Shown: positions 1-25,762 of the stretch, one piece after another | How positions within the stretch are numbered: the first letter of the stretch is position 1 | Layout: the number at the start of each line of letters is the position of its first letter | IMG/VR virus record: IMGVR_UViG_3300024180_000503 | Coordinates: 1-25,762 of that record | Source of the DNA: a virus | DNA: 25,762 bases | Direction: 5' to 3' (one strand) | The notes under the pieces: generated by a model | Databases searched by the model: none | Told to the model about the DNA's origin: nothing | Seen by the model: the letters and a program-made list of their open reading frames with translations, nothing else | Position numbers and translations under genes: made by a program

Positions 1-1
1 A

Positions 2-463
2 CCTGCTGTTAGTGTTGATGAACAACATGGTTTTCTACCAGGAACACTAGTAGAAAAAATGGCACCATGGACAAGACCTATATTTGACGTAATGGAAGAA
101 TATTGGTCACCAAGCACAATCGAAAATATGATTAATGAGAACATTATCGAGATTGCACCACTGGCATATATGCGTGGTAGAACTTTTAAGAATTCTTGGA
201 TTATAGCAGACGAAATGCAAAATGCGACACCATCTCAAATGAAGATGTTATTAACACGCATTGGCGAGAATTCTAAAATTATTGTAACAGGAGACTTAGC
301 ACAACACGACCGTGGATTCGAAGACAACGGTCTTAAAAATTTCGTAAAACTACTAGAACAAAGAGGTAGTGATATAATTGGAGTTGTCAGCTTTACCAAA
401 GGTGATGTTGAACGACATGTCGCTGTTACTGAAGTTCTAACTATTTACGGAGACGAAGAATAA
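2..463 (+). CDS. phoH: PhoH-like ATPase, C-terminal part (5' end outside window)
   Basis: The reading frame is open from the first bases of the window, so the gene begins upstream. The codons before the first visible ATG (59) already read as PhoH-like sequence (a FLPGTL...EKMAPW block), so that ATG is internal. A Walker-B-like ADEMQNAT segment follows, then TGDLAQHD, both typical of the PhoH P-loop NTPase domain. The Walker A motif must lie outside the window. PhoH-like proteins are common in T4-like marine phages; their role is unsettled (RNA-associated ATPase, sometimes linked to phosphate stress). It is one of the few plus-strand genes and converges on the HAD gene, whose stop lies 1 nt away. 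Confidence 0.9.
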   Translation, partial: PAVSVDEQHGFLPGTLVEKMAPWTRPIFDVMEEYWSPSTIENMINENIIEIAPLAYMRGRTFKNSWIIADEMQNATPSQMKMLLTRIGENSKIIVTGDLAQHDRGFEDNGLKNFVKLLEQRGSDIIGVVSFTKGDVERHVAVTEVLTIYGDEE

Positions 464-464
464 A

Positions 465-1046
465 TTAACTGTTGACAATCATGTCAACTATATCGGCCCA
501 ATTGCCTGCCATTTTTATTCCGTCCATTAAGACTTCATCTTTGTTATGATCGTGTTCTAATAGAATACTTTTTAATCCTAACTTAGCCCCACACTCTGCA
601 TTTTCGAGTTTGTCCTCGATCCAAAATGCATCACTTCCAACATACGGTGCTAATGCTTCGTCTTTGTCAGCACCTGTATCTAAGCATAGCACTTCTTTAA
701 AAGTACCTTTACCAAATACATTCTCTAAGTTGTATTTCCGTAAACGAATTGCTTTTTTATCTAAACTCAAACTAGTAATACAATGAAATCGGTATCCATG
801 TTCGTATAGTTTAGCAACACCACTTCGTGCATCACGGAATGCTTTTAAATAGCCCATCCATGCACTTTCGTTAAATATTTTAATTAGTTGTTTACCTTGA
901 GACTTTTCAAACCCATACTGCTGACTAATATCATACATTCCATGTGCTACTTTAACATGTCCATGTGATTCCATCCATTTATGAAACGCACTTTCCCAAT
1001 CAAGTAGTACACCATCGCAATCTGTAAGTATGATTTTATCTTCCAT
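465..1046 (-). CDS. HAD-superfamily phosphatase
   Basis: The protein is 193 residues. The N-terminal TDCDGVLLDWE is HAD motif I (DxDG: Asp9 nucleophile, Asp11 acid/base), and a later ITSLS segment fits motif II. Phage members are often 5'-nucleotidase-like, but the substrate cannot be told from sequence. The start is set by promoter and RBS. The in-frame codon at 1091 lies upstream of the expected transcription start from the promoter at 1080-1108, and the ATG at 1067 lacks a ribosome site. The ATG at 1046 has GAGGA 7 nt upstream. It is the last gene before the convergent phoH. Confidence 0.75.
   Translation of the reverse strand: MEDKIILTDCDGVLLDWESAFHKWMESHGHVKVAHGMYDISQQYGFEKSQGKQLIKIFNESAWMGYLKAFRDARSGVAKLYEHGYRFHCITSLSLDKKAIRLRKYNLENVFGKGTFKEVLCLDTGADKDEALAPYVGSDAFWIEDKLENAECGAKLGLKSILLEHDHNKDEVLMDGIKMAGNWADIVDMIVNS
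471..488. terminator. inverted repeat at a convergent gene end
   Basis: A perfect 7-bp inverted repeat, GTTGACA/TGTCAAC with a 4-nt loop, lies just after the phoH stop and inside the last codons of the opposing HAD gene. Its position between convergent genes suggests a bidirectional transcription stop. There is no strong U-tract, so this is tentative. Confidence 0.3.
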
Positions 1047-1079
1047 CTTTATTCCTCTTTTTTCTAACATTATGTATAT

Positions 1080-1108
1080 ATTATACGACAAGATGTCTTG
1101 GTTGTCAA
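1080..1108 (-). promoter_or_regulatory. consensus sigma70 promoter for the HAD gene
   Basis: Minus strand: TTGACA (1108-1103), 17-bp spacer, TATAAT (1085-1080), a perfect match to the bacterial housekeeping consensus. The predicted start is near 1073, giving a leader of about 27 nt before the HAD ATG at 1046. Confidence 0.85.
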
Positions 1109-1112
1109 CCTT

Positions 1113-1412
1113 TTATTTCATATCAATTAGGTCTTGATATTCCCAAACTGCTTTCTCATACTCACCTGGCCAACCACCATATACTCCCATTTCTAGACTG
1201 TTTTTCATCCAGAGCAAACTTTTATCTTCGCCTTCAAAGGATTTATTTCTTTCTATTTTGTGTAAGTATTCTGGCGTTAGTCCGTGTAGTGTAGTTAAGT
1301 CATGCATATCAATGTTTGGTGCAAACTTCATCTTAACTATCATTGCTTGTTCGTCAGTCATTACAACCGTGTCGTTTTTGCCTTTGATAGTAACACTCCA
1401 AACTTTTGTCAT
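1113..1412 (-). CDS. hypothetical protein, 99 aa
   Basis: A soluble acidic/charged protein that I cannot assign to a family. A GTG at 1421 is in frame, but the ATG at 1412 is preferred because it overlaps the stop of the upstream gene as TAATG, the same coupling seen repeatedly in this genome. It is the third gene of a coupled trio (1621-2058, 1412-1621, 1113-1412), probably transcribed from the promoter at 2093-2121. It contains no visible signal peptide, membrane segment or cysteine motif. Confidence 0.7.
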   Translation of the reverse strand: MTKVWSVTIKGKNDTVVMTDEQAMIVKMKFAPNIDMHDLTTLHGLTPEYLHKIERNKSFEGEDKSLLWMKNSLEMGVYGGWPGEYEKAVWEYQDLIDMK

Positions 1413-1621
1413 TACCACCACCCCAACACTCTACCGTTACCTGTAATAATCATTACACAAGTTAATACATGAAGAACAATCCAAAATGTTCTAAATGCTA
1501 ATGCACGTCTTACATCTTTTTGTGTGATGGGCAAAAACTCAGGCTTATCCTCATCGTTGACACCAATTGGCATCCCAACTGTCCTTGCCCAAACTTTTAA
1601 AAATCTTCTTTGTCCTGACAT
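1412..1621 (-). CDS. small membrane protein, 69 aa
   Basis: A basic N-terminus (SGQRRFLKVWARTVG) is followed by an acidic linker (NDEDKPEF) and one hydrophobic segment at about residues 45-62, ending in GNGRVLGWW. This looks like a conserved small inner-membrane protein of T4-like marine phages, from memory of similar sequences. Function is unknown. Both ends are TAATG overlaps: its ATG overlaps the stop of the 145-residue gene, and its stop overlaps the ATG of the 99-residue gene. This indicates translational coupling. Confidence 0.75.
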   Translation of the reverse strand: MSGQRRFLKVWARTVGMPIGVNDEDKPEFLPITQKDVRRALAFRTFWIVLHVLTCVMIITGNGRVLGWW

Positions 1622-2058
1622 TAACGTCTCATTTGTGCTATTTCAACTGCCTGTTCTTTTTGATCTTCAAAGATAGGTACCATATTACTTTTGTGCATTG
1701 TTGCAATGCCTAGTAATTTGCGTTCGCCTGTGTACTGCATTGGCTCTTTGCGTGTGCCATTGCCACTAACATTATTACTAAGACTTGGATAGTCTTTTGT
1801 TTCACGCACCTTAGGAGGCTCGTATGCTTTGCGTTTTGTTGTAGTTTTTGGGGCTTTGTATGTACCGCTTACATATGCGACAAAATCTTCAAACTCTGCA
1901 AACTGCGCCGAGTGAATGTGTCGCTTACGACAATCTTTATTGTGCTGTCGCCATTGCACTTTTAGTTTTTCTAGCTTTGCTGGACTCATAGCCTTTTTGC
2001 TTTTCTTACGACTATATTGGGTTGTGGTCATATGTGGACCAAGTAGTTGCATCGTCAT
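1621..2058 (-). CDS. conserved phage hypothetical protein, 145 aa
   Basis: A basic, probably partly disordered protein. It has a Lys/Arg-rich N-terminus, a DFVAYVSGTYK segment, a proline-rich middle (YEPPKV) and a C-terminal block LLGIATMHKSNMVPI ending in MRR. That block resembles a conserved family of T4-like marine phages, recognised from memory only. The ATG at 2058 has GGAG 8 nt upstream. A perfect sigma70 promoter lies just upstream at 2093-2121. The gene leads the coupled trio. Confidence 0.75.
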   Translation of the reverse strand: MTMQLLGPHMTTTQYSRKKSKKAMSPAKLEKLKVQWRQHNKDCRKRHIHSAQFAEFEDFVAYVSGTYKAPKTTTKRKAYEPPKVRETKDYPSLSNNVSGNGTRKEPMQYTGERKLLGIATMHKSNMVPIFEDQKEQAVEIAQMRR

Positions 2059-2092
2059 ATTTTACGCTCCATAGTAAATTTGTTACATTTAC

Positions 2093-2121
2093 ATTATAGC
2101 GTAAATTTGATACTTTGTCAA
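2093..2121 (-). promoter_or_regulatory. consensus sigma70 promoter for the 145/69/99-aa operon
   Basis: Minus strand: TTGACA (2121-2116), 17-bp spacer, TATAAT (2098-2093), a perfect consensus. The -35 box overlaps the stop codon of the upstream radical SAM gene. Predicted start is near 2086. Confidence 0.85.
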
Positions 2122-3425
2122 GTTTTGTATATTATTTCAGATAAAGTTTTATTATATTCGTGTAAATATTTTTCTCTAAATTTATCTTGTTCTTTAACAA
2201 TATCTATAAAATCTTCAAGATGGTTTTCTTTGGATTCTATTGCTTTTCTCATGTCACCTAACATAACAATTAAATGCCTGTGTGCGTCAGTATCAAAGTC
2301 TTTTTCAATTTTATCACACATAGCAAGTGCTTCTTGTTTATAAGTGTCTGGCAAGTTTCCTACTCTAAAATGTTTAGGAAATGTAAGTAATCGTATATTA
2401 CTATCAACATCATAAGTAGAAACAAAGTCTATAAAGTCATACATATTGTTATAATTAAACATTTGATAACTGGCATTGATTTGGATACCAAACCATTCAT
2501 TTTCACTTTTATATTCTGCTAACTTATCGCATGTTTCTTTCATTTGGTCCCATGTAAATACTCCGTTACTACGCATGTATTCAAACAAAGGCCCATATGC
2601 ATCAATACTAATATCTATACTAAGTTTTCCAAGTTTATTAAATTCGTCTAACCTATTAAAATCTATTTTTGAACCATTTGTTGTAATAGTCATATTAACT
2701 TTGTTCGGTTCTCCATGTTCTTCGAGAAGTTTCATTAACTTATATGGGTCTTCAGTCATAAAAGGTTCGCCGCCTGTCATCCATATACTTCTTATATCTT
2801 TTAACATTTCTGGGTTGGCTTCGAGGTATTCATTAATGTTATTAAAGTTTTTCTCTCTATTACCATGTACTTGTTTATATAATTTTGGAAACAATGGAGT
2901 CATATGCCTATTTTCAGGAATCAAACTATTACTAAATTTAGAACTACACATTCTGCATTTAAAATTACATAAGTTACTAAAATTTACAAATAAATGAGTT
3001 ACTTTATTTCCTGTCAGTTTAGGATTTGTATAAGGCTCTGGGTCTCCTAATCTTTTATGTCGCATACTATTAGACAACCAATTGATACGCTGACTCTTAT
3101 AGCCATGTTGTTCTTTTTGTAAACAGTTCATACATCCATGTGTATCCCATTTACCTTCAAGCATATTTTTACGTAAGAATTGCATTTGATCACTTTCATG
3201 TGAACTGCCCATTGGCGTATCGTTCATCATGCATCTGCTTACGACACCAGATGGATGCCAGCTTATTGTATTAAAAGGAACAGGACACCAACTTGGACTA
3301 TGAAGATTTTTCCAGCCATTAGGAGCTTCAGTGTCATTTTCTTTTGATTTTATATTTAGATCATCAGAATGTACAATGTACCTTTCTGGTAAATTAAATT
3401 TATCGTTTTTCTTGCCTATTTCCAT
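2118..3425 (-). CDS. radical SAM protein with N-terminal twitch-like cysteine region
   Basis: The radical SAM [4Fe-4S] motif CX3CX2C is visible as CNFKCRMC, at about residues 153-160 counted from this start. TGGEPF and a downstream barrel follow. Before the barrel there is a CPVPF...CMMND region and a CMNC motif, like the twitch/SPASM-type auxiliary iron-sulfur region of phage 'twitch domain-containing radical SAM' proteins, here N-terminal. The substrate is unknown; peptide or protein modification is typical of SPASM/twitch enzymes. I chose the ATG at 3425 because a late box CATAAATA ends exactly 5 nt before it. An in-frame ATG at 3467 would add 14 residues and has no ribosome site. Confidence 0.8.
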   Translation of the reverse strand: MEIGKKNDKFNLPERYIVHSDDLNIKSKENDTEAPNGWKNLHSPSWCPVPFNTISWHPSGVVSRCMMNDTPMGSSHESDQMQFLRKNMLEGKWDTHGCMNCLQKEQHGYKSQRINWLSNSMRHKRLGDPEPYTNPKLTGNKVTHLFVNFSNLCNFKCRMCSSKFSNSLIPENRHMTPLFPKLYKQVHGNREKNFNNINEYLEANPEMLKDIRSIWMTGGEPFMTEDPYKLMKLLEEHGEPNKVNMTITTNGSKIDFNRLDEFNKLGKLSIDISIDAYGPLFEYMRSNGVFTWDQMKETCDKLAEYKSENEWFGIQINASYQMFNYNNMYDFIDFVSTYDVDSNIRLLTFPKHFRVGNLPDTYKQEALAMCDKIEKDFDTDAHRHLIVMLGDMRKAIESKENHLEDFIDIVKEQDKFREKYLHEYNKTLSEIIYKT

Positions 3426-3430
3426 AGTAT

Positions 3431-3438
3431 TATTTATG
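3431..3438 (-). promoter_or_regulatory. T4-type late promoter box (leaderless)
   Basis: CATAAATA on the minus strand, separated by ATACT (5 nt) from the ATG at 3425. By T4 geometry (box at -13 to -6) transcription would start on the A of the ATG, giving a leaderless mRNA. Confidence 0.6.
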
Positions 3439-3492
3439 TGATTTTCAGTGATATAGCTTTCACCCATAAGATGAAAGCTAATTGTGTTAAAT

Positions 3493-3515
3493 GAGCGTGG
3501 ACATTATCCTCGCCC
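3493..3515 (-). terminator. hairpin after endolysin gene
   Basis: Minus-strand hairpin GGGCG-A-GGA/TCC-A-CGCTC (one G-U pair, one A-A mismatch, 5-nt loop) begins 6 nt after the endolysin stop and is followed by ATTTAAC. It is a plausible but weak intrinsic terminator. Confidence 0.4.
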
Positions 3516-3520
3516 ATTAA

Positions 3521-4345
3521 TCATTTAAATAAGATTCTTAATGTATTAGGTCCTGCAATACCATCTGGTGTTAATCCTCTAAGTGATTGCCAACCTCGTA
3601 GTTTTGCTTCTGTGCCTTTACCAAAGATACCGTCTGCAGTAAGTCCAAGTGTTTCTTGTAATTTTACTACAGTTGGGCCTCGAGATCCAATACGTACTGT
3701 TTCATAAGTTTCACGTGGCTCGTAATGTCCACCTAAAACTTCTAATGCATGTGCGTAATGTTTTTTGCGATCTTCTAGCCCAATAGTTCCACCATTAATA
3801 CGTTTTGTCATACCAGTTATATCTTGGTTGTCACAATACTTATTAATGTTATTTGTATCCCAAAACCAACATGCACTTGCTAACGCTCCAATAGGACTGC
3901 GAACAAACTCTGTGGCTTCTTCTGCACTCATACCTTCTGCTTTACCAAATTGTGTATAATTATATCGTCCAGTTAGTTGAAGAATACCGCCACCTCTAAA
4001 GCGCCAGCCATCTCCACTGTCTGTACCACCATTATCCATACGATTTGCATAAATTACATTTGCAATCTTTTCAGGTTGCCTATGATAATTTCTTGCATCT
4101 CGTCCTGCTCGTTTAAAATACTTTGGAAAAATCTTATCCAGTGCTTCGGCACTGTAGTTTAGATTCTCTGTTAGAACAGAATATCCACCAGATTCGTGAC
4201 TTGTTTGAGCTATAAACCCTGCAACTCTATCAACTGTGTCGATATTCCATTTGGGCAAAACTCTCTGCATTGCATCATACCATTCAGCGGCATCAATACG
4301 TGGCAAAAGTTCTGCAACTTGCTCTATCTTAAAATCAAATTGCAT
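3521..4345 (-). CDS. GH19 chitinase/lysozyme-fold endolysin with peptidoglycan-binding domain
   Basis: The protein is 274 residues. Residues 1-200 match the glycoside hydrolase 19 fold used by many phage endolysins. They contain IAQTSHESGGY with the putative catalytic Glu51, and WRFRGGGILQLTGRYNY around residues 113-130. Residues 213-274 are a PG-binding_1-type domain (GSRGPTVVKLQETLG, TADGIFG, LRGWQ...GLTPDGIAGP). No signal peptide is visible, so it would need a holin or another export route. The small membrane protein gene ends 5 nt upstream, which fits a lysis cassette. Confidence 0.88.
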   Translation of the reverse strand: MQFDFKIEQVAELLPRIDAAEWYDAMQRVLPKWNIDTVDRVAGFIAQTSHESGGYSVLTENLNYSAEALDKIFPKYFKRAGRDARNYHRQPEKIANVIYANRMDNGGTDSGDGWRFRGGGILQLTGRYNYTQFGKAEGMSAEEATEFVRSPIGALASACWFWDTNNINKYCDNQDITGMTKRINGGTIGLEDRKKHYAHALEVLGGHYEPRETYETVRIGSRGPTVVKLQETLGLTADGIFGKGTEAKLRGWQSLRGLTPDGIAGPNTLRILFK

Positions 4346-4350
4346 ATGTG

Positions 4351-4512
4351 CTACTCACCTTTTAACAAGGTGTAGGCACCATAAACAATAGCTGCATAGG
4401 CAGCCCAGGCGATTAGTCCGTCAAACATAAGTGCAATTACACCCATGGCAATCAGAGCTCCGCCATCCCAAGATGTGCGTTCGCTTAGTCTATTTTTAAT
4501 CCATTCAATCAT
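4351..4512 (-). CDS. small membrane protein, holin candidate (53 aa)
   Basis: The ATG at 4512 has a strong AAGGAG 7 nt upstream; the longer frame to 4554 lacks one. The N-terminus is amphipathic (IEWIKNRLSER), followed by a hydrophobic stretch of about 30 residues (about 19-48) that can form one or two membrane passes, and a short charged tail (LLKGE). Its position directly upstream of the endolysin suggests a holin, by context only. It is driven by the promoter at 4608-4636 through a leader containing a hairpin. Confidence 0.65.
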   Translation of the reverse strand: MIEWIKNRLSERTSWDGGALIAMGVIALMFDGLIAWAAYAAIVYGAYTLLKGE

Positions 4513-4569
4513 AATGATCTCCTTTTTTGATAGTTTCAGTGAGAATCTTCCCACATTTTTAACATAGAC

Positions 4570-4594
4570 AACTCAGACGATTTATGCCTGAGTT
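4570..4594 (-). other. hairpin in the 5' leader of the lysis cassette
   Basis: A 7-bp perfect stem AACTCAG/CTGAGTT with an 11-nt loop lies between the promoter (4608-4636) and the start at 4512. It does not cover the ribosome site, so it could stabilise the message or attenuate transcription. Confidence 0.5.
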
Positions 4595-4607
4595 ACTATA
4601 TTAAATT

Positions 4608-4636
4608 AGTTTACACTAGAAATGTGTTATTGTCAA
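4608..4636 (-). promoter_or_regulatory. sigma70 promoter for the endolysin cassette
   Basis: Minus strand: TTGACA (4636-4631), 17-bp spacer, TAAACT (4613-4608). The -35 is perfect; the -10 is 4/6. Confidence 0.7.
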
Positions 4637-4650
4637 GTGTATTTATAATC

Positions 4651-5241
4651 CTATTGGTCTACGTTGTAATTAATGGAGTCGTAGTTAACCTGTGCATAAC
4701 TGTTTCTTAGATGCTTAGGAAGCCATTGGCTTGCTGGACTAGGATTGTTATCTTTGGCGTTTTTTAAACGAGCTTCTATTTTGAGCTGTTTTTTTCTATT
4801 TTTATTATTATGCTTTTTATTACATTTTATTTTTTCAGGTGAAGGTGGTTTTGCTTGTTTTTCTATTTCTTTAAGAATTTGTTGCCTTGATGTTTCAAAA
4901 CAATAATCGTCATCGTCAGGTTGTGCAACATTATTACGTTCTGTTCTTGCATTAGCCAATGCCACTCCTGCTTCTGTTCCTACTTTACTACCTTTTTTAT
5001 AATTACATCCACTACACAATATTTGTAAATTATCAATATCAAGTGCTAACTCTGGGTGCAGCTTTAAAGGCAGTACATGATCCACTGCTGGTTCGCACCA
5101 TTTTTTAAAACTGAACTCCACTTTACAATTTGCACAACATCCTGTATTCTTAGTTTTCATCACTAGATTACGTAGTGCTATCCATTCAGAAGTCCTATAG
5201 AACTTTTTTGCCAGTTGGTTTTCACTTAAATTATCCAACAT
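4651..5241 (-). CDS. free-standing HNH endonuclease
   Basis: The protein is 196 residues. It shows a zinc-framed HNH fold: FYRTSEWIALRN, then CCANC (CxxC), VDHVLPL (HNH His), NLQILCSGCNYKKG (Asn and the second CxxC). The C-terminal half is Lys/Asn-rich and probably DNA-binding or disordered. Phage enzymes of this kind are usually homing or packaging-related nucleases. Not being inside another gene, this one looks like a free-standing homing-type nuclease. The ATG at 5241 has AAGGA 8 nt upstream; the longer frame to 5304 overlaps the neighbouring gene and has no RBS. Confidence 0.8.
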   Translation of the reverse strand: MLDNLSENQLAKKFYRTSEWIALRNLVMKTKNTGCCANCKVEFSFKKWCEPAVDHVLPLKLHPELALDIDNLQILCSGCNYKKGSKVGTEAGVALANARTERNNVAQPDDDDYCFETSRQQILKEIEKQAKPPSPEKIKCNKKHNNKNRKKQLKIEARLKNAKDNNPSPASQWLPKHLRNSYAQVNYDSINYNVDQ

Positions 5242-5252
5242 GTTAAAATTCC

Positions 5253-5411
5253 TTATCCGAAAATCATTACTACAATTACAATAGCAATAAACCATCCGAC
5301 CCAATTAGTACCGCCAATCAAGCCTTTGCTTTTAGCACAATCGTAGCAGTAACGATATTTTGTTGGTGTTTGTTTTGTGCATAAAAACGCATCACACGTC
5401 TTTTTACTCAT
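5253..5411 (-). CDS. small Cys-rich membrane protein, 52 aa
   Basis: Residues 6-25 carry four cysteines (C6, C11, C22, C25, ending YCYDC) that could bind zinc. Residues 38-51 form one transmembrane segment. The start overlaps the stop of the upstream 46-residue gene as ATGA, which supports real translation. I recognise no family. Confidence 0.65.
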   Translation of the reverse strand: MSKKTCDAFLCTKQTPTKYRYCYDCAKSKGLIGGTNWVGWFIAIVIVVMIFG

Positions 5412-5548
5412 AGCCCTAATATTCCAAATAGATTAAACCAGCCCATTAGTGTTCCAATAGTAATTGGTGTGCCAATCATCATTAAAGCAATAATTAAAAA
5501 TGCTAGTAGGGCGCCTTTGTTGTCACCTGCTTCGTTTGGGTTACTCAT
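5408..5548 (-). CDS. small membrane protein, 46 aa
   Basis: A short hydrophilic head (SNPNEAGDNKG) precedes about 30 hydrophobic residues with GTP and GW turns, enough for one or two membrane passes. A GGAG ribosome site lies 7 nt before the ATG at 5548. The stop overlaps the next start (ATGA). The function is unknown. Confidence 0.65.
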   Translation of the reverse strand: MSNPNEAGDNKGALLAFLIIALMMIGTPITIGTLMGWFNLFGILGL

Positions 5549-5550
5549 GT

Positions 5551-5706
5551 TTAATCTCCGTATTTGTTTCTAAGTCTTGATCGATCATTGTATTTTATCA
5601 TGATCGTCCATTCTGGATGTTTGCTAACAAATTCATTTGCTTCTAGCAAACTATCGCAGGTATCTTCCCAGATACTTCCAGTCTTAAGATTTACTATGTA
5701 AAACAT
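5551..5706 (-). CDS. hypothetical protein, 51 aa
   Basis: A small soluble protein (FYIVNLKTG...IWEDTCDSLLEANEF...KHPEWTIM) with a beta-alpha-beta look. Its ATG overlaps the stop of the gene upstream (TAATG), and its stop is 2 nt from the next start region, so it belongs to the same coupled string. No family is recognised. Confidence 0.65.
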   Translation of the reverse strand: MFYIVNLKTGSIWEDTCDSLLEANEFVSKHPEWTIMIKYNDRSRLRNKYGD

Positions 5707-5825
5707 TATTTGTTTAGCATCCTTGTACATGTAAAAAAGCTATTCTCATTTAAACAGTCTTTCCACTGATGAAAGCCTATTGCTAGTAAAAGACCAACAA
5801 CAACTGCAAGAAATACCTTATTCAT
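5706..5825 (-). CDS. small secreted or membrane-anchored protein, 39 aa
   Basis: Starting at ATG 5825, the protein is a hydrophobic N-terminal segment (NKVFLAVVVGLLLAIG) followed by a short polar tail with two cysteines. This is compatible with a signal-anchor. The longer in-frame extension to 5891 lies wholly inside the upstream gene and is unlikely. The start overlaps the upstream stop by 8 nt. Function unknown. Confidence 0.5.
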   Translation of the reverse strand: MNKVFLAVVVGLLLAIGFHQWKDCLNENSFFTCTRMLNK

Positions 5826-6249
5826 GCTCTCCACCATCGGCGCGGCCATTGTAACCACCAAACACATTTGGTTTACGTCGAGCGGTTTCAAAGGTTGCTA
5901 CTGTTACTGCAATTGCACCTAGCAATAGTGTATGTAGCATCATACTGAACACTCCTGCCCACATGCTACCTACTATGATAGCAAACACAATACACCACAT
6001 CCACGCAAGTACCTGCATGATCATATGTCGTGTGCTGAAATCTGGAATATTACTTAGTGGATTCTTATTATGATCCATTACTACATTCCAACAATTATAA
6101 ATCCATTCTCTCATTGATATTACCTTTCTAAATATTACCTTTGTAGGATAATGTGCATCTGCGTCATCACGAAATTCGATTGCATCGTTTACATCGTGAA
6201 ACTCCTGTGATACCTTGCGGTCTTTGAAATATGCTGTTACCCTATACAT
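5818..6249 (-). CDS. two-part protein: soluble N-terminal module plus conserved phage membrane protein
   Basis: Residues 1-45 form a small soluble module (MYRVTAYFKDRKVSQEF...). Residues 46-143 resemble a membrane protein seen in T4-like marine phages: MREWIYNCWNVV, NPLSNIPDFSTRHMIMQ, two transmembrane helices (about 77-95 and 100-118) and a GG-rich tail. The start is ambiguous. The ATG at 6249 sits exactly where the promoter at 6256-6284 should initiate, which would make it leaderless. The internal ATG at 6114 has AAAGG 8 nt upstream and could be the start of the 98-residue membrane protein. Confidence 0.65.
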   Translation of the reverse strand: MYRVTAYFKDRKVSQEFHDVNDAIEFRDDADAHYPTKVIFRKVISMREWIYNCWNVVMDHNKNPLSNIPDFSTRHMIMQVLAWMWCIVFAIIVGSMWAGVFSMMLHTLLLGAIAVTVATFETARRKPNVFGGYNGRADGGEHE

Positions 6250-6255
6250 ACAACT

Positions 6256-6284
6256 AAGATAACACCTTTTATATATGTTGTCAA
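6256..6284 (-). promoter_or_regulatory. sigma70 promoter for the small-gene cluster
   Basis: Minus strand: TTGACA (6284-6279), 17-bp spacer, TATCTT (6261-6256). The expected start coincides with the ATG at 6249. The promoter lies between the tRNA cluster and the small membrane genes. Confidence 0.7.
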
Positions 6285-6293
6285 CCTTTTTAT

Positions 6294-6368
6294 TGGCTGG
6301 AACGATAGGACTCGAACCTATACTCTACGCTACCAAAAAGCGGTGCATTACCATTATGCTACGTTCCA
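6294..6368 (-). tRNA. tRNA-Gln (anticodon TTG)
   Basis: Acceptor stem TGGAACG/CGTTCCA, discriminator G and encoded CCA. The D arm is GCAT..ATGC and the anticodon loop TTTTGGT gives TTG. The T arm is ATAGG/CCTAT with loop TTCGAGT. 75 nt. It reads CAA, a common Gln codon in AT-rich genes. Confidence 0.92.
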
Positions 6369-6379
6369 TTACCAGTAAC

Positions 6380-6467
6380 TGGCGGACAGTTAGGGATTCG
6401 AACCCTAGGAAGGTTGCCCTTCGTCGGTTTAGTAAACCGGTGCTTTCGACCACTCAGCCAACTGTCC
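6380..6467 (-). tRNA. tRNA-Ser (anticodon ACT)
   Basis: Acceptor GGACAGT/ACTGTCC, discriminator G, encoded CCA. Class II variable arm GAAGG/CCTTC with GCAA loop marks serine. The anticodon loop is TTACTAA, so the anticodon is ACT (reads AGU). Bacteria normally use GCT here, so A34 is unusual. 88 nt. Confidence 0.9.
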
Positions 6468-6472
6468 TTACT

Positions 6473-6556
6473 TGGTGCGGATGGAGAGACTCGAACTCTC
6501 ACGCCGTAAAGCACAGGTACCTAAAACCTGCGTGTCTACCATTCCACCACATCCGC
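6473..6556 (-). tRNA. tRNA-Leu (anticodon TAG)
   Basis: Acceptor GCGGATG/CATCCGC, discriminator A, encoded CCA. It has a class II variable arm, and the anticodon loop TTTAGGT gives TAG. The T arm is GAGAG/CTCTC. 84 nt. Confidence 0.92.
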
Positions 6557-6563
6557 ATGTGTG

Positions 6564-6788
6564 TTATTTAGTAACTATATATGTTCCGTCAGTGCGGTTA
6601 TATGCTTCAATTAAAAGTTCCCACATTTCAGTTGATACTTTTACTACATCGTGAGTGTCAAATTCTTTATCGTATTGTGTAATGTAAATAATATCTTCTT
6701 GAAAATGCATTATAACATCTTCAAAATTTGCATTAGTATCCATTACTGTTACAACGCTTTCATCAAACTCTTCTTCTACTGTAAACAT
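6564..6788 (-). CDS. hypothetical protein, 74 aa, within the tRNA cluster
   Basis: A small acidic protein (FTVEEEFDESVVTVMD..., IIYITQYDKE, TDGTYIVTK) with a likely beta-rich fold. It resembles small conserved proteins of T4-like marine phages by memory only. It is inserted between tRNA-Leu(TAG) and tRNA-Met on the same strand, so it is probably co-transcribed with the tRNAs. No strong Shine-Dalgarno is seen before the ATG at 6788. Confidence 0.65.
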   Translation of the reverse strand: MFTVEEEFDESVVTVMDTNANFEDVIMHFQEDIIYITQYDKEFDTHDVVKVSTEMWELLIEAYNRTDGTYIVTK

Positions 6789-6807
6789 ACATAGTTCTTT
6801 CTTATTT

Positions 6808-6884
6808 TGGTACTCCCGGTAGGATTCGAACCTACGATCGACCCGTTATGAGCGGGGGGCATTAGACCGCTATGCTACAAGAGT
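6808..6884 (-). tRNA. tRNA-Met, elongator-type (anticodon CAT)
   Basis: Acceptor ACTCTTG/CGGGAGT (G-U pairs), discriminator A, encoded CCA. The anticodon loop CTCATAA gives CAT. The anticodon stem lacks the GGG/CCC initiator signature, so it is elongator Met or a lysidine-modified Ile. 77 nt. Confidence 0.9.
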
Positions 6885-6890
6885 ATTATT

Positions 6891-6964
6891 TGGCAAAGGT
6901 GAAGAGAATCGAACTCCTACTTGCGGATTTGGAATCCGCCGTGATACCATTTCACTACACCCCT
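6891..6964 (-). tRNA. tRNA-Trp (anticodon CCA)
   Basis: Acceptor AGGGGTG/CACCTTT (two G-U pairs), discriminator G, encoded CCA. The anticodon stem GCGGA/TCCGC with loop TTCCAAA gives CCA. 74 nt. Confidence 0.92.
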
Positions 6965-6969
6965 ATATT

Positions 6970-7054
6970 TGGTACTCGCACCCGGACTCGAACCGGGACG
7001 CCATATGGCCACAGATTTTAAGTCTGTTATGTCTACCAATTCCATCATGCGAGC
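6970..7054 (-). tRNA. tRNA-Leu (anticodon TAA)
   Basis: Acceptor GCTCGCA/TGCGAGT, discriminator A, encoded CCA. The class II variable arm is GGCCATATGGC, and the anticodon loop CTTAAAA gives TAA. The T arm is CCCGG/CCGGG. 85 nt. Confidence 0.92.
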
Positions 7055-7056
7055 AT

Positions 7057-7133
7057 TGGCGTCCCCTACAGGATTCGAACCTGTGACCTACTGCTTAGAA
7101 GGCAGTTGCTCTATCCAGCTGAGCTAAGGAGAC
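7057..7133 (-). tRNA. tRNA-Arg (anticodon TCT)
   Basis: Acceptor GTCTCCT/AGGGGAC, discriminator G, encoded CCA. The anticodon stem CTGC/GCAG with loop CTTCTAA gives TCT. The T arm is ACAGG/CCTGT. 77 nt. It reads AGA, the typical AT-rich arginine codon. Confidence 0.92.
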
Positions 7134-7142
7134 CAAAACTGT

Positions 7143-7448
7143 TTAAATTTGTGTCGGTTCCTCTGCTGTAATTAAATACATTTTATTGAGTATTGCATCT
7201 AGATTTGATGCAGTTAGATATCCAGCGACTGTGTCGCCTTCTGTTGTGATGCCTGGAAGTTCACACATTTGTTCTTTGTCTGTTCCCCAGTCTTTAAACA
7301 CACCTACTTCGTACATGCCTGATTTGCCACCATATGACATGTCATTACAGATTATGCTTAGTTTATATTTGCCAAAGTCAATAATTGCTTGCTTACCTGT
7401 TATGTGAGGCTTACCTTGGTCTAACATTTTTATGTCTTTGAATCGCAT
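7143..7448 (-). CDS. conserved phage hypothetical protein, 101 aa
   Basis: The pattern MRFKDIKM..., YKLSIICNDMSYGGKSGMYEVGVFKD, LPGIT...DTVAGYLTASNLDAIL looks like a family repeatedly seen in T4-like marine phages, recognised by memory and not searched. It is a small soluble beta-rich protein of unknown function. It starts 1 nt after the stop of the 56-residue gene and ends 10 nt before tRNA-Arg, so it is likely the lead-in to the tRNA transcript. Confidence 0.7.
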   Translation of the reverse strand: MRFKDIKMLDQGKPHITGKQAIIDFGKYKLSIICNDMSYGGKSGMYEVGVFKDWGTDKEQMCELPGITTEGDTVAGYLTASNLDAILNKMYLITAEEPTQI

Positions 7449-7449
7449 T

Positions 7450-7620
7450 TTACTTCTCTATTGCGTCTAGTTGTTTTTCAAGTTCTGTTATATATTGTTC
7501 GAGCGTACTAATTGTAGTATAAAGGTGTCCAGTAGCACTTGGCTTGATACGGCTTTTGAACACCTCTATTAATTCTTTTGAAACTTCTATTTTATTAGTT
7601 ATTTCACTAAATTCTACCAC
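7450..7620 (-). CDS. small coiled-coil protein, 56 aa (GTG start)
   Basis: The frame starts at GTG 7620, which overlaps the TAG stop of the upstream gene (TAGTG). It runs to TAA at 7450, just before the ATG of the next gene. The sequence is heptad-rich (EITNKIEVSKELIEVFK..., TLEQYITELEKQLDAIEK), suggesting two short coiled-coil helices. No family is recognised. Tight coupling on both sides argues that it is translated. Confidence 0.65.
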   Translation of the reverse strand: MVEFSEITNKIEVSKELIEVFKSRIKPSATGHLYTTISTLEQYITELEKQLDAIEK

Positions 7621-7853
7621 TATTTTAATCCAAATAGATCTTCAAAGGCTTTTGCTGCAGTTTGCTTTTCTTTGCTTTGTTTACTAGTTGGTTCTTCTAA
7701 ATAAGGTTGTTTAACTGTATTCACATAATCAATTTCTTCCAAAATTTCAATGCGTTCCTTAACTTTTTTAAGTGCCATACGGACTTCCTGGCTGTTTTCT
7801 TCTTTGTTCATTTCATCTTTGATGATTTCCACAATTTGTCTACTATTAATCAT
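7620..7853 (-). CDS. hypothetical helical protein, 77 aa
   Basis: A charged, largely helical protein (QIVEIIKDEMNKEENSQEVRMALKKVKERIEILEE) with a Lys/Gln-rich linker and a C-terminal AFEDLFGLK. The ATG at 7853 has a GGAAG ribosome site upstream. The sigma70-like promoter at 7882-7911 probably drives this gene, the coiled-coil gene, the 101-residue gene and perhaps the tRNA cluster. Confidence 0.7.
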   Translation of the reverse strand: MINSRQIVEIIKDEMNKEENSQEVRMALKKVKERIEILEEIDYVNTVKQPYLEEPTSKQSKEKQTAAKAFEDLFGLK

Positions 7854-7881
7854 ATCCGCTCTTCCTTGTTTTAGTGTTATT

Positions 7882-7911
7882 AGTATAACACAATAGTCAC
7901 ATCTCTGTCAA
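7882..7911 (-). promoter_or_regulatory. sigma70 promoter upstream of the small genes and tRNA cluster
   Basis: Minus strand: TTGACA (7911-7906), 18-bp spacer, TATACT (7887-7882). It faces away from the plus-strand late box at 7948, so this is a divergent early/late promoter region. Confidence 0.7.
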
Positions 7912-7947
7912 CTATTTATTATCTTATATATACTGTTTACCTAAGAT

Positions 7948-7955
7948 AATAAATA
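7948..7955 (+). promoter_or_regulatory. T4-type late promoter box
   Basis: AATAAATA on the plus strand, 16 nt before the ATG at 7972. Predicted leader is about 10 nt with no Shine-Dalgarno. Confidence 0.5.
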
Positions 7956-7971
7956 GTAATATACTTTGTTA

Positions 7972-9180
7972 ATGAAATCGACTATTCCAACAACAATGTA
8001 TACATTATATGATATACACTATGTAAAGTCAATACCTAATTTAAAAAAAATGGAAAAATATTACAACTTTGAACACGCACCCGACAAGCTACCTCCACAA
8101 TGTGGAATAGGTTGGCTATTGGAACCATGCGACACTGTGTATCAAAATTTACTTGACTATTACAGTTTTCAATATAGAAGAATACCACAAATAGCACATA
8201 ATACACTTTATGATTTATGTAATGCTGGTATACAAGCAGACTTTAAAAAATTACTAATATTTAAACAGGGCATACTTCTAGACGACTTTGTAGAAAACAC
8301 AGAACAATATTGGAATACAGAATACAAAGATTGTGTAGTAGTTGGAAATGAACATGCATTATACATAGATTTAGAATGGTGGTACACATTTAATAAGCCA
8401 GATACATTTGATAAAATAATAAAAATTGCTCCTAATGTAGGAACGTGGAATACTAAATTAAGTAATGGTATGAGCTATAAAAATATATGTGATGTTGGAA
8501 AAACATTGTGGGCTACAAGATGGTATGCTTCCAATACAGAAACAATGGATACTGAAAGAAAACAACATAGAACTAGTAGTGTGTTTAGTACTAGCGGTGG
8601 AATTAGTCCTATATCAAACGCATATACTCAAAATTTAAAACCAGGTGGTACTTTACTTTGTTATGACACTGATGTACTTGCACTAAGTATGCAATCTTAT
8701 ATATTTGACAAATGGGATGGTAGGTATTGGAAAATGTTTGTTGAAGATTATATTAACGAACATCCGGTACAAGCAGAACATTTTACATGTGTTTCAGACT
8801 TACCTAATACTGATGCATATTTAGATAAACTAGGAGAGCCATTTGTAGAATGGTGGAACACTGTTGCAAAAACATTCAATGTAAAATATGTAAACACTGA
8901 CTTAATAAATGTTAATCAAGTTATTGAAGATTTAGATGACGAGGTAGGTCAAGGTCAAGATTTTGAAAAAGTGTTCATTGATATTAGTAATGCATTTAAT
9001 TACGAAATAAATTCTATGCTTTATAGCAAAAATGTAAGAATAGAAGTAGAAAGAAAATACATAAAATATTTTAATAGATACAAAGACAAATTTATTAAAA
9101 AAGGTTTTGATTTAGAAATAATGAATCTAGATAAAAGATATCCACATTTGCCTAAATTGTTTCCTTGGCAGAAATTCTAA
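7972..9180 (+). CDS. hypothetical protein, 402 aa, late gene
   Basis: A large Tyr/Trp-rich soluble protein on the plus strand. It starts at ATG 7972 (an in-frame TTG at 7966 is less likely) behind a late box. Distinct blocks are HALYIDLEWWYTF, SSVFSTSGGISPISNAY, LKPGGTLLCYDTDVLALS and KVFIDISNAFNYE. The KPGGTLLCYDTD stretch vaguely recalls a Rossmann-type methyltransferase strand, but I cannot identify a cofactor motif and make no functional call. It converges on tRNA-Arg(GCG), with 1 nt between them. Confidence 0.75.
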   Translation: MKSTIPTTMYTLYDIHYVKSIPNLKKMEKYYNFEHAPDKLPPQCGIGWLLEPCDTVYQNLLDYYSFQYRRIPQIAHNTLYDLCNAGIQADFKKLLIFKQGILLDDFVENTEQYWNTEYKDCVVVGNEHALYIDLEWWYTFNKPDTFDKIIKIAPNVGTWNTKLSNGMSYKNICDVGKTLWATRWYASNTETMDTERKQHRTSSVFSTSGGISPISNAYTQNLKPGGTLLCYDTDVLALSMQSYIFDKWDGRYWKMFVEDYINEHPVQAEHFTCVSDLPNTDAYLDKLGEPFVEWWNTVAKTFNVKYVNTDLINVNQVIEDLDDEVGQGQDFEKVFIDISNAFNYEINSMLYSKNVRIEVERKYIKYFNRYKDKFIKKGFDLEIMNLDKRYPHLPKLFPWQKF

Positions 9181-9181
9181 C

Positions 9182-9258
9182 TGGCGGACCCGAGAGGATT
9201 CGAACCTCTGGCCTTTGGTTCCGCAAACCAATGCTCTATCCAACTGAGCTACGGGTCC
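9182..9258 (-). tRNA. tRNA-Arg (anticodon GCG)
   Basis: Acceptor GGACCCG/CGGGTCC, discriminator G, encoded CCA. The anticodon stem TTGGT/ACCAA with loop TTGCGGA gives GCG (reads CGC/CGU). 77 nt. It stands apart from the main tRNA cluster and has its own promoter at 9266-9294. Most bacteria use ACG for this box, so GCG is noteworthy. Confidence 0.9.
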
Positions 9259-9265
9259 ATTCATT

Positions 9266-9294
9266 AATATATAACATTTAACCCGATTAGTCAA
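9266..9294 (-). promoter_or_regulatory. sigma70 promoter for tRNA-Arg(GCG)
   Basis: Minus strand: TTGACT (9294-9289), 17-bp spacer, TATATT (9271-9266), directly upstream of the tRNA 5' end at 9258. Confidence 0.7.
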
Positions 9295-9299
9295 CCATA

Positions 9300-9328
9300 A
9301 AAAAAGGCCGCATAAAGCGACCTTTTTT
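9300..9328 (-). terminator. intrinsic terminator of the outer-membrane protein gene
   Basis: The minus strand forms AAAAAAGG-U-CGC / GCG-G-CCUUUUUU (12 bp, one G-U pair) with a 5-nt loop and a T-rich 3' flank, 16 nt after the beta-barrel gene stop. It is the clearest rho-independent terminator in the window. Confidence 0.85.
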
Positions 9329-9344
9329 AACTTATTTGTTAAGT

Positions 9345-9929
9345 TTAAAAACTAACTGTAAGTCCTACACTAACTTCTTTGTCAGTTGATTTCCAATCAC
9401 TGTTAAGTGAATTAGTCAACTTGGCATTTAATGAAGTAGATGTGCCTAACGCAACTTTCGTACCGATAGTAAAGTTTGGTGTTGCTTTATCAATACTTGT
9501 AAAGTCACCTTCTACTGATTTTAACATATAGTCAACTTCAGCATATGGGGCAATAAGACCTAGGTCCATTTTACCACCTACAGTTGGAGTGAAATGCATT
9601 TCTGATTTAGTAAATGTATCTCCCCAATTGTATTCAGCTTCACCACTTAGGTAAGTACCAACTGGTCCTACATTAAGAACATCTAAAGTTTTTCCAACAG
9701 AAACACTATAATCACGGTTAGTTCCGTTATCACTTACTCCTGCTCCAAAATCTAATGATCTTCCCATTGTGTACACATCAATTGATCTAGATGTATCGTT
9801 AGTTGACAATGAAACTCCCATAGTTGCCGATTCGGCAGCCATTGAGACTGTTGTATTGTCATAGTTCTCGGCTTGTGCCGTTCCAGTTAAAGCGACCATT
9901 AGAGCCGCCGTCATTATAATATTTCTCAT
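9345..9929 (-). CDS. secreted outer-membrane beta-barrel protein
   Basis: The protein is 194 residues. The N-terminus is a classic signal peptide with cleavage after AQA (MRNIIMTAALMVALTGTAQA). The mature part alternates polar and hydrophobic residues in about eight amphipathic strands, and the last residues SVGLTVSF end in Phe, the usual BAM-recognition signature. This is host-like outer-membrane porin/OmpA-barrel architecture, unusual for a phage. A role in altering the infected cell's surface (for example excluding other phages) is inference. AAGGAA precedes the ATG, with a TATAAT -10 element at 9950-9955. The strong terminator at 9300-9328 follows. Confidence 0.8.
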   Translation of the reverse strand: MRNIIMTAALMVALTGTAQAENYDNTTVSMAAESATMGVSLSTNDTSRSIDVYTMGRSLDFGAGVSDNGTNRDYSVSVGKTLDVLNVGPVGTYLSGEAEYNWGDTFTKSEMHFTPTVGGKMDLGLIAPYAEVDYMLKSVEGDFTSIDKATPNFTIGTKVALGTSTSLNAKLTNSLNSDWKSTDKEVSVGLTVSF

Positions 9930-9949
9930 AATATTTCCTTGATTTTATT

Positions 9950-9955
9950 ATTATA
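9950..9955 (-). promoter_or_regulatory. -10 element for the outer-membrane protein gene
   Basis: A perfect TATAAT on the minus strand lies 20 nt upstream of the ATG at 9929. No convincing -35 is visible, so the gene may also be read through from the tmRNA promoter. Confidence 0.35.
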
Positions 9956-9960
9956 CACTT

Positions 9961-9977
9961 TAACGCTAATTGCGTTA
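9961..9977 (-). terminator. hairpin at the 3' side of the tmRNA gene
   Basis: Perfect 6-bp inverted repeat TAACGC/GCGTTA with a 5-nt loop, just downstream of the last tmRNA helix. With no U-tract, it may act as an RNA-processing or weak termination signal. Confidence 0.35.
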
Positions 9978-9980
9978 TAG

Positions 9981-10271
9981 TAGCAAGTTGATTCTGTTGC
10001 CAGGTCCAACTTGCAAAAACCCCTACGTGCTTAAAACTAAGCCGCTAATGCCATTTCTGGCGAATAATTGTCATTTGCAATTATAAAGTTTGTTCGCGGT
10101 AACGGCGCTTACATCCCGGCAACTCCCTTTACCTATTAGCTACCCAGTCGAACCTATTTCAACCCCATCAAAAACACACTATGAACTACTAGTAACAATG
10201 TGTTTATGGTGGAGTTGTCCGGTACCGCCCCGGAGTCCTGAATCAGCGTTGAGTAAATTTCAACATTGCGT
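9981..10271 (-). ncRNA. ssrA: circularly permuted two-piece tmRNA
   Basis: Transcribed on the minus strand in permuted order. The acceptor piece (about 10271-10207) comes first. It has a T-like arm TCCGG/CCGGA, then CAACTCC, discriminator A and encoded CCA at 10209-10207. A 40-nt intervening segment follows (10206-10167), itself foldable by AAACACA/TGTGTTT. The coding piece starts at 10166 with GGGGTTG, which pairs with CAACTCC (7 bp, one G-U), followed by AGGTTCGACTGGG as in other tmRNA 5' ends. The tag frame starts at GCA 10078 and reads ANDNYSPEMALAA, stop TAG at 10039-10037. The piece ends with helix GCAAGTTG/CAACTTGC (10014-9983). Permuted tmRNAs are typical of alphaproteobacteria and some cyanobacteria. 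The tag rescues stalled ribosomes and marks products for ClpXP. Exact processed ends are estimates. Confidence 0.92.
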
Positions 10272-10273
10272 AT

Positions 10274-10306
10274 TATTTATGATAACACAAAATTAAGTTA
10301 TGTCAA
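10274..10306 (-). promoter_or_regulatory. overlapping sigma70 and late promoters of the tmRNA gene
   Basis: Minus strand: TTGACA (10306-10301), 16-bp spacer, TATCAT (10284-10279). The late box CATAAATA (10281-10274) overlaps the -10. Both would start within a few nucleotides of 10270, at the 5' end of the acceptor piece. The -35 overlaps the end of the iscU gene. Confidence 0.7.
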
Positions 10307-10703
10307 CCGGTTTTGCGTTTATTTGTTGTTTTTTTCCAGAATAATCTCTAACTGCGGCTTTAATGGCATCTTCTGCCAATACGCTACAGTGTATCTTAAC
10401 TGGTGGCAATGCAAGTTCTTCTACTATTGTTGTGTTTTTAATCTCTTGTGCTTGATCTAGTGTCATACCTTTAAGCATAGTTGTTACCATACTTGAACTA
10501 GCAATTGCACTTCCACAACCGTATGTTTTGAATTTTGCATCTTCAATAATGCCATCTTCTGTTACTTTAATTTGTAAACGCATTACATCACCACATGCAG
10601 GTGCGCCTACCATTCCAGTTCCGATATTATCTTCCTTGGGGTCGAACTTACCTACATTTCTTGGATTATTGTAATGGTCTAGCACTTTTTCGCTATATGC
10701 CAT
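10293..10703 (-). CDS. iscU: IscU-type iron-sulfur cluster scaffold
   Basis: The protein is 136 residues, close to bacterial IscU (128). All cluster ligands are present at the classical positions: C37 and D39 (APACGDV), C63 (YGCGSAIASSS), H105 and C106 (KIHCSVLAEDAI). IscU assembles [2Fe-2S]/[4Fe-4S] clusters from IscS-derived sulfur. The client-transfer LPPVK motif is intact (ALPPVKIHC), so interaction with host HscA is possible. No iscS or hscA is in the window, so it would rely on host partners. In this region the radical SAM enzyme is an obvious iron-sulfur client. The late box at 10726-10733 and AGGAAG lie before the ATG. Confidence 0.93.
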   Translation of the reverse strand: MAYSEKVLDHYNNPRNVGKFDPKEDNIGTGMVGAPACGDVMRLQIKVTEDGIIEDAKFKTYGCGSAIASSSMVTTMLKGMTLDQAQEIKNTTIVEELALPPVKIHCSVLAEDAIKAAVRDYSGKKQQINAKPVDIT

Positions 10704-10724
10704 AATTTCTTCCTATTTGAAATA

Positions 10725-11216
10725 CTATTTATCTAATTTATACTCAAAATTCTGAGTAGTTGCATTATACTGTACTAACTTAGCACCGTTGCTTATATGA
10801 AAATGTGCTGCCATTGGTGTTAATGGCGATAATGTAACTATTCGTTCAATATCTGTTTTTTCTACTATGTGTTGCTTTAGTTTTGCTACTATTTCTCTAC
10901 CTGCGCCTCTTTTACGTGACCATACTGTATATGCAACTGCAATATTGGCGTTCTCAAGTAAATGTGCATTCTCACTGATTAAGCTAAGTTCTCTTTCACT
11001 TTGTGGCAAATCATTGCAAAATGCTACACAGATAATACCTTCAATATTATCTTTGTATTTTAGTCCATAAATTTTTCTACCATAACTTGTTCTGAATTCT
11101 AAGTCCAAATCAGGTCTTACTGGATCTTCACTTACATCAATATCAGTTAACTCTACTAATTCGCTAGAGTTAACCCACCTGAAGAAGTTATCAATTGATT
11201 CTTTAAATATTTTCAA
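10725..11216 (-). CDS. GNAT-like acetyltransferase (probable)
   Basis: The protein is 163 residues. YTVWSRKRGAGREIVAKLKQHI resembles GNAT motif A (R/Q-x-x-G-x-G/A acetyl-CoA loop), preceded by a beta-strand region with an IICVAF strand. It is followed by IVTLSPLTPMAAHFHISNGAKLVQYN, like GNAT motif B where the substrate protein-like 'AxxFYxxxGF' sits. The target is unknown. It lies between peroxiredoxin (11 nt upstream) and iscU, on the same strand. Assignment is by motif only, so another alpha/beta fold is possible. Confidence 0.55.
   Translation of the reverse strand: MKIFKESIDNFFRWVNSSELVELTDIDVSEDPVRPDLDLEFRTSYGRKIYGLKYKDNIEGIICVAFCNDLPQSERELSLISENAHLLENANIAVAYTVWSRKRGAGREIVAKLKQHIVEKTDIERIVTLSPLTPMAAHFHISNGAKLVQYNATTQNFEYKLDK
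10726..10733 (-). promoter_or_regulatory. T4-type late promoter box upstream of iscU
   Basis: GATAAATA on the minus strand, overlapping the stop of the upstream gene (GAT AAA TAG) and 22 nt before the iscU ATG. Here an AGGAAG ribosome site follows, so this would be a short-leader late promoter. The overlap with coding sequence means chance occurrence is possible. Confidence 0.4.
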
Positions 11217-11227
11217 TTGCTACTCCT

Positions 11228-11764
11228 CTATAAAGATGCAAAAACATTTTCTGGTGTTGTTTCACCATACGGATCAGAATCTTCTGCTGATGCATCGGGT
11301 TCAATAAACATTTTGTTAATTACACCGTTCTCAACAATCATTGCATATCGTCTGCTACGCTTGTTAAATCCTACATCACTCATGTCAATTAATTGACCCA
11401 TACCTTCTGTAAATGTTCCATTACCATCTGGCAATACTTTAACATTCTTAAGATTATTAGCATCACGCCAGGCATTCATAACAAATGAATCATTAACACT
11501 TACACAATAAATATCGCTTACGCCTACGTCATAAAAGTCTTGTGCATAAAGTTCAAATCCTGGTAACTGAAATGTGCTACATGTTGGTGTAAATGCACCT
11601 GGTAAACTAAACACTACAACTAGTTTATCTTTGAAGATTTCATCTGTTGTTAGCTCTGCCCAAGTTGATGGTACAATCTCACAGGAATTTGTTTTACTGT
11701 TTGACGGATCTGGTACTCGTACTTTAAATGTAACTGCTGGTACATTGCTATTTTCTTTCGTCAT
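11228..11764 (-). CDS. peroxiredoxin, Prx5/AhpE-like
   Basis: The protein is 178 residues. The Prx active site PGAFTPTCS is present with peroxidatic Cys62 and the conserved Pro/Thr that polarise it. A downstream SRRYAMIVENGVINKMFIEP carries the conserved Arg and the Prx5-typical 'ENGVVxxxxVE' strand. It reduces H2O2 or organic peroxides with thiol reductants (host thioredoxin or glutaredoxin). AAGGAG precedes the ATG at 11764 and a perfect consensus promoter lies upstream. It is a host-derived stress gene and would protect the infected cell or the neighbouring iron-sulfur enzymes; that role is inferred. Confidence 0.9.
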   Translation of the reverse strand: MTKENSNVPAVTFKVRVPDPSNSKTNSCEIVPSTWAELTTDEIFKDKLVVVFSLPGAFTPTCSTFQLPGFELYAQDFYDVGVSDIYCVSVNDSFVMNAWRDANNLKNVKVLPDGNGTFTEGMGQLIDMSDVGFNKRSRRYAMIVENGVINKMFIEPDASAEDSDPYGETTPENVFASL

Positions 11765-11791
11765 TATAGACTCCTTTATTTCATTAGTGTA

Positions 11792-11820
11792 ATTATAGTA
11801 TATTATTATCTGTTTGTCAA
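11792..11820 (-). promoter_or_regulatory. consensus sigma70 promoter for the peroxiredoxin operon
   Basis: Minus strand: TTGACA (11820-11815), 17-bp spacer, TATAAT (11797-11792), a perfect consensus. It likely drives peroxiredoxin, the acetyltransferase-like gene and iscU. Confidence 0.85.
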
Positions 11821-11838
11821 TAGTTTTTGCCTATTTTT

Positions 11839-11846
11839 AATAAATA
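11839..11846 (+). promoter_or_regulatory. T4-type late promoter box
   Basis: AATAAATA on the plus strand, 8 nt before the ATG at 11855. The predicted start lies about 3 nt upstream of the ATG, so the transcript is nearly leaderless. It is divergent from the peroxiredoxin promoter. Confidence 0.55.
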
Positions 11847-11854
11847 GTTATAGT

Positions 11855-12166
11855 ATGTTAGAATCAGAAGCAATGAAAATATCAATGTTCTTAGAACCAT
11901 TAATAGGGCTAGGAATCACTGCGATAATAGTACTATGGTTTAAAGAAGCTGTAGGAGATTTTGTAGCAAGTCTAAGATGGAAAATGAAACCAGGATTTGA
12001 ACCCGGTGACGAAGTATTTTTAGATGGAGAAAAGGCTACTATTATTAGTATAGGCATGCGAGAAACTATATTTGAAATTGATAACGGTCGAGGTAAAGTA
12101 TGGAGATATATCTACAATACACGCATACCAACACATAGATTGGAGAAATTAATTGTTAAAAAATAA
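11855..12166 (+). CDS. membrane-anchored MscS-beta-domain-like protein, 103 aa
   Basis: Residues 12-30 form one transmembrane helix (LEPLIGLGITAIIVLWF). The soluble part, FEPGDEVFLDGEKATIISIGMRETIFEIDNGRGKVWRYIYNTR, resembles the small beta domain of MscS-type channels (GDxV...G.V..I..R.T). A single helix is far short of a whole channel, so it may be a modulator or an unrelated small beta-barrel. Late plus-strand gene; its 3' end overlaps the lipase start by 14 nt. Confidence 0.6.
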   Translation: MLESEAMKISMFLEPLIGLGITAIIVLWFKEAVGDFVASLRWKMKPGFEPGDEVFLDGEKATIISIGMRETIFEIDNGRGKVWRYIYNTRIPTHRLEKLIVKK

Positions 12167-12908
12167 TATAGATTGGCATCTAGCAGAATTATGTATAGAT
12201 GTATCGAAGATAGTATACGAAGAAAAAACAGAAGTAGTTAAATTCCTAAAAGATAACAAAATAAAACATTCAAGTGTTAAATTCTTTGAAAAAGAAAACG
12301 CACAAGGCTATGGTATTGTTATGCCTGACTATGTGATCGTTGCTTTTAGAGGTACTGAAGGCGCTCAAATGGGTGACTTATTAGCAGATATCAAGGCTTG
12401 GCCTGCAGGTGCAGATACAACAGGTACAGTACATTCTGGATTTAAACATGAATTAGATAAACTATATCCTGAAATTATTAAGTGGTTGGGTAAAAAACTA
12501 ACTACTAAAAAAATAGTAATTACTGGACATAGTTTGGGAGCTGCAATGGCAACTATATGTGCTACTAGATTTCACCAAGCAGGTGCAGATTTAGTTTTAT
12601 ATACATATGGGTCACCAAAAGTAGGTGATAGAACATGGGGCGAACAGTTTAATGATATAGAGGCGTATAGATTTGTTAATAACAACGATATTGTTACTAG
12701 AGTTCCATTCTTTGGATATTACAAACATGTAGGGCAAATAGAGTATATTACATACGATGTGCATATCAAAACCAAAGTAACATGGTGGCAACGCTTTAAA
12801 GACAGAATGAAAGGAACTGGTAAAGCAATTAGTAAGTTTCAGTTCTTTGATGGACTATATGACCACTTTGGAAATCAATATATTAAGAAAATTAAGACTC
12901 GTAAATAA
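12153..12908 (+). CDS. class 3 lipase / alpha-beta hydrolase
   Basis: The protein is 251 residues. It starts at TTG 12153 with GGAGA 7 nt upstream, inside the previous gene. Class 3 lipase hallmarks are present: FRGTE oxyanion region (66-70), nucleophile elbow GHSLGAA with Ser127, YGSPKVGD, catalytic Asp179 in NNNDIVTRVP, and His192 in YYKHVG. No signal peptide is seen, so it acts inside the cell, or on the membrane from inside late in infection. Phospholipid degradation to help lysis or envelope remodelling is a plausible role but inferred. It ends 17 nt into the opposing ligase-like gene. Confidence 0.88.
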   Translation: MLKNNIDWHLAELCIDVSKIVYEEKTEVVKFLKDNKIKHSSVKFFEKENAQGYGIVMPDYVIVAFRGTEGAQMGDLLADIKAWPAGADTTGTVHSGFKHELDKLYPEIIKWLGKKLTTKKIVITGHSLGAAMATICATRFHQAGADLVLYTYGSPKVGDRTWGEQFNDIEAYRFVNNNDIVTRVPFFGYYKHVGQIEYITYDVHIKTKVTWWQRFKDRMKGTGKAISKFQFFDGLYDHFGNQYIKKIKTRK

Positions 12909-13869
12909 TTTGATTTGGATCTTTTCCGTGTACCCACGTACTATCTAATGCTTTAATAACACACTTTGACTTATATTTTTCAACTGTTAATGCTAGTTGT
13001 TCATCACTTCCAACTAAATCTGATTTTATAATATCATAACAAGGCGTTTTATTTTTATCTATAGCAAGTATAATCATATGCTCTAATCCATTGTTACGCC
13101 AATTGTATCCAATACGTGTATCTTCACCTTTTATAAACCCATCATAACGTATTACATCCCAAAAATTAAATCTGATGTTTTCCGGATCTGCTTCTAATAC
13201 TTTTTGATTATCAGTCTCGACAATAGTTGTACCATTAACCACAACTGCGTGACCATCAAATACTGTACTATTGTTTTGTGCTAAATTTACAAACTGTTCG
13301 TCGTGTATATTCCAACCCTCGATATTATTACCTTCTTTATCCTTGTAACTTATTATACCTTTATGTACGATTACATTAACACGTAAGCCTCTGCTAATAG
13401 GTTGTACTGCGGCTGGATATTGTTTAAATGTTTTATAGTCTGCTACAGTGGGCGAACTTATTGGATAAATCATTATTAACCCAGGCCATACTGCATTTAT
13501 TGTTTCTAGCTCAAGTCCCAAATCCAAGTCTTGTCTTAGCAAACTAACAAATAGATCTGCTTCTCGATCATCAATATGTTGCATTGCCATTTGACAAGAG
13601 AAGTTTTTTTCTCTTTCATCATATTTTTCGTCTATAATGTCTGTTAGAATATGTAGGAATCTTGTTAATCCCATACCAAACTTTTTACCATTTCGTCTTG
13701 GAACAAAATCTTGCATTCCAAAGTCTACCCAAGGATTATATGCAATAGTAAGTATGCGTTTAAATATAGGTTCTTTTTGATAAGTTGTAAGAAGCTCTAG
13801 TTTCTCCTCCTGAGTACTAAAGGTCTGTAACTTTGTTATTAATTCTGATAATAGATGTACTTTGCTCAT
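12892..13869 (-). CDS. degenerate T4-type DNA ligase homologue (pseudoenzyme)
   Basis: The protein is 325 residues, against 487 for T4 gp30 DNA ligase. Residues 1-140 follow the ligase N-terminal region, notably DLDLGLELETINAVWPGLI against gp30 DLECGASVSIANKVWPGLI. The adenylation motif KxDG is replaced: gp30 QLKADGAR aligns with QPISRGLR at residues 156-163, so the nucleophilic Lys is Ile158 and the Asp is Arg160. Motif III DGE becomes DGH. The C-terminal OB-fold part is missing. It cannot work as an ordinary ATP ligase and may have become a DNA-binding or structural factor. The ATG at 13869 is chosen because late box GATAAATA ends 5 nt before it. Confidence 0.7.
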   Translation of the reverse strand: MSKVHLLSELITKLQTFSTQEEKLELLTTYQKEPIFKRILTIAYNPWVDFGMQDFVPRRNGKKFGMGLTRFLHILTDIIDEKYDEREKNFSCQMAMQHIDDREADLFVSLLRQDLDLGLELETINAVWPGLIMIYPISSPTVADYKTFKQYPAAVQPISRGLRVNVIVHKGIISYKDKEGNNIEGWNIHDEQFVNLAQNNSTVFDGHAVVVNGTTIVETDNQKVLEADPENIRFNFWDVIRYDGFIKGEDTRIGYNWRNNGLEHMIILAIDKNKTPCYDIIKSDLVGSDEQLALTVEKYKSKCVIKALDSTWVHGKDPNQIIYES

Positions 13870-13874
13870 ACAAC

Positions 13875-13882
13875 TATTTATC
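13875..13882 (-). promoter_or_regulatory. T4-type late promoter box (leaderless)
   Basis: GATAAATA on the minus strand, then GTTGT (5 nt), then the ATG at 13869. This is the same geometry as at 3431 and 23397. Confidence 0.6.
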
Positions 13883-13902
13883 AAATTAAAACTAACGTAA
13901 AT

Positions 13903-13925
13903 AAGGGCGCCTATTTGCCGCCCTT
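13903..13925. terminator. bidirectional intrinsic terminator
   Basis: Stem AAGGGCG/CGCCCTT (7 bp) with a 9-nt loop and T-runs on both sides (TTTTTC on plus, TTATTT on minus). It closes the small-gene operon 14680-13911, and its stem includes the stop codon of the last 20-residue frame. Confidence 0.75.
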
Positions 13926-13973
13926 TTTCTTTTCTATTGGTTTTTTAAAGTAAGTGTGATTTGGATCTAACAT
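13911..13973 (-). CDS. micropeptide, 20 aa (possible)
   Basis: The ATG at 13973 overlaps the stop of the 44-residue gene (TAATG), exactly like the other genes in this operon, and the frame ends in the terminator stem. The product begins MLDPNHTYF and ends in a basic EKKKGGK tail. The coupling is the only support; no family can be assigned. Confidence 0.4.
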   Translation of the reverse strand: MLDPNHTYFKKPIEKKKGGK

Positions 13974-14107
13974 TAGTTAGTCTTGTACATATTATGTTTG
14001 AACTCAGAGATCTCATTGGCTTTGTCGTGCATGCCCATTTCTCTAAGTTGTTTAATACTCATACAGTAACTTCTGTATTCCATTAGTTTCATAAATCGTT
14101 TAAACAT
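13973..14107 (-). CDS. small basic protein, 44 aa
   Basis: A helical, methionine-rich and basic product (FKRFMKLMEYRSYCMSIKQLREMGMHDKANEISEFK...). Its ATG overlaps the stop of the DUF1127 gene as TAATG. The spacing of aromatic/basic residues and 'LREMG' is reminiscent of DUF1127-like small proteins, but the match is too weak to assign. Confidence 0.6.
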   Translation of the reverse strand: MFKRFMKLMEYRSYCMSIKQLREMGMHDKANEISEFKHNMYKTN

Positions 14108-14292
14108 TAATAAGTCTTTCTATAAATTTTGTCGCCACGTGCAACTGATTTAATGTCGCCTCTGCATAATCCAATATCATTTAACTCAAAGTCGTTTAAT
14201 TCTGACAAAGCCTTTTCTGTTGCTCTGCGGCTTTGCTTGTTTGCATAAGCACGTTTTACCCAACTTAGTTTATTTGTTATAGTATTAATCAT
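14107..14292 (-). CDS. DUF1127-family small protein
   Basis: The protein is 61 residues. The C-terminal half reads ALSELNDFELNDIGLCRGDIKSVARG, matching the DUF1127/YjiS-type motif (LS.L.D..L.DIGL.RGDI) that is abundant in alphaproteobacteria. Host DUF1127 proteins are small, basic and RNA- or metabolism-linked regulators; the exact role is debated. The start overlaps the stop of the upstream gene (TAATG) and GGAG lies 8 nt upstream. Such genes are rare in phages as far as I know, and its presence supports an alphaproteobacterial host. Confidence 0.8.
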   Translation of the reverse strand: MINTITNKLSWVKRAYANKQSRRATEKALSELNDFELNDIGLCRGDIKSVARGDKIYRKTY

Positions 14293-14477
14293 TATCTACT
14301 CTCCAGCATTAGTTTTTTTGCTTCTTCTGTGTAGCCTTGTCTATGTAATTCAGCGGCTGCTCTTGCACGACCTGCCGATTCACCAAATGACCAAATAGCC
14401 ATCATTACTTTTAATGATGCTTGTTTAATTTTTTCACAAACACTACATGTTTGTTTGTATATTAATGTTGTTGTCAT
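14292..14477 (-). CDS. small protein with CxxC motif, 61 aa
   Basis: CSVCEKIKQ near the N-terminus gives a CxxC that could bind metal or be redox active. The C-terminal half is helical (SAGRARAAAELHRQGYTEEAKKLMLE), a pattern also seen in small alphaproteobacterial proteins. The ATG at 14477 overlaps the upstream stop as ATGA and has AAGG upstream. The longer frame to 14567 lies inside the upstream gene. Function unknown. Confidence 0.65.
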   Translation of the reverse strand: MTTTLIYKQTCSVCEKIKQASLKVMMAIWSFGESAGRARAAAELHRQGYTEEAKKLMLESR

Positions 14478-14680
14478 TTTACTGCTACCTTGATATTGAT
14501 ATCTGCAAGACCCATCTTTGGTGCAGATCCTTTGTGTTCTAGCATATAGTTGTAGGCATATTGCCAATCAGAACCATATTCTGTTTTTGCATAAGTCATT
14601 AGGGTGTTATTGTAAGCCACACGACTTCTACGTGAGCCATTGAATAATCCCGACCATGCACTAAAAAAAGTGTTAGCCAT
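14474..14680 (-). CDS. small protein, 68 aa, first gene of the small-protein operon
   Basis: The ATG at 14680 has CGGAG 8 nt upstream. The in-frame extension to 14788 runs through the structured leader RNA and is rejected. The product has a basic, aromatic N-terminal half (WSGLFNGSRRSRVAYNNTLMTYAKTEYGSDWQYAY) and no recognisable domain. It heads five genes joined by ATGA or TAATG overlaps and follows the hairpin-rich leader at 14704-14895. Confidence 0.65.
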   Translation of the reverse strand: MANTFFSAWSGLFNGSRRSRVAYNNTLMTYAKTEYGSDWQYAYNYMLEHKGSAPKMGLADINIKVAVK

Positions 14681-14703
14681 TTTATATTCTCCGTTATATG
14701 TGT

Positions 14704-14895
14704 GGATGTTTTTGGGAAAGCATCCGTTATTTGCCAGTCTCTCCTGGCCGCTACCACGATACCTCATAATGTATCGCTTGTAAGGCATGGGTTATGCCCT
14801 GGTCTTTCCCAGAGTCAGTTAGCGTGGCACTAACTGCCGCTCTTTTTTTCTGAGCCGAGGTCGCTCTATACTACGTTGTATATGTAAATAACAAC
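14704..14895 (-). ncRNA. hairpin-rich structured leader RNA
   Basis: About 190 nt of non-coding minus-strand sequence folds into a row of hairpins. 14895-14871: GTTGT/ACAAC. 14836-14816: CAGTTAG/CTAACTG, perfect 7 bp. 14812-14799: CTGG/CCAG with loop GAAAGA. 14798-14784: GGCAT/ATGCC. 14776-14757: CGATAC/GTATCG. 14748-14733: GCCAG/CTGGC. 14725-14704: GGATG/CATCC. GGGAAAG in the third (14810-14804) is perfectly complementary to CTTTCCC in the last loop (14720-14714), suggesting a long-range loop contact. The RNA ends 14 nt before the CGGAG ribosome site of the 68-residue gene. I recognise no known riboswitch or ncRNA class. It could be a leader, a processed stable RNA or both. Confidence 0.65.
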
Positions 14896-14924
14896 ACGAC
14901 ATTGTATTGCTCTTATTACACTTT

Positions 14925-14932
14925 TATTTATC
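14925..14932 (-). promoter_or_regulatory. T4-type late promoter box for the structured leader
   Basis: GATAAATA on the minus strand; predicted start near 14919, upstream of the first hairpin. A second box lies 33 bp upstream. Confidence 0.5.
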
Positions 14933-14957
14933 ACGCATTCACGCAATAAACCGTACT

Positions 14958-14965
14958 TATTTATG
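14958..14965 (-). promoter_or_regulatory. second T4-type late promoter box
   Basis: CATAAATA on the minus strand, 33 bp (about three helical turns) upstream of the box at 14925. Together they form a tandem late promoter region between the guaC end and the structured RNA. Confidence 0.45.
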
Positions 14966-14967
14966 CA

Positions 14968-14998
14968 AAGACGCTATGCACTATACACATACCGTCTT
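14968..14998 (-). terminator. hairpin after guaC
   Basis: Minus-strand stem AAGACG/CGTCTT plus TATG/CATA across a G-G mismatch, 5 nt after the guaC stop and followed by only a short T-run. It probably closes the long clp-infC-guaC run. Confidence 0.5.
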
Positions 14999-15003
14999 AA
15001 AAG

Positions 15004-16113
15004 TTATATTTTGGTTGTTGAGCTTTCGTATGTTTTGTTAAACTGATTATTAACACGAACGAATGTTGTACACTTGCTCAATTGTTTTAATTTCATTGCA
15101 CCTGCGTATGTACAAGTACTACGCAACCCGCCTAGGATTGCTTGTATGGTGTGCTGTACTGCACCTCTGTATGGAACTAGTACTTCTCGTCCTTCGCTTG
15201 CACGATAGTCTTTTAGTCCTCCAAAGTGTTTTGTATTTGCTGCATCACTACTCATTCCGTAAAAAGCCACAAACTGTTTTTGTTCAAGTAAAGGTTTTTC
15301 TGCTGTGAGCCATTCATTGGTTGCATACATCTTACTAATAACTTCGCCGCCGCCTTGATCATGTCCTGCAAGCATACCGCCTAGCATTACATAATCGGCA
15401 CCACCAGCAAATGCTTTAGCCACATCACCACTAGAGTTACAGCCCCCATCAGCAATAATATGTCCACCAAGTCCATGTGCCGCATCTGCACATTCAATGA
15501 CTGCACTAAGTTGCGGATACCCGACTCCTGTTTGGATTCGTGTTGTACACACGCTTCCTGGTCCAATTCCGACTTTAACGATGTCTGCTCCATTTAAAAT
15601 TAACTCCTCTGTCATCTCTCCGGTTACTACATTACCTGCTATAATTACTAAATTAGGAAATGCATTACGAACTTTTTTAACATGTTGTGCAAAGTGATCA
15701 CTGTAACCATTTGCAATATCCATACATACATATTTTAGTTTATTGCTTACTTTATTATACACGGCTTCTAACTTATCAAAGTCTATTGTTCCTGTACCAA
15801 TGCTCATAGCAATGTTTTGTGTTCTTCTATTATCTGGATAATCATTGTTAAAAAAATCTACAAGTTCTTCCACTGAATATGTTTTTACTAAACATGTAAA
15901 TATATTTTGTTGTGCAAGTTCATCTGCCATTTCAAATGTTCCAACACCATCCATGTTAGCAGCCATAATAGGAATACCTTCGTACTCATGTCTGCTGTTT
16001 CTAAATTTAAACTTGCGTTCAAGTCTTACTTGTTTGCGTGAACTTAATGTACTACGCTTTGGACGAATTAAAACGTCACTGTAGTCTAATTTTATGTCTT
16101 GATCAATTCTCAT
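15004..16113 (-). CDS. guaC: GMP reductase
   Basis: The protein is 369 residues (E. coli GuaC 347). It is an IMPDH/GMPR TIM barrel without CBS domains. [36 protein letters not shown] carries the catalytic Cys189 loop and reads as GMP reductase rather than IMPDH. The dinucleotide/phosphate region DGGC...[16 protein letters not shown] is intact. It converts GMP to IMP with NADPH, feeding purine interconversion and adenine nucleotide supply, which would suit an AT-rich phage. The ATG overlaps the end of the cytidylyltransferase gene by 11 nt. It is the last gene of the long run. Confidence 0.9.
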
Positions 16114-16516
16114 TTTTACATACCCTATGTCTTAAATCTGTTGTACTGAATCTGTGATCTCTTTTATTAAAGTGTAGATCTATGTCTCGTCTTTTACAAA
16201 TGTCTTTTCCTGTAAAATCTTTTTCTCTGTATTCTTCACCTAGTATACGTACATCAATATGATACATTTCTAGTATATCTTCTAAATCTTTTTCTAATGC
16301 ATATGGAATAATTTCATCAACATACTGTACTGCATTAAGTTGTGTGTAACGCTCTACAATTGATTGTATTGGCGGATTCTTAGAATCCCTATCAACACTT
16401 GGATCCATTTGTAATCCACAAATCAAATAATCGCATTGTTCTTTTGCTTCTCTTAACATTTGTACATGTCCTGCATGTAATAAATCAAATGTACTGCAAG
16501 TAAATCCTATTTTCAT
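16103..16516 (-). CDS. TagD-type cytidylyltransferase
   Basis: The protein is 137 residues, the size of glycerol-3-phosphate cytidylyltransferase. The nucleotide-binding HxGH motif is HAGH (residues 14-17) in [23 protein letters not shown] segment follows, and the C-terminal [11 protein letters not shown] matches the family STTxxxRR signature. It transfers CMP from CTP to a phosphorylated small molecule (glycerol-P, choline-P or a similar acceptor). The ATG at 16516 overlaps the upstream stop (ATGA). Neighbouring the C26 hydrolase, it suggests synthesis of a CDP-activated compound. Confidence 0.85.
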
Positions 16517-16908
16517 ATTAATAATCCTTGTACAAAGTTCATAGCTACTGCTGTTCCAGTTATAGCACTTCCTATCATAATAGCTCTGTCGCCCCAAGCC
16601 ATTCCAACAAATATCCAACCAATACTACTAACCATATATGCTACTTGGCCCCAAAATACTAATCCAGCACTAATTAAAAAGACTCCACAAACTGCAAAGC
16701 CCATTGCTGCCCACTTAATATACCAGTCTGTTGTACCAACTGGTGTTGTTGGTGTTAAGTCTTCTACTTCAGATTGTAGTTCTGACAATTCTTTCTTTAA
16801 ACGCTTACGTTCAGCACCTAATTCCATAGCCAGTTTTCCAGCTTTGGTCATTTGACTATCTTTGTATTCGGCTTTAACTTCTTGGCGTATTTCTTCTTCT
16901 TTTGTCAT
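16513..16908 (-). CDS. coiled-coil membrane protein, 131 aa
   Basis: The N-terminal half is highly charged and coiled-coil-like (TKEEEIRQEVKAEYKDSQ..., ERKRLKKELSELQSEVEDL, about residues 1-52). Three hydrophobic segments follow (about 60-80, 84-101, 106-128), ending in MNFVQGLLI. The ATG at 16908 overlaps the stop of the amidohydrolase gene as ATGA, and its own stop overlaps the cytidylyltransferase start in the same way. Such coupling suggests the three products work together, perhaps at the membrane. No family is recognised. Confidence 0.7.
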   Translation of the reverse strand: MTKEEEIRQEVKAEYKDSQMTKAGKLAMELGAERKRLKKELSELQSEVEDLTPTTPVGTTDWYIKWAAMGFAVCGVFLISAGLVFWGQVAYMVSSIGWIFVGMAWGDRAIMIGSAITGTAVAMNFVQGLLI

Positions 16909-17474
16909 AATCCTAAAATTCCGTATGCTTCGTATGGAAGCCAATGTGTTTTCATTTGTTCTGGATGCCATAACACTGCTATTATATTGTCTAATTTCCA
17001 ACTTTCACAAAATCCATACTCATCTGTAGCCAAACATGTTGCACCCGTAGGTATAGTTTTTAGTACTTGTTCATGTCTACTATAAACTTCAACATCACTA
17101 CCCTTATAGTTTACACTATGATTGATGTGATGTCTACCGTTTTCTTGTAAAGATCCACCATGAGCAACTGTCAAGAATTGACAGCCTCTGCTGATTCCTA
17201 ATATTGGTTTGTTGTATAGTTTTGCTAAATCTAACGTGTGTTTTTCAACTCGTAACCGATTTTCATTGTATTGCCAGTTTCCTGGTATCATACTGTTGCC
17301 GCCTGTAAACACTACTAAGTCACTATTAACTATTGTATCTGTTTTATAATGTTCTAAGTGGTTTGGTATTGGCAACAATGTATGACCAGAGAACATTTCA
17401 TAAAATCCATGATCAATGCTATCGTATGGTCCGTTTCGAAATTCAATCACACGTTGCGTGATTGCTATTTTCAT
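16905..17474 (-). CDS. class I glutamine amidotransferase-like hydrolase (peptidase C26)
   Basis: The protein is 189 residues. The nucleophile elbow GISRGCQFL contains Cys98, and the His/Glu pair is in LWHPEQ, giving a full Cys-His-Glu triad. The start KIAITQR and DEYGFCESWK resemble C26 gamma-glutamyl hydrolases, including the Campylobacter enzyme that cleaves gamma-glutamyl-CDP-amidate in phosphoramidate synthesis. Acting next to a cytidylyltransferase, it could belong to a similar pathway; that is inference. There is no synthase domain, so it is not a biosynthetic GATase fusion. It begins 8 nt after the clpS stop. Confidence 0.8.
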   Translation of the reverse strand: MKIAITQRVIEFRNGPYDSIDHGFYEMFSGHTLLPIPNHLEHYKTDTIVNSDLVVFTGGNSMIPGNWQYNENRLRVEKHTLDLAKLYNKPILGISRGCQFLTVAHGGSLQENGRHHINHSVNYKGSDVEVYSRHEQVLKTIPTGATCLATDEYGFCESWKLDNIIAVLWHPEQMKTHWLPYEAYGILGL

Positions 17475-17482
17475 TTAATTGT

Positions 17483-17785
17483 TTATTCTGCTTTTTCTAT
17501 TGTAACGTCTAATGGAAATTGGTTTCTTCGTGCGTCAGTAATAGTTTCCACACATTTTTGCTCAGCTACTTCGTAACTGTATGTGCCTGCAATGCCTCGG
17601 CCCTTTTCGTGGACTTCAAGCATCACCACGTTTGCTTGTTCTGTCGATCTATTAAAAATTGTCTGTAAAACATTTACAACAAACTCCTGTGGCGTAGAGT
17701 CATCGTTTAACAATACAACATTGTATCTTGATGGTGTTTTTAATTTAGTTATTTCTGCTACGCTACTTGATGATGCTTGAGTCAT
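17483..17785 (-). CDS. clpS: ClpS adaptor of Clp proteases
   Basis: The protein is 100 residues. A flexible Ser-rich N-terminus is followed by the ClpS core: PSRYNVVLLNDDSTPQEFVVNVLQTIF, VMLEVHEKGRGIAGTYSYEVAEQK. The N-degron pocket residues NDD (27-29 region) and the conserved His of VHEKG are present. In bacteria ClpS delivers N-degron substrates to ClpA-ClpP. No clpA is visible here; the phage encodes ClpX and ClpP. It may therefore recruit host ClpA or inhibit or redirect host Clp machines. AAGG lies before the ATG, and it sits 14 nt downstream of hsp20. Confidence 0.93.
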   Translation of the reverse strand: MTQASSSSVAEITKLKTPSRYNVVLLNDDSTPQEFVVNVLQTIFNRSTEQANVVMLEVHEKGRGIAGTYSYEVAEQKCVETITDARRNQFPLDVTIEKAE

Positions 17786-17799
17786 TTTTTTACCTTATA

Positions 17800-18222
17800 T
17801 TAGTCAATGTTAATAGTTCGTGGTTTCTTTTCGTCTGGAATATTTTGTTCCAATGTAACTACTAAGATACCGTTATCTAGCTTCGACGATGTTACTTCTA
17901 CATAATCAGCTAAACTAAATTCTCTTGTGAAGTTTCTAGTTCCGATGCCTTTGTGTAAATATTCAATCTCTTCCTCGATTGGTTTCTTTTCAGCGTTAAT
18001 TGAAAGTGTATTACCGTCTTGTTGGATTTTTATTTCGTCTTTATCAAAACCTGCTACTGCTAGGCTAATAGAATAGCTACTGTCACTTTCCTTTACAATA
18101 TTGTAAGGTGGGTAACCGCCTGTGTTTGTTGTGAAAGCATTTGCCATCTCATCAAACATACTATCAAATCCTATTGTAGTTTTATAAAAATCTGGAAGAT
18201 TTAGTGTTGTTAATCTAGTCAT
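17800..18222 (-). CDS. hsp20: Hsp20/IbpA small heat-shock protein
   Basis: The protein is 140 residues. The N-terminal part TLNLPDFYKTTIGFDSMFDEM and the alpha-crystallin domain (YSISLAVAGFDKDEIKIQQDGNTLSINAEK, FTREFSLADYVEVTSSKLDNGILVVTLE) match bacterial IbpA-type holdases; a C-terminal EKKPRTINID follows. Hsp20 genes are common in T4-like marine phages, possibly aiding capsid assembly or proteostasis. The ATG at 18222 has AAGGAG 7 nt upstream. The frame can be extended to a TTG at 18246, but that lies inside the candidate thermometer stem. The leader carries three hairpins, the last one masking the ribosome site. Confidence 0.92.
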   Translation of the reverse strand: MTRLTTLNLPDFYKTTIGFDSMFDEMANAFTTNTGGYPPYNIVKESDSSYSISLAVAGFDKDEIKIQQDGNTLSINAEKKPIEEEIEYLHKGIGTRNFTREFSLADYVEVTSSKLDNGILVVTLEQNIPDEKKPRTINID

Positions 18223-18228
18223 ATCTTT

Positions 18229-18308
18229 TCTCCTTATATTAAGCAAGATTATTTAGAACCCTTTCGGCGTTCTATGTATACGGTAGGAATCAGTCCTGTT
18301 GTATACAT
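18229..18308 (-). promoter_or_regulatory. ROSE-like RNA thermometer in the hsp20 leader
   Basis: Three consecutive minus-strand hairpins. H1, 18308-18274: ATGTATAC/GTATACAT, a 3x3 internal loop, then AGGA/TCCT. H2, 18273-18255: AGAAC-CC with a GAAA tetraloop, then GG-GTTCT, one bulged G. H3, 18248-18229: TCTTGCTT/AAGGAGA with a 5-nt loop. In H3 the Shine-Dalgarno AAGGAG pairs with UUGCU, leaving a bulged G and one U-G pair. This is the defining arrangement of alphaproteobacterial ROSE thermometers, which also control hsp20-family genes. A 19-codon ATG frame (18308-18249) also spans H1 and H2. Confidence 0.7.
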
Positions 18309-18311
18309 TGT

Positions 18312-18319
18312 TATTTATC
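18312..18319 (-). promoter_or_regulatory. T4-type late promoter box for hsp20
   Basis: GATAAATA on the minus strand; predicted start about 18306, at the base of the first leader hairpin, giving an 84-nt leader for hsp20. Confidence 0.55.
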
Positions 18320-18350
18320 TACATTTATAGACAAATTCAGTTATAACGTA

Positions 18351-18617
18351 TTAGTATAGTCTTTTCTTTACGATTGAATCTTTAGCTATTTCTCTACGTC
18401 TTCTAGCTCGGCCTGCCGCCTCTGCTTTAAGTCTTTTTTCAGTATTACTAACAAAGTATCTGCGTTCGCGTACTTCGTTCATAAGTCCAGTTTTCATAAC
18501 TAACTTCTTAAGTTTTCTCATAGCTTGTTCTACATTGCCATTTCTAACTTCTACAGATAGTCCAGGACCAAACTGAGGTTTTTCATTACGTTTATTATTT
18601 TTGTTATAGTTTCCCAT
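18351..18617 (-). CDS. rpsU: ribosomal protein bS21
   Basis: The protein is 88 residues. After a basic N-terminal extension (about 20 residues), VEVRNGNVEQAMRKLKKLVMKTGLMNEVRERRYF is the bS21 core, followed by the basic helix KRLKAEAAGRARRRREIAK. bS21 lies near the anti-Shine-Dalgarno region of the 30S subunit and influences initiation. It is one of the few ribosomal proteins known in phages. A phage copy could replace the host protein and bias initiation to viral mRNAs. AAAGG lies before the ATG; infC ends 8 nt upstream. Confidence 0.93.
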   Translation of the reverse strand: MGNYNKNNKRNEKPQFGPGLSVEVRNGNVEQAMRKLKKLVMKTGLMNEVRERRYFVSNTEKRLKAEAAGRARRRREIAKDSIVKKRLY

Positions 18618-18625
18618 GTTTACCT

Positions 18626-19156
18626 TTATTGTATTTTACCAGATACACGATTGTTCTGTGATGATATTTGCTCGTATTCTACTTCTAATAGATAAGCAAA
18701 TGTATTTAGCAATTCCCTTGCAAGGTCTTGCCTCCCACGTTCTCTACCACGCAAAACAACTGTAACTGTTACTTTGTTATTTTTATCCAAAAATTTACGA
18801 GCTGCTTTAGCTTTGGTCTCTAAATCATGTGTATCTATGTTTAGTCCCATACGCACTTCTTTGGTCTCTACAACGCTTTCTCGTTGCTTCTTCTTTGCCA
18901 GTTTTTCTTTTTGCTTTAATGAATACAAATGCTTGTTTAGATCAATTATTTTACAAACTGGTGGATCTGCCTTTTCGGCTATCAACACTAAATCTAAATA
19001 CAGTGACTTTGCTTCATCTAAAGCATCTTTCAAAGACAGCACCTGGCTTTCACCGTCTGGAAAGTTTACTCTAACTTCTTTTGCTCTTATTCGATCATTT
19101 GCGATTACAAATGGGCCTTTTGTACGTTGTTTATATCCTTTGTTTCTATTCTGCAT
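18626..19156 (-). CDS. infC: translation initiation factor IF-3
   Basis: The protein is 176 residues (E. coli 180), with both domains. The N-domain is IANDRIRAKEVRV...DALDEAKSLYLDLVLIAEKADPPVCKIIDLNKHLYSLKQKEK. The linker KLAKKKQRESVVETKEVRM is Lys-rich. The C-domain is NIDTHDLETKAKAARKFLDKNNKVTVTVVLRGRER. IF-3 binds the 30S subunit and proofreads start codons. The start is ATG 19156 with AAAGGTG upstream; the longer frame to 19207 is internal to clpX. The start overlaps the clpX end by 11 nt. Host infC normally starts at AUU for autoregulation; this copy has ATG, so it escapes that control. Confidence 0.93.
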   Translation of the reverse strand: MQNRNKGYKQRTKGPFVIANDRIRAKEVRVNFPDGESQVLSLKDALDEAKSLYLDLVLIAEKADPPVCKIIDLNKHLYSLKQKEKLAKKKQRESVVETKEVRMGLNIDTHDLETKAKAARKFLDKNNKVTVTVVLRGRERGRQDLARELLNTFAYLLEVEYEQISSQNNRVSGKIQ

Positions 19157-20363
19157 TGTCACCTTTGATAAATTGTGGCTGTGCGTTTCTAGAAATAACT
19201 TGTTCATTTATAATAATTTTGCGTACTCCCTTTTCATATAATTCTGGCAATTGATATTGAGTTTCTAATAGTGCTTGATCTAATATTTTACGTAAACCTC
19301 TAGCACCTAATTCTTCATCAATGGCAGTTTTTGCAATTTGTTCCAATGCTGTTATTGTAAACTCTATTTGTATTTTGTCAAGTAGAAAAAGCTCTTTTAT
19401 TTGATCAATTATACTACCCACTGGTTCAGTTAGTATGCGTACAAGATCGTTCTTATTTAACGGTCTTAAGACGTTTACAGACGGTAATCTACCTACAAAT
19501 TCCGGTATAAGTCCATACTTCACTAAATCACGTGTTTGTAAGTGCTTTTCCCATTGTTCTACATCGGTGTCTAAACCGTCGTTAAATCCTATCTTTGCTT
19601 TGCCGAGCCGGTTAACCACAACATCTTGTAGGCCAACAAAGGCTCCACCTACTACAAATAGTATGTTACTGGTGTCTATATTCACCTTCTCCGGGTTATG
19701 TTGCGGTTTGTTCGGAACCGCTAGTATAGTACCTTCCATGAGCTTTAAAAGGCTCTGTTGTACGCCTTCTCCTGAAACGTCTCTACTCAGGCTAACATAG
19801 TCATTACGTTTTGCTTTTTTATCAATCTCGTCAACATATATAATACCATGCTCTGTGCGTTCTTGATTGTAATTTGCTGCTTGAAATAATTTGTGTATTA
19901 GAACTTCTGCATCGTCGCCTGCATATCCACTTTCAGTAATAACAGTTGCATCAGTAACTACCATTGGTACACCTAAAAAGTCTGCAAGTGTTTGTGCTAA
20001 CAATGTTTTACCAGTTCCTGTAGGACCGCATAATAGTACATTGCTTTTTTGTAATTTTGTTTTTGTAGTTGTTGATATTCTTTTATAGTGATTGTATATT
20101 GCTACACTCAAAGTCTTTTTTGCATAATCTTGACTAATTACGTGTTTGTCTAAATCGTTATGTATTTCTCTAGGAGTAGGAACTTCATATTTTTTACCAT
20201 AATTTTTATGTATAGCTTCTACTTTCTTTTCTTTAACAATGCCGTAGCAAAGTTCAACACAATCGCTACAAATGTGAGTATCATTTTCACCTGCTAGTAG
20301 CTTTTTTACTTGTGTTGCGTCTTTGTTACAAAAATTGCATATGGTAGGTTTGCTAGACTTCAT
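19146..20363 (-). CDS. clpX: ClpX AAA+ unfoldase
   Basis: The protein is 405 residues (E. coli 424). The zinc-binding N-domain has C9, C12, C32 and C35. Walker A is GPTGTGKT (113-120), Walker B IIYVDEID (174-181), IPEFVGRLP holds the arginine finger (Arg292), and LGARGLRK is sensor 2. The IGF loop that docks into ClpP is intact (258-260). Two substrate-handling loops differ from E. coli: pore-1 is GYAG (146-149) instead of GYVG, and the RKH loop is shorter and lacks Arg-Lys (PQHNPEK region, 220-226). It should therefore dock onto ClpP but may select substrates differently. The ATG overlaps the upstream gene by 11 nt. Confidence 0.95.
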   Translation of the reverse strand: MKSSKPTICNFCNKDATQVKKLLAGENDTHICSDCVELCYGIVKEKKVEAIHKNYGKKYEVPTPREIHNDLDKHVISQDYAKKTLSVAIYNHYKRISTTTKTKLQKSNVLLCGPTGTGKTLLAQTLADFLGVPMVVTDATVITESGYAGDDAEVLIHKLFQAANYNQERTEHGIIYVDEIDKKAKRNDYVSLSRDVSGEGVQQSLLKLMEGTILAVPNKPQHNPEKVNIDTSNILFVVGGAFVGLQDVVVNRLGKAKIGFNDGLDTDVEQWEKHLQTRDLVKYGLIPEFVGRLPSVNVLRPLNKNDLVRILTEPVGSIIDQIKELFLLDKIQIEFTITALEQIAKTAIDEELGARGLRKILDQALLETQYQLPELYEKGVRKIIINEQVISRNAQPQFIKGDNAE

Positions 20364-20802
20364 TAAAATATTCTGGGCTCATCTGTAGTTTTATATAGTT
20401 GTTTATATCATCTAATGATCTTACAACTAGATTAGTGCCTGTAGCATTTATTAATTTTACAGTTTCTCTTCGTTTGTATTTATCGCTGTAAAATAACACT
20501 GTATTTTCTTCATCTTTTGATTTTAAAAGTCCCGACATAATATCTTCCCATGCACACGTATCAACATCGATAACCATAAAGTCGCATGTTTTAGAAACAT
20601 TCCACATCCATGGTAATGTTTCTGAATTAGTTTTTTTATTTTGTACTAAGAACACAATGCTTGTTGCAATAAACTTTTCAAATAATTCTTTTACTGATGC
20701 AATAAAAGTTTCATTGGTACTTGAAATAAGAATACTTATTCCATGTTCTGTCATATAAAGGTCTGGGGGTGTTACAGTGTAACTACTGTTATCAATTTTC
20801 AT
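20353..20802 (-). CDS. conserved phage hypothetical protein, 149 aa
   Basis: A soluble alpha/beta protein: ISILISSTNETFIASVKELFEKFIATSIVFLVQ, then DFMVIDVDTCAWEDIMSGLL, TVLFYSDKYKRRETVKLINATG. It has a response-regulator-like alternation of strands and helices, with acidic residues (IDVD) at a strand end, but no clear phospho-acceptor signature. It resembles proteins of T4-like marine phages by memory. It overlaps the clpX start by 11 nt, so the two are probably co-translated, and it could be a ClpX partner. Function unknown. Confidence 0.7.
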   Translation of the reverse strand: MKIDNSSYTVTPPDLYMTEHGISILISSTNETFIASVKELFEKFIATSIVFLVQNKKTNSETLPWMWNVSKTCDFMVIDVDTCAWEDIMSGLLKSKDEENTVLFYSDKYKRRETVKLINATGTNLVVRSLDDINNYIKLQMSPEYFNEV

Positions 20803-22269
20803 TTAATTTTTCTTTTTTCGTTGTAATTTTTTTGACTTATCGTTTAGATCGTATTGTAATTGTTCTATTAGGTATTTTCTGTTGCCGTGTGTATCAATTG
20901 TATATTCTTCACCTTTTGAATCCGTATGCACTACGTCTTCTTCATATATTTTATTTTGAACAACAGGTTTTTTGGAAGTCTTGTTGTCTTTTTTATTACC
21001 CACAACATCTTTCTTAACGTCGGTGACATCTTTATCATTGTTAAATTTTGTAGGTTTTTCTTTTTTTTCATGTGTTCCTTTTGTTGATTTGCGTAATCCT
21101 AATCCAGATATTCCTGCAAGAACAAGTACAACTGCTAAAGGATCAAATACAAATACAAGTACTAGTATAACATATCTTACTGTTTCTTCCAAGATATTTT
21201 TACCAGGTTCTTGTCCATAAACTAATTCTGCAATATACTTAACTGGACCAACTTCTGCTTCTAGTTTTCTACTTTCGCCTTGTAGTGTATATTTTGTAGT
21301 ATAAAGTGATTCCAACTTATCTTCAGAATCAACAATTAAATTACGCTGCGTCTCAATTAATACTGTATTGTCTTGTTGTTGACCTTGTCCAAGTTGAGCT
21401 CTAAGTCTAGTGATTAGGGTGTTAGAGTCTGCAATCTGTTGTTCTGCTAACATTCTAAGTCTTTTAATTTCCTGTCTAGCAGTTTTTGTTACAGTATCTT
21501 CTTCTGTCCTAACTTTATTTAGCTGATAAACAGCTATGCGTCTAGCCTTGGCATTATCTTCTTTAAACTTCTTTAATGCTTCTCTAGTATTATACCCTAT
21601 TCTTCCATCTTGTGCAACTCCTATTAGGCCTTGCATTTTCTTTACTTCGCCGCTAATTGAATATTCGTCTAACAATTCTAACTTTTTATCAATGTTACTT
21701 ATTTCTCTTTCGTATGGAGCAGTAGCATTTTCTTTGTCAGATGCTTGTTTATCAATAATAGCATTCTGTTCGTCAATTGATGGTTGTACTCCATCGTATG
21801 CTGAATTAATTCTTTCTTGTTCTGTACGTATTTTTTCTTGTATTTCAATGTCTTTAGTATCGTCTACTTGTTCAAGTTTAACAATTTTATCTTCTGACTT
21901 AGTAATAATTAATTTATTTCTTACTATGCTTTCTTCTATACGCTCAAGTTGGGCAACGTTCTCACTAGCCGCACTAGTTTGTTCAATGTGTGCTTTAGAT
22001 AAAAATCCAAATATGCCCATGCTCGTAATGAACATAAGCATTATCACGGCTACAGTGAGATACGTTTTAATTAAAAATGGAGCTGATTTCCAGTTCATGT
22101 GCAACCAGACAGCTGATGTCAACTTGCCTACTTCTAGCACAGACCCCATAATAATAATCGGTATAACGGCACTGGCAAATATAGCCACAAGTCCAACAAT
22201 GCTGTAGTAGGCCGCCACAGCACTTATAGATAGTGCAACTAAAACTGTCCAGTAACCGAATAACCTCAT
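20803..22269 (-). CDS. membrane protein with long coiled coil, 488 aa
   Basis: Three N-terminal transmembrane segments (about 7-22, 26-45, 68-90) are followed by a long coiled-coil domain (about 95-345; heptads rich in E, K, I, L and Q), a C-terminal membrane segment (about 362-388) and a basic, disordered tail ending in LQRKKKN. It looks like the large 'coil-containing' membrane proteins of T4-like marine phages (memory only). It may scaffold something at the inner membrane. The stop is immediately followed by the next ATG. Confidence 0.75.
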   Translation of the reverse strand: MRLFGYWTVLVALSISAVAAYYSIVGLVAIFASAVIPIIIMGSVLEVGKLTSAVWLHMNWKSAPFLIKTYLTVAVIMLMFITSMGIFGFLSKAHIEQTSAASENVAQLERIEESIVRNKLIITKSEDKIVKLEQVDDTKDIEIQEKIRTEQERINSAYDGVQPSIDEQNAIIDKQASDKENATAPYEREISNIDKKLELLDEYSISGEVKKMQGLIGVAQDGRIGYNTREALKKFKEDNAKARRIAVYQLNKVRTEEDTVTKTARQEIKRLRMLAEQQIADSNTLITRLRAQLGQGQQQDNTVLIETQRNLIVDSEDKLESLYTTKYTLQGESRKLEAEVGPVKYIAELVYGQEPGKNILEETVRYVILVLVFVFDPLAVVLVLAGISGLGLRKSTKGTHEKKEKPTKFNNDKDVTDVKKDVVGNKKDNKTSKKPVVQNKIYEEDVVHTDSKGEEYTIDTHGNRKYLIEQLQYDLNDKSKKLQRKKKN

Positions 22270-22270
22270 A

Positions 22271-22621
22271 TTATTTCCCTATGTTATAACGAATTGCGAG
22301 ACCTTCATCTACTAATAATTCGTTTATACAAACCTCGTTGTTGTCAACAACAACATAGATCTTTCCAAGTATACGACCATACTTGCCACGCTTGTTAAGT
22401 ATAGTTTCTACTTTAAATTCTTTGTTCAATAAGTCCATTAAACGTTGCTTAACGTCAAGTCCTTTTTGTTTGATATCAACGTTTGTTGATCTACTATCAG
22501 GTGTGTCAATACCATACAACTTTAAACGTTGCTTAATAATGATATCGAAACCTAAATCAATTTCAATGTCCAAAGTATCACCGTTTATTACTCTTACTAA
22601 TTTTGCTTTATATGTATACAT
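22271..22621 (-). CDS. thermonuclease-like (SNase) protein
   Basis: The protein is 116 residues, slightly short for the SNase fold (about 140). VRVINGDTLDIEIDLG, RLKLYGIDTPDSR, RGKYGRILGKIYV and INELLVDEGLAIRY follow the family order, including the Arg of the first active-site block and the Asp of GDT/GIDTP. SNase-type enzymes cleave DNA or RNA non-specifically with Ca2+. No signal peptide, so it acts inside the cell. AAGGA lies before the ATG. It starts 80 nt after the P-loop kinase gene. Confidence 0.82.
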   Translation of the reverse strand: MYTYKAKLVRVINGDTLDIEIDLGFDIIIKQRLKLYGIDTPDSRSTNVDIKQKGLDVKQRLMDLLNKEFKVETILNKRGKYGRILGKIYVVVDNNEVCINELLVDEGLAIRYNIGK

Positions 22622-22642
22622 AAAAAATTCCTTATCTAATAT

Positions 22643-22665
22643 AAAAACAGTTAATACTTGAACTG
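22643..22665 (-). terminator. weak terminator/attenuator-like hairpin
   Basis: Minus-strand stem CAGTT/AACTG (5 bp, 8-nt loop) followed by TTTTTATATT. It lies just after a late box (22671-22678), so it could either end the kinase transcript or attenuate the SNase transcript. Confidence 0.4.
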
Positions 22666-22670
22666 CTTAA

Positions 22671-22678
22671 TATTTATG
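22671..22678 (-). promoter_or_regulatory. T4-type late promoter box upstream of the SNase gene
   Basis: CATAAATA on the minus strand, predicted leader about 43 nt with an AAGGA ribosome site. Confidence 0.4.
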
Positions 22679-22701
22679 TTATTTTTGGTGGTACTTAAAT
22701 A

Positions 22702-23391
22702 CTATGTTTTAGTATTCTTGTCTAACCATGCCTTAGCGGCTCTTTTAGTAGGTGGATCGTTTAAAAACTTCTGTACTTCTCTATATACGTTATCAAAGTT
22801 CTCTTTACGATCTGGGTCTTCTAACCCGCCACTGTTGTCTATTACATGGAACTTTGCAGCTCCAAAGACTTGTTGGAATTTCATTATGTTTTGTTGAACT
22901 CGCTGCCACATAACAGTTACCATATCTGTTGGTATTGTTCTAGCTCTTGCAGCATTACGTTCTTGTGCTACCTCTTCACTTGTGTTAACAAATAACATCA
23001 TTGTATCGTAACCTAAATCACCCAATTGTTTTTTGGCTACTGATACTTTAGATACATCCTTGCCGGTGCCATCAATTACTAAACCTAAGCGACCATCTAG
23101 ATATAAGTCTTCTCTTGTTTTAGTAATTTCTTTAGCACGGTTACGGATTTCTTGCCCCTTGTTGCTTCCAACAACTTCAGGGTCACTTAAATCAATATTG
23201 TGTTTTTTAGCAAGATACTCATAAACGTCATCACTATTAAGAGGTTTTAATCCACCACCAGTTAATAGTTTTTGAGCCACATAGCTTTTACCCGAGCCAG
23301 GACCACCGGCTAGGAATACTGCTTTAAATATGTGAGGATCGTTTGGACCTTCTAGTATTTGCTCTGTTTCTAATATATCATGTATCTTCAT
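22702..23391 (-). CDS. P-loop kinase of zeta-toxin-like type
   Basis: The protein is 229 residues. Walker A GGPGSGKS (29-36) is followed by NSDDVYEYLAKK, LVIDGTGKD, YDTMMLFVNTSEEVAQERNAAR and a C-terminal helical region. The layout (P-loop, SDD, DGT, RxxxR lid) fits the zeta-toxin/polynucleotide-kinase-like AAA group seen in T4-like marine phages. The phosphate acceptor cannot be predicted. It has its own late box, TATAAATA, exactly 5 nt before the ATG and no Shine-Dalgarno, so it is a strong leaderless candidate. Confidence 0.8.
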   Translation of the reverse strand: MKIHDILETEQILEGPNDPHIFKAVFLAGGPGSGKSYVAQKLLTGGGLKPLNSDDVYEYLAKKHNIDLSDPEVVGSNKGQEIRNRAKEITKTREDLYLDGRLGLVIDGTGKDVSKVSVAKKQLGDLGYDTMMLFVNTSEEVAQERNAARARTIPTDMVTVMWQRVQQNIMKFQQVFGAAKFHVIDNSGGLEDPDRKENFDNVYREVQKFLNDPPTKRAAKAWLDKNTKT

Positions 23392-23396
23392 ACTAT

Positions 23397-23404
23397 TATT
23401 TATA
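23397..23404 (-). promoter_or_regulatory. T4-type late promoter box, perfect consensus (leaderless)
   Basis: TATAAATA on the minus strand, then ATAGT (5 nt), then the ATG at 23391. This is a perfect match to the T4 late consensus. Confidence 0.75.
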
Positions 23405-23426
23405 CAAATATAGTATTACAAATATA

Positions 23427-24014
23427 TTATGTTTTCCGAACAACAACTTTATCAGCTAGGCCAAAATCTACGGCTTCTTGTGCTGACATAAAATTATCAC
23501 GTTCCATAGCTGCACTAAGCTCTTCGTAAGTTTTACCTTTTGAGTTATGCTTCTCGTACATGCGTGTAAGATTTTCTTTCATCTTAATAATTTCTTTTAC
23601 TTGGATTTCCATGTCTGTTGCTTGTCCGCCTGCTCCACCGCTTGGTTGGTGAATCATTGTACGTGAATTTGGCAATACTAAACGTTTGCCTGGTTTTCCT
23701 GCCATAGCAAGGAAACTACCCATACTACATGCTTGTCCCATTACAATTGTACTTACTGGAGATTTAATAAACTGCATTGTATCATATATGCCTAATCCTG
23801 CGGTTACTACACCACCTGGACTATTAATATAAAAGTTAATATCTTCTGCACTATTTTGTGATTCTAAAAATAGCATCTGTGCAACTACTAAATTTGCACT
23901 ATGGTCATTAACTTCGCCGTTAAGCATTACAATACGATCTTTTAGCAAACGACTATAAATGTCATATGCACGTTCGCCTCTGCCTGTACTCTCAATTACT
24001 GTTGGTATTATCAT
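23427..24014 (-). CDS. clpP: ClpP serine protease subunit
   Basis: The protein is 195 residues, the length of a mature ClpP with almost no propeptide. The catalytic triad is visible: Ser97 in GQACSMGSF, His122 in [10 protein letters not shown], Asp173 in [27 protein letters not shown] and the [10 protein letters not shown] start of the axial region are typical. It should form tetradecamers with phage or host ClpP and partner with a ClpX whose IGF loop is intact. AGGAG lies 5 nt before the ATG. It is separated from clpX by four genes (kinase, SNase, coiled-coil protein, unknown). Confidence 0.95.
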
Positions 24015-24029
24015 TTTATCTCCTGTGTG

Positions 24030-24884
24030 TTAATCTTTATATCTTACTTGTAAGTCCATAATTATACTATAACGATCACCTAGATCGTCTTGTGAATTAT
24101 GTTGCATTCCATGATATGTAGGTATCCATCCACTCTGTTCTGAATGTTCTCCATGCATAATTAACATTTTATTATCTGCTAGTTCCATAATCATATCTTG
24201 TTTATTTGTTTTTGTATTCTTTGCCCAAAACTCTGAATAATTTTCACCTAAATGTAATCCTGCTAGAGTTTCATCACAATGCTCATTTCCAAATCGTATA
24301 GAGTTATGTTTTCTATGTTCTGTACGATTTTTTTCTGTAGCACTAGGAGTATTATACTTGATAATCATCAATTTGTAAAGAATTAAATCTTCCCATTTTT
24401 CTGATTGATCTGAATAATTTTCATACAAGTAGTGTTCTAATACTGATTTAAAATCTCTATGCATTTCTACAAAGTAGCTAAATTCTTCAGGAACTGGTTC
24501 TTTAATTTCTTCTTCTGTCCAGGAATAGAAATATATCTTTTTACGTTCTACTGTCTCTGATGATTTTCCAAGGTTGTTATTTCGTGTCCATGTTTCTGGA
24601 CCAGACATAAAGTCATTGTCCCAACTAAAACAATTACCAGAGTATATATGCGAATAACTTTTATTTGGCATATTTGGGTCATTTGTTTCTTCAATATTTT
24701 GTTCAATATTTATTTTTTTAAAAAAATCTTCATCTACTGTTTCATGTAATTTTTCTGCCATTGCAAAACGATTTGCATATTTTGTAGATAACAATGTAGA
24801 ATCAGCAAGTGGCCATGTACCTGCTTGCTGATAATCTTGTAATTCTTCGTATGTGAATAATTTATGTGTTGGTGTTGTTTCCAT
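24030..24884 (-). CDS. 2OG-Fe(II) oxygenase-like protein
   Basis: The protein is 284 residues. The C-terminal half looks like a double-stranded beta-helix dioxygenase. The H-x-D metal motif is H202-C-D204 (EHCDETLAGLHLG). Candidate distal His are H258 or H262 (PTYHGMQHN), and Arg271 in DRYSIIMDL fits the 2-oxoglutarate anchor. The N-terminal half (about 1-165) has no recognised domain. Substrate is unknown; T4-like marine phages carry many such enzymes. AAGG lies before the ATG at 24884, which overlaps the upstream gene by 23 nt. Confidence 0.6.
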   Translation of the reverse strand: METTPTHKLFTYEELQDYQQAGTWPLADSTLLSTKYANRFAMAEKLHETVDEDFFKKINIEQNIEETNDPNMPNKSYSHIYSGNCFSWDNDFMSGPETWTRNNNLGKSSETVERKKIYFYSWTEEEIKEPVPEEFSYFVEMHRDFKSVLEHYLYENYSDQSEKWEDLILYKLMIIKYNTPSATEKNRTEHRKHNSIRFGNEHCDETLAGLHLGENYSEFWAKNTKTNKQDMIMELADNKMLIMHGEHSEQSGWIPTYHGMQHNSQDDLGDRYSIIMDLQVRYKD

Positions 24885-25077
24885 TTGGTACCTTCTGTAT
24901 TTCTTGTATACCAGTTGATTTATCTTCGACTATTTTAATATAGCCTCCATTCTCAAGTAGTTGTAGAGTTGATTCCATACCTTCATTAACACCCTGTTTG
25001 TATCCAGTTCGTTGACTAAAGTATGCACAGGCCATTGTAAACAAGCCTAGTATAACCATTAAATCTAATCCTATCAT
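24862..25077 (-). CDS. small single-pass membrane protein, 71 aa
   Basis: An N-terminal membrane helix (LDLMVILGLFTMACAYF) is followed by a soluble tail with GYKQGVNEGMESTLQLLENGGYIKIVED. It resembles a small conserved family of T4-like marine phages (memory only). The start follows both GGAGG (11 nt upstream) and TAAATA (5 nt upstream), the latter overlapping the stop of the HD gene. Function unknown. Confidence 0.7.
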   Translation of the reverse strand: MIGLDLMVILGLFTMACAYFSQRTGYKQGVNEGMESTLQLLENGGYIKIVEDKSTGIQEIQKVPNGNNTNT

Positions 25078-25081
25078 AATA

Positions 25082-25594
25082 CTATTTACCTCCGTTAACT
25101 ACACCAACTGCTATAGGATATAAAGGATGTAAATGTACTTTATCCATAACGCTTATAAGGTGTGCTTTTTCTTTTAAAAACACTTTAGCAAAACTTGGAT
25201 CATTTGCTTCAATGTCATCGCTGTTGTCTATGAGATCAGCAAGTTTAACAATTTGTGCTTCTCTACTTGCTTGACTCAAACGCTCTGCATCAATTGCCTT
25301 ACGCTTTGCACGGTTTCCATCTTCTGGCTTGCTAACATCAGTAAGCTCAACAACCAACTTGTGGATCTTCCAACCAAACTCTTCAGCAATCATCTCACTG
25401 GTTACATATGTATCTTCCAACACATCATGTAACAATGCGGCCGCTATCATCTCTTCGGTGCCTTCGTAATCGGCAACCATTTTAGATACCCTGCGTGGGT
25501 GAACTATATAGTCCACTCCACTGTATTTGCGTTTTTGTCCAATTGCAGCGTGAGCCACACTAGCGAACAAATCTGCTTTTTGAATAACGTCCAT
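25082..25594 (-). CDS. HD-domain hydrolase, SpoT/MESH1-like
   Basis: The protein is 170 residues. The RelA/SpoT-type HD signature is clear: YIVHPRRV, AAALLHDVLEDT (His-Asp pair), FGWKIHKLVVELTDVSKPEDGNRAKRK, and VKLADLIDN with the later Asp. There is no synthetase or regulatory domain, so it would be a small stand-alone hydrolase. (p)ppGpp is the obvious candidate substrate, but other phosphorylated nucleotides are possible. The start at 25594 is preferred over the ATG at 25600 because AAGGA is then 7 nt away. Confidence 0.85.
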   Translation of the reverse strand: MDVIQKADLFASVAHAAIGQKRKYSGVDYIVHPRRVSKMVADYEGTEEMIAAALLHDVLEDTYVTSEMIAEEFGWKIHKLVVELTDVSKPEDGNRAKRKAIDAERLSQASREAQIVKLADLIDNSDDIEANDPSFAKVFLKEKAHLISVMDKVHLHPLYPIAVGVVNGGK

Positions 25595-25604
25595 TTTCAT
25601 TTCC

Positions 25605-25762
25605 TTATTTCAAGTAATGTGGGCCTGTCCACGCAACACTAAATTCTTCAAAAATGTTACCTCGAGCGGCATTTGTTGCTGGTGCATTCCAGCCTGCAGC
25701 TTTAAGGATATCACCTTTTTTAAACTTAGGACCATCTTCTTTAACAATAAAGCCCCATACAC
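25605..25762 (-). CDS. conserved phage hypothetical protein, C-terminal part (5' end outside window)
   Basis: Only the last 51 codons are present; the frame is open to the window edge. The sequence GFIVKEDGPKFKKGDILKAAGW, NAPATNAARGNIFEEF and WTGPHYLK resembles a small conserved protein of T4-like marine phages. It ends 10 nt before the HD gene start, same strand. Confidence 0.65.
   Translation of the reverse strand, partial: VWGFIVKEDGPKFKKGDILKAAGWNAPATNAARGNIFEEFSVAWTGPHYLK

Follow-up and report, generated by a model that had tools for sequence, protein, structure and literature searches.

A permuted tmRNA gene of the alphaproteobacterial type on a virus contig and protein genes nested in the spacers of related phage tmRNA genes

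The 25,762-nt stretch of DNA analyzed here (the window; IMG/VR virus record IMGVR_UViG_3300024180_000503, positions 1 to 25,762) carries on its minus strand, at 10269-9982, a complete, phage-encoded permuted tmRNA gene of the alphaproteobacterial (alpha) type, as seen in its sequence, in covariance model matches, and in the ARAGORN output. Most long spacers separating the two pieces of such phage genes contain a small protein gene; these ORFs form 36 families and show coding selection. Within this class, the window gene is one with a short spacer; no ORF is nested in it, and it does not itself meet the nested-gene criterion. ClpX, ClpP, translation initiation factor IF-3, and Hsp20 are all encoded on the same contig.

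Anatomy and relatives of the window tmRNA gene

The acceptor piece lies upstream and is followed by the spacer and then the coding piece. The acceptor piece, the tRNA-like 3' part with the T-arm (10207..10269, minus strand; ~63 nt by the RF04321 and RF01849 alignments), ends CTCCACCA, its 3' sequence being ...GGACTCCGGGGCGGTACCGGACAACTCCACCA and terminating in CCA. The intervening spacer (10167..10206, minus) is exactly 40 nt long and contains no ORF, and its ends pair as AAACACA/TGTGTTT, as supported by sequence, covariation, and the MFE fold. The coding piece of ~185 nt (9982..10166, minus; RF01849 match 10327-9982), comprising the 5' part, the tag frame, and the 3' end, opens GGGGTTGAAATAGGTTCGAC at 10166, and its GGGGTTG pairs with CAACTCC of the acceptor piece. 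The tag reading frame (10037..10078, minus; ARAGORN and Rfam alignments) runs from the resume codon GCA to a stop codon and encodes ANDNYSPEMALAA, with a hydrophobic-Ala-Ala degron end. An MFE fold of 10269-10037 yields the acceptor stem plus a further stem that joins the spacer ends.

The original prediction, which did not state the strand, had described the CCA-ending acceptor piece, the 40-nt spacer, the GGGGTTG/CAACTCC pairing, and the tag frame with its stop, and all of these held. Its identification of a phage-encoded two-piece, circularly permuted tmRNA also held, the type being alphaproteobacterial according to Rfam, ARAGORN, the relatives, and covariation. Neither of the two outcomes it had named as refuting occurred: the Rfam covariance models match far above chance level, RF01849 with 116.7 bits (cut-off 50; E = 1.5e-31) and RF04321 with 120.9 bits (cut-off 47; E = 1.8e-23), and pairing between the two pieces is supported by covariation in related phages (see below). 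ARAGORN called a permuted tmRNA with a tag identical to ANDNYSPEMALAA. The existence of two mature RNAs, alanylation, and SmpB-dependent tagging are inferred. What did not hold was the claim that the T-loop GGCGGTA is unusual; this sequence fits the alpha model consensus GGGGGCgGUACCC and is standard for alpha tmRNAs, and the supposed anomaly was rejected. The gene shares its order, acceptor/coding pairing, T-loop, and resume region with alphaproteobacterial permuted tmRNAs (RF01849, Caulobacter type), but it is phage-encoded and scores 117 bits with RF01849, compared with roughly 200 to 312 bits for most alphaproteobacterial genes listed.

A sigma-70-type promoter matching 11 of 12 consensus bases precedes the gene (10279..10306, minus), with TTGACA at 10306-10301, a 16-nt interval, TATCAT at 10284-10279, and the TG of an extended -10 element. 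Judged from sequence alone, transcription probably starts slightly upstream of the acceptor piece. Of 20 aligned phage tmRNA loci, almost every one has kept TTGACA. The -10 region downstream of it reads TATAAATA, a match to T4-like late promoters, in many aligned relatives, and TATCATAAATA in the window. Directly upstream of the tmRNA is a gene for a NifU/IscU-like Fe−S scaffold protein (10293..10703, minus; PF01592, 177 bits; phrog_8429), the end of which overlaps the tmRNA promoter.

A ClpX-based scan gave 59 related virus loci. When ClpX-bearing records were searched whole, an alpha tmRNA was found in 29 and ClpP in 40 of 50 related virus records, while SmpB was found in none of the 50 (the control search for SmpB succeeded in 10 of 14 genomes, and no record was rated complete). 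One relative, of 86 kb, has a ClpX 95% identical to that of the window, and the tag of its tmRNA is the one found here; like a 205-kb relative, it also encodes a large terminase. A DNA similarity search with the window tmRNA against sequenced phages returned no match.

Comparison of the tag with other tags revealed variation among related phages (ANDNYSPEMALAA, ANNNYAPAMALAA, AEDNFAIAA, ANNNDYSPAQVMLAA, and others), with a hydrophobic residue followed by Ala-Ala as the constant part; in the lineage of the window, the tag always terminates Ala/Met-[Leu/Ile/Met]-Ala-Ala. In 24 distinct phage acceptor/coding combinations, acceptor-stem pairs 5 to 7 are standard in 98.6% of cases vs. 72% ± 3.5% with shuffled partners, and at pair 5 G-C, C-G, T-A, and A-T all occur. 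Pair 3 is an invariant G-U (24/24). A G-U third acceptor pair is the alanine identity pair.

Two-piece phage tmRNAs have already been published, for Melnitz and others, with 53 among the phage genomes of a 2021 collection (PMC9004378). The window tmRNA is not new in kind but an additional member of this published group. Like it, the Melnitz/pelagimyophage tmRNA is alpha-type permuted, belongs to a large marine phage, and has an ALAA tag end and a spacer-end stem (PMC9004378). Melnitz differs in having a 142-nt spacer with an ORF and a glutamine riboswitch (RF01739), whereas the window has a 40-nt spacer with no ORF and no RF01739 match, and does not meet the criterion of a Melnitz-type riboswitch-controlled tmRNA; conversely, ClpX and ClpP are present on the window contig, unlike in the Melnitz/pelagimyophage system. 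The proposal that the RNA type is a host fingerprint held weakly at best, because an alpha-type permuted tmRNA is known from a phage of a gammaproteobacterial host (PMC9004378), namely, Melnitz, with host OM43.

Spacers of phage tmRNA genes and their nested ORFs

Spacer length is very variable in the alignment of relatives. A virus-contig scan with a coding-piece pattern independent of spacer length produced at least 116 parsed tmRNA loci, 29 of which have spacers of ≥100 nt (24 of 89 distinct spacers, about a quarter), and two further scans aimed at long spacers added loci. All 16 long-spacer virus loci scanned exceeded an Rfam permuted-tmRNA cut-off, as did both roseophage loci. Phage-class spacers reach 100 to 390 nt with genes. 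Bacterial spacers, in a set enriched for long tmRNA genes, span 10 to 232 nt, with 73 of the 76 parsed genes at 10 to 85 nt; the three longer ones contain no spacer-filling ORF. A tRNA suspected by eye in the 98-nt spacers of the roseophages DSS3_MAL1 and MD18 was rejected, since ARAGORN found none in either and Rfam none in DSS3_MAL1. Just upstream of the DSS3_MAL1 tmRNA, a GOLLD RNA (RF02032, 160 bits; L479:167-630) overlaps a tRNA-Arg gene.

In almost every phage gene, the two ends of the spacer pair into a stem. Across 187 distinct combinations of ends (uncorrected for relatedness), eight positions are 96% paired vs. 69% ± 0.8% with shuffled partners, and several pair types occur at each of the eight. 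The corresponding alphaproteobacterial stem is weaker (68% paired vs. 44% shuffled).

Occupancy by ORFs was assessed in 265 distinct acceptor-spacer combinations, related sequences being counted. An ATG-initiated ORF covers ≥65% of the spacer in 82% of the 150- to 199-nt spacers and in 82% of those of 200 to 319 nt, vs. 5.9% and 3.3%, respectively, of dinucleotide shuffles; no excess of ORFs is seen in spacers shorter than 100 nt. In 30 of the 36 ORF families, coverage of the spacer is 60% or more. In these 30 families, the ORFs mostly start 9 to 24 nt past the CCA, and they stop within the spacer in 14 families; in 7 the stop is a conserved TGA 1 nt short of the coding piece, and in 9 it falls inside that piece. 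A Shine-Dalgarno-like motif precedes 21 of 36 family representatives vs. 11% of background windows. For the 17 families with at least two different members, pN/pS is 0.07 to 0.57, and changes in well-sampled families are commonest at third codon positions. Sense frames were found in 22 of 36 families and antisense frames in 3. The shuffles, the antisense control, the codon-position bias, and pN/pS together reject a chance origin of the spacer ORFs. Assembly chimeras are an unlikely source, the ORFs being found in four Melnitz isolates and many metagenomes.

In several loci (L100, L113, L269, L299, L319, and others), the ORF has no stop in the spacer and ends in the tmRNA coding piece; processing would therefore yield a non-stop message. 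Two loci (L496 and L499) have a 388-nt spacer (~1359-1746) in which two ORFs, encoding 41 and 79 aa, overlap. Within the ClpX clade of the window, filled spacers occur in L077/L078 and L085, and in a more distant ClpX group in L054/L086 and L057-L060/L089. Family searches with the spacer proteins returned almost nothing, that is, one PGDYG match, and weak matches to DUF2061, DUF6585, and phrog_37232. The PGDYG match (PF14083), above the Pfam cut-off, is a 73-aa protein encoded in the spacer of L389, a recognized family inside a tmRNA spacer. One metagenome-assembled genome, Rhodobacteraceae Water_Bin34 (G054), has 8 alpha_tmRNA matches; phage contigs were probably binned into it, because its contig L231 carries a phage-type spacer ORF.

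The cultured phage Melnitz (MZ577097) provides an instance in an annotated genome. Its 142-nt spacer (L422:1786-1927) has a GGAG motif upstream of an ATG followed by MFKWLSKTRLVVITRDYFRERNRKADAKIPKYLSG..., and the nested ORF (MFKWLSKTRLVVITRDYF...) is unannotated, the record annotating SsrA only. This ORF is homologous to spacer ORFs of other phages (MRQWLLNLKFVVITKDYFAERQRKADAKIPKYLSG..., L252 and L349). Melnitz gene 85, just upstream of its tmRNA, is homologous to another spacer family. Among the best 80 matches of the gene 85 family, 21 lie in a tmRNA spacer, 23 just upstream of a tmRNA, and 2 downstream; the others have no tmRNA core within 700 nt (28) or lie at contig ends (6). Given these split locations, there seems to be traffic of genes between the spacer and the flanking DNA. 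The predicted structure of the family is a strand-strand-helix-strand fold modeled with confidence (pLDDT 91.9), and a structure search with it gave no significant match.

A 2025 tmRNA database paper reports a tRNA gene in one spacer and a repeat in another; the passages searched make no mention of protein genes, and we found no earlier report of protein genes in tmRNA spacers in the open-access literature searched. As far as that literature goes, protein genes nested in the excised spacer of permuted phage tmRNA genes are probably new. Probably new as well is the linked ClpX clade, in which most residues that normally read the tag are altered or missing.

The linked ClpX clade and ClpP

The window ClpX (19146..20363, minus) retains the zinc finger, Walker A/B motifs, and IGF loop, while GYVG is changed to GYAG, T199 is replaced by Ser, and the RKH loop is deleted. 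ClpP (23427..24014, minus; PF00574, 265 bits; 256 bits to a solved ClpP) is full length with the Ser-His-Asp triad positions retained. IF-3 (18626..19207, minus; PF05198 and PF00707) is encoded directly downstream of clpX.

In E. coli ClpX, the ssrA tag is contacted by Y153, V154, T199, V202, R228, and H230; KM rises ≥50-fold in R228A, greatly in H230A, and ~4-fold in T199S (PMC7652416). The E. coli reference used for residue numbering agrees with a solved ClpX at these motifs. The 32 distinct sequences of the window ClpX clade all carry Ala at V154, Ser at T199, and a replacement at H230, and 31 of them lack R228; Y153 and V202 are retained, as is the ClpP-docking IGF loop (32/32). Thus, 4 of the 6 tag-reading residues are altered or lost, and the six-residue ssrA-contact criterion is not met, while that of a catalytic Ser-His-Asp ClpP with an IGF-bearing ClpX is. 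Compared with E. coli and other bacterial ClpX, the zinc finger, Walker A/B motifs, pore-1 Tyr, pore-2 V202, and IGF loop are the same; the differences are V154A, T199S, and an RKH loop three residues shorter. GYVG and RKH or RKN are retained in a more distant ClpX group (4 distinct sequences; L053-L060) and in the ClpX proteins of phages Phosso, G, and Lak.

It is likely, although inferred from the sequence alone, that the window ClpX still works with ClpP but selects other substrates, and that host ClpXP is the reader of the phage tag. A lysine (PNK) lies beside the shortened loop in most ClpX proteins of the clade; conceivably, it substitutes for the lost RKH contacts, in which case the phage ClpX could still read the tag.

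The rhizobial jumbo phages offer a comparison. Atu_ph07, AP-J-162, and Phosso have clpX beside IF-3, as well as ClpP, and a tmRNA is present in AP-J-162 and apparently in Phosso. The clpX-IF3 gene order of Phosso and Atu_ph07 (L590 and L591) is that of the window (18626-20363, minus), and their ClpP proteins are 63 to 67% identical to the window ClpP; however, their ClpX has GYVG and RKN, which the window clade does not. The common gene order may reflect distant kinship or a conserved translation/proteostasis module. In Phosso (L482), a pattern match also points to a permuted tmRNA core that lacks annotation, with what looks like a spacer of 410 nt; ARAGORN does not call it.

Proposed working, alternatives, and implications

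The window gene most likely specifies a working phage tmRNA of the alpha permuted type that uses host factors, with the phage ClpXP separate from it; expression, aminoacylation, and tagging data are lacking, and the host is unidentified. Gene anatomy, pairing, tag conservation, the ClpX residues, and coding selection on the spacer ORFs were observed in the sequences; processing, rescue, the use of host factors, and timing are inferred. A short precursor would initiate at the sigma-70-type promoter and be held together by the acceptor stem and the extra spacer-end stem. Host tRNA-processing nucleases would excise the spacer, with RNase P cutting before GGGG and 3' processing occurring after CCA, to give a two-piece tmRNA lacking the 40 nt. 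Host SmpB, alanyl-tRNA synthetase, and EF-Tu would be its partners for entry into ribosomes stalled on broken mRNAs, many of which should arise during phage infection. Ribosomes would be released, ANDNYSPEMALAA appended, and the tag read by host proteases, the net effect being more ribosome recycling for the phage. With the tag-reading residues of ClpX altered and SmpB absent from all 50 related records, the phage tmRNA most likely depends on the host for both SmpB and proteases. The requirement for host SmpB rests on that absence in records of which none was rated complete; the window is a partial genome, and a phage SmpB could sit in an unseen part. Phage ClpXP would probably not read ANDNYSPEMALAA but act as a protease apart from this pathway, on substrates that it selects itself. 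In many relatives, the small protein gene of the spacer would presumably be expressed from the tmRNA precursor; the window spacer is empty.

The best-surviving alternative, a self-contained tag-and-destroy system in which the phage tmRNA tags, phage ClpXP degrades, and everything but SmpB is phage-supplied, is unlikely. In its favor, tmRNA, ClpX, and ClpP lie on one contig, a recurring linkage (29 and 40 of the 50 ClpX records for tmRNA and ClpP, respectively), the ClpP active-site positions are present, and ClpX retains its zinc finger, ATPase motifs, and IGF loop. Against it stand V154A and T199S in 32/32, the deletion of R228 in 31/32, and the loss of H230, with E. coli mutants at T199, R228, and H230 impaired (PMC7652416), whereas ClpX proteins of other phages (Phosso, phage G, and Lak) do retain GYVG and RKH/RKN; the lack of a phage SmpB in 50 related records, none rated complete, also counts against it. 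Even less probable is dominant interference, in which the phage tmRNA competes with host tmRNA, retags or spares proteins, and disables host quality control. A tag-less tmRNA-like RNA of mycobacteriophage DS6A does inhibit endogenous tmRNA in E. coli (PMC11915505), but here the tag frame is unbroken, and very divergent phages have conserved its degron end, which fits productive tagging. A passive host relic gained by recombination and now unused, for which the absence of tmRNA from several related records (many of them fragments) might speak, is all but excluded by the promoter, pairings, tag, and spacer stem maintained over long divergence with compensatory changes.

Beyond the preferred reading of a working, host-assisted tmRNA, a bolder one, which we consider likely, is that marine phages have composite permuted tmRNA genes, the stem-closed, excised spacer serving as an exchangeable slot for small-protein genes such that one early transcript would give both a rescue RNA and a small protein. 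It is tempting to speculate that the tmRNA could tag a non-stop or nearly non-stop message from its own spacer, in an ArfA-like feedback loop.

Phage tmRNAs are known yet unexplained. The window ClpX clade, with GYAG, T199S, a deleted RKH loop, and a kept IGF loop, is a natural candidate specificity variant for studying how ClpX substrate choice evolves after a change in the ssrA-reading loops. The spacer genes supply phage proteins for study whose setting can be guessed, namely translation rescue and probably early infection, and a system for asking whether tmRNA regulates a message cut from its own precursor. If spacers routinely encode proteins under purifying selection, annotations, including that of Melnitz, would have missed such proteins because they sit inside an RNA feature, and a non-coding RNA gene would double as a protein gene slot.

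Follow-up and report, generated by a model that had tools for sequence, protein, structure and literature searches.

Locus and leader architecture

The window, by which we mean the whole 25,762-nucleotide stretch analysed here, is a 25.8-kb virus record that carries a proteostasis and translation block on its minus strand. The gene of a small heat-shock protein, Hsp20, lies in this block behind a structured leader, which an earlier note had read as three hairpins, the last pairing the Shine–Dalgarno (SD) sequence AAGGAG with TTGCT around a bulged G. The features are listed below, with bulged nucleotides in square brackets.

24014-17483, minus strand: block encoding ClpP, ClpX, IF-3, S21, Hsp20 and ClpS, the proteolysis and translation set surrounding the putative thermometer gene
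18312..18319, minus strand: T4-late-promoter-like GATAAATA (consensus TATAAATA), one mismatch; the transcript would start at ~18306, at the base of H1
18274..18308, minus strand: H1, 5'-terminal hairpin, outer stem AUGUAUAC/GUAUACAU, inner stem AGGA/UCCU (predicted fold)
18254..18274, minus strand: H2, UAGAAC[G]CC-GAAA-GG-GUUCUA (3' part, GGGUUCUA), with a bulged-G YGCC/GGG module (covariation)
18230..18247, minus strand: H3, ROSE-type SD-sequestering hairpin, CUU[G]CUU-AAUAU-AAGGAG (conservation in protein-selected loci, matches of models R1 and R2)
18230..18235, minus strand: SD sequence AAGGAG, the 3' arm of H3 (sequence)
18222-18220, minus strand: ATG start codon of hsp20
17800..18222, minus strand: hsp20, IbpA-class small heat-shock protein of 140 aa (Pfam HSP20 1.1e-19, PHROG 432 3e-40, translation)
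17483..17785, minus strand: clpS, immediately 3' of hsp20 (Pfam ClpS 5.8e-29)
9946-10327, minus strand: permuted two-piece tmRNA of alphaproteobacterial type (RF04321, RF01849; ARAGORN tag ANDNYSPEMALAA)

hsp20 and clpS probably share one transcript. Eight tRNAs lie close to the permuted tmRNA; a permuted tmRNA with tRNAs nearby has already been described in Melnitz-type marine phages (PMC9004378).

All three proposed hairpins could be mapped in the hsp20 leader on the minus strand, and the fold of the 111-nt leader was better than that of 200/200 dinucleotide shuffles (z = -3.46). H1 is confined to the phage clade of the window, and its inner pair is AGAA/UUCU in L016, L017 and L020, which are compensatory variants. 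Read on the plus strand, H1 (18274-18308) resembles an intrinsic terminator, with a 15-pair stem followed by TGTTATTTAT; no plus-strand gene clearly requires one. H2 and H3 (18274-18254 and 18247-18230) together constitute a ROSE-type unit. In H3, CUUGCUU pairs with AAGGAG and leaves G18244 bulged, bearing out the proposed SD pairing; the minimum free energy structure of the window leader in the nearest-neighbour model prefers a partly different pairing (AUCUU/AAGAU and CUU/GAG), in which the GAG of the SD stays paired. The ROSE-type H3 alone has a predicted energy of -3.1 kcal/mol at 15 °C and -0.2 kcal/mol at 37 °C in the nearest-neighbour model.

Relation to known ROSE elements

ROSE-like thermometers are defined by two to four hairpins, a U(U/C)GCU strand paired with the SD and a bulged G (PMC11182007). 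The window leader has three hairpins, with H2 and H3 present in nearly all relatives; its last hairpin pairs CUUGCUU with AAGGAG and bulges G18244, and the gene behind it (Pfam HSP20 1.1e-19) encodes an IbpA-class small heat-shock protein, the classic ROSE target. This match to the published architecture supports the ROSE hallmark claimed for the leader.

The Rfam scan proposed in the earlier note gave a divided result. In a search of 251 nt, ROSE_3 (RF02523) matched 18276-18217 on the minus strand with 25.6 bits (E = 0.0017), the alignment reaching the AUG. The model scored 34.1 bits on the leader of Melnitz and 26.8 bits on that of C48C1. The gathering cut-off of 43 bits was reached neither by the window nor by any phage leader scored. 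ROSE (RF00435) and ROSE_2 (RF01832) had no match in the window, whereas the ibpA control gave 100.4 for ROSE_2. At gathering level, no ROSE annotation from Rfam fell on the window or on the other phage leaders tested. Because a search of 191 alphaproteobacterial genomes and of the virus record itself with RF02523 also gave few matches, none above cut-off, we considered the Rfam models poor probes here and built two covariance models, R1 and R2. Since the leader has the sequence features of ROSE-like elements and fails the Rfam cut-offs, we describe it as a phage variant with a ROSE-like way of working, and not as a member of RF02523.

One of the nearest known elements, the E. coli ibpA leader (ROSE_2, RF01832), shares the layout of the last two hairpins, with GACGC[G]CC-UGAU-GGGUGUUC followed by CUC[G]CUGA-uuu-CAGGAG over the SD, before an IbpA-class small heat-shock gene, and also contains the bulged-G YGCC/GGG module of H2. 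The phage versions, by contrast, are short (mostly two hairpins, ~46 nt) and AT-rich, occur in lytic phages behind a late-promoter-like box and are missed by the RF01832 model. ROSE_3 has two hairpins in the same order, the bulged G and equal spacing to the AUG, and the window aligned at all 69 of its positions, but every phage score fell below 43 bits. The known phage RNA thermometers, in lambda cIII and, as fourU elements, in SPbeta blyA and a Caudoviricetes sigma70 gene (PMC10586365, PMC11182007), are likewise phage-borne and translational, but they are single cases from other structural classes and control no chaperone genes. A search of the open-access literature, with subscription papers and preprints outside its scope, found no RNA thermometer on a phage chaperone gene. 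Phage RNA thermometers as such are not new.

Conservation and covariation of the leader

For the conservation counts, loci were chosen by Hsp20 protein similarity alone, ignoring the RNA, and scored for the motif YYYGCY..GGAG ending at the SD. With the window Hsp20 as query, the motif was present in 75/76 records (75 loci from relatives and the window); the sole miss, L033, is a frameshifted gene with a miscalled start, and its true leader has the motif. A cyanophage query returned 79 cyanophage-type hsp20 loci (44 distinct leaders), all of which carry it. Almost all cultured phages inspected have the motif, among them P-SSM3, P-TIM40, P-SSM5, Syn30, syn9, HTVC008M, HTVC115P, Mosig, Melnitz, Phosso, Atu_ph07 and Paride, and the hosts of these motif-bearing phages are Prochlorococcus, Synechococcus, Pelagibacter, Methylophilales, Sinorhizobium, Agrobacterium and Pseudomonas. 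Synechococcus phage DSL-LC02 is without the exact motif; as read from its sequence, its SD can be closed by UUAGAU/AUCUAA. All H3 arm classes listed place a bulged G opposite the SD, with a CUYGCUU or CCUGCCU strand in relatives. H3, on whose conservation in related phages the earlier note had made its reading depend, is thus kept almost without exception. Among 396 SD-bearing ORFs in these loci, used as a control, the motif occurs on hsp20 and at one homologous internal chance site in a GMP-reductase gene and nowhere else, which rules out chance SD complementarity in AT-rich DNA. A distant blastn search of the locus against GenBank phages returned no match, and a search of genome contigs with the window protein found only three loci.

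The H2 stems are almost wholly different between phages, with pairing retained. Covariation was measured on alignments fitted to a model with equal-length seeds; MAFFT on raw leaders misplaced the SD. Over both helices, 97.7% of cells are paired and changes on both sides number 208 versus 56 in shuffles, a level reached by 0/500 shuffles, and shifting the pairing partner by one column abolishes the H2 signal. In an independent search for bulged-G hairpins, 54% of 175 distinct leaders scored ≥20 versus 0.5% of shuffles, and the outer H2 positions each show several Watson–Crick pair types. The compensatory changes anticipated in the 18248-18229 stem were also found: two U-A to C-G exchanges convert CUUGCUU/AAGGAG to CCUGCCU/GGAGG, and CUCGCUA/UAGGAG has a U-A to A-U exchange, in both cases with pairing kept. 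The 3' arm of H3 is the SD itself, which keeps the hairpin largely invariant, so that its covariation rests on few sequence classes.

R1, made from seven leaders (six cyanophage-type and one other metagenomic) of which none belongs to the window's clade, detected the window leader at 18230-18274 on the minus strand with 19.1 bits (E = 0.007 in 613 kb). R2 comprises 61 leaders, the window included. On 17 phage records (~3.7 Mb), its top match was the hsp20 leader in 17/17, among them the records outside the training set (HTVC008M, HTVC115P, Mosig, Atu_ph07 and Paride), with only three weak extra matches.

The element before dnaK, groES and small genes

A motif-only scan of IMG/VR with the pattern CTTGCTTAA(0-4)AAGGAG returned at least 124 sites in at least 120 stretches. 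Among the matches listed, ~100 are with hsp20, and several of the other sites precede dnaK or a short unknown protein. Phage dnaK genes collected by protein similarity have the element in 70/70 leaders (40 distinct), and in these dnaK-selected loci hsp20 adjoins dnaK in 65/67. When R2 was run on eight dnaK-type records, it matched at dnaK, at hsp20, at groES and at a protein of 63-73 aa that has no Pfam match. ROSE-type elements on groES leaders come from the metagenomic phages L466, L467 and L471 (Pfam Cpn10 9.5e-31). One protein of contig L190, from the set with ROSE-led dnaK, is 40% identical to a protein of the window phage.

hsp20 genes that abut a ROSE-led dnaK (gap of 2-17 nt; 6/18 inspected) are without their own copy, whereas those set 44-90 nt away have one. 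An own copy only at the wider gap fits a translational switch and not a DNA-level signal. The presence of the element before both dnaK and groES in related uncultured phages suggests a portable module for phage chaperone genes.

Similar-looking proteins of 63-90 aa without a Pfam match stand behind ROSE-type leaders in L081, L188, L189, L463 and L469, and that of L188 overlaps the hsp20 start by 4 nt. Such proteins could represent a new small stress protein.

The finding is thus confirmed and is larger than first claimed, extending to nearly every phage hsp20 examined and to phage dnaK and groES. On this distribution, viruses appear to run RNA-controlled heat-shock genes of their own.

SD burial, predicted heat response and putative promoter

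GGAG is buried in the set of 88 distinct hsp20 leaders: its median unpaired probability was 0.06 at 15 °C and rose to 0.20 at 45 °C, whereas 95 other phage genes gave 0.42-0.48 (p ~1e-17 for the difference). For the window leader, nearest-neighbour folding does not predict heat-opening, AAGGAG accessibility being 0.75 at 5 °C and 0.51 at 50 °C; the validated ibpA thermometer of E. coli also opens very little by this method (0.00 to 0.20). Comparison across leaders shows a conserved, SD-sequestering architecture of the ROSE type, and opening of the leader by heat would follow by analogy with published ROSE behaviour.

The T4-late-promoter-like site is not significant in the window alone, which has 102 one-mismatch sites versus 95 expected. 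Across the family, TAAATA lies within 50 nt in 78/134 leaders (17 expected), and in many leaders this late-promoter-like box is ~10 nt 5' of H2. Its family-wide position indicates that the leader hairpins are probably the 5' end of a late transcript.

Bacterial relatives and origin

Cyanophage small heat-shock proteins are of class A, whereas host cyanobacteria have class B and Prochlorococcus has none (PMC3827213), which argues that gene and switch were not acquired from those hosts. The idea that gene and regulator were captured together fits this picture, as the cyanophage proteins are unlike those of their hosts and yet the element is present.

Marine alphaproteobacteria also have this leader on hsp20. 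In alphaproteobacterial genomes, R2 matches fall on hsp20 in most matching genomes, and a loose form of the motif is present in 21/30 protein-selected hsp20 leaders. These leaders, SAR11-type and others, resemble those of the phages in this respect and differ in being chromosomal. A leader of this kind also precedes an alphaproteobacterial chromosomal dnaK (L338; R2 E 0.008). In an Hsp20 tree, which for this short protein has weak deep branches, most bacterial genes form one clade and SAR11-type genes lie inside phage groups. Such nested SAR11-type hsp20 genes with the same leader are found in L320, L334, L329, L330, L331 and L319. Their placement within phage diversity suggests exchange as a unit, possibly in either direction; transfer of gene and switch from phage to host is possible from the tree.

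Proposed mechanism and alternatives

The leader is a widespread, previously unannotated, phage-borne variant of the ROSE-like thermometers, whose heat-opening we infer. We regard it as likely that the 5' leader of the hsp20 mRNA of this marine phage acts as a phage-carried, ROSE-like translational thermometer. Transcription would probably begin from a late phage promoter, right at the base of the leader hairpins. At low temperature, judging from conservation and covariation, the CUUGCUU strand would hold AAGGAG in the weak, G-bulged H3 beside the stable, bulged-G H2. Warming would loosen H3, as in experimentally studied ROSE elements, so that ribosomes could load and Hsp20 would be made as proteins begin to unfold. 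The same element before dnaK and groES in related uncultured phages would serve as a portable chaperone-gene module.

Autorepression by Hsp20 would be the main rival or a partner mechanism. E. coli IbpA acts through the 5' UTR of its own mRNA to repress it, for which R93 and an aromatic residue at the Y34 position are needed (PMC10474464). By analogy, free Hsp20 oligomers would bind the leader and block their own translation until aggregates titrate Hsp20 away, so that the leader would sense unfolded protein; repression of this type could account for the conservation of the leader even if no temperature is sensed. At the position of R93, phage Hsp20 has R in 209/214 and K in 5/214, and at that of Y34 it has Y or F in 214/214, so Hsp20 may also act on the leader, and dnaK, which has the element too, could be repressed by Hsp20 in trans. 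These residues may, however, be kept for class-A structure alone, IbpA K98, which is also important, is not conserved in the phages, and both mechanisms coexist on the one E. coli leader, so that autorepression and a thermometer are compatible. That the leader is mainly autoregulatory is possible though doubtful.

We consider it improbable that the hairpins sense nothing and just shield a late mRNA at its 5' end or fix a low level of translation. The TAAATA box ~10 nt upstream of H2 (78/134 versus 17 expected) would put a hairpin at the very 5' end, but a stability hairpin needs neither an SD-pairing UYGCU strand nor bulged Gs, and the element is confined to hsp20, dnaK, groES and one small gene family. 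Hardly credible is a ligand riboswitch or a chance structure in AT-rich phage DNA: the single-sequence fold of the window leader is ambiguous, but covariation, detection by models across phages and the specificity of one match per genome largely refute it, and no conserved pocket is enclosed besides the bulged-G modules.

Biological significance

T4-like cyanophages have hsp20 among their core genes (PMC3037559), with an unproven role. A conserved translational switch on it would imply on-demand production of the chaperone by the phages, and would give direct access to the question of how warming affects infection of the ocean's dominant bacteria. As Prochlorococcus has no small heat-shock protein of its own (PMC3827213), the phage would bring both chaperone and sensor. 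The lytic phages that carry the leader allow a clean comparison of thermometer and Hsp20 autorepression. If the reading is true, ROSE-type control extends from small heat-shock proteins to phage dnaK and groES, and phage thermometers rise from a handful to hundreds. With somewhat less assurance than for the hsp20 leader itself, we favour a broader picture in which a viral heat-shock regulon of RNA thermometers is carried by aquatic phages, most sequenced T4-like cyanophages and pelagiphages among them: one small ROSE-type module would stand separately before hsp20, dnaK, groES and the gene of a small unknown protein, each time at the 5' end of a late transcript, and would be exchanged with marine alphaproteobacteria as a unit of gene plus switch.

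Follow-up and report, generated by a model that had tools for sequence, protein, structure and literature searches.

The window analysed here, 25,762 nt of the IMG/VR virus record IMGVR_UViG_3300024180_000503, encodes the unfoldase ClpX, translation initiation factor IF3, and ribosomal protein bS21 in one gene string (Table 1). As described in a first-pass annotation, infC starts inside clpX (an 11-nt overlap, 19146-19156), and rpsU starts 8 nt past infC (gap 18618-18625). All three genes are full-length and under purifying selection (dN/dS 0.015-0.09 for infC, 0.10-0.28 for rpsU, and 0.09-0.21 for clpX), and a Pfam search of the window proteins placed all their domains above the cut-offs. The tight spacing is unremarkable, since it is ordinary in a 204 kb relative (G002), where 131 of 234 same-strand neighbour pairs lie at most 10 nt apart when longest-ORF starts are used. 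The signal is the conserved gene order, not the close spacing. The proteolysis and translation initiation genes are presumably co-expressed.

Table 1. Features of the window discussed in the text
Feature	Position	Strand	Basis or remark
Permuted two-piece alphaproteobacterial-type tmRNA, tag ANDNYSPEMALAA	9946..10327	-	Rfam RF01849, RF04321; ARAGORN
clpS, N-degron adaptor, 100 aa	17483..17785	-	Pfam ClpS 5.8e-29
hsp20, small heat-shock protein, 140 aa from ATG 18222	17800..18222	-	Pfam HSP20 1.2e-19; PHROG 432
ROSE-like RNA thermometer candidate, hsp20 leader, directly downstream of rpsU	18220..18308	-	RNAalifold; Rfam ROSE_3
rpsU, ribosomal protein bS21, 88 aa, N-terminal extension of ~18 residues	18351..18617	-	Pfam Ribosomal_S21 2.6e-12; alignment
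infC, translation initiation factor IF3, 176 aa, ATG start	18626..19156	-	Pfam IF3_N 5e-21, IF3_C 7.9e-21; PHROG 9787 6.4e-44
clpX, AAA+ unfoldase with C4 zinc finger, 405 aa	19146..20363	-	Pfam zf-C4_ClpX, AAA_2, ClpB_D2-small
149 aa protein, nucleoside-deoxyribosyltransferase-like fold, 11-nt overlap with clpX	20353..20802	-	Kept in at least 34 loci
488 aa putative membrane protein, long coiled region, upstream of the string, gap 0 nt	20803..22269	-	
clpP, peptidase, 195 aa, 3 kb upstream of clpX	23427..24014	-	Pfam CLP_protease 3.6e-79

The three-gene unit proposed in the first-pass annotation is real and yet too small, as its context includes Hsp20, ClpS, ClpP, a tmRNA, and an upstream deoxyribosyltransferase-like protein. 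The string extends upstream through the 149 aa and 488 aa proteins and downstream through hsp20, clpS, and a glutamine amidotransferase. The AlphaFold2 model of the 149 aa protein (pLDDT 84) gave a viral Foldseek match (E 2.8e-9, TM 0.79) and weak PDB matches. We considered a ClpX adaptor or a translation factor for this protein and set both aside, because the model weakly resembles nucleoside deoxyribosyltransferase or receiver folds. The 488 aa protein is without a Pfam or PHROG match, and phages as large as 460 kb (L099 and L107) still carry homologues of it upstream of ClpX/IF3. Both proteins consistently precede the string, including in loci that lack ClpX. Following clpS, the window carries genes for a C26-type glutamine amidotransferase (16905-17474, minus strand) and an IMP dehydrogenase/GMP reductase (15004-16113, minus strand), which accompany the module in many relatives.

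In IF3, a linker connects the IF3_N and IF3_C domains, and the profile of the protein matched solved IF3 chains (E 2e-44). bS21 scored 46.7 bits against PF01165 (cut-off 27). In the IF3 tree, the phage proteins lie mostly outside the bacterial clades, with three to four label changes, two of which are contaminant contigs. This placement indicates that phages have long had the gene and did not recently capture it from a host. At two positions, the window lineage differs from E. coli IF3 (G at position 99 and mostly T at 147). Loss of 30S-contact arginines was discarded as a mark of an altered IF3, since bacteria vary there too (at position 99, R in 36 and S in 36 of 80).

The long relatives encode a T4-type terminase, a contractile tail sheath, a gp15-type stabiliser, a family B polymerase, and a class I ribonucleotide reductase. 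Judged from gene content, the carriers are large T4-like myoviruses. The host is probably an alphaproteobacterium, based on the alphaproteobacterial form of the tmRNA and the ROSE-like leader of hsp20.

Clp proteins, tmRNA, and the hsp20 leader

An alignment with E. coli ClpX showed that the phage protein keeps the four cysteines, Walker A (GPTGTGKT), Walker B (DEIDK), and the GARGLR motif, and retains the IGF loop that docks ClpP. The pore loop reads GYAG in the window lineage and GYVG in other phages. ClpP is encoded in 12 of 12 close records. Of the E. coli ClpS binding-pocket motifs, NDD and VH are present in the phage protein, and TPMEF is changed to TPQEF. Full-length ClpA was found in 18 of 21 records of a wider related set, and all eight isolate genomes compared encode a ClpA-like protein. 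In G002, ClpA (phrog_4871) lies at L112:7623-9887, and nearly all large relatives have it as well. Because ClpA is present there and in the eight isolates, a phage ClpAP is the probable partner of ClpS. The same distribution makes it less likely that ClpS serves host ClpAP alone (Iyer 2021), as 8/8 isolates and most related contigs encode a ClpA-like protein.

The tmRNA scored 116.7 bits against RF01849 (gathering score 50) and 120.9 bits against RF04321, and its tag, ANDNYSPEMALAA, ends in ALAA. Sixteen of 21 related records, the window included, contain a tmRNA, and the tags in the loci read end in LAA, MAA, or IAA. C-termini of this type are of the kind recognised by ClpX and ClpA. No SmpB gene was found in the 21 related records, so that tagging would need host SmpB. 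The window also holds eight tRNA genes predicted by ARAGORN between 6294 and 9258 on the minus strand, for Gln, Ser, Leu(tag), Met, Trp, Leu(taa), Arg(tct), and Arg(gcg).

The hsp20 leader RNA forms four helices, in which 98.6% of the cells are paired, with double changes in 8 cells versus 2.6 in shuffles and a fold z-score of -4.48. In the last hairpin, UCUUGCUU pairs with the hsp20 Shine-Dalgarno (SD) sequence AAGGAGA, and this pairing is invariant in 12 relatives. A UUGCU motif (of the UYGCU type) lies opposite the SD, as in ROSE thermometers. The Rfam ROSE_3 match (25.6 bits, E 0.002) stayed below the gathering score of 43, and we therefore name the element ROSE-like only. A covariance model of the leader found one place in the 204 kb relative; it also found hsp20 leaders of distant phages, several of them weakly. 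A literature search for cyanophage, Hsp20, and RNA thermometer together retrieved no paper.

Start codon of infC

The infC ATG at 19156 follows the SD sequence AAAGGTGA and recurs in nearly every close relative, with TTG in two loci (L025/L026); position 19207, further upstream, offers another ATG in the same frame. E. coli infC has AUU as its start codon (ATC in Streptomyces), and translation of the gene is repressed by IF3 itself; changing AUU to AUG abolishes this self-control (PMC5472188, citing Butler 1987). The first-pass annotation pointed out that the phage gene uses ATG instead of the autoregulatory AUU, and this distinction proved to be general between phages and bacteria. The strongest SD (at least 5 nt) precedes AUU, AUC, AUA, or CUG (the last in few cases) in 75 of 81 distinct bacterial infC relatives and ATG, GTG, or TTG in 2, whereas among 65 distinct phage infC genes, an SD of this length precedes these non-AUG codons in 4 and ATG, GTG, or TTG in 13. 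With an SD of at least 6 nt, the non-AUG and ATG/GTG/TTG counts are 51 and 1 for bacteria versus 0 and 7 for phages. The contrast is large (Fisher p ~1e-10, without phylogenetic correction). The SDs of phage infC are weaker than the bacterial ones, the start is uncertain in some phage loci, and the window lineage also has weak SD matches before non-AUG codons. The non-AUG autoregulatory start is a property of the bacterial gene rather than of IF3 as a protein. The ATG starts of phage infC may perhaps reflect just a relaxed need for feedback.

Initiation sites elsewhere in the genome are canonical. An SD of at least 4 nt precedes 70% of the phage's genes versus 32% of internal controls, and the starts are mostly ATG. 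Non-SD initiation in the phage was rejected, as the SD sites are strong. A T4-type late promoter (TATAAATA) beside the string was likewise dismissed, with 2 occurrences in the window versus 5.2 expected.

Gene order across phages

Using the IF3 protein as the query, we collected 32 IMG/VR loci of the close lineage, and an alignment of distant phage IF3s retrieved 53 additional loci. The order clpX-infC-rpsU-(hsp20)-clpS is kept in the 32 close loci wherever the contig covers it, and hsp20 is missing from four of them (L027-L030). The phage IF3s were clustered at 65% identity, leaving out bacterial contamination. In the resulting 25 clusters, ClpX is directly upstream of IF3 in 12, bS21 is directly downstream in 11, Hsp20 lies within 1.5 kb in 11, ClpS lies within 2.5 kb in 16, and at least one of the four stands by IF3 in 20; these counts, seeded from IF3-bearing loci and ignoring phylogeny, show recurrence, not the number of independent origins. 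The fullest form of the module is ClpX-IF3-bS21-Hsp20-ClpS. In distant phages, the clpX-infC distance ranges from -44 to +122 nt, and the infC-rpsU distance, where the two are adjacent, from -17 to +10 nt, except in L010 (96 nt).

Isolates carry parts of this order. ClpX and IF3 adjoin in the annotated genomes of Atu_ph07 and Phosso, PA5oct has ClpX-bS21-x-x-Hsp20-ClpS, Vibrio 2.275.O has IF3-bS21-ClpS-like, and GAP32, XbC2, RaK2, Munch, and BF have IF3-ClpS. bS21 was present in 15 of 18 records. Phages do not always carry the full module: ClpX is absent from the RaK2-like loci L064-L087, and other phages are without bS21 or IF3.

The bacterial infC order, thrS-infC-rpmI-rplT, was seen in the Acinetobacter 'phage' MD-2021a, a mislabelled record that we left out of the counts. 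The faecal contigs L053 and L054, nested inside bacterial IF3 clades, were also omitted. Three accessions filed as phage, CAKLQF020000017.1 (L051), MT835512.1 (L053), and MT835497.1 (L054), carry a bacterial infC and are likely contamination.

The first-pass annotation read the grouping of these genes as viral retuning of initiation. Its premise is borne out insofar as the translation and proteolysis genes form a recurrent phage unit, unlike the bacterial order. A changed initiation-site preference did not find support, because with canonical SD sites and ATG starts, nothing in the sequence marks retuning over plain supply or replacement. The sequence is compatible with supply, replacement, or altered preference alike.

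Interpretation and relation to known systems

On balance, we lean toward the view that the string forms the centre of an ancient module, recurring among phages, with which a T4-like myovirus runs host ribosomes and keeps them clean over a long infection. The observed basis of this module comprises the gene identities, their order, deep conservation, purifying selection, the lost non-AUG start, the ClpX motifs, and the tmRNA tag. From these, we infer ribosome binding, escape from feedback, and the Clp substrates. Phage IF3 would bind to the host's 30S subunits. Phage bS21, as a small-subunit protein that exchanges easily, would replace or supplement its host counterpart, and the two would keep initiation going while host synthesis fails. 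With an AUG-started infC, IF3 synthesis would not be shut off by IF3 itself. ClpX and phage ClpP, with ClpA and ClpS in relatives, would degrade proteins that are aborted, unwanted, or tagged, among them the products of tagging by the phage tmRNA, and Hsp20 would hold unfolding proteins. A more specific version remains tentative, and we think it somewhat unlikely: the AUG-started infC would be immune to IF3 autorepression, and phage IF3 would accumulate and repress the AUU/AUA-started host infC, leaving ribosomes served by phage IF3 and bS21 and tmRNA-tagged products to be cleared by phage ClpXP.

The alternatives overlap one another and, in part, the module view. The main rival, a credible reading that we nevertheless hold to be the less probable one, is plain supply. 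IF3 and bS21 would sustain normal factor levels as host mRNAs decay, with preference unchanged, while the Clp proteins perform separate housekeeping. The clustering would be no more than the usual packing of maintenance genes of late infection into operons. Canonical SD usage, dominant ATG starts, the normal domain architecture of the proteins, and the close spacing common in the genome are all consistent with it; however, it gives no account of why these genes stay neighbours across very divergent phages or why the AUU-type start is consistently avoided. The neighbourhood might also be an ancestral gene order frozen in T4-related jumbo phages, with its genes functionally uncoupled, as the carriers with genomes examined are T4-like and the 488 aa protein and GMP reductase travel along. 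Much of the module synteny may indeed be vertical descent within T4-related phages. Yet lineages differ in their partial combinations (ClpX-IF3, ClpX-bS21, IF3-bS21, and IF3-ClpS), and where ClpX is missing the remaining genes still lie close together. This suggests that membership is under selection and makes synteny without coupling unlikely in our judgement.

We regard as distinctly unlikely that phage IF3 mainly recycles or rescues ribosomes together with tmRNA and Clp, splitting 70S particles and releasing stalled complexes, instead of acting in start-site choice. Ribosome rescue has been suggested for jumbo-phage IF3 (Iyer 2021), and the phage tmRNA and Clp genes fit this role, but the adjoining bS21 is an initiation-platform protein and a rescue factor is absent among the neighbours. 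A link of ClpX and IF3 through replication control, with ClpX removing a replication initiator, was put forward in the papers on the rhizobial jumbo phages Atu_ph07 and AP-J-162 (PMC6102473, PMC11242549). Atu_ph07 and Phosso have topoisomerase genes close by, and RaK2-like phages have them downstream. In the window, however, a topoisomerase was not recognised beside the string, whose neighbours are bS21, Hsp20, ClpS, and nucleotide-metabolism genes; replication control leaves IF3 and bS21 unexplained, and we consider it highly improbable.

Phage IF3, bS21, Clp proteins, and tmRNA are already known, as is clpX beside IF3 in one Sinorhizobium phage. IF3, ClpX, and ClpS were described in jumbo phages (Iyer 2021). 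The IF3s of PHROG 9787 (RaK2, GAP32, Atu_ph07, and Munch) are likewise full two-domain proteins, with ClpS or ClpX adjoining in several; 71 phage records match this family, some bacterial contamination among them. The jumbo-phage isolate IF3s are ~37-44% identical to the window IF3, and among the isolates read, bS21 directly follows IF3 in Vibrio 2.275.O only. The Sinorhizobium phage AP-J-162 has clpX directly beside IF-3 (PMC11242549), an arrangement also seen in the Atu_ph07 record, and likewise has tmRNA, bS21, and Hsp20. Unlike the window lineage, these are 470-490 kb phages in which bS21 and Hsp20 occupy separate loci by gene number and the neighbourhood was read as replication control. 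bS21 is likewise known from large phages (Mizuno 2019; Chen 2022), and a survey of 900 phages counted Hsp20 (127) and Clp proteases (50 and 47) at a distance of up to 10 genes from bS21 (Chen 2022, PMC9723584). Those bS21 genes are often near capsid genes, and an IF3 neighbour or the order ClpX-IF3-bS21-Hsp20-ClpS is not described there. The permuted alphaproteobacterial two-piece tmRNA has a counterpart in the T4-like marine phage Melnitz (PMC9004378), in a paper without mention of Clp; the window phage adds ClpX, ClpP, and ClpS, and its relatives add ClpA.

Phage IF1, IF3, S21, tmRNA, and other factors have been proposed to redirect host translation (Al-Shayeb 2020, PMC7162821), and the idea that phage IF1, IF3, and S21 intercept host translation is thus already published. 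In its accessible text, that huge-phage model is presented without a gene linkage, start-codon, or Clp argument. Virus-encoded ribosomal proteins were reported to be incorporated into 30S subunits (Mizuno 2019). These two papers offer independent grounds for thinking that phage S21 and IF3 act on host ribosomes. Our search of the open-access literature found no description of a conserved ClpX-IF3-bS21-Hsp20-ClpS unit or of the start-codon contrast of phage infC.

So far, phage IF3 and bS21 have mainly been scattered genes with a proposed role in translation takeover. An ordered unit joining them to ClpX, Hsp20, and ClpS provides a defined object for genetics. The absent AUU-type start offers a simple and direct way to ask whether phages evade a textbook feedback on initiation and perhaps even use it against the host. 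The phage tmRNA and the phage Clp set would form a nearly self-contained route of tagging and degradation, SmpB excepted. Together, the module suggests a shared phage toolkit for running host ribosomes in infection.
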